NCBI GenBank assembly: GCA_017432425.1
Contig: JAFRJE010000020.1
Span: 1 to 34,582, forward strand
DNA length: 34,582 nucleotides
Reading direction: 5' to 3'
Origin: Candidatus Saccharimonadota bacterium
GTDB taxonomy: Bacteria; Patescibacteriota; Saccharimonadia; Saccharimonadales; Saccharimonadaceae
Every line of letters starts with the position of its first letter. Within the stretch, counting starts at the first letter, position 1. The notes beneath the pieces are model-generated. The model made no database searches. It was not told the origin of the DNA and saw nothing but the letters and a program-made list of their open reading frames with translations. Of the stretch, positions 1 to 34,582 are shown one piece after another. A program made the translations under genes and the position numbers.

Positions 1-1
1 G

Positions 2-1999
2 GGAAGTGCGAAAGCGGCAGACGGGACGACGCTGGCGACTGGAGAAAATGTTCACGATTCAGTTTATGTTGCAAACAACCAAAGATCACAGATTCCGAGG
101 AGCTATTCGAACACGGTTGGGACGCAATATAGGTATATTCCGACAAACTCATTAACAGGGGCAAGAAGTGTATATTCCCAGCAGACGACAGGAAGCGCAT
201 CGGATAGTCCACTGCCGATGACGACGGGGTTAATGTCAACGACGGTCGCGAACAGTGGGAATGCGCAGGGTTATTATGGAAATATGTATGTTGGAAACTA
301 TTATAACTGGTATGCAGCAACGGCGGAGAGCGGGGTTTATAGTTCGACGAGTACTTTGACTGTTGAGGGGAGTGCAAAAGACAGCATTTGCCCGAAAGGG
401 TGGCAGTTGCCGATTAACGGCGCAGACCGTAGCGATACTGATACGAATTTTGAGGATAAATCTTGGTTCAATTTGATTAAGGGGAGCTATGGGCTAATAA
501 CCAAGACAGGAGACCAGAGTGCGTCGGGAGCTAATCCGTTTAATAGCTCGACTGAACCGAACAATAGATTACAGGAAATCCCGTTATCTATTATTCTTTC
601 CGGCAACTATTACTGGGTTAAGGGTACAGCAGGCAATCGTGGGGGCTACGGCCGCTACTGGGCTTCTACTCCGGCTAGCTCAACGTACGCACGCGCCTTG
701 TACTTCTATTCTACCTACGTCTACCCCCAGTATGGCAACGTTAAGTTGTACGGCTTTACCGTCCGGTGCGTAGCCCGCGGAATGGAGGCTACGACCGTCG
801 AAGAAGAAGAGGTCGCTACTACCTGCGAAGCTGGGAAGATTTGCTATGACGGAAACGGCGGAACGGGAACAATGTCTGACCAATCTGCTTCCGCGAACGC
901 TTCTGTTATGCTAACCGCTCCGACATATAATAAACTCGGCTATGCCTTCGTCGGCTGGAATACGCAGGAAAACGGTTTTGGAACCACTTATCAGGCTGAC
1001 GAAACCATCACGACCCCAAGCACTTTAAATTCTGAAGGTCTCCAGCTTTACGCGAAATGGCTCCCCTCCGCTGGCGAGATGCAAAACTGGAGCGGCTGTT
1101 CGACTCTCGGTGAGCATCAAACCGTCGCTCTGACTGATAACCGCGACGGAAAGACCTATGCCGTTAGAAAGCTCAAAGACGGTAACTGTTGGATGGTAAA
1201 TAACTTAAACCTAGAGCTAGCTAACTTCGCTGGAACGCATAATTTGACGAGCGATAATACCGACCTCTCAACTTCTCGAACCGATCTCGTTGACCTCGGA
1301 AGCGGCAAGAAAGCTTGGGACCCGTCTGCCTCAACTGTCGCCAAATACCAGTCCGGCGAAACCTTCTCCGACTTTACGCTCCGCGTCCTCGGCCAGTCCC
1401 AGCCCGCCCAATTCCAATCCGAGGATCAGACCGGCTACTGGTGGGGTAGCAAAAAGAGCGATGATGGCAATTATACTGACTTGGATGAAGTTACTAACAA
1501 TGCCAACGCAGAAATCCCCCGATCTTACACTTACGGTGCTGACGGATATTACAACTGGTACGCCGCAACCGCGGAGAGTGGAAAATATTCGACGGCAAAA
1601 ACCTATAACGACTCAGTATGCCCAGCAGGTTGGCAGCTCCCGACAGGCAGTGACCTTAATACTGATAAAACTTGGGCAAAGTTGCTTAAGAATACGACGA
1701 ACGGTTATGGATTATTTACTACTGACGGAACTCAATCCGCTACTACTAACCCATATGAGTCTGCGACTGAACCTAGCTTGAGAATGCACCAGGCCCCCTT
1801 GTCTATTATCTACTCAGGCTTCTACGGCTGGGTCAATGGTAATCTGGACATCGTGGGCTCAGGCGGCTACTACTGGTCGTCTACTCTGGGCGATAATGTC
1901 TACTCTTTCAGCTTGAATTTCTACGGAAACTTCGTGAATCCCCAGACCTACGTCAATAAGACCTACGGCTTCGCCGTTCGCTGCGTCAACCGCGATTAA
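2..1999 (+). CDS. FISUMP/InlB-repeat surface protein, 5' end cut off by window edge
   Basis: The frame is open from base 2, so this is the last 665 residues of a longer protein; the first in-frame ATG at 218 is internal. The order seen is a FISUMP-type domain (nt 2 to about 775), an InlB/Listeria-Bacteroides-type repeat (about 836-1060, with CYDGNGGTGTM and GYAFVGWNT, ending LYAKW), then a second FISUMP domain (about 1085-1996). Both FISUMP copies carry C-P-x-GWQLP (SICPKGWQLP, SVCPAGWQLP), PLSII and the ending YGF-x-VRCV. These domains are typical of large secreted or surface proteins of Saccharibacteria; binding a host or neighbouring cell is inference. The signal peptide, if any, lies outside the window. 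The first ~550 bases are G-rich, the rest C-rich. Confidence is high for the family, low for function. Confidence 0.85.
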   Translation, partial: GSAKAADGTTLATGENVHDSVYVANNQRSQIPRSYSNTVGTQYRYIPTNSLTGARSVYSQQTTGSASDSPLPMTTGLMSTTVANSGNAQGYYGNMYVGNYYNWYAATAESGVYSSTSTLTVEGSAKDSICPKGWQLPINGADRSDTDTNFEDKSWFNLIKGSYGLITKTGDQSASGANPFNSSTEPNNRLQEIPLSIILSGNYYWVKGTAGNRGGYGRYWASTPASSTYARALYFYSTYVYPQYGNVKLYGFTVRCVARGMEATTVEEEEVATTCEAGKICYDGNGGTGTMSDQSASANASVMLTAPTYNKLGYAFVGWNTQENGFGTTYQADETITTPSTLNSEGLQLYAKWLPSAGEMQNWSGCSTLGEHQTVALTDNRDGKTYAVRKLKDGNCWMVNNLNLELANFAGTHNLTSDNTDLSTSRTDLVDLGSGKKAWDPSASTVAKYQSGETFSDFTLRVLGQSQPAQFQSEDQTGYWWGSKKSDDGNYTDLDEVTNNANAEIPRSYTYGADGYYNWYAATAESGKYSTAKTYNDSVCPAGWQLPTGSDLNTDKTWAKLLKNTTNGYGLFTTDGTQSATTNPYESATEPSLRMHQAPLSIIYSGFYGWVNGNLDIVGSGGYYWSSTLGDNVYSFSLNFYGNFVNPQTYVNKTYGFAVRCVNRD

Positions 2000-2021
2000 G
2001 ATTTATCTTTTCTGAACTTTA

Positions 2022-2030
2022 TGTTATAAT
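2022..2030 (+). promoter_or_regulatory. Extended -10 promoter of the small basic ORF
   Basis: TGTTATAAT, a TGn-extended -10, sits 7 bases before the ATG at 2038. No clear -35 is seen. The expected start of transcription would coincide with the ATG, giving a leaderless mRNA. Confidence 0.6.
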
Positions 2031-2037
2031 ACTCCCC

Positions 2038-2139
2038 ATGACTAAGAAGAAAACTATTAAAATTGCGAAGTTAAACCGTAATAATAACCATAAACACAGC
2101 GAAAAACGTCGCCACGCCCGCCATAAAGACGGCAGATAA
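2038..2139 (+). CDS. Small basic 33-residue protein (putative)
   Basis: The ORF reads MTKKKTIKIAKLNRN, continues with NNHKHSEKRRHARHKDGR and ends in TAA. Lys, Arg and His make up about half of it, as in small ribosome-associated or nucleic-acid-binding peptides, but it does not match bL34, bL36 or bTHX as I know them, so no function is assigned. Support for a real gene is its own extended -10 promoter directly in front of the ATG and a hairpin-plus-T-run terminator 12 bases after the stop. The alternative is a short non-coding RNA. Confidence 0.5.
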   Translation: MTKKKTIKIAKLNRNNNHKHSEKRRHARHKDGR

Positions 2140-2151
2140 CAAAAAAATAAC

Positions 2152-2176
2152 CCGGACTCGTTCCGGTTTATTTTTT
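2152..2176 (+). terminator. Rho-independent terminator
   Basis: CCGGA (2152-2156), loop CTCGT, TCCGG (2162-2166), followed by TTTATTTTTT. It ends transcription of the small ORF before it runs into the convergent tRNA-Arg gene. Confidence 0.7.
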
Positions 2177-2252
2177 GGTACGCCCCGAGGGACTCGAACC
2201 CACGACCCTCTGTTCCGAAGACAGATGCTCTAATCCACTGAGCTAGGGGCGC
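2176..2252 (-). tRNA. tRNA-Arg (anticodon UCG)
   Basis: On the minus strand the sequence folds as a cloverleaf: acceptor GCGCCCC with GGGGCGU (G1-U72 wobble), D stem GCUC/GAGC, anticodon stem UCUGU/ACAGA with loop CUUCGGA, T loop UUCGAGU. The anticodon UCG reads CGA and probably other CGN arginine codons. CCA is encoded (2176-2178). The T stem GUGGG/CCCUC contains a U-U mismatch at 50:64. Confidence 0.93.
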
Positions 2253-2297
2253 AACAAAATAATTTTATCACTATTTTTCCCGAAAGTAAAACGTTTA

Positions 2298-2306
2298 TGG
2301 TATAAT
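2298..2306 (+). promoter_or_regulatory. Extended -10 promoter of the pilus ATPase gene
   Basis: TGGTATAAT ends 6 bases before the ATG at 2313, and no Shine-Dalgarno sequence is present, so the transcript is predicted to be leaderless. Confidence 0.6.
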
Positions 2307-2312
2307 AAAATC

Positions 2313-3920
2313 ATGGACGAATCTGAGGTTCAAAGAAAACGACGAGAAAATGAAGAAAGCGCGACCGCTTCTCGAGCGCATATTTTAGGGTTACCCTATC
2401 TCGATACGCGGAATTTCGAAGATTCGATTCCGCTCGTAAAAGACCTCCTCCCTGTCGAAGAGATGCACAAAAACTTCATTATCCCGCTCCAACAAGGCGG
2501 CGGCGGGGAACATTTCCAGTTCATGATAACCTCCCAAACCCCTCGTTCTCTCCTCCAGAAAATGCGCGACGAATACGATTCCGAGGGCGAGCGAATCGAC
2601 TTTTTCCTAATTTCCGGTTCCGCTTATAAAGTCTTCATGCTTCGCTATGACCCCCCGAAAGAAGTCGTTTACGACGACATTAAAATCGCCTCCGAAGGCG
2701 ACTCCGAGACGATTGCCGAAGTTTCCCAGACCTTAAACTCCGTCTCGACCGAAAAAGTCTTCGACTTCCTCCTCGACCAAGCCGACAAACTCGGCGCCTC
2801 TGACATTCATATCGAAAACCTCCGCGACGGAATCAGGATTAGAATGCGCGTTGACGGCATTCTCCACCCCGTCGCCAACATCGACAAAGACCGCTACCGA
2901 ATTTTTATGGGCGAACTTTCTTCTCGCGCAAACGTTTCTGGTGCCTCGAACAAACCCCAATCTGGGCACATGCAAACCGACATCACTCGCGACGGCGCGA
3001 CTCATACCCTTAATATCCGCGTCGAGACAATCCCGACGATGTATGGTCAAGACGCTGTTCTCCGCCTCTTTAACTTCGACGAATCTCTCTTGAACCTCGA
3101 TCTCCTCGGACTTTCCGAAGATGAACGCGCCGAGATTAACGAAGTAATTTCCCACCCTCGCGGGCTCGTCTTGATGGTCGGTCCGACCGGCTCCGGAAAA
3201 TCAACAACTCTCTATTCCATGATTAACGCCCTCAATACAACCGACCGCAAGATTATTACCCTCGAAGACCCGATCGAATATGGAATCGGCGGAATTTCCC
3301 AAATCCCGATCAACACGAACAAAGGCGGCTCGTTCGCCGAGGGTTTAAGAAGCGTTCTCCGTCTCGACCCCGACGTCGTTATGGTTGGCGAGATCCGCGA
3401 TGCTGATACCGCAAAAACTGCAATCCAAGCCTCAATCACCGGTCATCTCGTCCTCAGCTCGTTCCACGCCAACTCAACCGCCGCCGCTTTCTCGCGCATG
3501 ATCGACCTAATCGGAACTAACCCGATTTTCTCCTCTTCGATTCGCCTCGTTATCGCCCAGCGCCTCGTCCGTAGGCTCTCCGACTCGAAAGAGGAATATG
3601 AGCCCGATGAAGCCGAGAAAAAATATCTCCGCGAAAAACTTGCTGGCGTTAAAGATTTTAACCCCGACAACATAAAACTCTATAAACCCGTCCCGACCGA
3701 CGAAGATCCTTTCGGCTACCGCGGTCGCCTGGTTTTAATGGAACAGCTAATCGTCTCCGAAGAAATCTCGAAGTTCATTCGCGGCGACGTCGAAGACATA
3801 AATACCTCCGAAATCGAAAAAGTTGCCGTCGAAAAAGGAATGTTGACCCTTGAACAAAAAGGTCTTCTCGCCGCTCTCCGTGGCGAAACAACCCTCGAAG
3901 AAGTCTCTCGCGTAATCTAA
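2313..3920 (+). CDS. GspE/PilB-type secretion ATPase (type IV pilus assembly)
   Basis: A 535-residue cytoplasmic hexameric ATPase predicted to power pilus extension at the inner membrane. An N-terminal region (about 1-140) is followed by the N2 domain with GASDIHIE (about 156-163) and the RecA-like core: Walker A GPTGSGKST from residue 290, Asp-box ITLEDPIEY (about 315-323), Walker B VVMVGEIRD (about 354-362), then a GHLVLSSFHAN His-box. These motifs are diagnostic of the family. The tetracysteine zinc motif common in PilB/GspE is absent; I see no cysteine in the whole protein. The start is set by TGGTATAAT-6-ATG. An unknown gene follows after 8 bases, probably in the same transcript. Other pilus genes are not in the window. 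Confidence 0.9.
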   Translation: MDESEVQRKRRENEESATASRAHILGLPYLDTRNFEDSIPLVKDLLPVEEMHKNFIIPLQQGGGGEHFQFMITSQTPRSLLQKMRDEYDSEGERIDFFLISGSAYKVFMLRYDPPKEVVYDDIKIASEGDSETIAEVSQTLNSVSTEKVFDFLLDQADKLGASDIHIENLRDGIRIRMRVDGILHPVANIDKDRYRIFMGELSSRANVSGASNKPQSGHMQTDITRDGATHTLNIRVETIPTMYGQDAVLRLFNFDESLLNLDLLGLSEDERAEINEVISHPRGLVLMVGPTGSGKSTTLYSMINALNTTDRKIITLEDPIEYGIGGISQIPINTNKGGSFAEGLRSVLRLDPDVVMVGEIRDADTAKTAIQASITGHLVLSSFHANSTAAAFSRMIDLIGTNPIFSSSIRLVIAQRLVRRLSDSKEEYEPDEAEKKYLREKLAGVKDFNPDNIKLYKPVPTDEDPFGYRGRLVLMEQLIVSEEISKFIRGDVEDINTSEIEKVAVEKGMLTLEQKGLLAALRGETTLEEVSRVI

Positions 3921-3928
3921 GGATTTTT

Positions 3929-4810
3929 ATGTCTCCAGAAAAACCAACCTCCGCCCCTAATCAAACCCAAGAATCAACTGCCTGGGACTCGCTCTCTAAA
4001 GTTGAGTTCGCCCCCTCCTCTCAGCCCGAAAAACCCGAAGCTCTCGCCGCGTCCGAAGCGACCGACGTGCGCGAACTTCTCCGGCGTCGAGCTCTCGAAG
4101 ACGTCAATCTTTATACTAAAGACATTAAAGAAACTCAAAAAACTTTCGCGACCCGCCTTAAAAACCTCGAATCAGAGGGAAAGGCTTTTATGCCTCGAAA
4201 GGAGTTTGAAGTTTGGGAAGCTGATTTCGCGGATAGGTGGGAAAAAGTTAAAAGCAGTCTCGAAAAATCCGGCGCCGGCGCGGATAGATTTTCCGCCGCT
4301 AAACTCGAAGATCAGATGATTCCTCCTCAATATCGCGGTCAAGATAACCCCAATCTCGGCCTGACGATTGAGGCTCAATCTGGTCGCTATTTTGGCAGTC
4401 GCTATGTTCAGCTTCTAAGAGCAATTTCCGAAGCCCCCGCCGATAAAAAGGCGTCAGCAGAAGCGATTTTAAAACATTTTGACCAATCCGTCGATGAACA
4501 TCTAAATTATAAATATATGCCGCCCGACGAAAGGCAGAGTTTTAGCGGTCAGCAATATTGGGCAGAACGCTCCCGCGCCCACAACGAGGTAATTGAAACT
4601 CTAAATAAAATGAACGCCCTTGCAGAAGAATACGGGGTCAAACGTTTTACTCCGCGTGATTTTTGGTCAGGCAACTTCGCCCCTGATAAATCCCGTCGCA
4701 CCCCCGAAGTCGAAGACCGAATCCAATACGACCGGGGAATTGTTGAGGCTTTTTATGATTATGCTTTTTCTAGTGACGTCGCGAGGAGAAAAACCGCTAG
4801 CGGCTATTGA
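3929..4810 (+). CDS. Hypothetical protein, 293 aa, cotranscribed with the pilus ATPase
   Basis: I do not recognise a family. The first ~45 residues are rich in Ser, Pro, Glu and Ala and look disordered. Residues about 48-115 are charged and helical, possibly a coiled coil. The rest is a globular-looking, mostly helical region with GQDNPNLGL and YMPPDERQSF. There is no signal peptide or membrane segment, so it is probably cytosolic. AAGGA sits 7 bases before the ATG, and the gap to the ATPase gene is 8 bases, so the two are likely an operon. A role with the pilus motor is inference from position only. The stop TGA lies inside the -35 of the next promoter. Confidence 0.8.
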   Translation: MSPEKPTSAPNQTQESTAWDSLSKVEFAPSSQPEKPEALAASEATDVRELLRRRALEDVNLYTKDIKETQKTFATRLKNLESEGKAFMPRKEFEVWEADFADRWEKVKSSLEKSGAGADRFSAAKLEDQMIPPQYRGQDNPNLGLTIEAQSGRYFGSRYVQLLRAISEAPADKKASAEAILKHFDQSVDEHLNYKYMPPDERQSFSGQQYWAERSRAHNEVIETLNKMNALAEEYGVKRFTPRDFWSGNFAPDKSRRTPEVEDRIQYDRGIVEAFYDYAFSSDVARRKTASGY

Positions 4811-4835
4811 CTTTTTCGGCTTAGTGTGCTATAAT
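4807..4835 (+). promoter_or_regulatory. Sigma-70-type promoter for the 90-aa gene
   Basis: TTGACT (4807-4812), 17-base spacer, TATAAT (4830-4835) with an upstream TGC extension. It is one of the closest matches to consensus in the window. A leader of about 35 bases follows, with AAAGGGGG (4855-4862) as ribosome binding site. Confidence 0.85.
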
Positions 4836-4874
4836 AGAAAGACCGTCTAGGTAGAAAGGGGGTATTTAATACCT

Positions 4875-5147
4875 ATGAGCGCACTTTACCTCAGGACGTT
4901 TTTCCCGAAGCTCCGTGCCGAAGACCCGTCGGGTTACCGCAAAATGAGCAGTGAGATTCTGTCCGTTGTTCCGTTCCACTCCCCGATTATGTTCAGGTCT
5001 TCTAGCCTGTCCGAAGAACAGAGCGACGCTCTCCGCGCCATTTTCCTTAGGCACGGAGTCCCCGAAGGTATCATCGCCTCCCCTGAGAACATCGAAGAAG
5101 CCTTCCGAATCTTCTACTCCGGTTACGTTCACGACGCCCCCGCCTAG
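4875..5147 (+). CDS. Hypothetical protein, 90 aa, strongly expressed monocistronic unit
   Basis: Starts MSALYLRTFFPKLRAEDPSG and ends HDAPA. I recognise no family. It has no signal peptide or cysteine; the second half looks helical (LSEEQSDALRAIF, SPENIEEAFRIFYSGY). It has its own near-consensus promoter, an AAAGGGGG ribosome binding site 12 bases before the ATG, and an intrinsic terminator whose loop contains the stop codon, so it forms a stand-alone unit. This arrangement suggests high expression. A long frame overlapping it (from 4951) is only the upstream extension of the methyltransferase frame. Confidence 0.75.
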   Translation: MSALYLRTFFPKLRAEDPSGYRKMSSEILSVVPFHSPIMFRSSSLSEEQSDALRAIFLRHGVPEGIIASPENIEEAFRIFYSGYVHDAPA

Positions 5148-5157
5148 GGGGCTTTTT
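5136..5157 (+). terminator. Rho-independent terminator containing the stop codon
   Basis: GCCCCC (5136-5141), short loop, GGGGGC (5147-5152), TTTTT. The TAG stop at 5145-5147 lies across the loop and the first base of the 3' arm. Confidence 0.85.
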
Positions 5158-5172
5158 CCTGTTTCGGACTTT

Positions 5173-5181
5173 TGGTATAAT
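5173..5181 (+). promoter_or_regulatory. Extended -10 promoter of the methyltransferase gene
   Basis: TGGTATAAT ends 6 bases before the ATG at 5188. It lies directly after the preceding terminator, and no Shine-Dalgarno sequence is present. Confidence 0.65.
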
Positions 5182-5187
5182 ATTTTT

Positions 5188-5937
5188 ATGACGAATCACG
5201 ATATTGTCGCCGATTATAACGGCTATGATTATAAAAAAATCTTCTGGGAAGATGCCGACCGAAAATATGAAGACGCCGCCGACCGGCTAGCGATTAAAAG
5301 ACTTCTCCCGAAGAAAATGAAGAACTTTGTTGATATTGCTGGGGGTTATGGTCGCCTCGCCGACGAATACCTCCCCCGCGCGAAAAAATCGACCGTTTTC
5401 GACTACTCAAAAACCGAGCTAAAACAAGCCAAAGAACTTTATGGCGATAAAATCCAAACCAAAGCCGGCGACATTTACTCTCTCCCCTTTAAAGACGAAG
5501 AATTTGATGCCCTGATGATGATTCGCGCAACCCATCATTTTAAGGATATGAAAACTGTAATTTCCGAACTTTACCGCGTTCTCGAACCTGGCGGAATCGC
5601 CGTTATTGAGGTCGCGAACAAAAAAACCCTCCCCCGGATCTTCCGGTATTGGACAAAAAAGACCGACGTAAACCCCTTTAAAAAGTCCCAGTCCTATCTT
5701 AAAGACTTAAATATGTACAATTACCACCCAAAATACATCGAAAATCTCTTCAAAAAACAGGGCTTTAAGATTAAAAAAGTCCTTTCCGTCTCTAATTTCC
5801 GCTCCGCGAAACTTAAAAAACTGTTTGGGACAAAAAACCTAATTAAGTTAGAAAAATCCGCCCAAACTCTTCTCGCCCCTGTTCGTTTCGCCCCCTCAAT
5901 TTATTATCAACTAGAAAAACCGAAATTCGAGGAATAG
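5188..5937 (+). CDS. Class I SAM-dependent methyltransferase
   Basis: A 249-residue protein with the Methyltransf_11/25 pattern: motif I VDIAGGYGRLADEYL (about residues 48-62), the acidic end of strand 2 in VFDYSK, GDIYSLPFKDEEFDALMMI (motifs II/III) and VLEPGGIAVIEV. The substrate cannot be told; ubiquinone/menaquinone-type, lipid or small-molecule methylation are all possible. The start at 5188 is chosen over the in-frame ATG at 4951 because the longer version would overlap the 90-aa gene and its terminator, and because TATAAT lies 6 bases before this ATG. murI begins 2 bases after the stop, so the two genes are cotranscribed. Confidence 0.85.
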   Translation: MTNHDIVADYNGYDYKKIFWEDADRKYEDAADRLAIKRLLPKKMKNFVDIAGGYGRLADEYLPRAKKSTVFDYSKTELKQAKELYGDKIQTKAGDIYSLPFKDEEFDALMMIRATHHFKDMKTVISELYRVLEPGGIAVIEVANKKTLPRIFRYWTKKTDVNPFKKSQSYLKDLNMYNYHPKYIENLFKKQGFKIKKVLSVSNFRSAKLKKLFGTKNLIKLEKSAQTLLAPVRFAPSIYYQLEKPKFEE

Positions 5938-5939
5938 TT

Positions 5940-6713
5940 ATGAACCCCTCTCCCGCCTCAAAAATTGCTGTACTCGACTCTGGAATCGGCGGGACGACTA
6001 CTCTCCGAGAAATCAGAAAACTCCTCAAAAGCGAAAATTTTCTCTATTTCGGCGACAGTAAAAACTGTCCGTACGGCGAAAAAACCGATGCCGAACTGCT
6101 CAAACTCTCCCGAAACAACGTCGAACGCCTCCTTAAAGAAAACATTAAAATACTCGTTGTTGCCTGTAATACTCTAACGACCCGCGTTCTAGCCCCTCTC
6201 CGAAAAGAATTTCCCGAACTTATTTTTGTCGGAACCGAGCCGGCGATTAAACCCGCCCTCGAATCTGGCGCGAAGAAAATTGTCATTCTTTCGACCCCCG
6301 CGACCGCCCGCTCTCTTGAGGAAAACCAGCTAAAATCGCTTAATTACTCTAAAACCATCTCTAGCTCGCCCCAATCTACTCCAACTTCCCCCTCCGCTCC
6401 CCTAGAAATTCTTAATCTCCCTTGTCCGACCCTCGCCGCCGCGATTGAATCTCGCGATAATCGTCTAATCGACGAGACTCTAGCGACCTTGCTGGGCGAT
6501 ATTAAAAAAGAAACTCGCGCGTTTGTCGAATCTGTTGTCTTAGGTTGTACTCATTACCCAATAATTAAAGAAAAAATCAAGTCATATTTCCCGAACGCCG
6601 AGCTGGTCGACGGCAACGCTGCTATCGCTCGCCGCGTCAAGGATATTTTGGAACAAAAAAATCTCCTAAACCAAAATCCGGCTTCAGGAGTCGTAGAATA
6701 TATTTATACATAA
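5940..6713 (+). CDS. murI: Glutamate racemase
   Basis: Converts L-glutamate to D-glutamate for peptidoglycan precursors in the cytosol. Family motifs: DSGIGGTT at residue 13 (substrate-binding Asp and Ser), GDSKNCPYG, VVACNT with catalytic Cys76, and VVLGCTHYP with catalytic Cys203. Length 257 residues is normal. A Ser/Thr/Pro-rich stretch (SSSPQSTPTSPSAP, about residues 140-153) sits where most homologues have a short loop. The gene follows the methyltransferase by 2 bases and has no promoter of its own. Its presence implies that the cell makes or remodels its own wall. Confidence 0.93.
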   Translation: MNPSPASKIAVLDSGIGGTTTLREIRKLLKSENFLYFGDSKNCPYGEKTDAELLKLSRNNVERLLKENIKILVVACNTLTTRVLAPLRKEFPELIFVGTEPAIKPALESGAKKIVILSTPATARSLEENQLKSLNYSKTISSSPQSTPTSPSAPLEILNLPCPTLAAAIESRDNRLIDETLATLLGDIKKETRAFVESVVLGCTHYPIIKEKIKSYFPNAELVDGNAAIARRVKDILEQKNLLNQNPASGVVEYIYT

Positions 6714-6717
6714 AACC

Positions 6718-6792
6718 TGGTACCCTGGGTTGGAATCGAACCAGCATTGTATCCTTAGAGGGGATATGTCCTATCCGTTGAACGACCAGGGC
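6718..6792 (-). tRNA. tRNA-Arg (anticodon UCU)
   Basis: Acceptor GCCCUGG with CCAGGGU (G1-U72), D stem GUUC/GGAC, anticodon stem UAUCC/GGAUA with loop CCUCUAA, T loop UUCGAUU, encoded CCA. The anticodon UCU reads AGA/AGG. Two oddities: position 33, almost always U, is C here, and the T stem GCUGG/CCAAC has a C-A mismatch at 50:64. The gene is antisense and convergent to murI. Confidence 0.9.
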
Positions 6793-6832
6793 TTAAAGAG
6801 GTCTAAAAAATATTTTATCATAATTTCCCCCC

Positions 6833-6864
6833 AAATAAAATCCCCCGGATGTTCAGTCCGGGGG
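6833..6864 (-). terminator. Rho-independent terminator of the minus-strand acidic protein gene
   Basis: Read on the minus strand: CCCCCGGA, loop CUGAACA, UCCGGGGG, then AUUUUAUUU. An 8-bp GC-rich stem with a U-rich tail about 30 bases after the stop at 6893. Confidence 0.85.
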
Positions 6865-6892
6865 TTCTAGAGCTAAACGCTCGTCGATTAGG

Positions 6893-8201
6893 TTAGGCTT
6901 CAAGCGACGCTACGTCGAGATGAGATCGGCTCGACTGGATAATATGAATCGCTCCCGCGTCTTCGTATCTTCTCAGAATCGCCTCTATCTCGTAGAACGC
7001 GCTCTTCGGCAGTTCTGCCCTCAAGGAGTAGAACGTGTCGATTCCCCCAAAATCGGGAGTCTTGCGAACCGGCAGTTCAACCAGTACCTTTTCGGAATGG
7101 GTTTCCGGTTCGGGTTCCGTCGAACTGTCGTTGACCGGCTCGAGGTCCCGATTGAGGATAATCTCGCCGGTCGGGAGCAAAGTTGCGTCGCTTTCCGCGA
7201 CCGGCGGAACTTCCTGAGCCTCGCTCTCCTCCGCCTCTCCCTCGGGACAATTCGTCTCCGAATCGTTCTGGGGGGGGGGTAGAGGGTTCATTAGCAATCT
7301 CGGGTTCCACAGTCTCTTCGGCGGGCGCAGTATTCTCAGTCTCGCTAGTTTCAGTTCTCTCCGCGGGAGCTTCGTTGTCTGCCGGTGTCGGTGCTTCGGC
7401 GTTGTTCCTTACGAACGCCTCTCGCTTCGCGCACTGCTTGATTGCCTTAACGATGTCTCTGTTGCAGATAATCTGGTCTCTCTGGATGTCGAGATTCTTA
7501 ACAACCTGCTCGAGCGTAGTCGTCGATACAGTTCCCTTGAACCAGTATTTCGCGATGTCGCCCCAGGTTGTCTTGAAAAAGTTTACCACTCTCGTCAGAT
7601 ACAACTTCTGAACCGAAATGGGGAGCTTCAGGAACTCTTGCCAGGTAATCGCTCGAATCGGACAGAAACGATCTATTACGGCAATCTCCGCATCTTTAAA
7701 ACGCCCAGTCGAGTTGCCGGTAACGGAATAGATGTCTCGGTTCGGAACCGTCCCTCGCCTAAACAGCTGTTTAAGCAATTCTTTAGGAATCGGCTGCTCT
7801 ATGTCGTCGGGGTTAGCAACCTGAGGGCTGCGTTCAAGCCAAAGCTCAAACGCCAACTCTAAGATCTCGAACTCTTTGATATGTTCCTTCATGATCCCTG
7901 GACGGGGTCTCGGCGACTTAGCTTTGAGCTTAGACATCTTAACCTGAAGCGCGGCAGTTGCAATCTCGGTTTCCGGATTAAACAATCCAATAACCAACTT
8001 CTTAGCGGTAATCTGAAAGAAATCCAGAATCCTCTGCGCATAATCGTGCTGCGACTGGTTATCCTGCTCCCAAAACCGTTCGGGAGAAATCCCGTCCAGC
8101 TCAAAAGCGAGCGCCAGCGTCAGTGCATCTTCCTCGATCATCTCGTTCAGCGGCTTGCCCAAAACTTCTTCGGGCGTCTTCAACTTGTTCTTCTCGGTCA
8201 T
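6893..8201 (-). CDS. Hypothetical acidic protein, frame interrupted at a C10 tract
   Basis: The coding strand starts at 8201 (GGGGAGG ribosome binding site 9 bases upstream) and runs in one frame to a run of ten C at 7279-7270. The continuing product lies one base out of frame and ends at 6893. With nine C the gene would encode 435 residues: a helical N-terminal region (about 1-260), an acidic Glu/Pro/Ala/Thr-rich linker, and a compact C-terminal segment (about 390-435, with LPKSAFYEIEAILRRYEDAG). As read, the frame instead continues into an RG-rich tail stopping at 7077, giving 374 residues. The acidic composition carries on smoothly across the break, so a homopolymer indel or a slippage switch is likely. 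I recognise no family. Promoter and terminator both look intact. Confidence 0.7.
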
Positions 8202-8250
8202 TGTAGAATACCTCCCCTATTCTTACTTAGCCTAACCTGTTAACTCTACT

Positions 8251-8271
8251 TAGGTCATCAAACTAGACCTA
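8251..8271 (-). promoter_or_regulatory. 5' UTR hairpin of the minus-strand gene
   Basis: In the ~70-base leader, UAGGUC (8271-8266) pairs with GACCUA (8256-8251) around a 9-base loop. It lies just after the predicted transcription start. Its function is unknown; it may protect the 5' end or act in regulation. Confidence 0.45.
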
Positions 8272-8279
8272 TCTCTACT

Positions 8280-8308
8280 ATTATATCACAGATTAGAGAA
8301 AAAGTCAA
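8280..8308 (-). promoter_or_regulatory. Sigma-70-type promoter of the minus-strand acidic protein gene
   Basis: On the minus strand: TTGACT (8308-8303), 17 bases, TATAAT (8285-8280). It is near consensus and divergent from the nusA promoter. Confidence 0.85.
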
Positions 8309-8340
8309 TAATAACCGCTATAACCCCGCGAAAAACCCTC

Positions 8341-8369
8341 TTGTAAAACCTAGATTTTTATGATAATAT
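8341..8369 (+). promoter_or_regulatory. Probable nusA promoter
   Basis: TTGTAA (8341-8346), 17 bases, TAATAT (8364-8369) preceded by TGA as an extended -10. It gives a leader of roughly 75 bases before nusA. Confidence 0.6.
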
Positions 8370-8387
8370 AACTTTATACAGTTATCG

Positions 8388-8408
8388 TCCGACCCGAAAA
8401 GGGCCGGA
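8388..8408 (+). promoter_or_regulatory. Leader hairpin upstream of nusA
   Basis: TCCGACCC and GGGCCGGA pair around a GAAAA loop with a single A-C mismatch, followed by the U-rich AAUUUUCGUUUU. It resembles a weak terminator, so attenuation or NusA autoregulation is possible; this is inference. Confidence 0.4.
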
Positions 8409-8452
8409 AATTTTCGTTTTAGAACCTAAAATAATTTTAGAAAGGAATAAAA

Positions 8453-9568
8453 ATGGAAGGTCTTGACCTTAAACAGATGTCCGCGATGGTCAAAGTTATT
8501 GCGGAAGAAAAAAATCTCCCCGAGGAAACCGTCCTCGACGTAATCCAAATGGCAATCGCCGCCGCTTGGCGTAAAGATAACGGCGACAAAGAAATGAACG
8601 TCCGCGCCGTCTTAAACACGAATACCGGCGAAGCTGACGTTTTTGTCGAGCGAACCGTTGTCGAAGACGAAGTCGCTTATAATCCCGCGACGGAAATCCC
8701 CCTTAAGGAGGCTAAAAAAGGGAAGAAAGTCGGCGATGTCGTTGAAGAAAAACATAAAGTAACCTCTTTCGGTCGCGTCGCCGCCCAAACCGCGAAACAA
8801 GTCGTTATCCAACGCCTCCGTGAAGCTGAACGCGACGCCGTCCTCGCGATGTTTGAGGACAAAATCGGTACCGTCGTTACCGGAACCGTTGCCCACGTCG
8901 AAAGAAATATCGTCCGAATCGACCTCGGAAAAACGACCGGAATTATGCCTCGCTCCGAACAAATCGAGGGCGAATATTACGCCGTCGGCTCCCGTATTAA
9001 AGTTTATATTAAAGGGGTCGAGCGCGACGATCGTGGCGCCCAGCTCATTCTTTCCCGCGGCTCTGCCGACTTTATTGAATATCTTTTCCGCCAAGAAGTC
9101 CCCGAAATCGAGAACGGAACTGTCGAAATTAAGGGAATCGCTCGCGAAGCCGGAAAACGTACCAAAATCGCCGTCATCTCAACTATCCCTGGCGTTGACC
9201 CAGTCGGAACTTTCGTCGGCGGTCGTGGCGTCCGCGTCCAGGCGGTTATGAATGAAATCGGCGATCGTGAAAAAATCGACATCATTACCTGGAGCGACAA
9301 TGCCTCCGAATATATCCGCGAAGCCCTCTCTCCGGCAGAAGTTTCTAAGGTAGAAATCGACGGCAAAAAAGCAAAAGTTTTCGTAACCGAAGATCAACAA
9401 TCTATCGCAATCGGTCGTCAGGGTCAAAACGTCCGCCTCGCCTCGAAACTAACCGGCTTCGACCTTGATATTGAACTCGCGAAGGCCCCTGAGAAAAAGA
9501 AGAAAACTAACGTCGAAGACTCCCTCCTCTCTGCGATTGAAGAGACCGCGGAAGAAGAAAACGTCTAA
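8453..9568 (+). CDS. nusA: Transcription termination/antitermination factor NusA
   Basis: Binds RNA polymerase and nascent RNA and modulates pausing, termination and rRNA antitermination. The 371-residue protein has the NusA N-terminal domain (about 1-125, MEGLDLKQMSAMVKVIAEEK), an S1 domain (about 137-205, GTVVTGTVAHVERNIVRIDL, LILSRG) and two KH domains ending in IGRQGQNVRLASKLTGFDLD. There are no C-terminal acidic repeats, as in many short NusA. AAAGGA precedes the ATG. The usual neighbours rimP and infB are absent; nusA stands alone here between a divergent unknown gene and the arginine decarboxylase. Confidence 0.95.
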   Translation: MEGLDLKQMSAMVKVIAEEKNLPEETVLDVIQMAIAAAWRKDNGDKEMNVRAVLNTNTGEADVFVERTVVEDEVAYNPATEIPLKEAKKGKKVGDVVEEKHKVTSFGRVAAQTAKQVVIQRLREAERDAVLAMFEDKIGTVVTGTVAHVERNIVRIDLGKTTGIMPRSEQIEGEYYAVGSRIKVYIKGVERDDRGAQLILSRGSADFIEYLFRQEVPEIENGTVEIKGIAREAGKRTKIAVISTIPGVDPVGTFVGGRGVRVQAVMNEIGDREKIDIITWSDNASEYIREALSPAEVSKVEIDGKKAKVFVTEDQQSIAIGRQGQNVRLASKLTGFDLDIELAKAPEKKKKTNVEDSLLSAIEETAEEENV

Positions 9569-9596
9569 ACCCGAAAAAGCCCGAAAACCCCTTTTC

Positions 9597-9625
9597 TTGA
9601 CAAAACGCTAGTTTTTTGATATAAT
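9597..9625 (+). promoter_or_regulatory. Strong promoter of the arginine decarboxylase gene
   Basis: TTGACA (9597-9602), 17 bases, TATAAT (9620-9625): a perfect match to both consensus hexamers with optimal spacing. It gives a leader of about 60 bases and an AGAAAGGA ribosome binding site (9675-9682). Confidence 0.9.
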
Positions 9626-9690
9626 AAAAGAGTAAGCCTCGCTTGAGGTCTCTTAAGGACTTTTTAATTTCGTTAGAAAGGATGATGAAC

Positions 9691-10281
9691 ATGCTCCGTG
9701 GAGGCCCGCTGTCCTACCATCACTACCCGATTTTTCCCGCCGCTCCCTCCGCTCCAAGATTCTTTATCTCTTCTGGTCACGGTTTTAGCTCTCTCGACCC
9801 GCTCGGCGCGTTTGACGTGGCGCTAGCTAACGCAAAAATCGCGAACTATAATCTGGTAAAAATCAGTTCGATTTTGCCGATGGGCGCGTCTCGTCAGGAC
9901 AAAATCGACGCCCCGCTGGGTTCTCCGATTTGGACGGCTTATGCGACCGTCGCCTCAAATAGTCCCGGAGCAATCCTTGCGACTGCCGTTGCCGTCGGTC
10001 TCCCGAAAGATCTATATTCAATTGGCGTTATCATGGAAACCAGCGCAACCATGGACCAGGCTCAAAAGATTATAACCAGCAACCGCTTCGATCTGGATTA
10101 TAGAGCTCGCGAGCTTGCCTCGGCCCTCGAGGCAAAGATTAAGCAAATGACCGAATCTGCGATGCATCTTCGCGACATCCCCCTTAAAGAGGTCATAGTC
10201 TCCTCGACCTTCGCGACCGTCCCTGAGAAGTTAGACAACCCGCCCCACGTCTCCCTGATCTCCGCCGTCTGTATCTGGTAG
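9691..10281 (+). CDS. pdaD: Pyruvoyl-dependent arginine decarboxylase
   Basis: Converts arginine to agmatine plus CO2. The family makes its pyruvoyl cofactor by self-cleavage between two serines. The sequence shows LDPLGAFDVALANAKIANYN, then LVKISSILP, with predicted cleavage between Ser59 and Ser60, and GVIMETS, whose Glu116 matches the catalytic Glu of the family. This pattern is that of PvlArgDC of archaea and some bacteria. Length 196 residues is slightly longer than the ~165-residue archaeal form, with a short N-terminal extension. The start at 9691 is chosen over upstream ATGs at 9643, 9682 and 9685 because AGAAAGGA lies 8 bases before it. It is a single-gene unit with consensus promoter and intrinsic terminator. 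It would feed the agmatine deiminase genes 4.4 kb downstream. Confidence is high for family, good for arginine as substrate. Confidence 0.88.
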   Translation: MLRGGPLSYHHYPIFPAAPSAPRFFISSGHGFSSLDPLGAFDVALANAKIANYNLVKISSILPMGASRQDKIDAPLGSPIWTAYATVASNSPGAILATAVAVGLPKDLYSIGVIMETSATMDQAQKIITSNRFDLDYRARELASALEAKIKQMTESAMHLRDIPLKEVIVSSTFATVPEKLDNPPHVSLISAVCIW

Positions 10282-10306
10282 CTATTTTCCCTCCTCCTCT
10301 AACCCC

Positions 10307-10334
10307 GCCCCGCCCTAAAAAGCGGGGCCTTTTT
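10307..10334 (+). terminator. Rho-independent terminator after pdaD
   Basis: GCCCCGC (10307-10313), 8-base loop, GCGGGGC (10322-10328), then CTTTTT. A 7-bp stem of G-C pairs only. Confidence 0.9.
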
Positions 10335-10340
10335 AAACCC

Positions 10341-10369
10341 TTGACGAAAATCCTAATTCGCAGTAAAAT
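10341..10369 (+). promoter_or_regulatory. Promoter of the RNase J gene
   Basis: TTGACG (10341-10346), 17 bases, TAAAAT (10364-10369). It lies directly after the pdaD terminator. Confidence 0.75.
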
Positions 10370-10424
10370 AGAATTACTAAAATTACTTGTATTGAAAACT
10401 TAACCCTAAAAAGGAACTTTTTTA

Positions 10425-12593
10425 ATGAACAATAATCGAAAAGAACAGGAGCGTCGTGCGCGTCTCTTAAAGATGCGCGCTGAGCGGCTCCCTGATATAA
10501 AAAAGCAGTTTGAGGAGGCTCAAAAGCGCAATTTTAACTCAAATTTTGCCCCTGGCGGAAAAGATGAAAAATTAGTCCATAAAGGCGGCTCTTTAAAGAA
10601 AAACTCCTCAAAAGCCCCAAAAAACGCCTCTAACGGGAAATCCGCCAAAAAATCTACTCAAAAAACCTCAAAAACCCCGAAAACCCTAAAATCCGACTCC
10701 GAACGCCGAAAGGTTAATCTCTCTGTTTCGACCCGAAAAGGCGAAATGGTTCATCATCAAAAAATGTTGTCGATGGACGTTAACGCCCAGGCGACCCAAC
10801 ATATCATTGGCATCCCCGTTAATAAGTCGAAATACAACGGCTATGACGGAAAACAGGTTACGAACGTGATGCTGAAATCTGCCCGTCCTGACCCCGAAGC
10901 CGTCCGGATTATTCCTATCGGGGGCTTAGGCGAAATCGGAATCGGGAAAAATATGACGATTATTGAGTATAAGGGAGAAATGGTCGTTGTTGATATGGGC
11001 GTCCTCTTTGCTGACGGCGACTATCCTGGCGTCAACTATCTAATCCCCGACATTAAATATCTCGAGGATAACCGCGACAAAATCAAGGCAATTCTCTTTA
11101 CCCATGCCCACCTCGACCATATCGGCGCCTGCCGCCACCTTCTCCCGAAATTTAACCCCCTGACCCCAATTTACGCGACCGAGTTTACGATCGGCATGAT
11201 TAAAAAACAGATGTCCGAACTTCCCGACGTTCCGGAATTAAATTACTGCCCGATAGACCCCTTTAAACACGAAAACCTAAAACTCTCTGAACATCTTTCC
11301 GCCGAATTTATTCATACTCTCCACTCTATCCCCGGCAATGCCGCAATCCTCTTCCGAACCCCGAACGGGAACATCTATCTCTCTGGCGACTGGCGTCATG
11401 AAGCGAATCCTGTCGGCGTCCAAACCGACTACGAACGCCTTGATGAGATTGTCAAGAAAGAGGGAATTGATTTAATGCTAAACGAATCGACGAATATCGA
11501 CTCCCCCGGTAAACACCCCCATTCCGAGTTCGACGTCGGCGAAAATCTCGGTAAAGTTATGGATAATTATGCTTCCGGTCGCGTGATTGTTTCCTGCTTC
11601 TCGTCCCAAATCGGGCGTATTGAGCTCATCTTAAAAGAAGCCGCCGCTCGCGGACGTAAGGTCGCTTTCTCTGGCTTTTCAATGATCAATAACGTCGAAG
11701 TCGCCCTCCGCGCCCGCGCGATTAAAGTCCCGAAAGATACGATTATGAAAATGGAAGACATTATCAAACTTCCAGACGAACGAATCTGTATTGTCTGTAC
11801 CGGCTCCCAGGGCGAGCTAAACGCAGTTTTGAACCGCATGATTACCGGCGCCCATAAATATATCAAGATTAAGCCGACCGACTGTATTGTTTTTTCCTCG
11901 AATCCAATCCCCGGGAACGAGCCGCACGTCGTCTCAACCGTCGGTGGTCTGCTTCGCGAGGGCGCAACCGTTATTCAGAACGGCAAAAACCACCTCACGA
12001 ATCTCGGACCGCTCCACCTTTCCGGTCACGCCTACTTCGAGGATCACGTCGAGTTCGTGACCCGCATGAACCCAAAAAACTATATGCCCTACCATGGCGA
12101 GTTTTATATGCTCGAACATAACGCCGAGATGGCGGAAAACGTCGTCGGGATTCCCCGAAAAAATATTGTCCTCGCGGATAACGGCGATGTTGTTGAACTT
12201 CTCGCCGACAGAACAATTAGAAAAAACGGGCGCATTTTCGTCGGTAACAAACTCTACGACGACGCCGACCAACCCGTCCACGAAGCCGTCGTTAAAGACC
12301 GAATCCATATCTCTCGCGAGGGAATTTTCGTGATTGTTTTGACCCTGTCGAAGAAAACTGGTCGCCTGATTAAAACCCCGGATATTATTTCCCGCGCCTT
12401 TATCTATCTCGACAATTCCGAAGAACTAATCGGCAAAATTCGCCACTATCTCCGCGCCAAAACCGACAAGTCGATTTCGACCGACCCCGAGCTGAAAGTC
12501 CTTAAAGAAGAAGTAAAAGAGGATATTACTCATATCCTCTTCGACGCAACCGGACATACCCCAATCGTTATTCCGGTTATTAACAAAGTCTAA
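10425..12593 (+). CDS. rnj: Ribonuclease J
   Basis: A metallo-beta-lactamase/beta-CASP ribonuclease with endo- and 5'-3' exonuclease activity in mRNA decay and rRNA maturation. The catalytic core begins near residue 155 (VRIIPIGGLGEIGIGKNM). The zinc motif THAHLDH places H227, H229, D231 and H232; LSGDWRHE, the beta-CASP region (GRVIVSCFSSQIGRI, ICTGSQGE-like IVCTGSQGE) and HLSGHA follow, then the C-terminal domain. The protein has 722 residues against about 555 in Firmicutes; the excess is a Lys/Ser/Thr-rich, probably disordered N-terminal extension of ~150 residues. The start fits AAAAGGAAC 7-9 bases before the ATG. A tRNA-Leu gene lies antisense just after the stop. Confidence 0.95.
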   Translation: MNNNRKEQERRARLLKMRAERLPDIKKQFEEAQKRNFNSNFAPGGKDEKLVHKGGSLKKNSSKAPKNASNGKSAKKSTQKTSKTPKTLKSDSERRKVNLSVSTRKGEMVHHQKMLSMDVNAQATQHIIGIPVNKSKYNGYDGKQVTNVMLKSARPDPEAVRIIPIGGLGEIGIGKNMTIIEYKGEMVVVDMGVLFADGDYPGVNYLIPDIKYLEDNRDKIKAILFTHAHLDHIGACRHLLPKFNPLTPIYATEFTIGMIKKQMSELPDVPELNYCPIDPFKHENLKLSEHLSAEFIHTLHSIPGNAAILFRTPNGNIYLSGDWRHEANPVGVQTDYERLDEIVKKEGIDLMLNESTNIDSPGKHPHSEFDVGENLGKVMDNYASGRVIVSCFSSQIGRIELILKEAAARGRKVAFSGFSMINNVEVALRARAIKVPKDTIMKMEDIIKLPDERICIVCTGSQGELNAVLNRMITGAHKYIKIKPTDCIVFSSNPIPGNEPHVVSTVGGLLREGATVIQNGKNHLTNLGPLHLSGHAYFEDHVEFVTRMNPKNYMPYHGEFYMLEHNAEMAENVVGIPRKNIVLADNGDVVELLADRTIRKNGRIFVGNKLYDDADQPVHEAVVKDRIHISREGIFVIVLTLSKKTGRLIKTPDIISRAFIYLDNSEELIGKIRHYLRAKTDKSISTDPELKVLKEEVKEDITHILFDATGHTPIVIPVINKV

Positions 12594-12597
12594 AAAA

Positions 12598-12684
12598 TGG
12601 TCCCCGAAGCAGGATTTGAACCTGTACTCTCTTGCGAGAACTAGCACCTGAAGCTAGCGCGTCTACCAATTCCGCCATTCGGGG
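12598..12684 (-). tRNA. tRNA-Leu (anticodon CAG)
   Basis: A class II tRNA of 87 bases with acceptor CCCCGAA/UUCGGGG, D arm GGCGGAAUUGGUAGAC, anticodon stem CUAGC/GCUAG with loop UUCAGGU (CAG, reads CUG), long variable arm UCUC-GCAA-GAGA, T loop UUCAAAU and encoded CCA (12600-12598). The T stem ACAGG/CCUGC has an A-C mismatch at 49:65. The gene is convergent with rnj. Confidence 0.93.
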
Positions 12685-12729
12685 ATATTTTCTATTATAT
12701 AAAATCCCCCTAAAAATTTTAAGTACTTA

Positions 12730-12738
12730 TGCTATAAT
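12730..12738 (+). promoter_or_regulatory. Extended -10 promoter of the pgi-carbamate kinase transcript
   Basis: TGCTATAAT ends 6 bases before the ATG at 12745; predicted leaderless. Confidence 0.6.
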
Positions 12739-12744
12739 TTCCTT

Positions 12745-13449
12745 ATGACCGAAGAAATAGTAAAGTGGATTTTAGTTTTTTTCATTTATTCTTTCCTCGG
12801 CTACTTAATCGAAATTTCCCTTTGTTCGCTTGCCGAAAAAAAGTTAGTTAATCGCGGCTTTCTCTTCGGACCGATTCTTCCGATTTATGGCTTCGGTATG
12901 CTCGCCGTCCTACTTTCGACCCAAGCGATTAAAGATAATCTCTCTTTAACTTTCCTGATTTCAACGTTAGTTTGTTCAACCCTCGAATACTCGACTAGTT
13001 TTTTCATGGAAAAACTGTTTCATATTAAATGGTGGGACTACTCAAAAACCGATAAATATAACCTAAACGGTCGGATTTGTTTAAGAAACTGCCTTGCGTT
13101 CGGAATTTCTGGCTCTCTAATCGTTTACCAAGTCCAACCTCTCGTTGGAAGTTTTATCAGTTTAATTCCGGGAATTTACCAAATTTCCGTCGCTTCGGCT
13201 CTGCTTGTCCTGTTTCTTGTTGATACCGTCGCCTCGACGTACGCCGTTCTAAAAGCGAAAAAGATGTTCGACTTTAATAAAATCGTTGGCGACCAAACCA
13301 ACGAGATTAAACGCTTCGCTCGTCGCGCAATCAAAGAACTCTTCCGTCGCAAAAAGAAATTCGAGAAAAATCTCGAAAGGAAACGTAAAAAACTCCAGAA
13401 AAAATTAGAAAAGGAAAAAAGAAAGTTAGAAAGGAAGTTGAAAAAATAA
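12745..13449 (+). CDS. CmpB-type (putative ABC transporter permease family) membrane protein
   Basis: A 234-residue integral membrane protein with about five hydrophobic segments in residues 1-165. NRGFLFGPILPIYGFGML, then TSFFMEKLFHIKWWDYS and LNGRICLRN are the signature of the ABC_trans_CmpB (PF06541) family, whose biochemical role is uncertain. The last ~55 residues are an extreme Lys/Arg/Glu coiled coil (RRKKKFEKNLERKRKKLQKK and onward) that should lie on the cytoplasmic face and could touch nucleic acid or membrane. The start is set by TGCTATAAT-6-ATG. The stop overlaps the pgi start (TAATG), so translation is probably coupled. Confidence 0.82.
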   Translation: MTEEIVKWILVFFIYSFLGYLIEISLCSLAEKKLVNRGFLFGPILPIYGFGMLAVLLSTQAIKDNLSLTFLISTLVCSTLEYSTSFFMEKLFHIKWWDYSKTDKYNLNGRICLRNCLAFGISGSLIVYQVQPLVGSFISLIPGIYQISVASALLVLFLVDTVASTYAVLKAKKMFDFNKIVGDQTNEIKRFARRAIKELFRRKKKFEKNLERKRKKLQKKLEKEKRKLERKLKK

Positions 13450-14702
13450 TGAAAAACAATATTGACCTAGATTATAATTTGGCGCTCGAAATCATCGACG
13501 ACATCAAAAACGATCCAATGGGCGCTTGGTTCGACTTGCCAGATAATTTTCCAGATTCCGAACTCGCCCGAATTAAAGAAACCGCGAAAAAAATTAACGA
13601 AACTTCCGACTATCTCGTCTGTATTGGAATTGGCGGTAGCTACCTCGGCGCGCGCGCTGTTTATGAGGCGCTTCTCCCGCTTAAGAACGGAAAAACGAAA
13701 CTTCTTTTCTCCGGCAATTCCATGAGCGAACGAGAAATTAAAAAAATCCTCAAAGAAATTGACGGCAAAGATTTTTCGCTTAACGTAATCTCGAAATCCG
13801 GAACGACCCTCGAGCCCGCTCTTGCCTTTAGGATTTTTAAAGAAGAACTGATTAAAAAATACGGAAAAACGGAGGCGAAAAATCGCATTTTTGTCACGAC
13901 CGACCCCGAATCTGGCGTGCTTCGTGAGGAAGCGAATCGCGAGGGCTATACTAGCTTCGAGATTCCGCTTGGCGTTGGTGGACGCTATTCAGTTTTGTCT
14001 GCCGTTGGGCTTTTCCCGCTTGCCGTCGCTGGCGTTGACGTTGAAAAATTGCTAGACGGCGCGCGCGAATGTAAACTTTCTCAGACTTCTCCCGAAAAAA
14101 TCGAAGATTCGACTCTCGTTTCTTACGCTTTTACGCGCTTCTATTTATACGACGAAGAAAATTGCGACGTCGAAGTTCTTGCGAGTTTTGAGCCGAGCTT
14201 AATGTATTTTAACGAATGGTGGAAACAACTTTTTGGCGAGTCGGAGGGAAAAGATAAACAAGGGATTTTCCCCGCCTCCGTCATCTACTCAACCGACCTC
14301 CACTCTCTCGGTCAATACCTCCAAGACGGTCGCCGTAATATTTTCGAGACTTTTCTTCGCTTTGGCGCGCCCTCGCCGAAACGCGAAAACCCTATCTTCG
14401 TCCCGAAATTAAACGACGACTCCGACGGTCTTAAATATCTCGAGGGGAAAACCCTCGCCGAAATTTCTGAAACCGCCCTTTCCGCGACGATTTCTGCCCA
14501 TTCTTCCGGCGGCATCTCAACTATCGAAATTTCCGTCGAAGACGAAGACGGCTCTGGCGTTTCTGAAAAATCTCTCGGCTTCCTTATTTTCTTCTTCGAA
14601 ACTGCCTGCGCAATTTCCGCCATACTCCACGGCGTTGACCCGTTCGACCAACCTGGCGTCGAAAAATACAAAAAAGAAATGTTTCGTCTCTTAGGAAAAT
14701 AG
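13449..14702 (+). CDS. pgi: Glucose-6-phosphate isomerase
   Basis: Interconverts glucose 6-phosphate and fructose 6-phosphate in the cytosol. Motifs in order: VCIGIGGSYLGARAVYEALL (about residues 57-76), VISKSGTTLEPALAF (sugar-phosphate SIS loop), GVGGRYSVLSAVGLFP, LHSLGQYLQDG, and HSSGGISTIEI. Length 417 is at the short end of the family (bacterial forms 415-550), as in Firmicutes and Thermotogae types. The start overlaps the upstream stop by one base. It heads the carbamate kinase and agmatine deiminase genes, placing sugar and arginine energy metabolism side by side. Confidence 0.95.
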   Translation: MKNNIDLDYNLALEIIDDIKNDPMGAWFDLPDNFPDSELARIKETAKKINETSDYLVCIGIGGSYLGARAVYEALLPLKNGKTKLLFSGNSMSEREIKKILKEIDGKDFSLNVISKSGTTLEPALAFRIFKEELIKKYGKTEAKNRIFVTTDPESGVLREEANREGYTSFEIPLGVGGRYSVLSAVGLFPLAVAGVDVEKLLDGARECKLSQTSPEKIEDSTLVSYAFTRFYLYDEENCDVEVLASFEPSLMYFNEWWKQLFGESEGKDKQGIFPASVIYSTDLHSLGQYLQDGRRNIFETFLRFGAPSPKRENPIFVPKLNDDSDGLKYLEGKTLAEISETALSATISAHSSGGISTIEISVEDEDGSGVSEKSLGFLIFFFETACAISAILHGVDPFDQPGVEKYKKEMFRLLGK

Positions 14703-14723
14703 AAAGGAATATATATAATATAT

Positions 14724-15668
14724 ATGGCTAAAAAACGTGTAGTTATTGCTCTCGGCGGTAACGCTCTCCAGAAAAACGGCGAAGTTTCTGCTGAGGCGCA
14801 GAAAAAAGTCGCCGAAAAAGTTGGCGAGCTAATTGCTGAACTTTCGAAAAAATATGAAATCATCGTCGCCCACGGCAACGGACCCCAAGTCGGTAATATT
14901 CTAATCCACGAAGAAACCGCTTCTTCCGAAAAAGCTCCCGCGATGCCGCTCGAAACTGCCGTCGCTATGTCCCAGGGTCAAATCGGCTACTGGCTTTCCC
15001 AGTCCATTTCCAACGCCTTTACGCGCGAGGGAAAATATAAAAAAGTCGCGACCGTCGTTACCCAAGTCGAAGTCGATAAAAACGACCCCGCGTTTAAAAA
15101 CCCAACCAAGCCCGTCGGACAGTTTTATTCCGAGAAAGAAGCCTTAAAACTCGCAAAAGAAAAAGGTTGGGTCGTTAAAGAAGATTCTGGGCGCGGTTTT
15201 CGTCGCGTTGTCCCGTCCCCAAAGCCAAAGGGAATTGTCGAAAAACGCGAAATTCTTGACCTCGTTCGCGCTGGAACGATTGTTATTGCGGTTGGCGGCG
15301 GCGGCGTTCCTGTTTATCGAACTAAAATCCTCCGCGTTCTAAAGGGCGTTGACGCCGTAATTGACAAGGACTTTGCTGCCGAAAAACTTGCCGAGCTAAT
15401 TAAAGCCGACTATTTCGTTTCTGTAACTGCCGTCTCGAACGCGTGTTTAAATTTTGGAACGCCCGAAGAAATTAAACTCGAAAAACTTACCGTTAAAGAA
15501 GCTGAAAATTATGCTAAAGCGGGCTATTTTAAACCCGGCTCAATGCTTCCGAAAATAACCGCCGCGACTGAATTTGCGAAACTTGGAAAAACTGGAATTA
15601 TTTGTTCTCTCGAAAATCTTGAACTTGCGCTCAAGGAAAAATCCGGAACGATTATTGAAAAACGCTAG
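14724..15668 (+). CDS. arcC: Carbamate kinase
   Basis: Transfers phosphate from carbamoyl phosphate to ADP, yielding ATP, NH3 and CO2; the ATP-gaining step of arginine and agmatine deiminase pathways. Motifs: ALGGNAL (residues 9-15), AHGNGPQVGN, PLETAVAMSQGQIGYWL, VVTQVEVDKNDPAF, AVGGGGVPV and VDAVIDKDFAAEKLA. Length 314 is normal. Next to aguB, aguD and aguA it can be regarded as aguC. AGAAAGGA (14701-14708) lies 15 bases before the ATG, and a TATAAT (14714-14719) lies only 4 bases before it, so both read-through from pgi and a leaderless start are possible. Confidence 0.95.
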   Translation: MAKKRVVIALGGNALQKNGEVSAEAQKKVAEKVGELIAELSKKYEIIVAHGNGPQVGNILIHEETASSEKAPAMPLETAVAMSQGQIGYWLSQSISNAFTREGKYKKVATVVTQVEVDKNDPAFKNPTKPVGQFYSEKEALKLAKEKGWVVKEDSGRGFRRVVPSPKPKGIVEKREILDLVRAGTIVIAVGGGGVPVYRTKILRVLKGVDAVIDKDFAAEKLAELIKADYFVSVTAVSNACLNFGTPEEIKLEKLTVKEAENYAKAGYFKPGSMLPKITAATEFAKLGKTGIICSLENLELALKEKSGTIIEKR

Positions 15669-15677
15669 AGCTTAATA

Positions 15678-15683
15678 TATAAT
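15678..15683 (+). promoter_or_regulatory. Possible internal -10 before aguB
   Basis: TATAAT with 7 bases to the ATG at 15691 in a 22-base A/T-rich gap. It lacks a Shine-Dalgarno sequence and fits the leaderless pattern, but an AT-rich gap can produce it by chance. Confidence 0.4.
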
Positions 15684-15690
15684 TAAAAAT

Positions 15691-16707
15691 ATGGATGATT
15701 TATATACTTTAGTTAATAAAGTCCCCTCGAAAAAGGATTTTATTGATACGACCGATTTCGACCAAGTGGAAATTCTTGACATCATTAAAACCGCTCGCGT
15801 CGTTCGCGACTATCTAAAATCCGGCGGCGTTCTAGATACTCTTTATCATAAAAACCTCGCGATGCTTTTTGAACAAAAATCGACTCGAACTCGCGTTTCG
15901 TTTGAGGTTGCGATGTCCGAACTCGGCGGGCACGCTCTGAACCTTGCCCCTGGCGCAATCCAACTCGGCGCGCACGAAACAATCGAAGATACTGCCCAGG
16001 TTCTCGGTCGTATGTGCGACATGATTATGGCTCGCGTCGATCGTCATGCTTCGGTCGAGGCTCTCGCGAAATACGCTGACGTCCCCGTTTTAAACGGTAT
16101 GTCCGACTATAACCACCCTACCCAAGAAATCGGCGACATGATTACCATTCTCGACCATCTCCCAGAGGGTAAAAAATACAACGACATCAAAGTCGTTTTT
16201 GTTGGCGACTGTACCCAAGTTTGTGCGTCCTTGATGATGATAACGACAAAAATGGGTATGAACTTCGTCCATTACGGCCCCGAAAATAAATGGCTCTCCG
16301 AAGATTACCAAAAAATCGGTCGCGAAAACATCAAAAAATACGGCGGCTCAGTTACCGTAACCGACAATCGCGAAGTCTTAAAAGGTGCCGATTTCATTTA
16401 TACCGACGTTTGGTATGGGCTTTATGATAAAGAAACCCCGAAGGAAGTCTATATGAAAGATTTCTACCCAACATACCAAGTCAACGACGATTTAATGAAC
16501 GCAACCGAAAACCCGAACTGTAAATTCATGCATTGTCTCCCTGCGAATCGTAATGAAGAAGTAACTGATAGCGTTATGGACGGGAAAAATTCGATTTGTT
16601 TCGACCAAGCTGAAAACCGCTTGACCGCCCAGAGGGGATTAGTTTTACATTTTGGCCACGCCGCACAAGCGACGCTCGATTATATTAAACAAAAGGAGGG
16701 CAAATAA
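15691..16707 (+). CDS. aguB: Putrescine carbamoyltransferase
   Basis: Phosphorolyses N-carbamoylputrescine to putrescine and carbamoyl phosphate. The aspartate/ornithine carbamoyltransferase fold is shown by STRTR (64-68, carbamoyl phosphate binding), HPTQE (142-146) and HCLP (281-284). Assignment as PTCase rather than ornithine carbamoyltransferase rests on segments I recall from the Enterococcus enzyme: LAPGAIQLGAHETIEDT, VINGMSDYNHPTQ-like VLNGMSDYNHPTQ, TKMGMNFVHYGPE, YTDVWYGLYDKE and NSICFDQAENRLTAQRGL. OTCases normally have an SMG loop instead. Length 338 matches (339 in Enterococcus). The gene lies between carbamate kinase and the antiporter. The next start overlaps the stop by one base. 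Confidence 0.92.
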   Translation: MDDLYTLVNKVPSKKDFIDTTDFDQVEILDIIKTARVVRDYLKSGGVLDTLYHKNLAMLFEQKSTRTRVSFEVAMSELGGHALNLAPGAIQLGAHETIEDTAQVLGRMCDMIMARVDRHASVEALAKYADVPVLNGMSDYNHPTQEIGDMITILDHLPEGKKYNDIKVVFVGDCTQVCASLMMITTKMGMNFVHYGPENKWLSEDYQKIGRENIKKYGGSVTVTDNREVLKGADFIYTDVWYGLYDKETPKEVYMKDFYPTYQVNDDLMNATENPNCKFMHCLPANRNEEVTDSVMDGKNSICFDQAENRLTAQRGLVLHFGHAAQATLDYIKQKEGK

Positions 16708-18155
16708 TGCCTCAGAAAAAACCAAAATTCAGGCTGTTTAGCGCAGTGCTCGCGACGGTCTGTATTGTTCTCGTGATCGACGCCGTCGCTCCGACCGCTT
16801 CGATTGGGAACAGTCAATACCTTTGGTGGATTATAATGATCCTAGGGTTCTTCATTCCCTATGCTCTTATCTCCGCCGAACTCGGTACACAATATCCCTC
16901 AGAAGGCGGGATGTATACCTGGGTTAAAAAAGCTTTCGGAAAGAAATGGGCTGGGCGCGTCGCTTGGTTCTACTGGGTCAATTTCCCGCTCTGGATTGCC
17001 TCCCTTGCTGATTTATGTACAACTCTAATCATGCAAGCATTCGGCGTCGAGCTAACTTTGACCGAGATTCTTGTTATCCAGGTCGTCTATATTGCCCTCG
17101 TAACTGTCTTCGGTATGATGCGCATTTCTCAATCCGCTTGGGTTGCGAACCTCGGCGCGATTGTGAAATTTATCGTTCTCGCCGGGATCGGTTTTATCGG
17201 AATTTATGTTTTTCTAAGAGAGGGTTCTGCGAACCCCGTCGAAAGTTGGCACGATCTAGTTCCTCTAGCTTCTGCTGACGGCGGGATAGATTGGACTGGT
17301 CTTTCGTTCGTTTCTTTGATTATCTTTAATATGCTCGGTTTTGAGGTTGTCGGAACCTTTATCGACGACATGGATAAGCCGAAAAAACAAATCCCCCAAG
17401 CGATTATTCTTGGCGGTATTTTGATTGCTGTGTTCTACTTATTACCGAGCTTTGCGATGGGCGTTGCGATTCCTCTCGAAGAAATCGAAACGAACAGCGG
17501 GCTTCTCGAAAGTTACGGCGTTCTTCTCTCGACGATTGGACTTTCTGCTGCCGCGATTAAATCGATTATCGCCGTCGTTGGCGGAATGTTTATCTATACT
17601 TTGATTGCGAATATTGCTTCCTGGCAATTCGGCGTTTACTCCGTCGTTGCTTACGCTGCGAAAGACGGAATTTTCCCGAAATCTTGGAAAAAACTCAATA
17701 AAGACGGCTGTGCGTATGTCGTTTCGCTTTGGACGAGTATTATCGCGGCGATTCTTGCGATTGCTGGCGCACTCCTCGGCGAATATCTTCCCGATTCGGC
17801 GTTCTCTAACGCGTTCTGGGCGTTCTTCGATCTCTCGCTCTTCTGTCTCTTGATTGGTTATATCCCGATGTTCTTCGCCTATATGAAACTCCACAAAAAA
17901 GGCGTCCAAGACAAAAACGGCTACTGGATTTCCGGCGGAAACTTAAAACGAATCCTCTTCGGGGTTGTTCCAGTAATCATGCTAGTTATTTCGCTGTTCT
18001 TTACTCTAATCCCCGAATTTGATATGGAAGTTATTGCGGATAATTCAACGTTAATTATTAGCTCCGTCGTCTGTGTCGTTATTGGCGAAGTCCTTGTCTG
18101 GAACATGGGAAGAAAAGACAACGAGAGAAAGGCGCTTCGACGTGCGAATAAATAA
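16707..18155 (+). CDS. aguD: APC-family antiporter, probably agmatine (or arginine)/putrescine
   Basis: A 482-residue integral membrane protein with about 12 hydrophobic segments. The N-terminal helix-1 region is FSAVLATVCIVLVIDAVAPTASIG, and LGTQYPSEGGMYTWVKKAFG is the conserved APC-superfamily E-(F/Y)-P-x-EGG-x-Y region. Its place between aguB and aguA and the AAGGAGGG ribosome binding site with a TAATG overlap tie it to the agmatine pathway. Family knowledge suggests electroneutral or electrogenic exchange of substrate for putrescine. Because pdaD is present, arginine/putrescine exchange is equally plausible; specificity cannot be read from sequence. Confidence 0.85.
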   Translation: MPQKKPKFRLFSAVLATVCIVLVIDAVAPTASIGNSQYLWWIIMILGFFIPYALISAELGTQYPSEGGMYTWVKKAFGKKWAGRVAWFYWVNFPLWIASLADLCTTLIMQAFGVELTLTEILVIQVVYIALVTVFGMMRISQSAWVANLGAIVKFIVLAGIGFIGIYVFLREGSANPVESWHDLVPLASADGGIDWTGLSFVSLIIFNMLGFEVVGTFIDDMDKPKKQIPQAIILGGILIAVFYLLPSFAMGVAIPLEEIETNSGLLESYGVLLSTIGLSAAAIKSIIAVVGGMFIYTLIANIASWQFGVYSVVAYAAKDGIFPKSWKKLNKDGCAYVVSLWTSIIAAILAIAGALLGEYLPDSAFSNAFWAFFDLSLFCLLIGYIPMFFAYMKLHKKGVQDKNGYWISGGNLKRILFGVVPVIMLVISLFFTLIPEFDMEVIADNSTLIISSVVCVVIGEVLVWNMGRKDNERKALRRANK

Positions 18156-19239
18156 CAGTACCCCAAAAGCCGACGGTTTTTATATGCCGTCTGAACTTTC
18201 CGAACATTCCGCGACTTATCTTCTTTGGCCCGAACGCCCCGACAACTGGCGGGGCGGGGCTAAACCCGCTCAAGCAGCGTTTAAACAAGTCGTCGAAACG
18301 ATTGCGAAATACGAACCGGTTATTCTCGGCGTCAACCAAAGCCAATACTCCCACGTTCTCGGTATGAACATGAAAAATGTGCGAATTGTCGAAATCTCGA
18401 ATAACGATTCCTGGATTCGCGATACTGGACCGACTTTCCTTGTTAACGGAAAGGGCGAACGTCGCGCGGTTGACTGGGCGTTTAACGGCTACGGCGGACT
18501 CTATAATGGAATTTACTTCCCGTGGGACTTCGACGATATGATTGCCGCGAAAGTTTGCGCTATTGAGGGCGTCGACCGCTACCGAACCGACGATTTTGTC
18601 CTTGAGGGCGGTTCAGTCCATTCCGACGGCGAGGGAACTCTCCTCGTAACCGAAGAAACCTGTCTTGATAAAGGACGCAACCCAGACCTCTCGAAAGAAG
18701 AAATCGAAAAATATCTGCTCGATTATTGCGGCGCCGAGAAAGTTCTTTGGCTCCCCTATGGAATCTATAAAGACGAAGATACGAACGGTCATATTGACAA
18801 CATTTGCCAATTTGTCGCTCCTGGAAAAGTTGTCTTAGCTTGGGAAGACAATGAACAAGACCCCCAACACGAACGCAGTAAAGCGGACCTCGAATATCTC
18901 GAATCGGTTACCGACGCAAAAGGACGTAAACTCGAAGTAATTAAAATCCACGTTCCGAACCCGATTACGATTACGAAAGAAGAATCTGAGGGCGTTGATG
19001 TTGTCGAGGGGACGTTCCCGCGCAACGAAGGTGATCGTCTCCCTGCTAGCTATATAAATTATTATAACTGTAACGGCGCGATTATTCTTCCGGTCTTTAA
19101 CGATGAACACGACCAAGCTGCGATTAATATCCTCCAGGGTCTCTTCCCGGACAGGAAAGTCGAACCGATTTATGCTCGCGAGATTTTGCTTGGCGGCGGC
19201 AATATCCACTGTATTACCCAACAGGTCCCGAAGCCTTAA
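18142..19239 (+). CDS. aguA: Agmatine deiminase
   Basis: Hydrolyses agmatine to N-carbamoylputrescine and NH3. Signature segments: STPKADGFYMPSE, LLWPERPDNWRGGAKPAQAAF, NNDSWIRDTGPTFLVN, DEDTNGHIDNICQFV (catalytic His) and GGGNIHCITQQVP (catalytic Cys). The start is GTG at 18142, inside the end of aguD (14-base overlap), with GAGAAAGG about 10 bases upstream. This gives 365 residues and puts the catalytic cysteine at 357, the same number as Cys357 of the Enterococcus faecalis enzyme. The in-frame ATG at 18073 would add 23 unrelated residues and is rejected. It is the last gene of the arcC-aguB-aguD-aguA run, followed by a long structured terminator RNA. Confidence 0.94.
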   Translation: MRINNSTPKADGFYMPSELSEHSATYLLWPERPDNWRGGAKPAQAAFKQVVETIAKYEPVILGVNQSQYSHVLGMNMKNVRIVEISNNDSWIRDTGPTFLVNGKGERRAVDWAFNGYGGLYNGIYFPWDFDDMIAAKVCAIEGVDRYRTDDFVLEGGSVHSDGEGTLLVTEETCLDKGRNPDLSKEEIEKYLLDYCGAEKVLWLPYGIYKDEDTNGHIDNICQFVAPGKVVLAWEDNEQDPQHERSKADLEYLESVTDAKGRKLEVIKIHVPNPITITKEESEGVDVVEGTFPRNEGDRLPASYINYYNCNGAIILPVFNDEHDQAAINILQGLFPDRKVEPIYAREILLGGGNIHCITQQVPKP

Positions 19240-19241
19240 TA

Positions 19242-19379
19242 AGTTCGCGATTCGAAGTGTTTCTTTCGGGGATGTCCGGACCGCTACGAGGGAGGATTAA
19301 GGCACCCGAGCCCCGTAACGACGGGAGCGAAGGACGCCGGTCCCCGAAAGGAACCTTCGAATGAAAGCGAACTTTTTTT
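19242..19379 (+). ncRNA. Unidentified long structured RNA / giant terminator after aguA
   Basis: Nested pairings can be read directly: AGTTCGC (19242-19248) with GCGAACT (19367-19373); ATTCGAAG (19250-19257) with CTTCGAAT (19355-19362); GTTTCTTTCGGGGA (19259-19272) with TCCCCGAAAGGAAC (19341-19354). Inside are GTCC/GGAC (19274-19277 with 19332-19335), CGCT/AGCG (19282-19285 with 19326-19329) and two hairpins, GGG...CCC (19290-19292 with 19305-19307) and CCCGT-AACG-ACGGG (19312-19325). The base of the stem is followed by T7. The outer 7-bp helix plus T run is a proper terminator, but the branched interior far exceeds what termination needs. I find no SRP, tmRNA, RNase P, 5S or 6S consensus. 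No coding potential is evident. Confidence 0.7.
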
Positions 19380-19380
19380 A

Positions 19381-19389
19381 TGCTATAAT
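19381..19389 (+). promoter_or_regulatory. Extended -10 promoter of gpmI
   Basis: TGCTATAAT ends 6 bases before the ATG at 19396 and begins one base after the T run of the preceding RNA; predicted leaderless. Confidence 0.65.
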
Positions 19390-19395
19390 GTACTT

Positions 19396-21012
19396 ATGGA
19401 AAAGAAATTATCTTATAAAGGTCCCGTCGTTCTTGTTGTAATGGACGGCGTCGGACTTGCTCCCGACGGCGACGGGAACGCCGTAAAAAAGGCGCATACC
19501 GAATTTCTCGATTTTGCTCTCGAAAATTATCTGAATATTCCGCTCGAAGCCTCCGGCGAGGCTGTCGGGATTTTAAAGGGCGATATGGGTAACTCCGAAG
19601 TCGGTCATAACGCCCTCGGCTCTGGTCAAATCATTAAACAGGGAATCGCCCAAGTCGAAGATTATTTTACTTCCGGGAAGATTTATGAGGGCGAAACCTG
19701 GCGTCGCCTCATTGATAATGTTGTCAAAAATACAACATCGCCGAAGCCTAAAACCCTCCACTTCGCCGGCATCTTTTCCGACGGCAATGTCCATAGTTCT
19801 ATCTCCCATCTCGAACGCATGATTGAGAGAGCAGCTAAAGAAAACGTCGAGAAAATCCGCGTCCATCTCATGATTGACGGTCGCGACGTTCCGCCACAGT
19901 CTGAGCCGAAATATATTAACCGCCTCGAACAGTTCCTTGAACCGTTTAACGAGTCCGGAAAAGATTATAAGATTGCGAGCGGTGCTGGTCGTATGGTCGC
20001 CGTCTGCGATCGCTACGAAAACGATTGGAATATGGTTAAACTCGGCTGGGATATGATGGTTGGCGGCGTTGCCGAAAATCAGTTTACTTCCGCCCTCGAA
20101 GCCGTCGAAACTTTCCGAAAAAAAGATCCAAAAATCCAGGATCAATATCTCCCGCCGTTTGTTGTTGTTGACGAAAATAAAAACCCCGTCGGCAAAGTCG
20201 AAAAAGGCGACAGTTTTATTTATTATGATTTTCGCGCCGACCGCGCGATTGAAATCGCGATGAGCTTTACTTATTGTGATTTTCCATATTTCGACCGCGG
20301 CGCTTATTCCCCCGACGACGTTTGCTTCGCGGGTATGACCGAATACAATTCCGATACCCATGTCCCCGCCTTAACGCTCGTCCCGCCGATTAAAATCGAA
20401 AACGCTCTAAATACCTTTCTCGGAAAAAATAATATTTCCGAACTCGCCGTTTCTGAAACTGTTAAGTTTGGGCATATTACCTATTATTTCAACGGCAATT
20501 CTTACGAAAAAGCTCCCCTTGAAGAACAACTAAAAGTTGAATCCGATACCCTCCCGTTTAATACTCGCCCATGGATGAAATCCGCCGAAATAACCGATTT
20601 AATTCTAGACAATCTCGAAAAATATCAGTTTATTCGCGTTAATTTCCCTGGTGGCGATATGGTCGGACATTTTGCCGAACTCGAACCAACGATGGTCGCG
20701 ATGGAAGCGATTGATTTGAGCCTAAAGCGAATTGCTGAAAAAGTTGATGAGCTCGGCGGCATGATGCTAATTACTGCCGACCACGGCAACGCTGAAGAAA
20801 TCGCCGATTCGAACGGCAATCCAAAAACCTCCCATTCTTTGAACAAAGTCCCCTGTATTTTCTACGACAATACCGAAAATCGTGCAAAATATTATTCAAA
20901 AAATCTCAAAGACGCCGGACTCTCAAACGTCGCCGCGACGCTTGCGCTTCTTCTCGGTTTAGATAATTACCCGAAAGATATTTGGCGCGAACCGCTAATT
21001 AGTATAGAATAA
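19396..21012 (+). CDS. gpmI: 2,3-bisphosphoglycerate-independent phosphoglycerate mutase
   Basis: Interconverts 3- and 2-phosphoglycerate in lower glycolysis, using two Mn(II) ions and a phosphoserine intermediate. The alkaline-phosphatase-type core shows VVLVVMDGVGLAPDGDGN with metal ligand Asp17, GDMGNSEVGHNALG with catalytic Ser67, IDGRDVPPQS, DRYENDWN, and late metal ligands in GDMVGHF and ITADHGNAEE. Length 538 is slightly above the usual ~510. The start is set by TGCTATAAT-6-ATG. The ZIP gene follows after 4 bases. Confidence 0.95.
   Translation: MEKKLSYKGPVVLVVMDGVGLAPDGDGNAVKKAHTEFLDFALENYLNIPLEASGEAVGILKGDMGNSEVGHNALGSGQIIKQGIAQVEDYFTSGKIYEGETWRRLIDNVVKNTTSPKPKTLHFAGIFSDGNVHSSISHLERMIERAAKENVEKIRVHLMIDGRDVPPQSEPKYINRLEQFLEPFNESGKDYKIASGAGRMVAVCDRYENDWNMVKLGWDMMVGGVAENQFTSALEAVETFRKKDPKIQDQYLPPFVVVDENKNPVGKVEKGDSFIYYDFRADRAIEIAMSFTYCDFPYFDRGAYSPDDVCFAGMTEYNSDTHVPALTLVPPIKIENALNTFLGKNNISELAVSETVKFGHITYYFNGNSYEKAPLEEQLKVESDTLPFNTRPWMKSAEITDLILDNLEKYQFIRVNFPGGDMVGHFAELEPTMVAMEAIDLSLKRIAEKVDELGGMMLITADHGNAEEIADSNGNPKTSHSLNKVPCIFYDNTENRAKYYSKNLKDAGLSNVAATLALLLGLDNYPKDIWREPLISIE
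21005..21010 (+). promoter_or_regulatory. Possible -10 of the ZIP-galU-radA transcript
   Basis: TAGAAT, 6 bases before the ATG at 21017, overlapping the gpmI stop codon. The match is imperfect; read-through from gpmI is an equally good explanation. Confidence 0.35.
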
Positions 21013-21016
21013 TTTT

Positions 21017-21730
21017 ATGGAAACTTTTTTCATTCTTCTTTTTTCGACGATTTTGACGGTTTTTGTTTCGCTCCTCGGCGGTTTCTTCCTGATTTTTAGT
21101 CTCGAAACAGAATTCAAAAAAACACATTCCGAAAAATCTTTTAAATTCGCAAAGCTCCTCAAAAAAATCACAACCCCGCTCGCCGCTCTGCTTCTCGTCT
21201 ATACCGTTTTTTTCGACTTGCTCCCCGAATCGCTCGAAGATTCCGAGCTTTCTCTCGCCGCGGTCGTTACTTTGACTTTGATTGGACTAGTCGCTTGTTT
21301 TTCGGCGAATTTTGTTACGAGTAATTTCCATAAACACGGCGACAAAACCGAACTCCATAACAAAACCCAAGCCTATTCAATGCTAGTCGTCGATAGTCTT
21401 CATACTATTGTTGACGGAATCGTAATCGGGACGGCGTTTGCCGCCGGCCTCCCGACCGGTCTCCTTGCCGCTCTTTCGACCGCCGCGCACGAAATCCCCC
21501 AGGAAATCGGCGATTTTTCGATTATGGTTCGTTCAAAAATGTCCTCGAAAAAAATCCTAAAACTCCAAATCGCCTCCGGTTTATTATTAGTTCCGTCTGC
21601 CGTTATTGCTTTCTTCGTTGGTGATTCTTTATTAAAAAATCTCCCCGTCTTTCTCGCGCTAATTGCCGGCTTTTTCTTATATATTGCGATTGGCGAAATT
21701 TATGCTATGATAAAAGAATCAAGGAGGTAA
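21017..21730 (+). CDS. ZIP-family divalent metal transporter
   Basis: A 237-residue membrane protein with about eight hydrophobic segments. Helix IV contains DSLHTIVDGIVIG and helix V AAHEIPQEIGDF, the H-x-x-x-D-G and HEIPQE metal-site motifs of ZIP transporters (import of Zn, Fe or Mn into the cytosol). A short His-containing loop, NFHKHGDKTELHNK, precedes helix IV, like the variable His-rich loop of the family. The metal cannot be told. gpmI immediately upstream requires Mn, which makes Mn an attractive but unproven guess. galU starts 1 base after the stop. Confidence 0.9.
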   Translation: METFFILLFSTILTVFVSLLGGFFLIFSLETEFKKTHSEKSFKFAKLLKKITTPLAALLLVYTVFFDLLPESLEDSELSLAAVVTLTLIGLVACFSANFVTSNFHKHGDKTELHNKTQAYSMLVVDSLHTIVDGIVIGTAFAAGLPTGLLAALSTAAHEIPQEIGDFSIMVRSKMSSKKILKLQIASGLLLVPSAVIAFFVGDSLLKNLPVFLALIAGFFLYIAIGEIYAMIKESRR

Positions 21731-21731
21731 A

Positions 21732-22577
21732 ATGTCATTCTCTATTAAAAAAGCAATTATTCCAGTCGCCGGTTGGGGAACTCGCCGCCTTCCAATTACG
21801 AAAATTATTGAAAAGTCAATGCTCCCGGTCGGAAATCGCCCGCTCGTCGATTATTCTGTCCAAGAACTAATCAAAGCCGGCGTTACTGATATTTATATGG
21901 TCATCTCAAACGTCGAGCCTTGCCAAGTTCGCGAATTTTATAAAGACAATCTCGCGCTCAACCAATATCTCGAAGCTCGCGGAAAAAACGATCGTCTAAA
22001 GCTCGCGAAAACCCTCCCTGAAAACGTAACAATCCACTATACCTCCCAAGACCCCTCCGCAAAATACGGAACCGCCGTTCCGATTGCAATGGTCGCTGAA
22101 GAATTTAACCTTAATGAGCCAGTTTTTTGTTTCATGGGCGATGATTTTATTTGGAACCCAAACGGCGAATCTGCTGCCGAATCTTTATTAAAGTCCTTAA
22201 AATCCGAAACCGATTCTGCGATTTTTGGCGCCCAAGTCTCGAAAGACGAAGTTAATAAATATGGCGTTTTCTTAACTGAAGACGATAAACTTAAATCGGT
22301 CGTCGAAAAACCCTCCGTCGATTCCGCCCCCTCGAACTTAATCAACGTCTCTAAATATATTCTCTCCCCGGCGCTTCTAAAAGAAATTGTCGAATATGTT
22401 AATAAAAACAATTTCGGTCCCCTCGACCAAGAATACATGGTTACCGACCCGATCGACGACTATATTAAAAACGGCGGCGTCGTTCGTGTTGCAACGAATC
22501 CCGGCGAATACCTCGATGGCGGTTCGCTTGAGGGCTGGGTTCATGCCAACGACGTTATTTTAAAAAGCGGAAAATAA
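21732..22577 (+). CDS. galU: UTP-glucose-1-phosphate uridylyltransferase
   Basis: Makes UDP-glucose from UTP and glucose 1-phosphate for surface glycan or lipid glycosylation. Nucleotidyltransferase motifs: KKAIIPVAGWGTRRLPITK (the usual first residues AAGLGTR are here VAGWGTR), KSMLPVGNRPLVDY, a metal-binding FCFMGDDFIW, VEKP and NPGEYLDGGSLEGWVHAN. Length 281 is typical. AAGGAGG (21722-21728), which overlaps the end of the ZIP gene, gives ideal spacing to the ATG. The stop abuts the radA start with no gap. Confidence 0.93.
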   Translation: MSFSIKKAIIPVAGWGTRRLPITKIIEKSMLPVGNRPLVDYSVQELIKAGVTDIYMVISNVEPCQVREFYKDNLALNQYLEARGKNDRLKLAKTLPENVTIHYTSQDPSAKYGTAVPIAMVAEEFNLNEPVFCFMGDDFIWNPNGESAAESLLKSLKSETDSAIFGAQVSKDEVNKYGVFLTEDDKLKSVVEKPSVDSAPSNLINVSKYILSPALLKEIVEYVNKNNFGPLDQEYMVTDPIDDYIKNGGVVRVATNPGEYLDGGSLEGWVHANDVILKSGK

Positions 22578-23936
22578 ATGGCGAAATCTCGCGCGACTTT
22601 TACTTGTACCGAATGCGGAGCGGTTTTTTCTGCGTGGACAGGAAAGTGTACGAACTGCGGCGAATGGAATAGCCTAGTCGAAACTTTGCCGAGCGAAGCC
22701 GAAGAAGTAGTCGGGAAAAACGCTCTCTCGAAAGGACAAATTTCCGGTAAACTTCTCGAATTTACGAATATAAAGTCGATTGTCCCCTCCGACGCAAAAG
22801 AAAGATTAAAAACTGGCTTTACTGATTTGGATATTGTCCTCGGCGGCGGAATTTTAATCGGCTCAGTTACGCTCCTAACCGGTCAACCCGGAATCGGCAA
22901 GTCGACCCTCCTAATGCAAATCTGCGCGAAAATCGCCGAGAAAAAATCCGTCCTCTATATTTCCGGCGAAGAGTCCGCTGGTCAAGTTAAACTTCGCGCC
23001 GAACGCCTCGGTGCTAACTCCGACAACTTAAGTTTCGCTTCTTCGACTTCCGGTAACGATATTTCTAAAACAATCGAATCCGGTAAATTCGATTTTGTTG
23101 TTGTTGATTCAATCCAAACTCTTTCTCTCGCCGAAATCTCCTCCGCTCCGGGTAGCGTTTCCCAAGTTACGAATTGCGGGAACTTAATTATTCGCGCCGC
23201 AAAAGCAACCGATACTGCCGTCGTGATTGTTGGGCACGTTACGAAAGAGGGGACTCTCGCCGGACCGAAAGTTCTCGAACATCTCGTTGACGTCGTTATC
23301 AATTTCGAGGGCGACCGTTACGGCGGATTTAAAACCGTCCGCGCAGTCAAAAATCGTTTTGGCTCAACCAGCGAAGTTGCGATTTTTGAGATGAATGAAA
23401 CCGGTCTAAAGGAAGTTCAAAATCCCTCCGCCGCGCTTCTTGCTGAACGCCAAAATACCGACGGCAGCATAATCCTCGCGACGCTTGAGGGAGCGCGTCC
23501 GCTTCTTGTCGAAATCCAAGCTCTCGCCTCAACCTCGAATTATGGTTATCCAAACCGTACTGTTTCCGGCTTCGATTTGAACCGCCTAAAACTTCTAATC
23601 GCCGTTCTCGAACGTCGAACCCGTCTAAAACTTTCCGACAAAGACATTTTTATCAACGTTGTCGGCGGAATTAAATTAAACGATTCCGCTGCCGACCTCG
23701 CAATCTGCCTCGCGATTGCTTCCGCCGTTGCCGAGCGTCGCCTTTCCGAAGATTATGTTGTTTTCGGCGAAGTTGGTCTCGGCGGCGAAATTCGTTCCGC
23801 GTTTCGTCCCGACCAACGTATTTCCGAAGCGAAAAAACTTGGCTTTAAACGCGCAATCGCCCCCGCAACAATTAAAGATAAATTCGTTATTCCTGTTAAA
23901 GATTTACGCGAAACTTTAATAAAATATGTAAAATAA
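22578..23936 (+). CDS. radA: DNA repair protein RadA (Sms)
   Basis: A RecA-related helicase for branch migration in recombinational repair and transformation. The 452-residue protein has an N-terminal C4 zinc finger (CTECGAVFSAWTGKCTNCGEW in two pieces, CTEC and CTNC), Walker A GQPGIGKST (about 102-110), the RadA-specific VKNRFGS motif, and a C-terminal Lon-protease-like domain (INVVGGIKLNDSAADLAICLA). The arrangement is complete and of normal length. It is cotranscribed with galU and followed closely by the FemAB-type gene; ruvC and ruvA are downstream, so this is a recombination neighbourhood. Confidence 0.96.
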   Translation: MAKSRATFTCTECGAVFSAWTGKCTNCGEWNSLVETLPSEAEEVVGKNALSKGQISGKLLEFTNIKSIVPSDAKERLKTGFTDLDIVLGGGILIGSVTLLTGQPGIGKSTLLMQICAKIAEKKSVLYISGEESAGQVKLRAERLGANSDNLSFASSTSGNDISKTIESGKFDFVVVDSIQTLSLAEISSAPGSVSQVTNCGNLIIRAAKATDTAVVIVGHVTKEGTLAGPKVLEHLVDVVINFEGDRYGGFKTVRAVKNRFGSTSEVAIFEMNETGLKEVQNPSAALLAERQNTDGSIILATLEGARPLLVEIQALASTSNYGYPNRTVSGFDLNRLKLLIAVLERRTRLKLSDKDIFINVVGGIKLNDSAADLAICLAIASAVAERRLSEDYVVFGEVGLGGEIRSAFRPDQRISEAKKLGFKRAIAPATIKDKFVIPVKDLRETLIKYVK

Positions 23937-23948
23937 TTGGAGAGAAAA

Positions 23949-24956
23949 ATGGAACTAAAAGAGCTAAGCCCCGCCGAATTTAACGACTTTGTTTCGATCG
24001 AAACGACTAATAATTTTCTCCAAAGTTCTTACGCTTTTTCGCGTTATAAAAATAAAAACCAAGAAGCCTATCTTCTCGGTTTAGTTAAAAATCAAAAAAT
24101 TCTCGCCGCCGCGCTCGTCGTTAAAATCCGCGAACTAAAAGGTAAAAAAGTTTTTTCGGCTCCAGGCGGACCAATTTTAAATTATGAGTTAAAAACTTTT
24201 CCCGAAACGTTTAAGTTTTTCGTTAAAGAACTAAAAGTATTTCTAAAAAATAAATCCGGTTCCGTTCTCCAAATTTCTCCGAACATAAAATACGAAAAAA
24301 CTCTCGCCGAAACTTTAAAATCGAATCATTTTAAAGAACTCGGCGAATATATCCAATGTAAATGGATTTCAACTTTAGACTTGTCTAAATTCAGTTCCGA
24401 ATCCGAGCTTCTAAGTTCCTTTCGTAAGGGTCATCGTTATAGCGTAAAATATTCTTCTTCGCGCTATCATCTCGAAATCCGCGAATTAAAATTCGACGAG
24501 TTAAAAATCCTAAAAGACTTGTCGAATAAATCCGCGAAAAAACATGCTTTTTCTGACCAACCTTTAACATATTACGAAGAAATGTTTACTGCCTTTAAAG
24601 ACAAAATAAAAGTTCTCGCCGCCTTTTATGAAAATACTCCAATTTCCGCCGCGATGTTTATTATCTATGGCAACGAAATTGTTTATTTATATTCCGGCTC
24701 CGATCCCGAATATAATAAATATTGCGGCCCTTTCGCCCTCCAATGGGAAATGATGACGTATGCTCTAAAAAATAAAATCCCGCGCTATAATTTTTATGGC
24801 GTAAAACCTTTTGACGGCGACGGCGTTTATGAATTTAAACGCGGTTTTCGCGCCGAAACCGAAGAACTAGCCGGAACGTTTATGCTTCCGCTCGACGCTT
24901 TCGGAAAACTTTATACCCTTAAACATAAATATCATAAATATAGCGAGGTCGCGTGA
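23949..24956 (+). CDS. FemAB/FemX-type peptidyltransferase
   Basis: Transfers an amino acid from aminoacyl-tRNA to a peptidoglycan precursor in known FemABX enzymes (GNAT-like double fold). Evidence is FLQSSYAFSRYKNKNQEAYL near the start, RKGHRYSVKYSSSR, AAFYENTPISAAMFIIYGNEIVYLYSGS, ALQWEMMTYALKNKIPRYNFYG and the terminal EFKRGFRAETEELAGTFMLP, which is characteristic. The ATG at 23949 has GGAGAG 4 bases upstream and is preferred to the in-frame TTG at 23937. Length 335 is normal. The substrate amino acid is unknown. The stop overlaps the GTG of ruvC (GTGA). Confidence 0.88.
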   Translation: MELKELSPAEFNDFVSIETTNNFLQSSYAFSRYKNKNQEAYLLGLVKNQKILAAALVVKIRELKGKKVFSAPGGPILNYELKTFPETFKFFVKELKVFLKNKSGSVLQISPNIKYEKTLAETLKSNHFKELGEYIQCKWISTLDLSKFSSESELLSSFRKGHRYSVKYSSSRYHLEIRELKFDELKILKDLSNKSAKKHAFSDQPLTYYEEMFTAFKDKIKVLAAFYENTPISAAMFIIYGNEIVYLYSGSDPEYNKYCGPFALQWEMMTYALKNKIPRYNFYGVKPFDGDGVYEFKRGFRAETEELAGTFMLPLDAFGKLYTLKHKYHKYSEVA

Positions 24957-25429
24957 AAATTCTCGGCGTCGATCCAGGAACTGGAATTTGTGGCTTCGGC
25001 GTTATTGAAGTTTATCCAAAGCCAAAGTTAGTCGATTGCGGCGTCATCTCAACCCCGCCGCACACTCCGCTCCCCGACCGTCTTCTTGATATCTACGACT
25101 CGCTCCACGAAATCATCAAGCAAAATCGTCCCGACTGTATTTCGATTGAAAAACTTTTTTTCATGCAAAATATCTCGACCGGCATTTCCGTCGCCGAAGC
25201 TCGCGGAATTGTTTTGCTGGTTGCGAAACAAGAAAAACTGCCGATTTTTGAATATTCGCCGAACGAAATCAAAAAAGCTATGACTGGCTATGGTCATGCG
25301 AATAAAAAACAAATTCAAGAAATGGTTCGCCTCCATTTAAATTTAGAAAAAATTATTAAACCCGACGACGCCGCCGACGCTCTCGCCGCCGCCATCACTC
25401 ATTCTTTAATCTCAAAAGTTGATGTATAA
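24953..25429 (+). CDS. ruvC: Holliday junction resolvase RuvC
   Basis: Cleaves Holliday junctions with the RuvAB complex. The RNase H-like fold has acidic residues D7 (ILGVDPGTG), E66 (CISIEKLFF) and the C-terminal pair D138/D139 and D142 (KPDDAADALAAA), matching the four catalytic acids of the family. YSPNEIKKAMTGYGHANKKQ is the conserved central segment. Start codon GTG overlaps the preceding stop by 3 bases. Length 158 is normal. Its stop codon is contained in the -10 hexamer of ruvA. Confidence 0.96.
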   Translation: MKILGVDPGTGICGFGVIEVYPKPKLVDCGVISTPPHTPLPDRLLDIYDSLHEIIKQNRPDCISIEKLFFMQNISTGISVAEARGIVLLVAKQEKLPIFEYSPNEIKKAMTGYGHANKKQIQEMVRLHLNLEKIIKPDDAADALAAAITHSLISKVDV

Positions 25430-25430
25430 T
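25425..25430 (+). promoter_or_regulatory. -10 element before ruvA, overlapping the ruvC stop
   Basis: TATAAT with 7 bases to the ruvA ATG at 25438. The ruvC stop TAA (25427-25429) is inside it. No Shine-Dalgarno sequence is seen. Confidence 0.5.
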
Positions 25431-25437
25431 AATTTTC

Positions 25438-26010
25438 ATGATTGCGCATATTTACGGAAAACTTGCGGAAAAATTTAATAACTCAGTCATTGTTGACGTT
25501 AACGGCGTTGGCTATGAACTCATTTTGACCGCGCTCGATTTCGAAAACGTTAATCTTGGCGACGAAATAAAATTCTATACATACCATAATATCCGCGAAA
25601 ACGCCGAAGAACTTTATGGTTTTTCTTCGCTTGCCGCGAAAAAACTTTTCGAATTATTGATTTCCGTTAATGGCGTCGGTCCGAAAGCCGCGATTTCGAT
25701 TCTCTCCCTCGCCTCGCCCGAAGAGGTTCGTAATGCGATTGCGAATACCGATTCAAATTTCATTTCTAAAGCTGCCGGCGTCGGTAAAAAATCCGCCGAA
25801 AGAATTATTGTTGATCTTCGCGACAAGGTCGGCATCCCCTCCCATTACGGCGCAACTACAATAAAACAGCCGGATAAACTCGAAAAGGACGAAGCGCTCG
25901 ACGCGCTAATCGCGCTCGGCTTCCCGCTTAAAGAGGCAACCGCCGCCCTCGAAAACGTTGACCCTGCTCTTTCGACCGAAGAACGAATCCGCCTCGCGCT
26001 TAAACGCTAA
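25438..26010 (+). CDS. ruvA: Holliday junction DNA helicase subunit RuvA
   Basis: The tetrameric junction-binding subunit that loads RuvB. The N-terminal OB fold (MIAHIYGKLAEKFNNSVIVD, VGYELILT) is followed by two helix-hairpin-helix motifs (LISVNGVGPKAAISILS and ISKAAGVGKKSAERIIVDLRD) and a C-terminal RuvB-interacting domain (DEALDALIALGFPLKEATAAL). Length 190 is normal. ruvC and ruvA are adjacent as in many bacteria, but ruvB is not in this window. Confidence 0.96.
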   Translation: MIAHIYGKLAEKFNNSVIVDVNGVGYELILTALDFENVNLGDEIKFYTYHNIRENAEELYGFSSLAAKKLFELLISVNGVGPKAAISILSLASPEEVRNAIANTDSNFISKAAGVGKKSAERIIVDLRDKVGIPSHYGATTIKQPDKLEKDEALDALIALGFPLKEATAALENVDPALSTEERIRLALKR

Positions 26011-26036
26011 AACCCCTTTTCTTTTTTCCTAAACTA

Positions 26037-26045
26037 TGGTATTAT
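26037..26045 (+). promoter_or_regulatory. Extended -10 promoter of rplS
   Basis: TGGTATTAT (TGn plus TATTAT) lies 35 bases before the ATG at 26080. AAAGG (26067-26071) is the ribosome binding site, so this transcript has a leader. Confidence 0.55.
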
Positions 26046-26079
26046 TACGAGTAATTGTCTAATAATAAAGGTTAATAAA

Positions 26080-26550
26080 ATGAGTTTTTCTATTCTACAA
26101 AAAATTGGCGACGCCCAGAAAAAACAAGCCGTCGTCGACGTCCGTTCCGGCGATACAGTTAAGGTTACCCAAAAAATTAAAGAAGGCGAAAAGTTCCGCT
26201 CCCAGGTTTTTGAGGGCGTTGTTATTCGCGTTGACCGAAAAGAGTCCCATACCGCCCGCATTACCGTCCGCAAAATCGCCTCTGGCGTTGGCGTTGAAAA
26301 ATCTTTCTTGATTCATTCTCCGCTCGTCGAAAAAATCGAAATCGTTAGACGCGCGAAAGTCCGCCGCAACAATCTTTCCTATCTCCGCGAACGTTCCGGT
26401 AAATCCGCCCGTCTCGCCGCGAAAGATTTTGACCGCGCCGCGGTTAATACTCTAAAAGAAGCCGAAGAAGTTCTCGAAGCCGAAGAAAAAGCCGAAGAAA
26501 CCGCCGAAGAAGCGAAAAATCCAAAAGGTTCTGCTGAACCCGAAGAATAA
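26080..26550 (+). CDS. rplS: Ribosomal protein bL19 with acidic C-terminal extension
   Basis: A structural protein of the 50S subunit near the 30S interface. Family core: DVRSGDTVKVTQKIKEGEKF, FEGVVIRVDRKE, TVRKIASGVGVEKSFLIHSP and RRAKVRRNNLSYLRERSGKSARL. bL19 is usually about 115 residues; here the core ends near 118 and a ~38-residue Glu/Ala-rich helix (EAEEVLEAEEKAEETAEEA) follows. Other reduced bacteria carry similar low-complexity tails on ribosomal proteins; its role is unknown. The stop overlaps the yraN start (TAATG). Confidence 0.95.
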   Translation: MSFSILQKIGDAQKKQAVVDVRSGDTVKVTQKIKEGEKFRSQVFEGVVIRVDRKESHTARITVRKIASGVGVEKSFLIHSPLVEKIEIVRRAKVRRNNLSYLRERSGKSARLAAKDFDRAAVNTLKEAEEVLEAEEKAEETAEEAKNPKGSAEPEE

Positions 26551-27260
26551 TGTCTCGGCTTGAGATTTTTGTTCGAAAAAATAATAAACGAACAAATTTC
26601 GCCGTCGCGATTGGGCTTATTAAGTTAAATAACTCATTTTTAAAAGAAATAGCGATTAAAGACGACGCCAAAAACGCCGTCTTTTCGCTTGTTAAAAAAT
26701 TTAAAGAAAAGGGAATTAGTTTTTCCGAAATCGTTTTAAGCGGAACCGAAAACTATTTCGCCTCAACCCCCCTCGCCACCCACGTTACCGTCCTAAAAAA
26801 GCCCGAACTCTTCTTCCCCGACTTCGTCGAGCTAAAAGAAGAGGCTAGTAAAATTAAAAAAGAAAATAAAGAAAAATATAATTTTTATAAAACAAAAACT
26901 AAACCAAAAATTACTACCAAGCAACTCGGCGACCGCGCCGAAACTATCGTCGCAAACTACCTAAAATCAACCGGCCATCAAATCCTCGCCCGCAACCACA
27001 AAACTCGCTTCTACGAAATCGACATTATTTCGACAAAAAACGACAAAATCTATTTTACGGAAGTAAAATACCGAAAAAACGAATCTCGCGGAACTTCTTT
27101 CGAAATGATTACGAAAAAGAAACTCGAACAAATGACTTTTGCCGCCGAATCTTTTTTGAAACTAAGAAAAGATTTAAAAGAAAAATACTCTCCGCTTCTC
27201 GCCGTCGCTTCCGTCTCCGGCGAAAATTTTACTTTTAACGGTTGGTTCCCTCTTTCATAA
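26550..27260 (+). CDS. YraN/UPF0102 nuclease-like protein with unknown N-terminal domain
   Basis: The C-terminal half (about 120-236) is a UPF0102/YraN domain: KQLGDRAETIVANYLKSTGH, FYEIDIISTKNDKIYFTEVKYRK carries the D/E-x-K pattern of the restriction-endonuclease-like fold, and GTSFEMITKKKLEQM follows. YraN alone is about 120 residues. The first ~115 residues are an extra domain of unknown type (VAIGLIKLNNSFLKEIAIKD, FSEIVLSGTENYFAS) ending in a Lys-rich linker. In many bacteria the order is rplS-rnhB-yraN. Here no rnhB is seen between rplS and yraN, and the extra domain occupies that place, but it lacks the RNase HII motif (G-x-DEAGRGP). Coupled to rplS by a one-base overlap. Confidence 0.82.
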   Translation: MSRLEIFVRKNNKRTNFAVAIGLIKLNNSFLKEIAIKDDAKNAVFSLVKKFKEKGISFSEIVLSGTENYFASTPLATHVTVLKKPELFFPDFVELKEEASKIKKENKEKYNFYKTKTKPKITTKQLGDRAETIVANYLKSTGHQILARNHKTRFYEIDIISTKNDKIYFTEVKYRKNESRGTSFEMITKKKLEQMTFAAESFLKLRKDLKEKYSPLLAVASVSGENFTFNGWFPLS

Positions 27261-27262
27261 AA

Positions 27263-27310
27263 ACGCTACATTTAGCGTTAAAACCTATTGACAAACACTA
27301 TATGTAGCGT
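27263..27310 (+). promoter_or_regulatory. Tandem NrdR-like boxes
   Basis: Two 16-bp palindromic sites, ACGCTACATTTAGCGT (27263-27278) and ACACTATATGTAGCGT (27295-27310), resemble the NrdR consensus ACACWATATATWGTGT. They begin 32 bases apart (16-base gap, about three helical turns), the spacing typical of NrdR pairs. One lies upstream of the -35, the other between -35 and -10, as expected for a repressor. The first could alternatively be a weak hairpin at the end of yraN, but it lacks a T run. Confidence 0.7.
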
Positions 27311-27317
27311 TTATAAT
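27288..27317 (+). promoter_or_regulatory. Sigma-70-type promoter with operator
   Basis: TTGACA (27288-27293), 18 bases, TATAAT (27312-27317). Both hexamers are perfect and the spacer holds an NrdR-like box. A leader of about 45 bases with AAAAGGAAA precedes the ATG at 27368. Confidence 0.85.
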
Positions 27318-27367
27318 CATAAGCATAATCGATTAGACTTTAGAAAACTTTAAAAGGAAACTCGAAA

Positions 27368-27811
27368 ATGAAAAACATTGTTTATTTTAGCCCAAACGAC
27401 GTCGAAAAATTCGACTTCACGCGTTATAAAAATTCTTTAGCTAAATACGCCGCCGTTCCCGAAGCCGAACTTAAATCCGCGCTCGAAAAACTCGATTCTT
27501 ATGAAACCATGCATGTCTCTCTTCTCGTTAAAACCGGCGTCCAGCTCATCGAACAATTTGGCTCTGAAGAATCCGCGAAAAAATACTACGACGACCATAA
27601 AATCTATTTTGGCGAAAAATTTGAACGCCTCCGCCGAATTACGGGCTATCTCGTCGGGACGCTCGACCGCTGGAATGACGGAAAGAAAGCCGAAGAAAAA
27701 GAGCGCGTGAAACATTCTGTTAACTCTTGCGTCGACGACCTTGTTCGCGCCGCCAAAATCCAAGACCAAATGCTCGCCCTAAACGCCGCCTACGCCGGAA
27801 AAACCGAATAG
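27368..27811 (+). CDS. Hypothetical protein, 147 aa, predicted NrdR-regulated
   Basis: I recognise no family. The sequence starts MKNIVYFSPNDVEKFDF and is largely alpha-helical and charged (KLDSYETMHVSLLVKTGVQL, EKFERLRRITGYLVGTLDRW, RVKHSVNSCVDDLVRAAKIQ). It has a single cysteine, no signal peptide and no membrane segment. The start has AAAAGGAAA 8-9 bases upstream. The gene has a consensus promoter with two NrdR-like boxes, which in known bacteria control ribonucleotide reductase genes and a few dNTP- or replication-linked genes. A role in dNTP supply, its regulation or replication is inference from the operator alone. Confidence 0.75.
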   Translation: MKNIVYFSPNDVEKFDFTRYKNSLAKYAAVPEAELKSALEKLDSYETMHVSLLVKTGVQLIEQFGSEESAKKYYDDHKIYFGEKFERLRRITGYLVGTLDRWNDGKKAEEKERVKHSVNSCVDDLVRAAKIQDQMLALNAAYAGKTE

Positions 27812-27813
27812 GC

Positions 27814-27851
27814 TTAAGGGTATTGACTTTTTCCCTTAAATTTGATATTAT
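27814..27851 (+). promoter_or_regulatory. Promoter with palindromic operator around the -35
   Basis: TTGACT (27823-27828), 17 bases, TATTAT (27846-27851). The arms TTAAGGG (27814-27820) and CCCTTAA (27833-27839) flank the -35 symmetrically, so a dimeric repressor could cover it. The stretch could also form a hairpin, but no T run follows. Confidence 0.65.
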
Positions 27852-27868
27852 AGAAAAATGTCGCAAAA

Positions 27869-27891
27869 ATTTTAGTAGCATCTACTAAAAT
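27869..27891 (+). promoter_or_regulatory. Perfect 10-bp hairpin in the 5' UTR
   Basis: ATTTTAGTAG (27869-27878), loop CAT, CTACTAAAAT (27882-27891). It lies about 12 bases after the expected transcription start and 33 bases before the start codon. It is either an RNA stem or a second operator palindrome. Confidence 0.6.
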
Positions 27892-27923
27892 CCCGACTGT
27901 ATCTTATTTAAGGAGTGATAAAA

Positions 27924-28280
27924 TTGCAAGATTACACCTCAACTCGTCTGACGGACTACCTTATCAACCTGACCACGGAACCAGTTTCCGTCTATGAAGA
28001 GTCGAGCGGAGCTATCAAAACCTACCCGCCCCAGCATCTCCCGCTGCCTCCTTTCCGTCTCAAGCGAACGAACGAAGAAATTTTCCACTATATCGTTTCC
28101 GGAAAGATGCTGAGGAGAGCCAAGCGAGAGCGGCGTCCTCTCGACGACCTCGCGGTCGTTTCGGATTCGTGCCATGGCCGCGGCGGAATTGCGATAAGTC
28201 GCCTGACTTGGGGATTAGATTCTGACATAAAAGTCCTCGTCGCCCCAAGCGCCAGTTCGACGGTCGCTAGACATCTCTAA
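27924..28280 (+). CDS. Hypothetical protein, 118 aa
   Basis: I recognise no family. The chosen start is TTG at 27924 because AAGGAG (27910-27915) lies 8 bases upstream; the in-frame GTG at 27915 overlaps that ribosome binding site. The product has a Pro-rich middle (TYPPQHLPLPPFRLKR), a basic helix (SGKMLRRAKRERRPLDD) and VSDSCHGRGGIAISRLTWG near the end. It has no signal peptide or membrane segment. It is a single-gene unit with a palindrome at its -35, a 5' UTR hairpin and a strong terminator, so expression is likely regulated. Confidence 0.7.
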   Translation: MQDYTSTRLTDYLINLTTEPVSVYEESSGAIKTYPPQHLPLPPFRLKRTNEEIFHYIVSGKMLRRAKRERRPLDDLAVVSDSCHGRGGIAISRLTWGLDSDIKVLVAPSASSTVARHL

Positions 28281-28311
28281 CGTTCCATCTTGCCCTATAT
28301 CACCACGCCCC

Positions 28312-28335
28312 AGCTCCGGTCTCCGGAGCTTTTTT
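28312..28335 (+). terminator. Rho-independent terminator
   Basis: AGCTCCGG (28312-28319), loop TCT, CCGGAGCT (28323-28330), T run to 28335. A strong 8-bp stem. Confidence 0.92.
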
Positions 28336-28359
28336 CTAGATTTTAATTTAGAAAAATGA

Positions 28360-28365
28360 TATAAT
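28360..28365 (+). promoter_or_regulatory. -10 element of ychF
   Basis: TATAAT about 30 bases before the predicted start; no convincing -35. It lies between the terminator above and the GAAAGG ribosome binding site at 28383-28388. Confidence 0.5.
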
Positions 28366-28394
28366 TATAGATAAGAAATAACGAAAGGCTGCCT

Positions 28395-29384
28395 ATTAAT
28401 CTGAAAATTGCCATTGTCGGGCTTCCGAACGTCGGGAAATCGACTCTCTTTAATGCCCTAACGAACGCCGGCGCGCTTGCCGCGAATTATCCTTTTGCGA
28501 CGATTGAACCGAACGTCGGAATCGTTCCAGTTCCCGACGACCGCCTCGAAGTCCTCGCGAAAATGTACGAAACCGAAAAAGTCGTTCCGGCGACCGTCGA
28601 ATTTGTCGACGTTGCGGGGCTTGTTGCTGGCGCGAGCAAAGGCGAGGGGCTTGGCAATAAATTCCTCGCGAACATCCGCGAGTGCCAAGCGATTTGTCAT
28701 GTCGTCCGCGCGTTTAAAGATAACGATATCGTTCGCGCCGATAATAAAATCGAAGAAGATATTTTAGCTCAGGCAAAAGAAGATATTGAAATTATTAACC
28801 TCGAGCTCCAGCTCGCCGACGAAGAAACCAAAGCGAAAATCGCCGCGAAACGAAAAAAAGACCCTGCGGACGAAAATATTCCGTTTTTGACTGAAAAACC
28901 AGTGATTTATATGTTTAATGTTGATGAATCTGGTCTAACTGACGAAGCCTTAAAATTAAAACTTAAAGATTTAATAAAACCTGCTGAAGCCGTCTTCGTT
29001 AATGCTAAGCTCGAAGAAGAAATGTCCGGCATGAACCATCTCGAACGCCTTGAATTTCTTGAAAGCTATGGCGTAAAAAACGACGCTCTTGGCGAACTAA
29101 TTAAAGCCGCCTACTCGACTCTCGGGCTCCAAAGTTTCCTGACCGCTGGGAAAAAAGAATGTCGCGCCTGGACAATTAAAAAAGGCGCAACCGCCCCCGA
29201 AGCCGCCGGAACAATTCACTCCGACTTCCAGCGTGGCTTTATCTCCGCCCAAATCTGTAATTTTGACGATTTGAACCGCCTCGGCTCCGAAAAAGCCGTT
29301 AAAGAAGCTGGTTTGATGCGAACTGAAGGAAAAACTTATAAAATGCGCGATGGCGATGTCGTCGAATTCCGTTTTAACGTTTAA
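28395..29384 (+). CDS. ychF: Redox-regulated ATPase YchF (OLA1 family), non-standard start codon
   Basis: An Obg-related P-loop ATPase that binds ribosomes. Motifs: KIAIVGLPNVGKSTLFNALT (G1), ANYPFATIEPNVGIVPVPDD, EFVDVAGLVAGASKGEGLGN, IYMFNVDE, and the TGS-like C-terminal domain (ECRAWTIKKGATAPEAAGTI, MRDGDVVEFRFNV). The family needs a start just before G1, yet the frame from the stop at 28368 to G1 contains no ATG, GTG or TTG. ATT at 28395 has GAAAGG 6 bases upstream and would give MNLKIAIVGLPN, as in homologues; CTG at 28401 is the other option. The product is 329 residues (family about 363). The first ATG, 28563, would delete the P loop. Confidence 0.88.
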   Translation: MNLKIAIVGLPNVGKSTLFNALTNAGALAANYPFATIEPNVGIVPVPDDRLEVLAKMYETEKVVPATVEFVDVAGLVAGASKGEGLGNKFLANIRECQAICHVVRAFKDNDIVRADNKIEEDILAQAKEDIEIINLELQLADEETKAKIAAKRKKDPADENIPFLTEKPVIYMFNVDESGLTDEALKLKLKDLIKPAEAVFVNAKLEEEMSGMNHLERLEFLESYGVKNDALGELIKAAYSTLGLQSFLTAGKKECRAWTIKKGATAPEAAGTIHSDFQRGFISAQICNFDDLNRLGSEKAVKEAGLMRTEGKTYKMRDGDVVEFRFNV

Positions 29385-29405
29385 AAAAGCCGGCTCTTCG
29401 CCGGC
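29383..29405 (-). terminator. Rho-independent terminator of the GH13 gene
   Basis: On the minus strand GCCGGC (29405-29400), loop GAAGA, GCCGGC (29394-29389), then TTTTTT. It lies 9 bases after the GH13 stop and overlaps the end of ychF; on the plus strand the tail is A-rich, so it serves mainly the minus strand. Confidence 0.85.
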
Positions 29406-29413
29406 AAAACCTC

Positions 29414-30691
29414 CTATCCTATAATTTCCAAATCAACCATCCCGTTTCGCCAACCCCGAATCAGACCTTTTGTCCGATTTAACGTCGAAAGCGGGTCTTT
29501 TTCTTGGCGACGATACTCGACCAAATCGAGCGGCACTCTCGCGTTCTCGCGTGCCGTCGGCTTCAGCTTCTCCATTGCTTCCCCAATCGGAAAGCCCTTT
29601 TTGACCAGCTTCTCAACCTGCATGATAAACATTCGGTCTTCGTATTCGGAGAACTTTTCCGGCAGTTTCGGATTCAAAAGTCCAAGCTCTTGACCTTGAT
29701 AGAGAACAATCGTCTTCGCGCGCGACTTAAACAACGTTCGGATAATATCTTCTCCGGAAAATCCCGAATACGACGTAAACCGCGGGTGGTCATGCGACTC
29801 CAAGATAATCCCGACTCTTTCGTCTCGCCCCCAACGGTTAATCGCTCGCGAAAGCCTCGAAAGACTTGGTTTCGCTGGAAAAACAATTCCTCTGTGATTG
29901 ACGGATTCTCGAATCAGAACGTTATACATCGCGCTCAAAGGCCCGTTCGGTTGAACAAGTCTCAGAAGTGTCGATTTAAACGGGCTTCCGCCTTCTCCAA
30001 TCGTATAGAGATCCCTCCCCGCGAACAGCTCATTCAGTAGCGTCAGCGTTTTCGGATTCATGTAATACCGCGAAAACCCCGAAATCGGTGTTAATCGCGA
30101 AATCGGCGGTGAGGGAATCATCGTTTCCTGAATCAGCTGCGGAACGTCGAGCCGAAACCCAGCGACTCCGTGCTTTAACGTCCAAAAAGAGATAATCTTC
30201 TCGAACTCTCGAACAACGTCCGGATTATCGAAGTTTAAATCCGGCTGCGACTCATGAAAAAGATGAAAATAAAATTCCTCTCTCTTCTCTGAGAATTTGA
30301 ACGCCGACTCGCCGTTAAAAAAGTTCTTCCACCCTAAGTCCCTCTTTGTCCAACGGTAATAATCCTTATAGTTTGGGTCGCCGGCTTCCGACGCCTTAAA
30401 CCATGGATGTTCAATCGAAGTATGGTTCAAAACCAGGTCAATCAAAACCTTAATCCCGAACCTTTCCGCCTCTTGAACGAACGCGTCAAAATCTTCCATC
30501 GTTCCGAATCGCGGATTAACCGCTTTATAATCAGAGATGTCATATCCGCCGTCCTTCCACGGACTCGGATAAAACGGACTAACCCAGACATAATCAACGC
30601 TCAGTTCCCGTAACCTCGGCAAAAACCGCGTCATCTCCGGAAACCCGCCTACCCATGTGCTCGGGTAAAGCTGATAAATCAGCCGTTTCAA
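29414..30691 (-). CDS. GH13 (alpha-amylase family) glycosidase or transglycosidase
   Basis: Hydrolyses or transfers alpha-glucosides; most like oligo-1,6-glucosidase/trehalose synthase-type enzymes of the (beta/alpha)8 barrel. Motifs: DYVWVSPFYPSPWKDGGYDI (residues 33-52), region I DLVLNH (85-90), region II GFRLDV with nucleophile Asp182, region III IGEGG with acid/base Glu233, and region IV ESHDHPR with Asp301. The 425 residues are shorter than the usual 530-560; the C-terminal beta domain seems missing or replaced. There is no signal peptide, so it is probably cytosolic. The start codon is TTG (30691-30689) with AAGGGGG 9 bases upstream. It has its own promoter and terminator. Substrate unknown; glycogen- or trehalose-type metabolism is a guess. 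Confidence 0.9.
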   Translation of the reverse strand: MKRLIYQLYPSTWVGGFPEMTRFLPRLRELSVDYVWVSPFYPSPWKDGGYDISDYKAVNPRFGTMEDFDAFVQEAERFGIKVLIDLVLNHTSIEHPWFKASEAGDPNYKDYYRWTKRDLGWKNFFNGESAFKFSEKREEFYFHLFHESQPDLNFDNPDVVREFEKIISFWTLKHGVAGFRLDVPQLIQETMIPSPPISRLTPISGFSRYYMNPKTLTLLNELFAGRDLYTIGEGGSPFKSTLLRLVQPNGPLSAMYNVLIRESVNHRGIVFPAKPSLSRLSRAINRWGRDERVGIILESHDHPRFTSYSGFSGEDIIRTLFKSRAKTIVLYQGQELGLLNPKLPEKFSEYEDRMFIMQVEKLVKKGFPIGEAMEKLKPTARENARVPLDLVEYRRQEKDPLSTLNRTKGLIRGWRNGMVDLEIIG

Positions 30692-30750
30692 AAAAATCGC
30701 CCCCTTAATTCTAGAATAGGATATTAAGTTACGAGGAAAACCTTATTCTA

Positions 30751-30779
30751 TTTATAACATATTTTCCAGTTAAAATCAA
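30751..30779 (-). promoter_or_regulatory. Promoter of the GH13 gene
   Basis: On the minus strand TTGATT (30779-30774), 17 bases, TATAAA (30756-30751). Divergent from the HNH nuclease promoter. Confidence 0.65.
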
Positions 30780-30804
30780 TCTTCCTCCGCCCCTCTCTAT
30801 CCGC

Positions 30805-30810
30805 TATAAT
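30805..30810 (+). promoter_or_regulatory. -10 element of the HNH nuclease gene
   Basis: TATAAT with 7 bases to the ATG at 30818; no Shine-Dalgarno sequence; predicted leaderless. Confidence 0.55.
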
Positions 30811-30817
30811 AAAGCTA

Positions 30818-31690
30818 ATGCCGAAGAAGAAATCAACCCAAAAAACCGCTAAATCAACCAAAAAATCGTCCAAAACCAAGGCGAACTATAAAACCCGCCG
30901 AGTCGTCGCTGCTGCTGTTGGCGTCGCGGCGGTTGCTGGCTATTTAATCGCGAGCCCAAATTCCTATGAAACCGTTTTTCAAAGCGCGGAGCCAAACTCC
31001 GCAAGCTCTAGAGAAGCGACCTCTGTTGGCTCCGCGGACAACGAAGCCGCTTCCGAGCCAGCTTCCGAATCCGGAAGATTAAACCCAAAAGGTGTTTCCT
31101 CTTCCGAAACTTCCGCCGAAAAACTCGCCGTTGACTACCTCGAAAAACTCGCCGTTAAAGGTCGCGCCCCTAAAACCGGCTATTCTCGCGAAGAATTTTA
31201 TAATTCTTGGCCGAGCGTTGACGGCTGCTCCTTAAGACAGAGAATCATTAAACGCGAACTTGGCGACTCCGCCGTCCTCTCTTCCGAAGATAATTGTACC
31301 GTTATCTCTGGCGAATATGACGAACCCTATACCGGCTCCCACCTCGTCTTTTACCAAAAATCCGACCTCTCCTCCGGCGTCCAAATCGACCACGTCGTTG
31401 CCCTTTCTGATGCTTGGCAAAAAGGCGCTAGGGAACTCTCGAAAGAAGAACGCTATTCTCTCGCGACCGACCCCTTAAATCTCCTTGCCGTCGACTCAAA
31501 AACGAATATGGGAAAATCCGACGGCGACGCCTCGACTTGGCTCCCCCCGAATAAAAAATTCCGTTGCCAATACGTCGCTCGCCAAATTTCCGTTAAATAT
31601 AAATATTCCCTCTGGATTTCCGCCGCCGAAAAATCGACGATGAAAACCGTCCTCGAAACTTGTCCAAAAGAACCCGTAATTGGGGTATAA
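30818..31690 (+). CDS. Membrane-anchored or secreted HNH endonuclease (DUF1524-like)
   Basis: A 290-residue protein in three parts. Residues 1-28 are very basic (KKKSTQKTAKSTKKSSKTK), followed by one hydrophobic segment (about 29-46, VVAAAVGVAAVAGYLIA), i.e. a signal anchor or long signal peptide with no lipobox. Residues 47-105 are a Ser/Glu/Ala linker, probably outside the cell. The C-terminal nuclease domain has GCSLRQRIIKREL, IDHVVALSDAW with His192, then DPLNLLAVDSKTNMGKSDGDASTWLPPN, the H-N-N pattern of secreted HNH/DUF1524 nucleases common in Actinobacteria. Two cysteine pairs could form disulfides outside. DNA degradation for nucleotide salvage is inference. The stop lies inside the next -10. 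Confidence 0.87.
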   Translation: MPKKKSTQKTAKSTKKSSKTKANYKTRRVVAAAVGVAAVAGYLIASPNSYETVFQSAEPNSASSREATSVGSADNEAASEPASESGRLNPKGVSSSETSAEKLAVDYLEKLAVKGRAPKTGYSREEFYNSWPSVDGCSLRQRIIKRELGDSAVLSSEDNCTVISGEYDEPYTGSHLVFYQKSDLSSGVQIDHVVALSDAWQKGARELSKEERYSLATDPLNLLAVDSKTNMGKSDGDASTWLPPNKKFRCQYVARQISVKYKYSLWISAAEKSTMKTVLETCPKEPVIGV

Positions 31691-31691
31691 T
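31686..31691 (+). promoter_or_regulatory. -10 element of pepN overlapping the nuclease stop
   Basis: TATAAT with 7 bases to the ATG at 31699; the stop TAA of the nuclease gene (31688-31690) is within it. Confidence 0.55.
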
Positions 31692-31698
31692 TAGTTTA

Positions 31699-34071
31699 AT
31701 GGAAAGACTATTAGATTATTTTATCCCCGAGAATTATCAACTCGACCTCTTTATCGACAAAACCAAAAAACTCCTCAAAGGTGTTGTAAAAATTACCGGT
31801 CAAGCCCTAAAACCAGAAATTCGGCTTAATTCCGTCGATAATAAGCTAAAATTCGTTAAAATTAACGGCGAAAACTTTGATTTTAAACTCGAAGATAACG
31901 TTCTGAGCGTCGCTGATGCCCCTCTCGGCGTTTTGACCCTCGAAGTTGGCTATGACCGCGCTTTAAACGAAAATATGCAAGGAGCTTATCTCTCGACCTA
32001 TAAATATAACGGGAAAGAAGAAACAATCGTCTCAACTCAGTTTGAGTCCCATTACGCCCGCGAAGCGTTCCCCTGTCTTGACGAGCCGGAAGCAAAGGCA
32101 ACTTTCGACCTCTCGATTACGATTCCGGACGGAGACGACATTGTGCTCGCGAATACCGAATTGTTGTCTAAAAATGGTCAAACTTACGTTTTCGCGCAAA
32201 CTCCCCGAATGTCGACCTACCTCCTCGCGTTCGTGATCGGAAAGTTCAACTCCAGAACCGTTACAAACGCTCACGGCGTCAAAATCACTTCTTACGCCCC
32301 CTTAAACCAAGACCCCTCCTCGCTCGACTTCGCGAATAAAATCGCTGCCGCCTCGCTCGACTATTATGACGACCTCTTTAAAACCCCTTACCCCTTGAAA
32401 AAACTCGACCAAGTCGCTATCCCCGACTTCGAAGCTGGCGCGATGGAGAACTGGGGGCTCGTAACATACCGCGAGTCGATGTTTCTCGTTCCAAAAACCG
32501 CCCCTGTTGCAACCAAGAAAACCGTCGCTCTAACCGTCTCTCATGAACTTTCCCACCAATGGTTCGGCAACCTCGTTACGATGAAATGGTGGGACGACCT
32601 CTGGCTAAACGAATCCTTCGCCTCGGTCATGGAATATTTTGCGACCGACCATATCTGCCCCGACTTTAATATTTGGGAAGATTTCTTTACCGGCGATTGC
32701 CTTGCTGCCCTCCGTCGCGACTGTCTTTCTGGCGTCCAATCCGTCAAACAGCCCGTCTCCGACCCCTCGGAAATTGCGACTCTCTTCGACGGCGCGATTG
32801 TTTACGCAAAAGGTGCGCGCCTGATGTTGATGCTGATTCGCCTAATGACCCCGTCGAAGTTTTTTAAGGGAATTAAAGATTATTTTGAGAAGTTTAAATA
32901 TAAAAATACCGTCGGCGACGACCTCTGGGATTGTTTAACCCCTTACACCAACTTCGATGTAAAAACTTTCATGAACGCCTGGATTTCCCAACCCGGCTAC
33001 CCCGTTCTGACCGACGAAAACCAACAACGCTTCCTCCTCTCTGGTGAAGACTCTCCCGAGGTCTATCCTCTCCCCGAAATAAAAGACGATATGTCGGGTC
33101 ATTATCTGATTAACCTCTCTGGGCCGGAATTTCGCGAATCGCTTGATAATTTCGGTTCTCTCTCCCTCGAACAAAAACTCCGCCTCCTAATCGACCGCGA
33201 TTTGCTCGCGAAAACTCCGCTCGTTTCTTCTGGCTCGCTCGTCGAGTTAGTCGAAAAGTTTAAACTCGAATCTTCCGCCTCAGTTTGGGAAGTTGTTTCG
33301 ACTATTATTGGTAGTTTAAAACTCTTTTTCTTCCCCGATATCCCCGAAGAAGAAAAATTCCGCGCCTTTGTTTATGATTTAGTAAAGCCTCGCCTTGACT
33401 CTCTCGGTCTTGTCCCCCGAAAAAACGAATCCCTAAACGACCTTGAACTAAGAAATACTTTAATCAGTCTCGGTCTTTATTCCCGAAATCCTGAATTTCT
33501 TTCGACCTTGTCCGAAAAATACTCCGAAGATTATTCCTCGCTCGACCCCGAACTTCGCGCTGACGCCCTCTTCGCGAAACTTCTGACTTCCGAATCCGAA
33601 GTTTTCGAAAAATATCTAGAAACTTATCAAAAAACTTCCGACCCAGATTTAAAGTTCGAGCTTCTGTTTGCCCTGACCGAGGTCGAAAATCCGGAACATA
33701 TTGAAAAAATGCTCTCTCTCCTCGAAGCGCCGAAAATCGTCAAGCCCCAAGACCATCTCTATCTTTTCATTTATCTCCGCCGTAATAAAAACATCAAAGA
33801 AAAAGCGTTCGATTGGCTTCTCGAAAACTGGGCTTATGTCGAAAAAATCTCTGGCGAAAAATCCCTCGAAGATTATCCTCGTCTCCTCGCCTCGACGATT
33901 AAAACTCTCGCCGAAAAAGAAAAATTCTTCGGCTTTTTCGATCAGCATTCCGAAAATCCCGTCCTAAAGCGTACTCTAAAAATCGCCGAAAACGAAATCG
34001 ATTCTCGCCTAAAACTAATCGCCCTCGACCAAAAATCCGTCTTTAACGCGCTGAACCGCCTAAAATCCTAA
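31699..34071 (+). CDS. pepN: M1-family zinc aminopeptidase
   Basis: Removes N-terminal residues from peptides in the cytosol, useful in an amino-acid-scavenging cell. The gluzincin core shows GAMEN at 247-251 (substrate N-terminus recognition) and HELSHQW with H282, E283, H286, plus the third zinc ligand Glu305 in WLNESF. An N-terminal beta domain (NYQLDLFIDKTKKLLKGVVK, GAYLSTYKYNGKE) precedes and a helical ERAP1-like C-terminal domain follows. 790 residues, normal for the tricorn-interacting-factor/ERAP-like branch. ATG at 31699 is chosen because TATAAT lies 7 bases before it and MERLLDYFIPENYQ fits the family. The ATG at 31660 overlaps the nuclease gene and lies upstream of that promoter. 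Confidence 0.94.
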   Translation: MERLLDYFIPENYQLDLFIDKTKKLLKGVVKITGQALKPEIRLNSVDNKLKFVKINGENFDFKLEDNVLSVADAPLGVLTLEVGYDRALNENMQGAYLSTYKYNGKEETIVSTQFESHYAREAFPCLDEPEAKATFDLSITIPDGDDIVLANTELLSKNGQTYVFAQTPRMSTYLLAFVIGKFNSRTVTNAHGVKITSYAPLNQDPSSLDFANKIAAASLDYYDDLFKTPYPLKKLDQVAIPDFEAGAMENWGLVTYRESMFLVPKTAPVATKKTVALTVSHELSHQWFGNLVTMKWWDDLWLNESFASVMEYFATDHICPDFNIWEDFFTGDCLAALRRDCLSGVQSVKQPVSDPSEIATLFDGAIVYAKGARLMLMLIRLMTPSKFFKGIKDYFEKFKYKNTVGDDLWDCLTPYTNFDVKTFMNAWISQPGYPVLTDENQQRFLLSGEDSPEVYPLPEIKDDMSGHYLINLSGPEFRESLDNFGSLSLEQKLRLLIDRDLLAKTPLVSSGSLVELVEKFKLESSASVWEVVSTIIGSLKLFFFPDIPEEEKFRAFVYDLVKPRLDSLGLVPRKNESLNDLELRNTLISLGLYSRNPEFLSTLSEKYSEDYSSLDPELRADALFAKLLTSESEVFEKYLETYQKTSDPDLKFELLFALTEVENPEHIEKMLSLLEAPKIVKPQDHLYLFIYLRRNKNIKEKAFDWLLENWAYVEKISGEKSLEDYPRLLASTIKTLAEKEKFFGFFDQHSENPVLKRTLKIAENEIDSRLKLIALDQKSVFNALNRLKS

Positions 34072-34090
34072 AAAATCTCGAAAAAAGTAC

Positions 34091-34119
34091 TTGCAAAAGT
34101 CTAAAAAGTGCGATATACT
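34091..34119 (+). promoter_or_regulatory. rRNA promoter
   Basis: TTGCAA (34091-34096), 17 bases, TATACT (34114-34119). It directly drives the 23S transcript; nothing resembling 16S rRNA lies between it and 23S. Confidence 0.8.
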
Positions 34120-34136
34120 TATCGACAGTTAATCAA

Positions 34137-34289
34137 GTCGGTGTGCCCGACCTCTGAATGGAAAAGTAAAGGAAAAAGACTGCGAGAAAAATCGTTGATT
34201 TTGTTTCCTGTTTTAACAATTTGGTTAGACAATAGATTTTATTGACGGAATCAAAAGCAATCGAACGTCGATTGCTAGATTATGTCAAT
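34137..34289 (+). promoter_or_regulatory. Structured leader of the 23S transcript
   Basis: A first hairpin is GTCGG-TGTGC-CCGAC (34137-34151). A second long stem is built from ATTGAC/GTCAAT (34241-34246 with 34284-34289), AATC/GATT (34249-34252 with 34278-34281) and AGCAATCG/CGATTGCT (34256-34263 with 34269-34276, loop AACGT). These are probably leader or processing structures. No tRNA or 5S gene is seen here. Confidence 0.5.
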
Positions 34290-34298
34290 GCATAAAAA

Positions 34299-34582
34299 GG
34301 TAAATAAGGGCACTAATAGTGGATGCCTTGACAATCAATACCGAAGAAGGCCGTAGGACTCTGCGATAAGCCTCGGGGATCTGAGAACGAGAATTGATCC
34401 GGGGATTGCCGAATGGGGAAACCTAATATGGGTCATACCATATTGCCGTTATCTGAACACATAGGATAATTGAGCGGGAACCAGCCGAACTGAATCATCT
34501 TAGTAGGTTGAGGAAAAGAGAGTAAACAACGATGCTGAAAGTAGTGGCGAGCGAAATTGGCATAGCCCAAACCTTAAGGAAA
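34299..34582 (+). rRNA. 23S ribosomal RNA, 5' part only
   Basis: The sequence matches the conserved 5' end of bacterial 23S: GGGCAC...AGTGGATGCC, GAAGGCCGTAGGACT, CTGCGATAAGC, TGCCGAATGGGGAAACC, ACACATAGG, GAACTGAATCATCTTAGTA, GAGGAAAAGA and AGTAGTGGCGAGCGAA. The exact 5' end is approximate (within about 5 bases), set by alignment in mind with the Bacillus and E. coli ends. The gene runs off the window. Confidence 0.95.

Follow-up and report, generated by a model that had tools for sequence, protein, structure and literature searches.

The question raised by this locus is what kind of element occupies positions 19242-19379 of the analyzed stretch of Saccharibacteria DNA (34,582 nucleotides, hereafter the window), where a strongly folded segment is enclosed between two protein-coding genes. 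Assignment of these neighbors as aguA and gpmI in the initial annotation is borne out by Pfam: a gene of the agmatine deiminase family (aguA-like; 18073-19239, start position as annotated; PF04371, E 2e-118) lies upstream and gpmI, encoding iPGM (19396-21012; PF01676 and PF06415), downstream, both on the forward strand, as are all features described for the window below. Minimum free energy of the segment amounts to -68.1 kcal/mol against -45.3 ± 3.6 kcal/mol for 200 dinucleotide shuffles (z = -6.4), none of the 200 being as stable. The architecture proposed earlier, namely three stacked outer helices around two branches with a run of seven T residues at the base (T7, 19373-19379), was recovered, the third helix being about 15 bp rather than 14. 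According to the predicted fold, the outermost helix comprises 7 bp (19242-19248 with 19367-19373), the next one inward 8 bp (19250-19257 with 19355-19362), and the third, with both branches inside it, about 15 bp (19259-19273 with 19340-19354); an inverted repeat of 14 nt (I6, 19259-19272/19341-19354) was found at this place independently of the fold. The 5′ arm (19242-19273) and the 3′ arm (19340-19373) thus delineated belong to the outer stem P1 and surround the three-way-junction core (19272-19343; 74.5 bits and cmsearch E 1e-16 with covariance model R1 described below), from which hairpins P2 (19274-19297) and P3 (19301-19338, with the most conserved stretch CCGAGCCCCGTAACGACGGGAGCGAAGGA) protrude in the predicted structure.

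In the initial annotation this segment could not be matched to the SRP, tmRNA, RNase P, 5S, or 6S consensus and was considered as a possible processed 3′ UTR small RNA, a novel ncRNA with its own terminator, or a riboswitch-like element, with conservation of its position next to gpmI or agu genes suggested as a check. The first statement agrees with the Rfam search, which returned nothing at the gathering level and no meaningful match to the window element at E values up to 10. A link to the adjacent genes did not survive comparison with relatives (mostly gut and rumen Saccharibacteria, judging from record titles): among 52 gpmI loci, the R1 search found no core match upstream of gpmI, with one locus carrying a copy inside gpmI itself (L153) and another one elsewhere (L167). 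Since its position is not conserved, the role of riboswitch or 3′ UTR regulator of gpmI or agu was rejected. Instead, the window element is a member of a GC-rich palindromic repeat family dispersed in many copies, which lie in both orientations and mostly within unrelated protein-coding genes.

The range of this repeat was outlined by two approaches. With blastn, matches to the window element were detected in 41 of 99 relatives, all from the same genus and often many per genome, including eight scored matches in the genome of the window itself. Covariance model R1, built from a 40-copy alignment of the 70-nt core, detects the element in 157 of the 174 genus genomes; scored copies number 29 in the richest of them and 10 in the window's own, and a class-wide search with the same model gave 115 positive genomes out of 392, all belonging to one family (6/152 genera sampled). 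Genomes were sampled as one per species, many of them being metagenome assemblies. Individual copies span about 125-165 nt and consist of the GC-rich core (GC content 0.70 versus 0.465 for the window) within a long outer stem. In total, 101 distinct copies were catalogued; because they were selected for resemblance to the window copy and for the highest scores with the model, divergent copies are under-represented among them. The exact core pattern has no match in IMG/VR, and a phage origin was set aside on this ground. A search of the open-access literature brought up no description of comparable elements from Saccharibacteria, although absence there is no proof.

The core of the family is composed of the outer stem P1, branch P2, often capped by a UACG loop, and branch P3 carrying the nearly invariant hairpin GAGCCCCGTRAMGACGGG; columns of P2 covary across the family. 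The search for homologues with compensatory changes, suggested initially as a check, revealed them in abundance: in the 112-copy alignment 93.9% of cells pair and 277 cells are changed on both sides, these pair counts leaning towards the model to which the alignment was fitted. The covariation score of the 112 copies is 0.399, whereas shuffles give 0.106 and slid registers do not exceed 0.051, and the first alignment, made by MAFFT without structure, gave the same picture. Such strong covariation would be natural for a functional structured RNA family, either small RNA or cis-regulatory element, which was multiplied in the genomes and keeps its fold by selection for RNA pairing. In its favor one may also count the GA/GA internal loops in P2 and P3, present as well in many P1 stems, the conserved apical loop, and the fact that most internal-loop positions together with a bulged A of the core are conserved by 78-95%; conservation of unpaired positions implies that something selects on structure or sequence as well. 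Helices of typical RNAs, however, tolerate G-U pairs. The core helices contain 1689 Watson-Crick cells but only 9 G-U (of about 1700) against 16 A-C, and this near absence of G-U speaks against pure RNA selection, which was rejected as the sole cause of pairing. Covariation alone is no proof of RNA function here because template switching at the DNA level can also keep the arms complementary (PMC8794818, PMC8604942).

Genomic location of the copies is informative in the same respect. With an open reading frame required to have at least 130 codons and to be open through the whole core, 82 of the 101 copies are in frame inside ORFs, 43 in sense and 39 in antisense orientation, all phases being used; these ORFs were called mechanically, with Pfam or orthologues confirming only some of them. 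Among the hosts confirmed by Pfam are UvrB, PolA, class I tRNA synthetases including ArgS and IleS-like proteins, LepA, TruB, Der, Obg, GatB, ValS, and TsaD, the latter with two copies in one gene. The equal frequency of both orientations inside unrelated genes, along with the lack of a conserved place next to gpmI and of an Rfam match, is hardly expected for a functional RNA family. The insert-encoded peptides contain many G, S, T, P, and E residues, as exemplified by GDGSLAPVVTGLAPSSSVVTSGS. Depletion of stop codons in the core beyond base composition was not detected (3.60 open frames observed versus 4.05 in shuffles), so that GC content is enough and stop-codon depletion as coding adaptation was rejected. 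For gatB the empty site is evident: many relatives read LMQKLGEIDEKYVKNVSNLFAS where carriers hold about 30-35 extra residues, and relatives likewise show no insert, or a different one, at the corresponding loops of valS and the ileS-like gene. Both between genes and in linkers of essential proteins, copies occupy places where relatives have none, and those in genes keep the reading frame whichever way they are oriented.

The same permissive linkers host other insertions too. Different in-frame inserts were observed in gatB of L121, L127, and L132 and in the ileS-like gene of L245, L251, and L253, which suggests more families or decayed copies. A second, unrelated family of palindromic inserts, likewise in frame and with copy-specific arms, was seen in the ileS-like gene of L240, L241, and L242, in valS of L067 and L068, in the argS loci L209 and L210, and in L259; it is recognizable by the peptide SADALL..R.S.T....PASS and the DNA motif TCAGCAGATGCGTTGCTC, and its right arm in the ileS-like gene mirrors the conserved host SAFVLF codons, tracking their synonymous changes between species. 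Downstream of gatB, the close species G099 and G119 differ by about 110 nt in length (L088 2039-2338 versus L090 2036-2449) in a region holding another hairpin-rich stretch.

The outer arms vary between copies yet pair within each of them: at least 15 Watson-Crick arm pairs are formed by own arms in 89 of 101 copies and by swapped arms in 3 of 303 combinations. One might suppose that arms are derived from the target at insertion. Three copies at different loci of the window's own genome (L034, L035, and L037), however, share arms with between-site identity of 0.97 and 0.91, while the arms within a copy are identical only by 0.77; arms can therefore travel with the element, and their origin from the target was rejected. 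In one of these, L034 (G000:C12), the left arm is partly duplicated in tandem, GCTAGCCGAGTCCAAATGTT appearing twice on the upstream side of the core as the element reads. Homogenization after insertion fits better. Old orthologous copies in truB have arm identity of 0.89 within the copy versus 0.72/0.67 for the same arm between orthologues, those in gatB 0.94 versus 0.73/0.75, and in lepA the effect is weak (0.80 versus 0.75/0.66, n = 3). Moreover, in gatB the core of L119 is 96% identical to that of L111 only once inverted, its left arm being related, although the flip could also have arisen from another insertion event with reversed orientation. Arm homogenization and spacer inversion have been described as hallmarks of template switching between inverted repeats (PMC8604942), a process capable of mimicking compensatory RNA evolution (PMC8794818). 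Strand-neutral homogenization alone predicts no excess of G-U pairs, and the outer arms do show it (54 G-U versus 23 A-C). The ratio is similar in sense, antisense, and intergenic copies, which hints at structure formed by the element strand itself rather than by host mRNA as such. This excess, independent of host orientation, is one more argument for a functional RNA family; weighed against the G-U-poor core and the dispersed, orientation-indifferent location, such a family appears to us an unlikely explanation of the whole phenomenon.

Enzymes of the carrier genomes were considered as possible sources of mobility for the repeat. Small size, palindromic structure, and high copy number are reminiscent of MITE- or REP-type elements moved in trans by an IS200/IS605-like Y1 (HUH) transposase, or of a retro-element spreading via reverse transcriptase, and both variants would be compatible with conservation of unpaired bases on one strand and with the absence of target duplication, visual inspection revealing none at four young copies (L033, L034, L035, and L037), whose boundaries are known only to within a few bases. 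Nevertheless, distribution of these enzymes does not match the presence of copies: Y1_Tnp occurs in only 2 of 60 genus genomes, and RVT_1, found in 40 of 60, is absent from many genomes bearing 14-24 copies (G003, G024, G025, G035, and G054 among others), on account of which both enzymes were rejected as mobilizers and the corresponding scenario is considered very improbable. Only a slim chance is left, in our estimation, for the element being a folded single-stranded DNA site of the resident Xer-type tyrosine recombinase, similar to attC of integrons. Variation of stem sequence with persistent pairing and unpaired bases is what such a site should display, and 38 of 40 genomes contain at least one tyrosine recombinase, often a single one, but Xer is near-universal anyway, which makes its presence uninformative; the flank profile of one sub-family (37 copies) has no strongly conserved end motif, and neither a cassette gene nor a direct link to the recombinase was found. 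In the window's own genome one copy (L031, G000:C16:20584-20661) is located just upstream of a gene for an Xer-like tyrosine recombinase (G000:C16:19634-20164), probably by coincidence.

As for the particular copy in the window, part of the initial idea of an ncRNA with its own terminator survives: the gene-specific RNA has to be abandoned, and a terminator role stays plausible. The 3′ half of the closing 7-bp helix followed by T7 (19367-19379) resembles an intrinsic terminator and, being placed right after the aguA stop codon, probably serves termination of the aguA operon, although a simple terminator scan did not report it as the loop is too long for the scan rule. The 3′ arm probably also supplies the -35-like hexamer of a candidate σ70-like promoter for gpmI (ATGAAA-17-TATAAT, 19361-19389), proposed from a consensus match only (10 of 12 positions; 1 found versus 0.2 expected). 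In the window (19384-19396) the gpmI start codon follows TATAAT at a distance of 6 nt, and similar spacing is observed in several relatives; should the candidate promoter be real, this distance implies that gpmI mRNA is leaderless. Another intergenic copy, L018, is followed by a T-run and TATAAT as well. One could therefore imagine an elaborate but ordinary intrinsic terminator specific to the aguA-gpmI junction. This supposition is barely credible and as a full explanation is refuted by the same core occurring in hundreds of copies, mostly inside ORFs; in addition, L154 has aguA (ending with QQVPLP and a stop codon overlapping the gpmI start by ATGA, in CCATGA) joined directly to gpmI, with neither element nor terminator between them.

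Taken together, these observations are most consistent with the window element belonging to a mobile, non-autonomous family of palindromic repeats, confined as sampled to one Saccharibacteria family, with arms kept complementary mainly by template switching, and we assign to this reading a probability of about 0.7. It is weakened by the failure to find a mobilizing enzyme among those considered and by the lack of visible target duplication at the four young copies. The element would spread as hairpin-forming DNA; after insertion, template switching between the arms would copy one of them onto the other and sometimes flip the core. Arm pairing would probably also owe something to selection on the folded strand of the element, given that unpaired core positions are also conserved, and these bases may perhaps be needed for recognition of the folded strand during movement. 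Once acquired, copies can be inherited for long periods. A bolder version, to which we attach somewhat less than even odds, depicts an active, hairpin-forming selfish DNA residing mainly in essential genes, whose arms are continually rewritten by template switching up to core flips and copying of host-flank codons, so that covariation looks RNA-like and arises at the DNA level, with possibly several such families per genus.

The family is best read as a new one of the same kind as Rickettsia palindromic elements (RPEs; Ogata et al., 2000), repeats of about 150 bp situated between genes and in frame within genes (PMC10969869). As far as the descriptions available to us allow comparison, both are palindromes of about 150 nt with many copies, intergenic as well as in-frame in unrelated genes, and lack an autonomous gene. 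In contrast to RPEs, the present family belongs to a different phylum, exploits both orientations and all phases, has copy-specific arms evolving in concert, and possesses a three-way-junction core with conserved GA/GA loops. Template-switched quasipalindromes (PMC8604942, PMC8794818) share with it arm homogenization, multi-base compensatory change, and spacer inversion in coding genes, but they are short native inverted repeats, in contrast to the dispersed Saccharibacteria palindrome with its conserved core and copies in the hundreds. In Nematomorpha mitochondria, coding palindromes (PMC6649704) are likewise long inverted repeats in protein genes with both translation and pairing preserved; their arms both encode conserved host protein and the abstract describes no dispersed core, while a linker absent before is introduced by the Saccharibacteria insert. 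REP/BIME and MITE elements are also short, non-autonomous, hairpin-forming, and numerous, but REPs have 20-40 bp (PMC3733652) and are extragenic by name, and the Saccharibacteria family is not tracked by RAYT-type Y1 transposase.

Rickettsia offers the best-known examples of in-frame palindromic elements, and Saccharibacteria, with their small genomes, provide a large independent instance, where most species of one genus carry the element and many copies sit in essential genes of translation and repair. Hundreds of natural replicates thereby become available for learning how stems stay paired, and they warn that strong covariation statistics may stem from DNA-level homogenization of arms and not necessarily from a functional RNA. 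For the bacteria themselves, repeat DNA emerges as building material for linkers in essential proteins.
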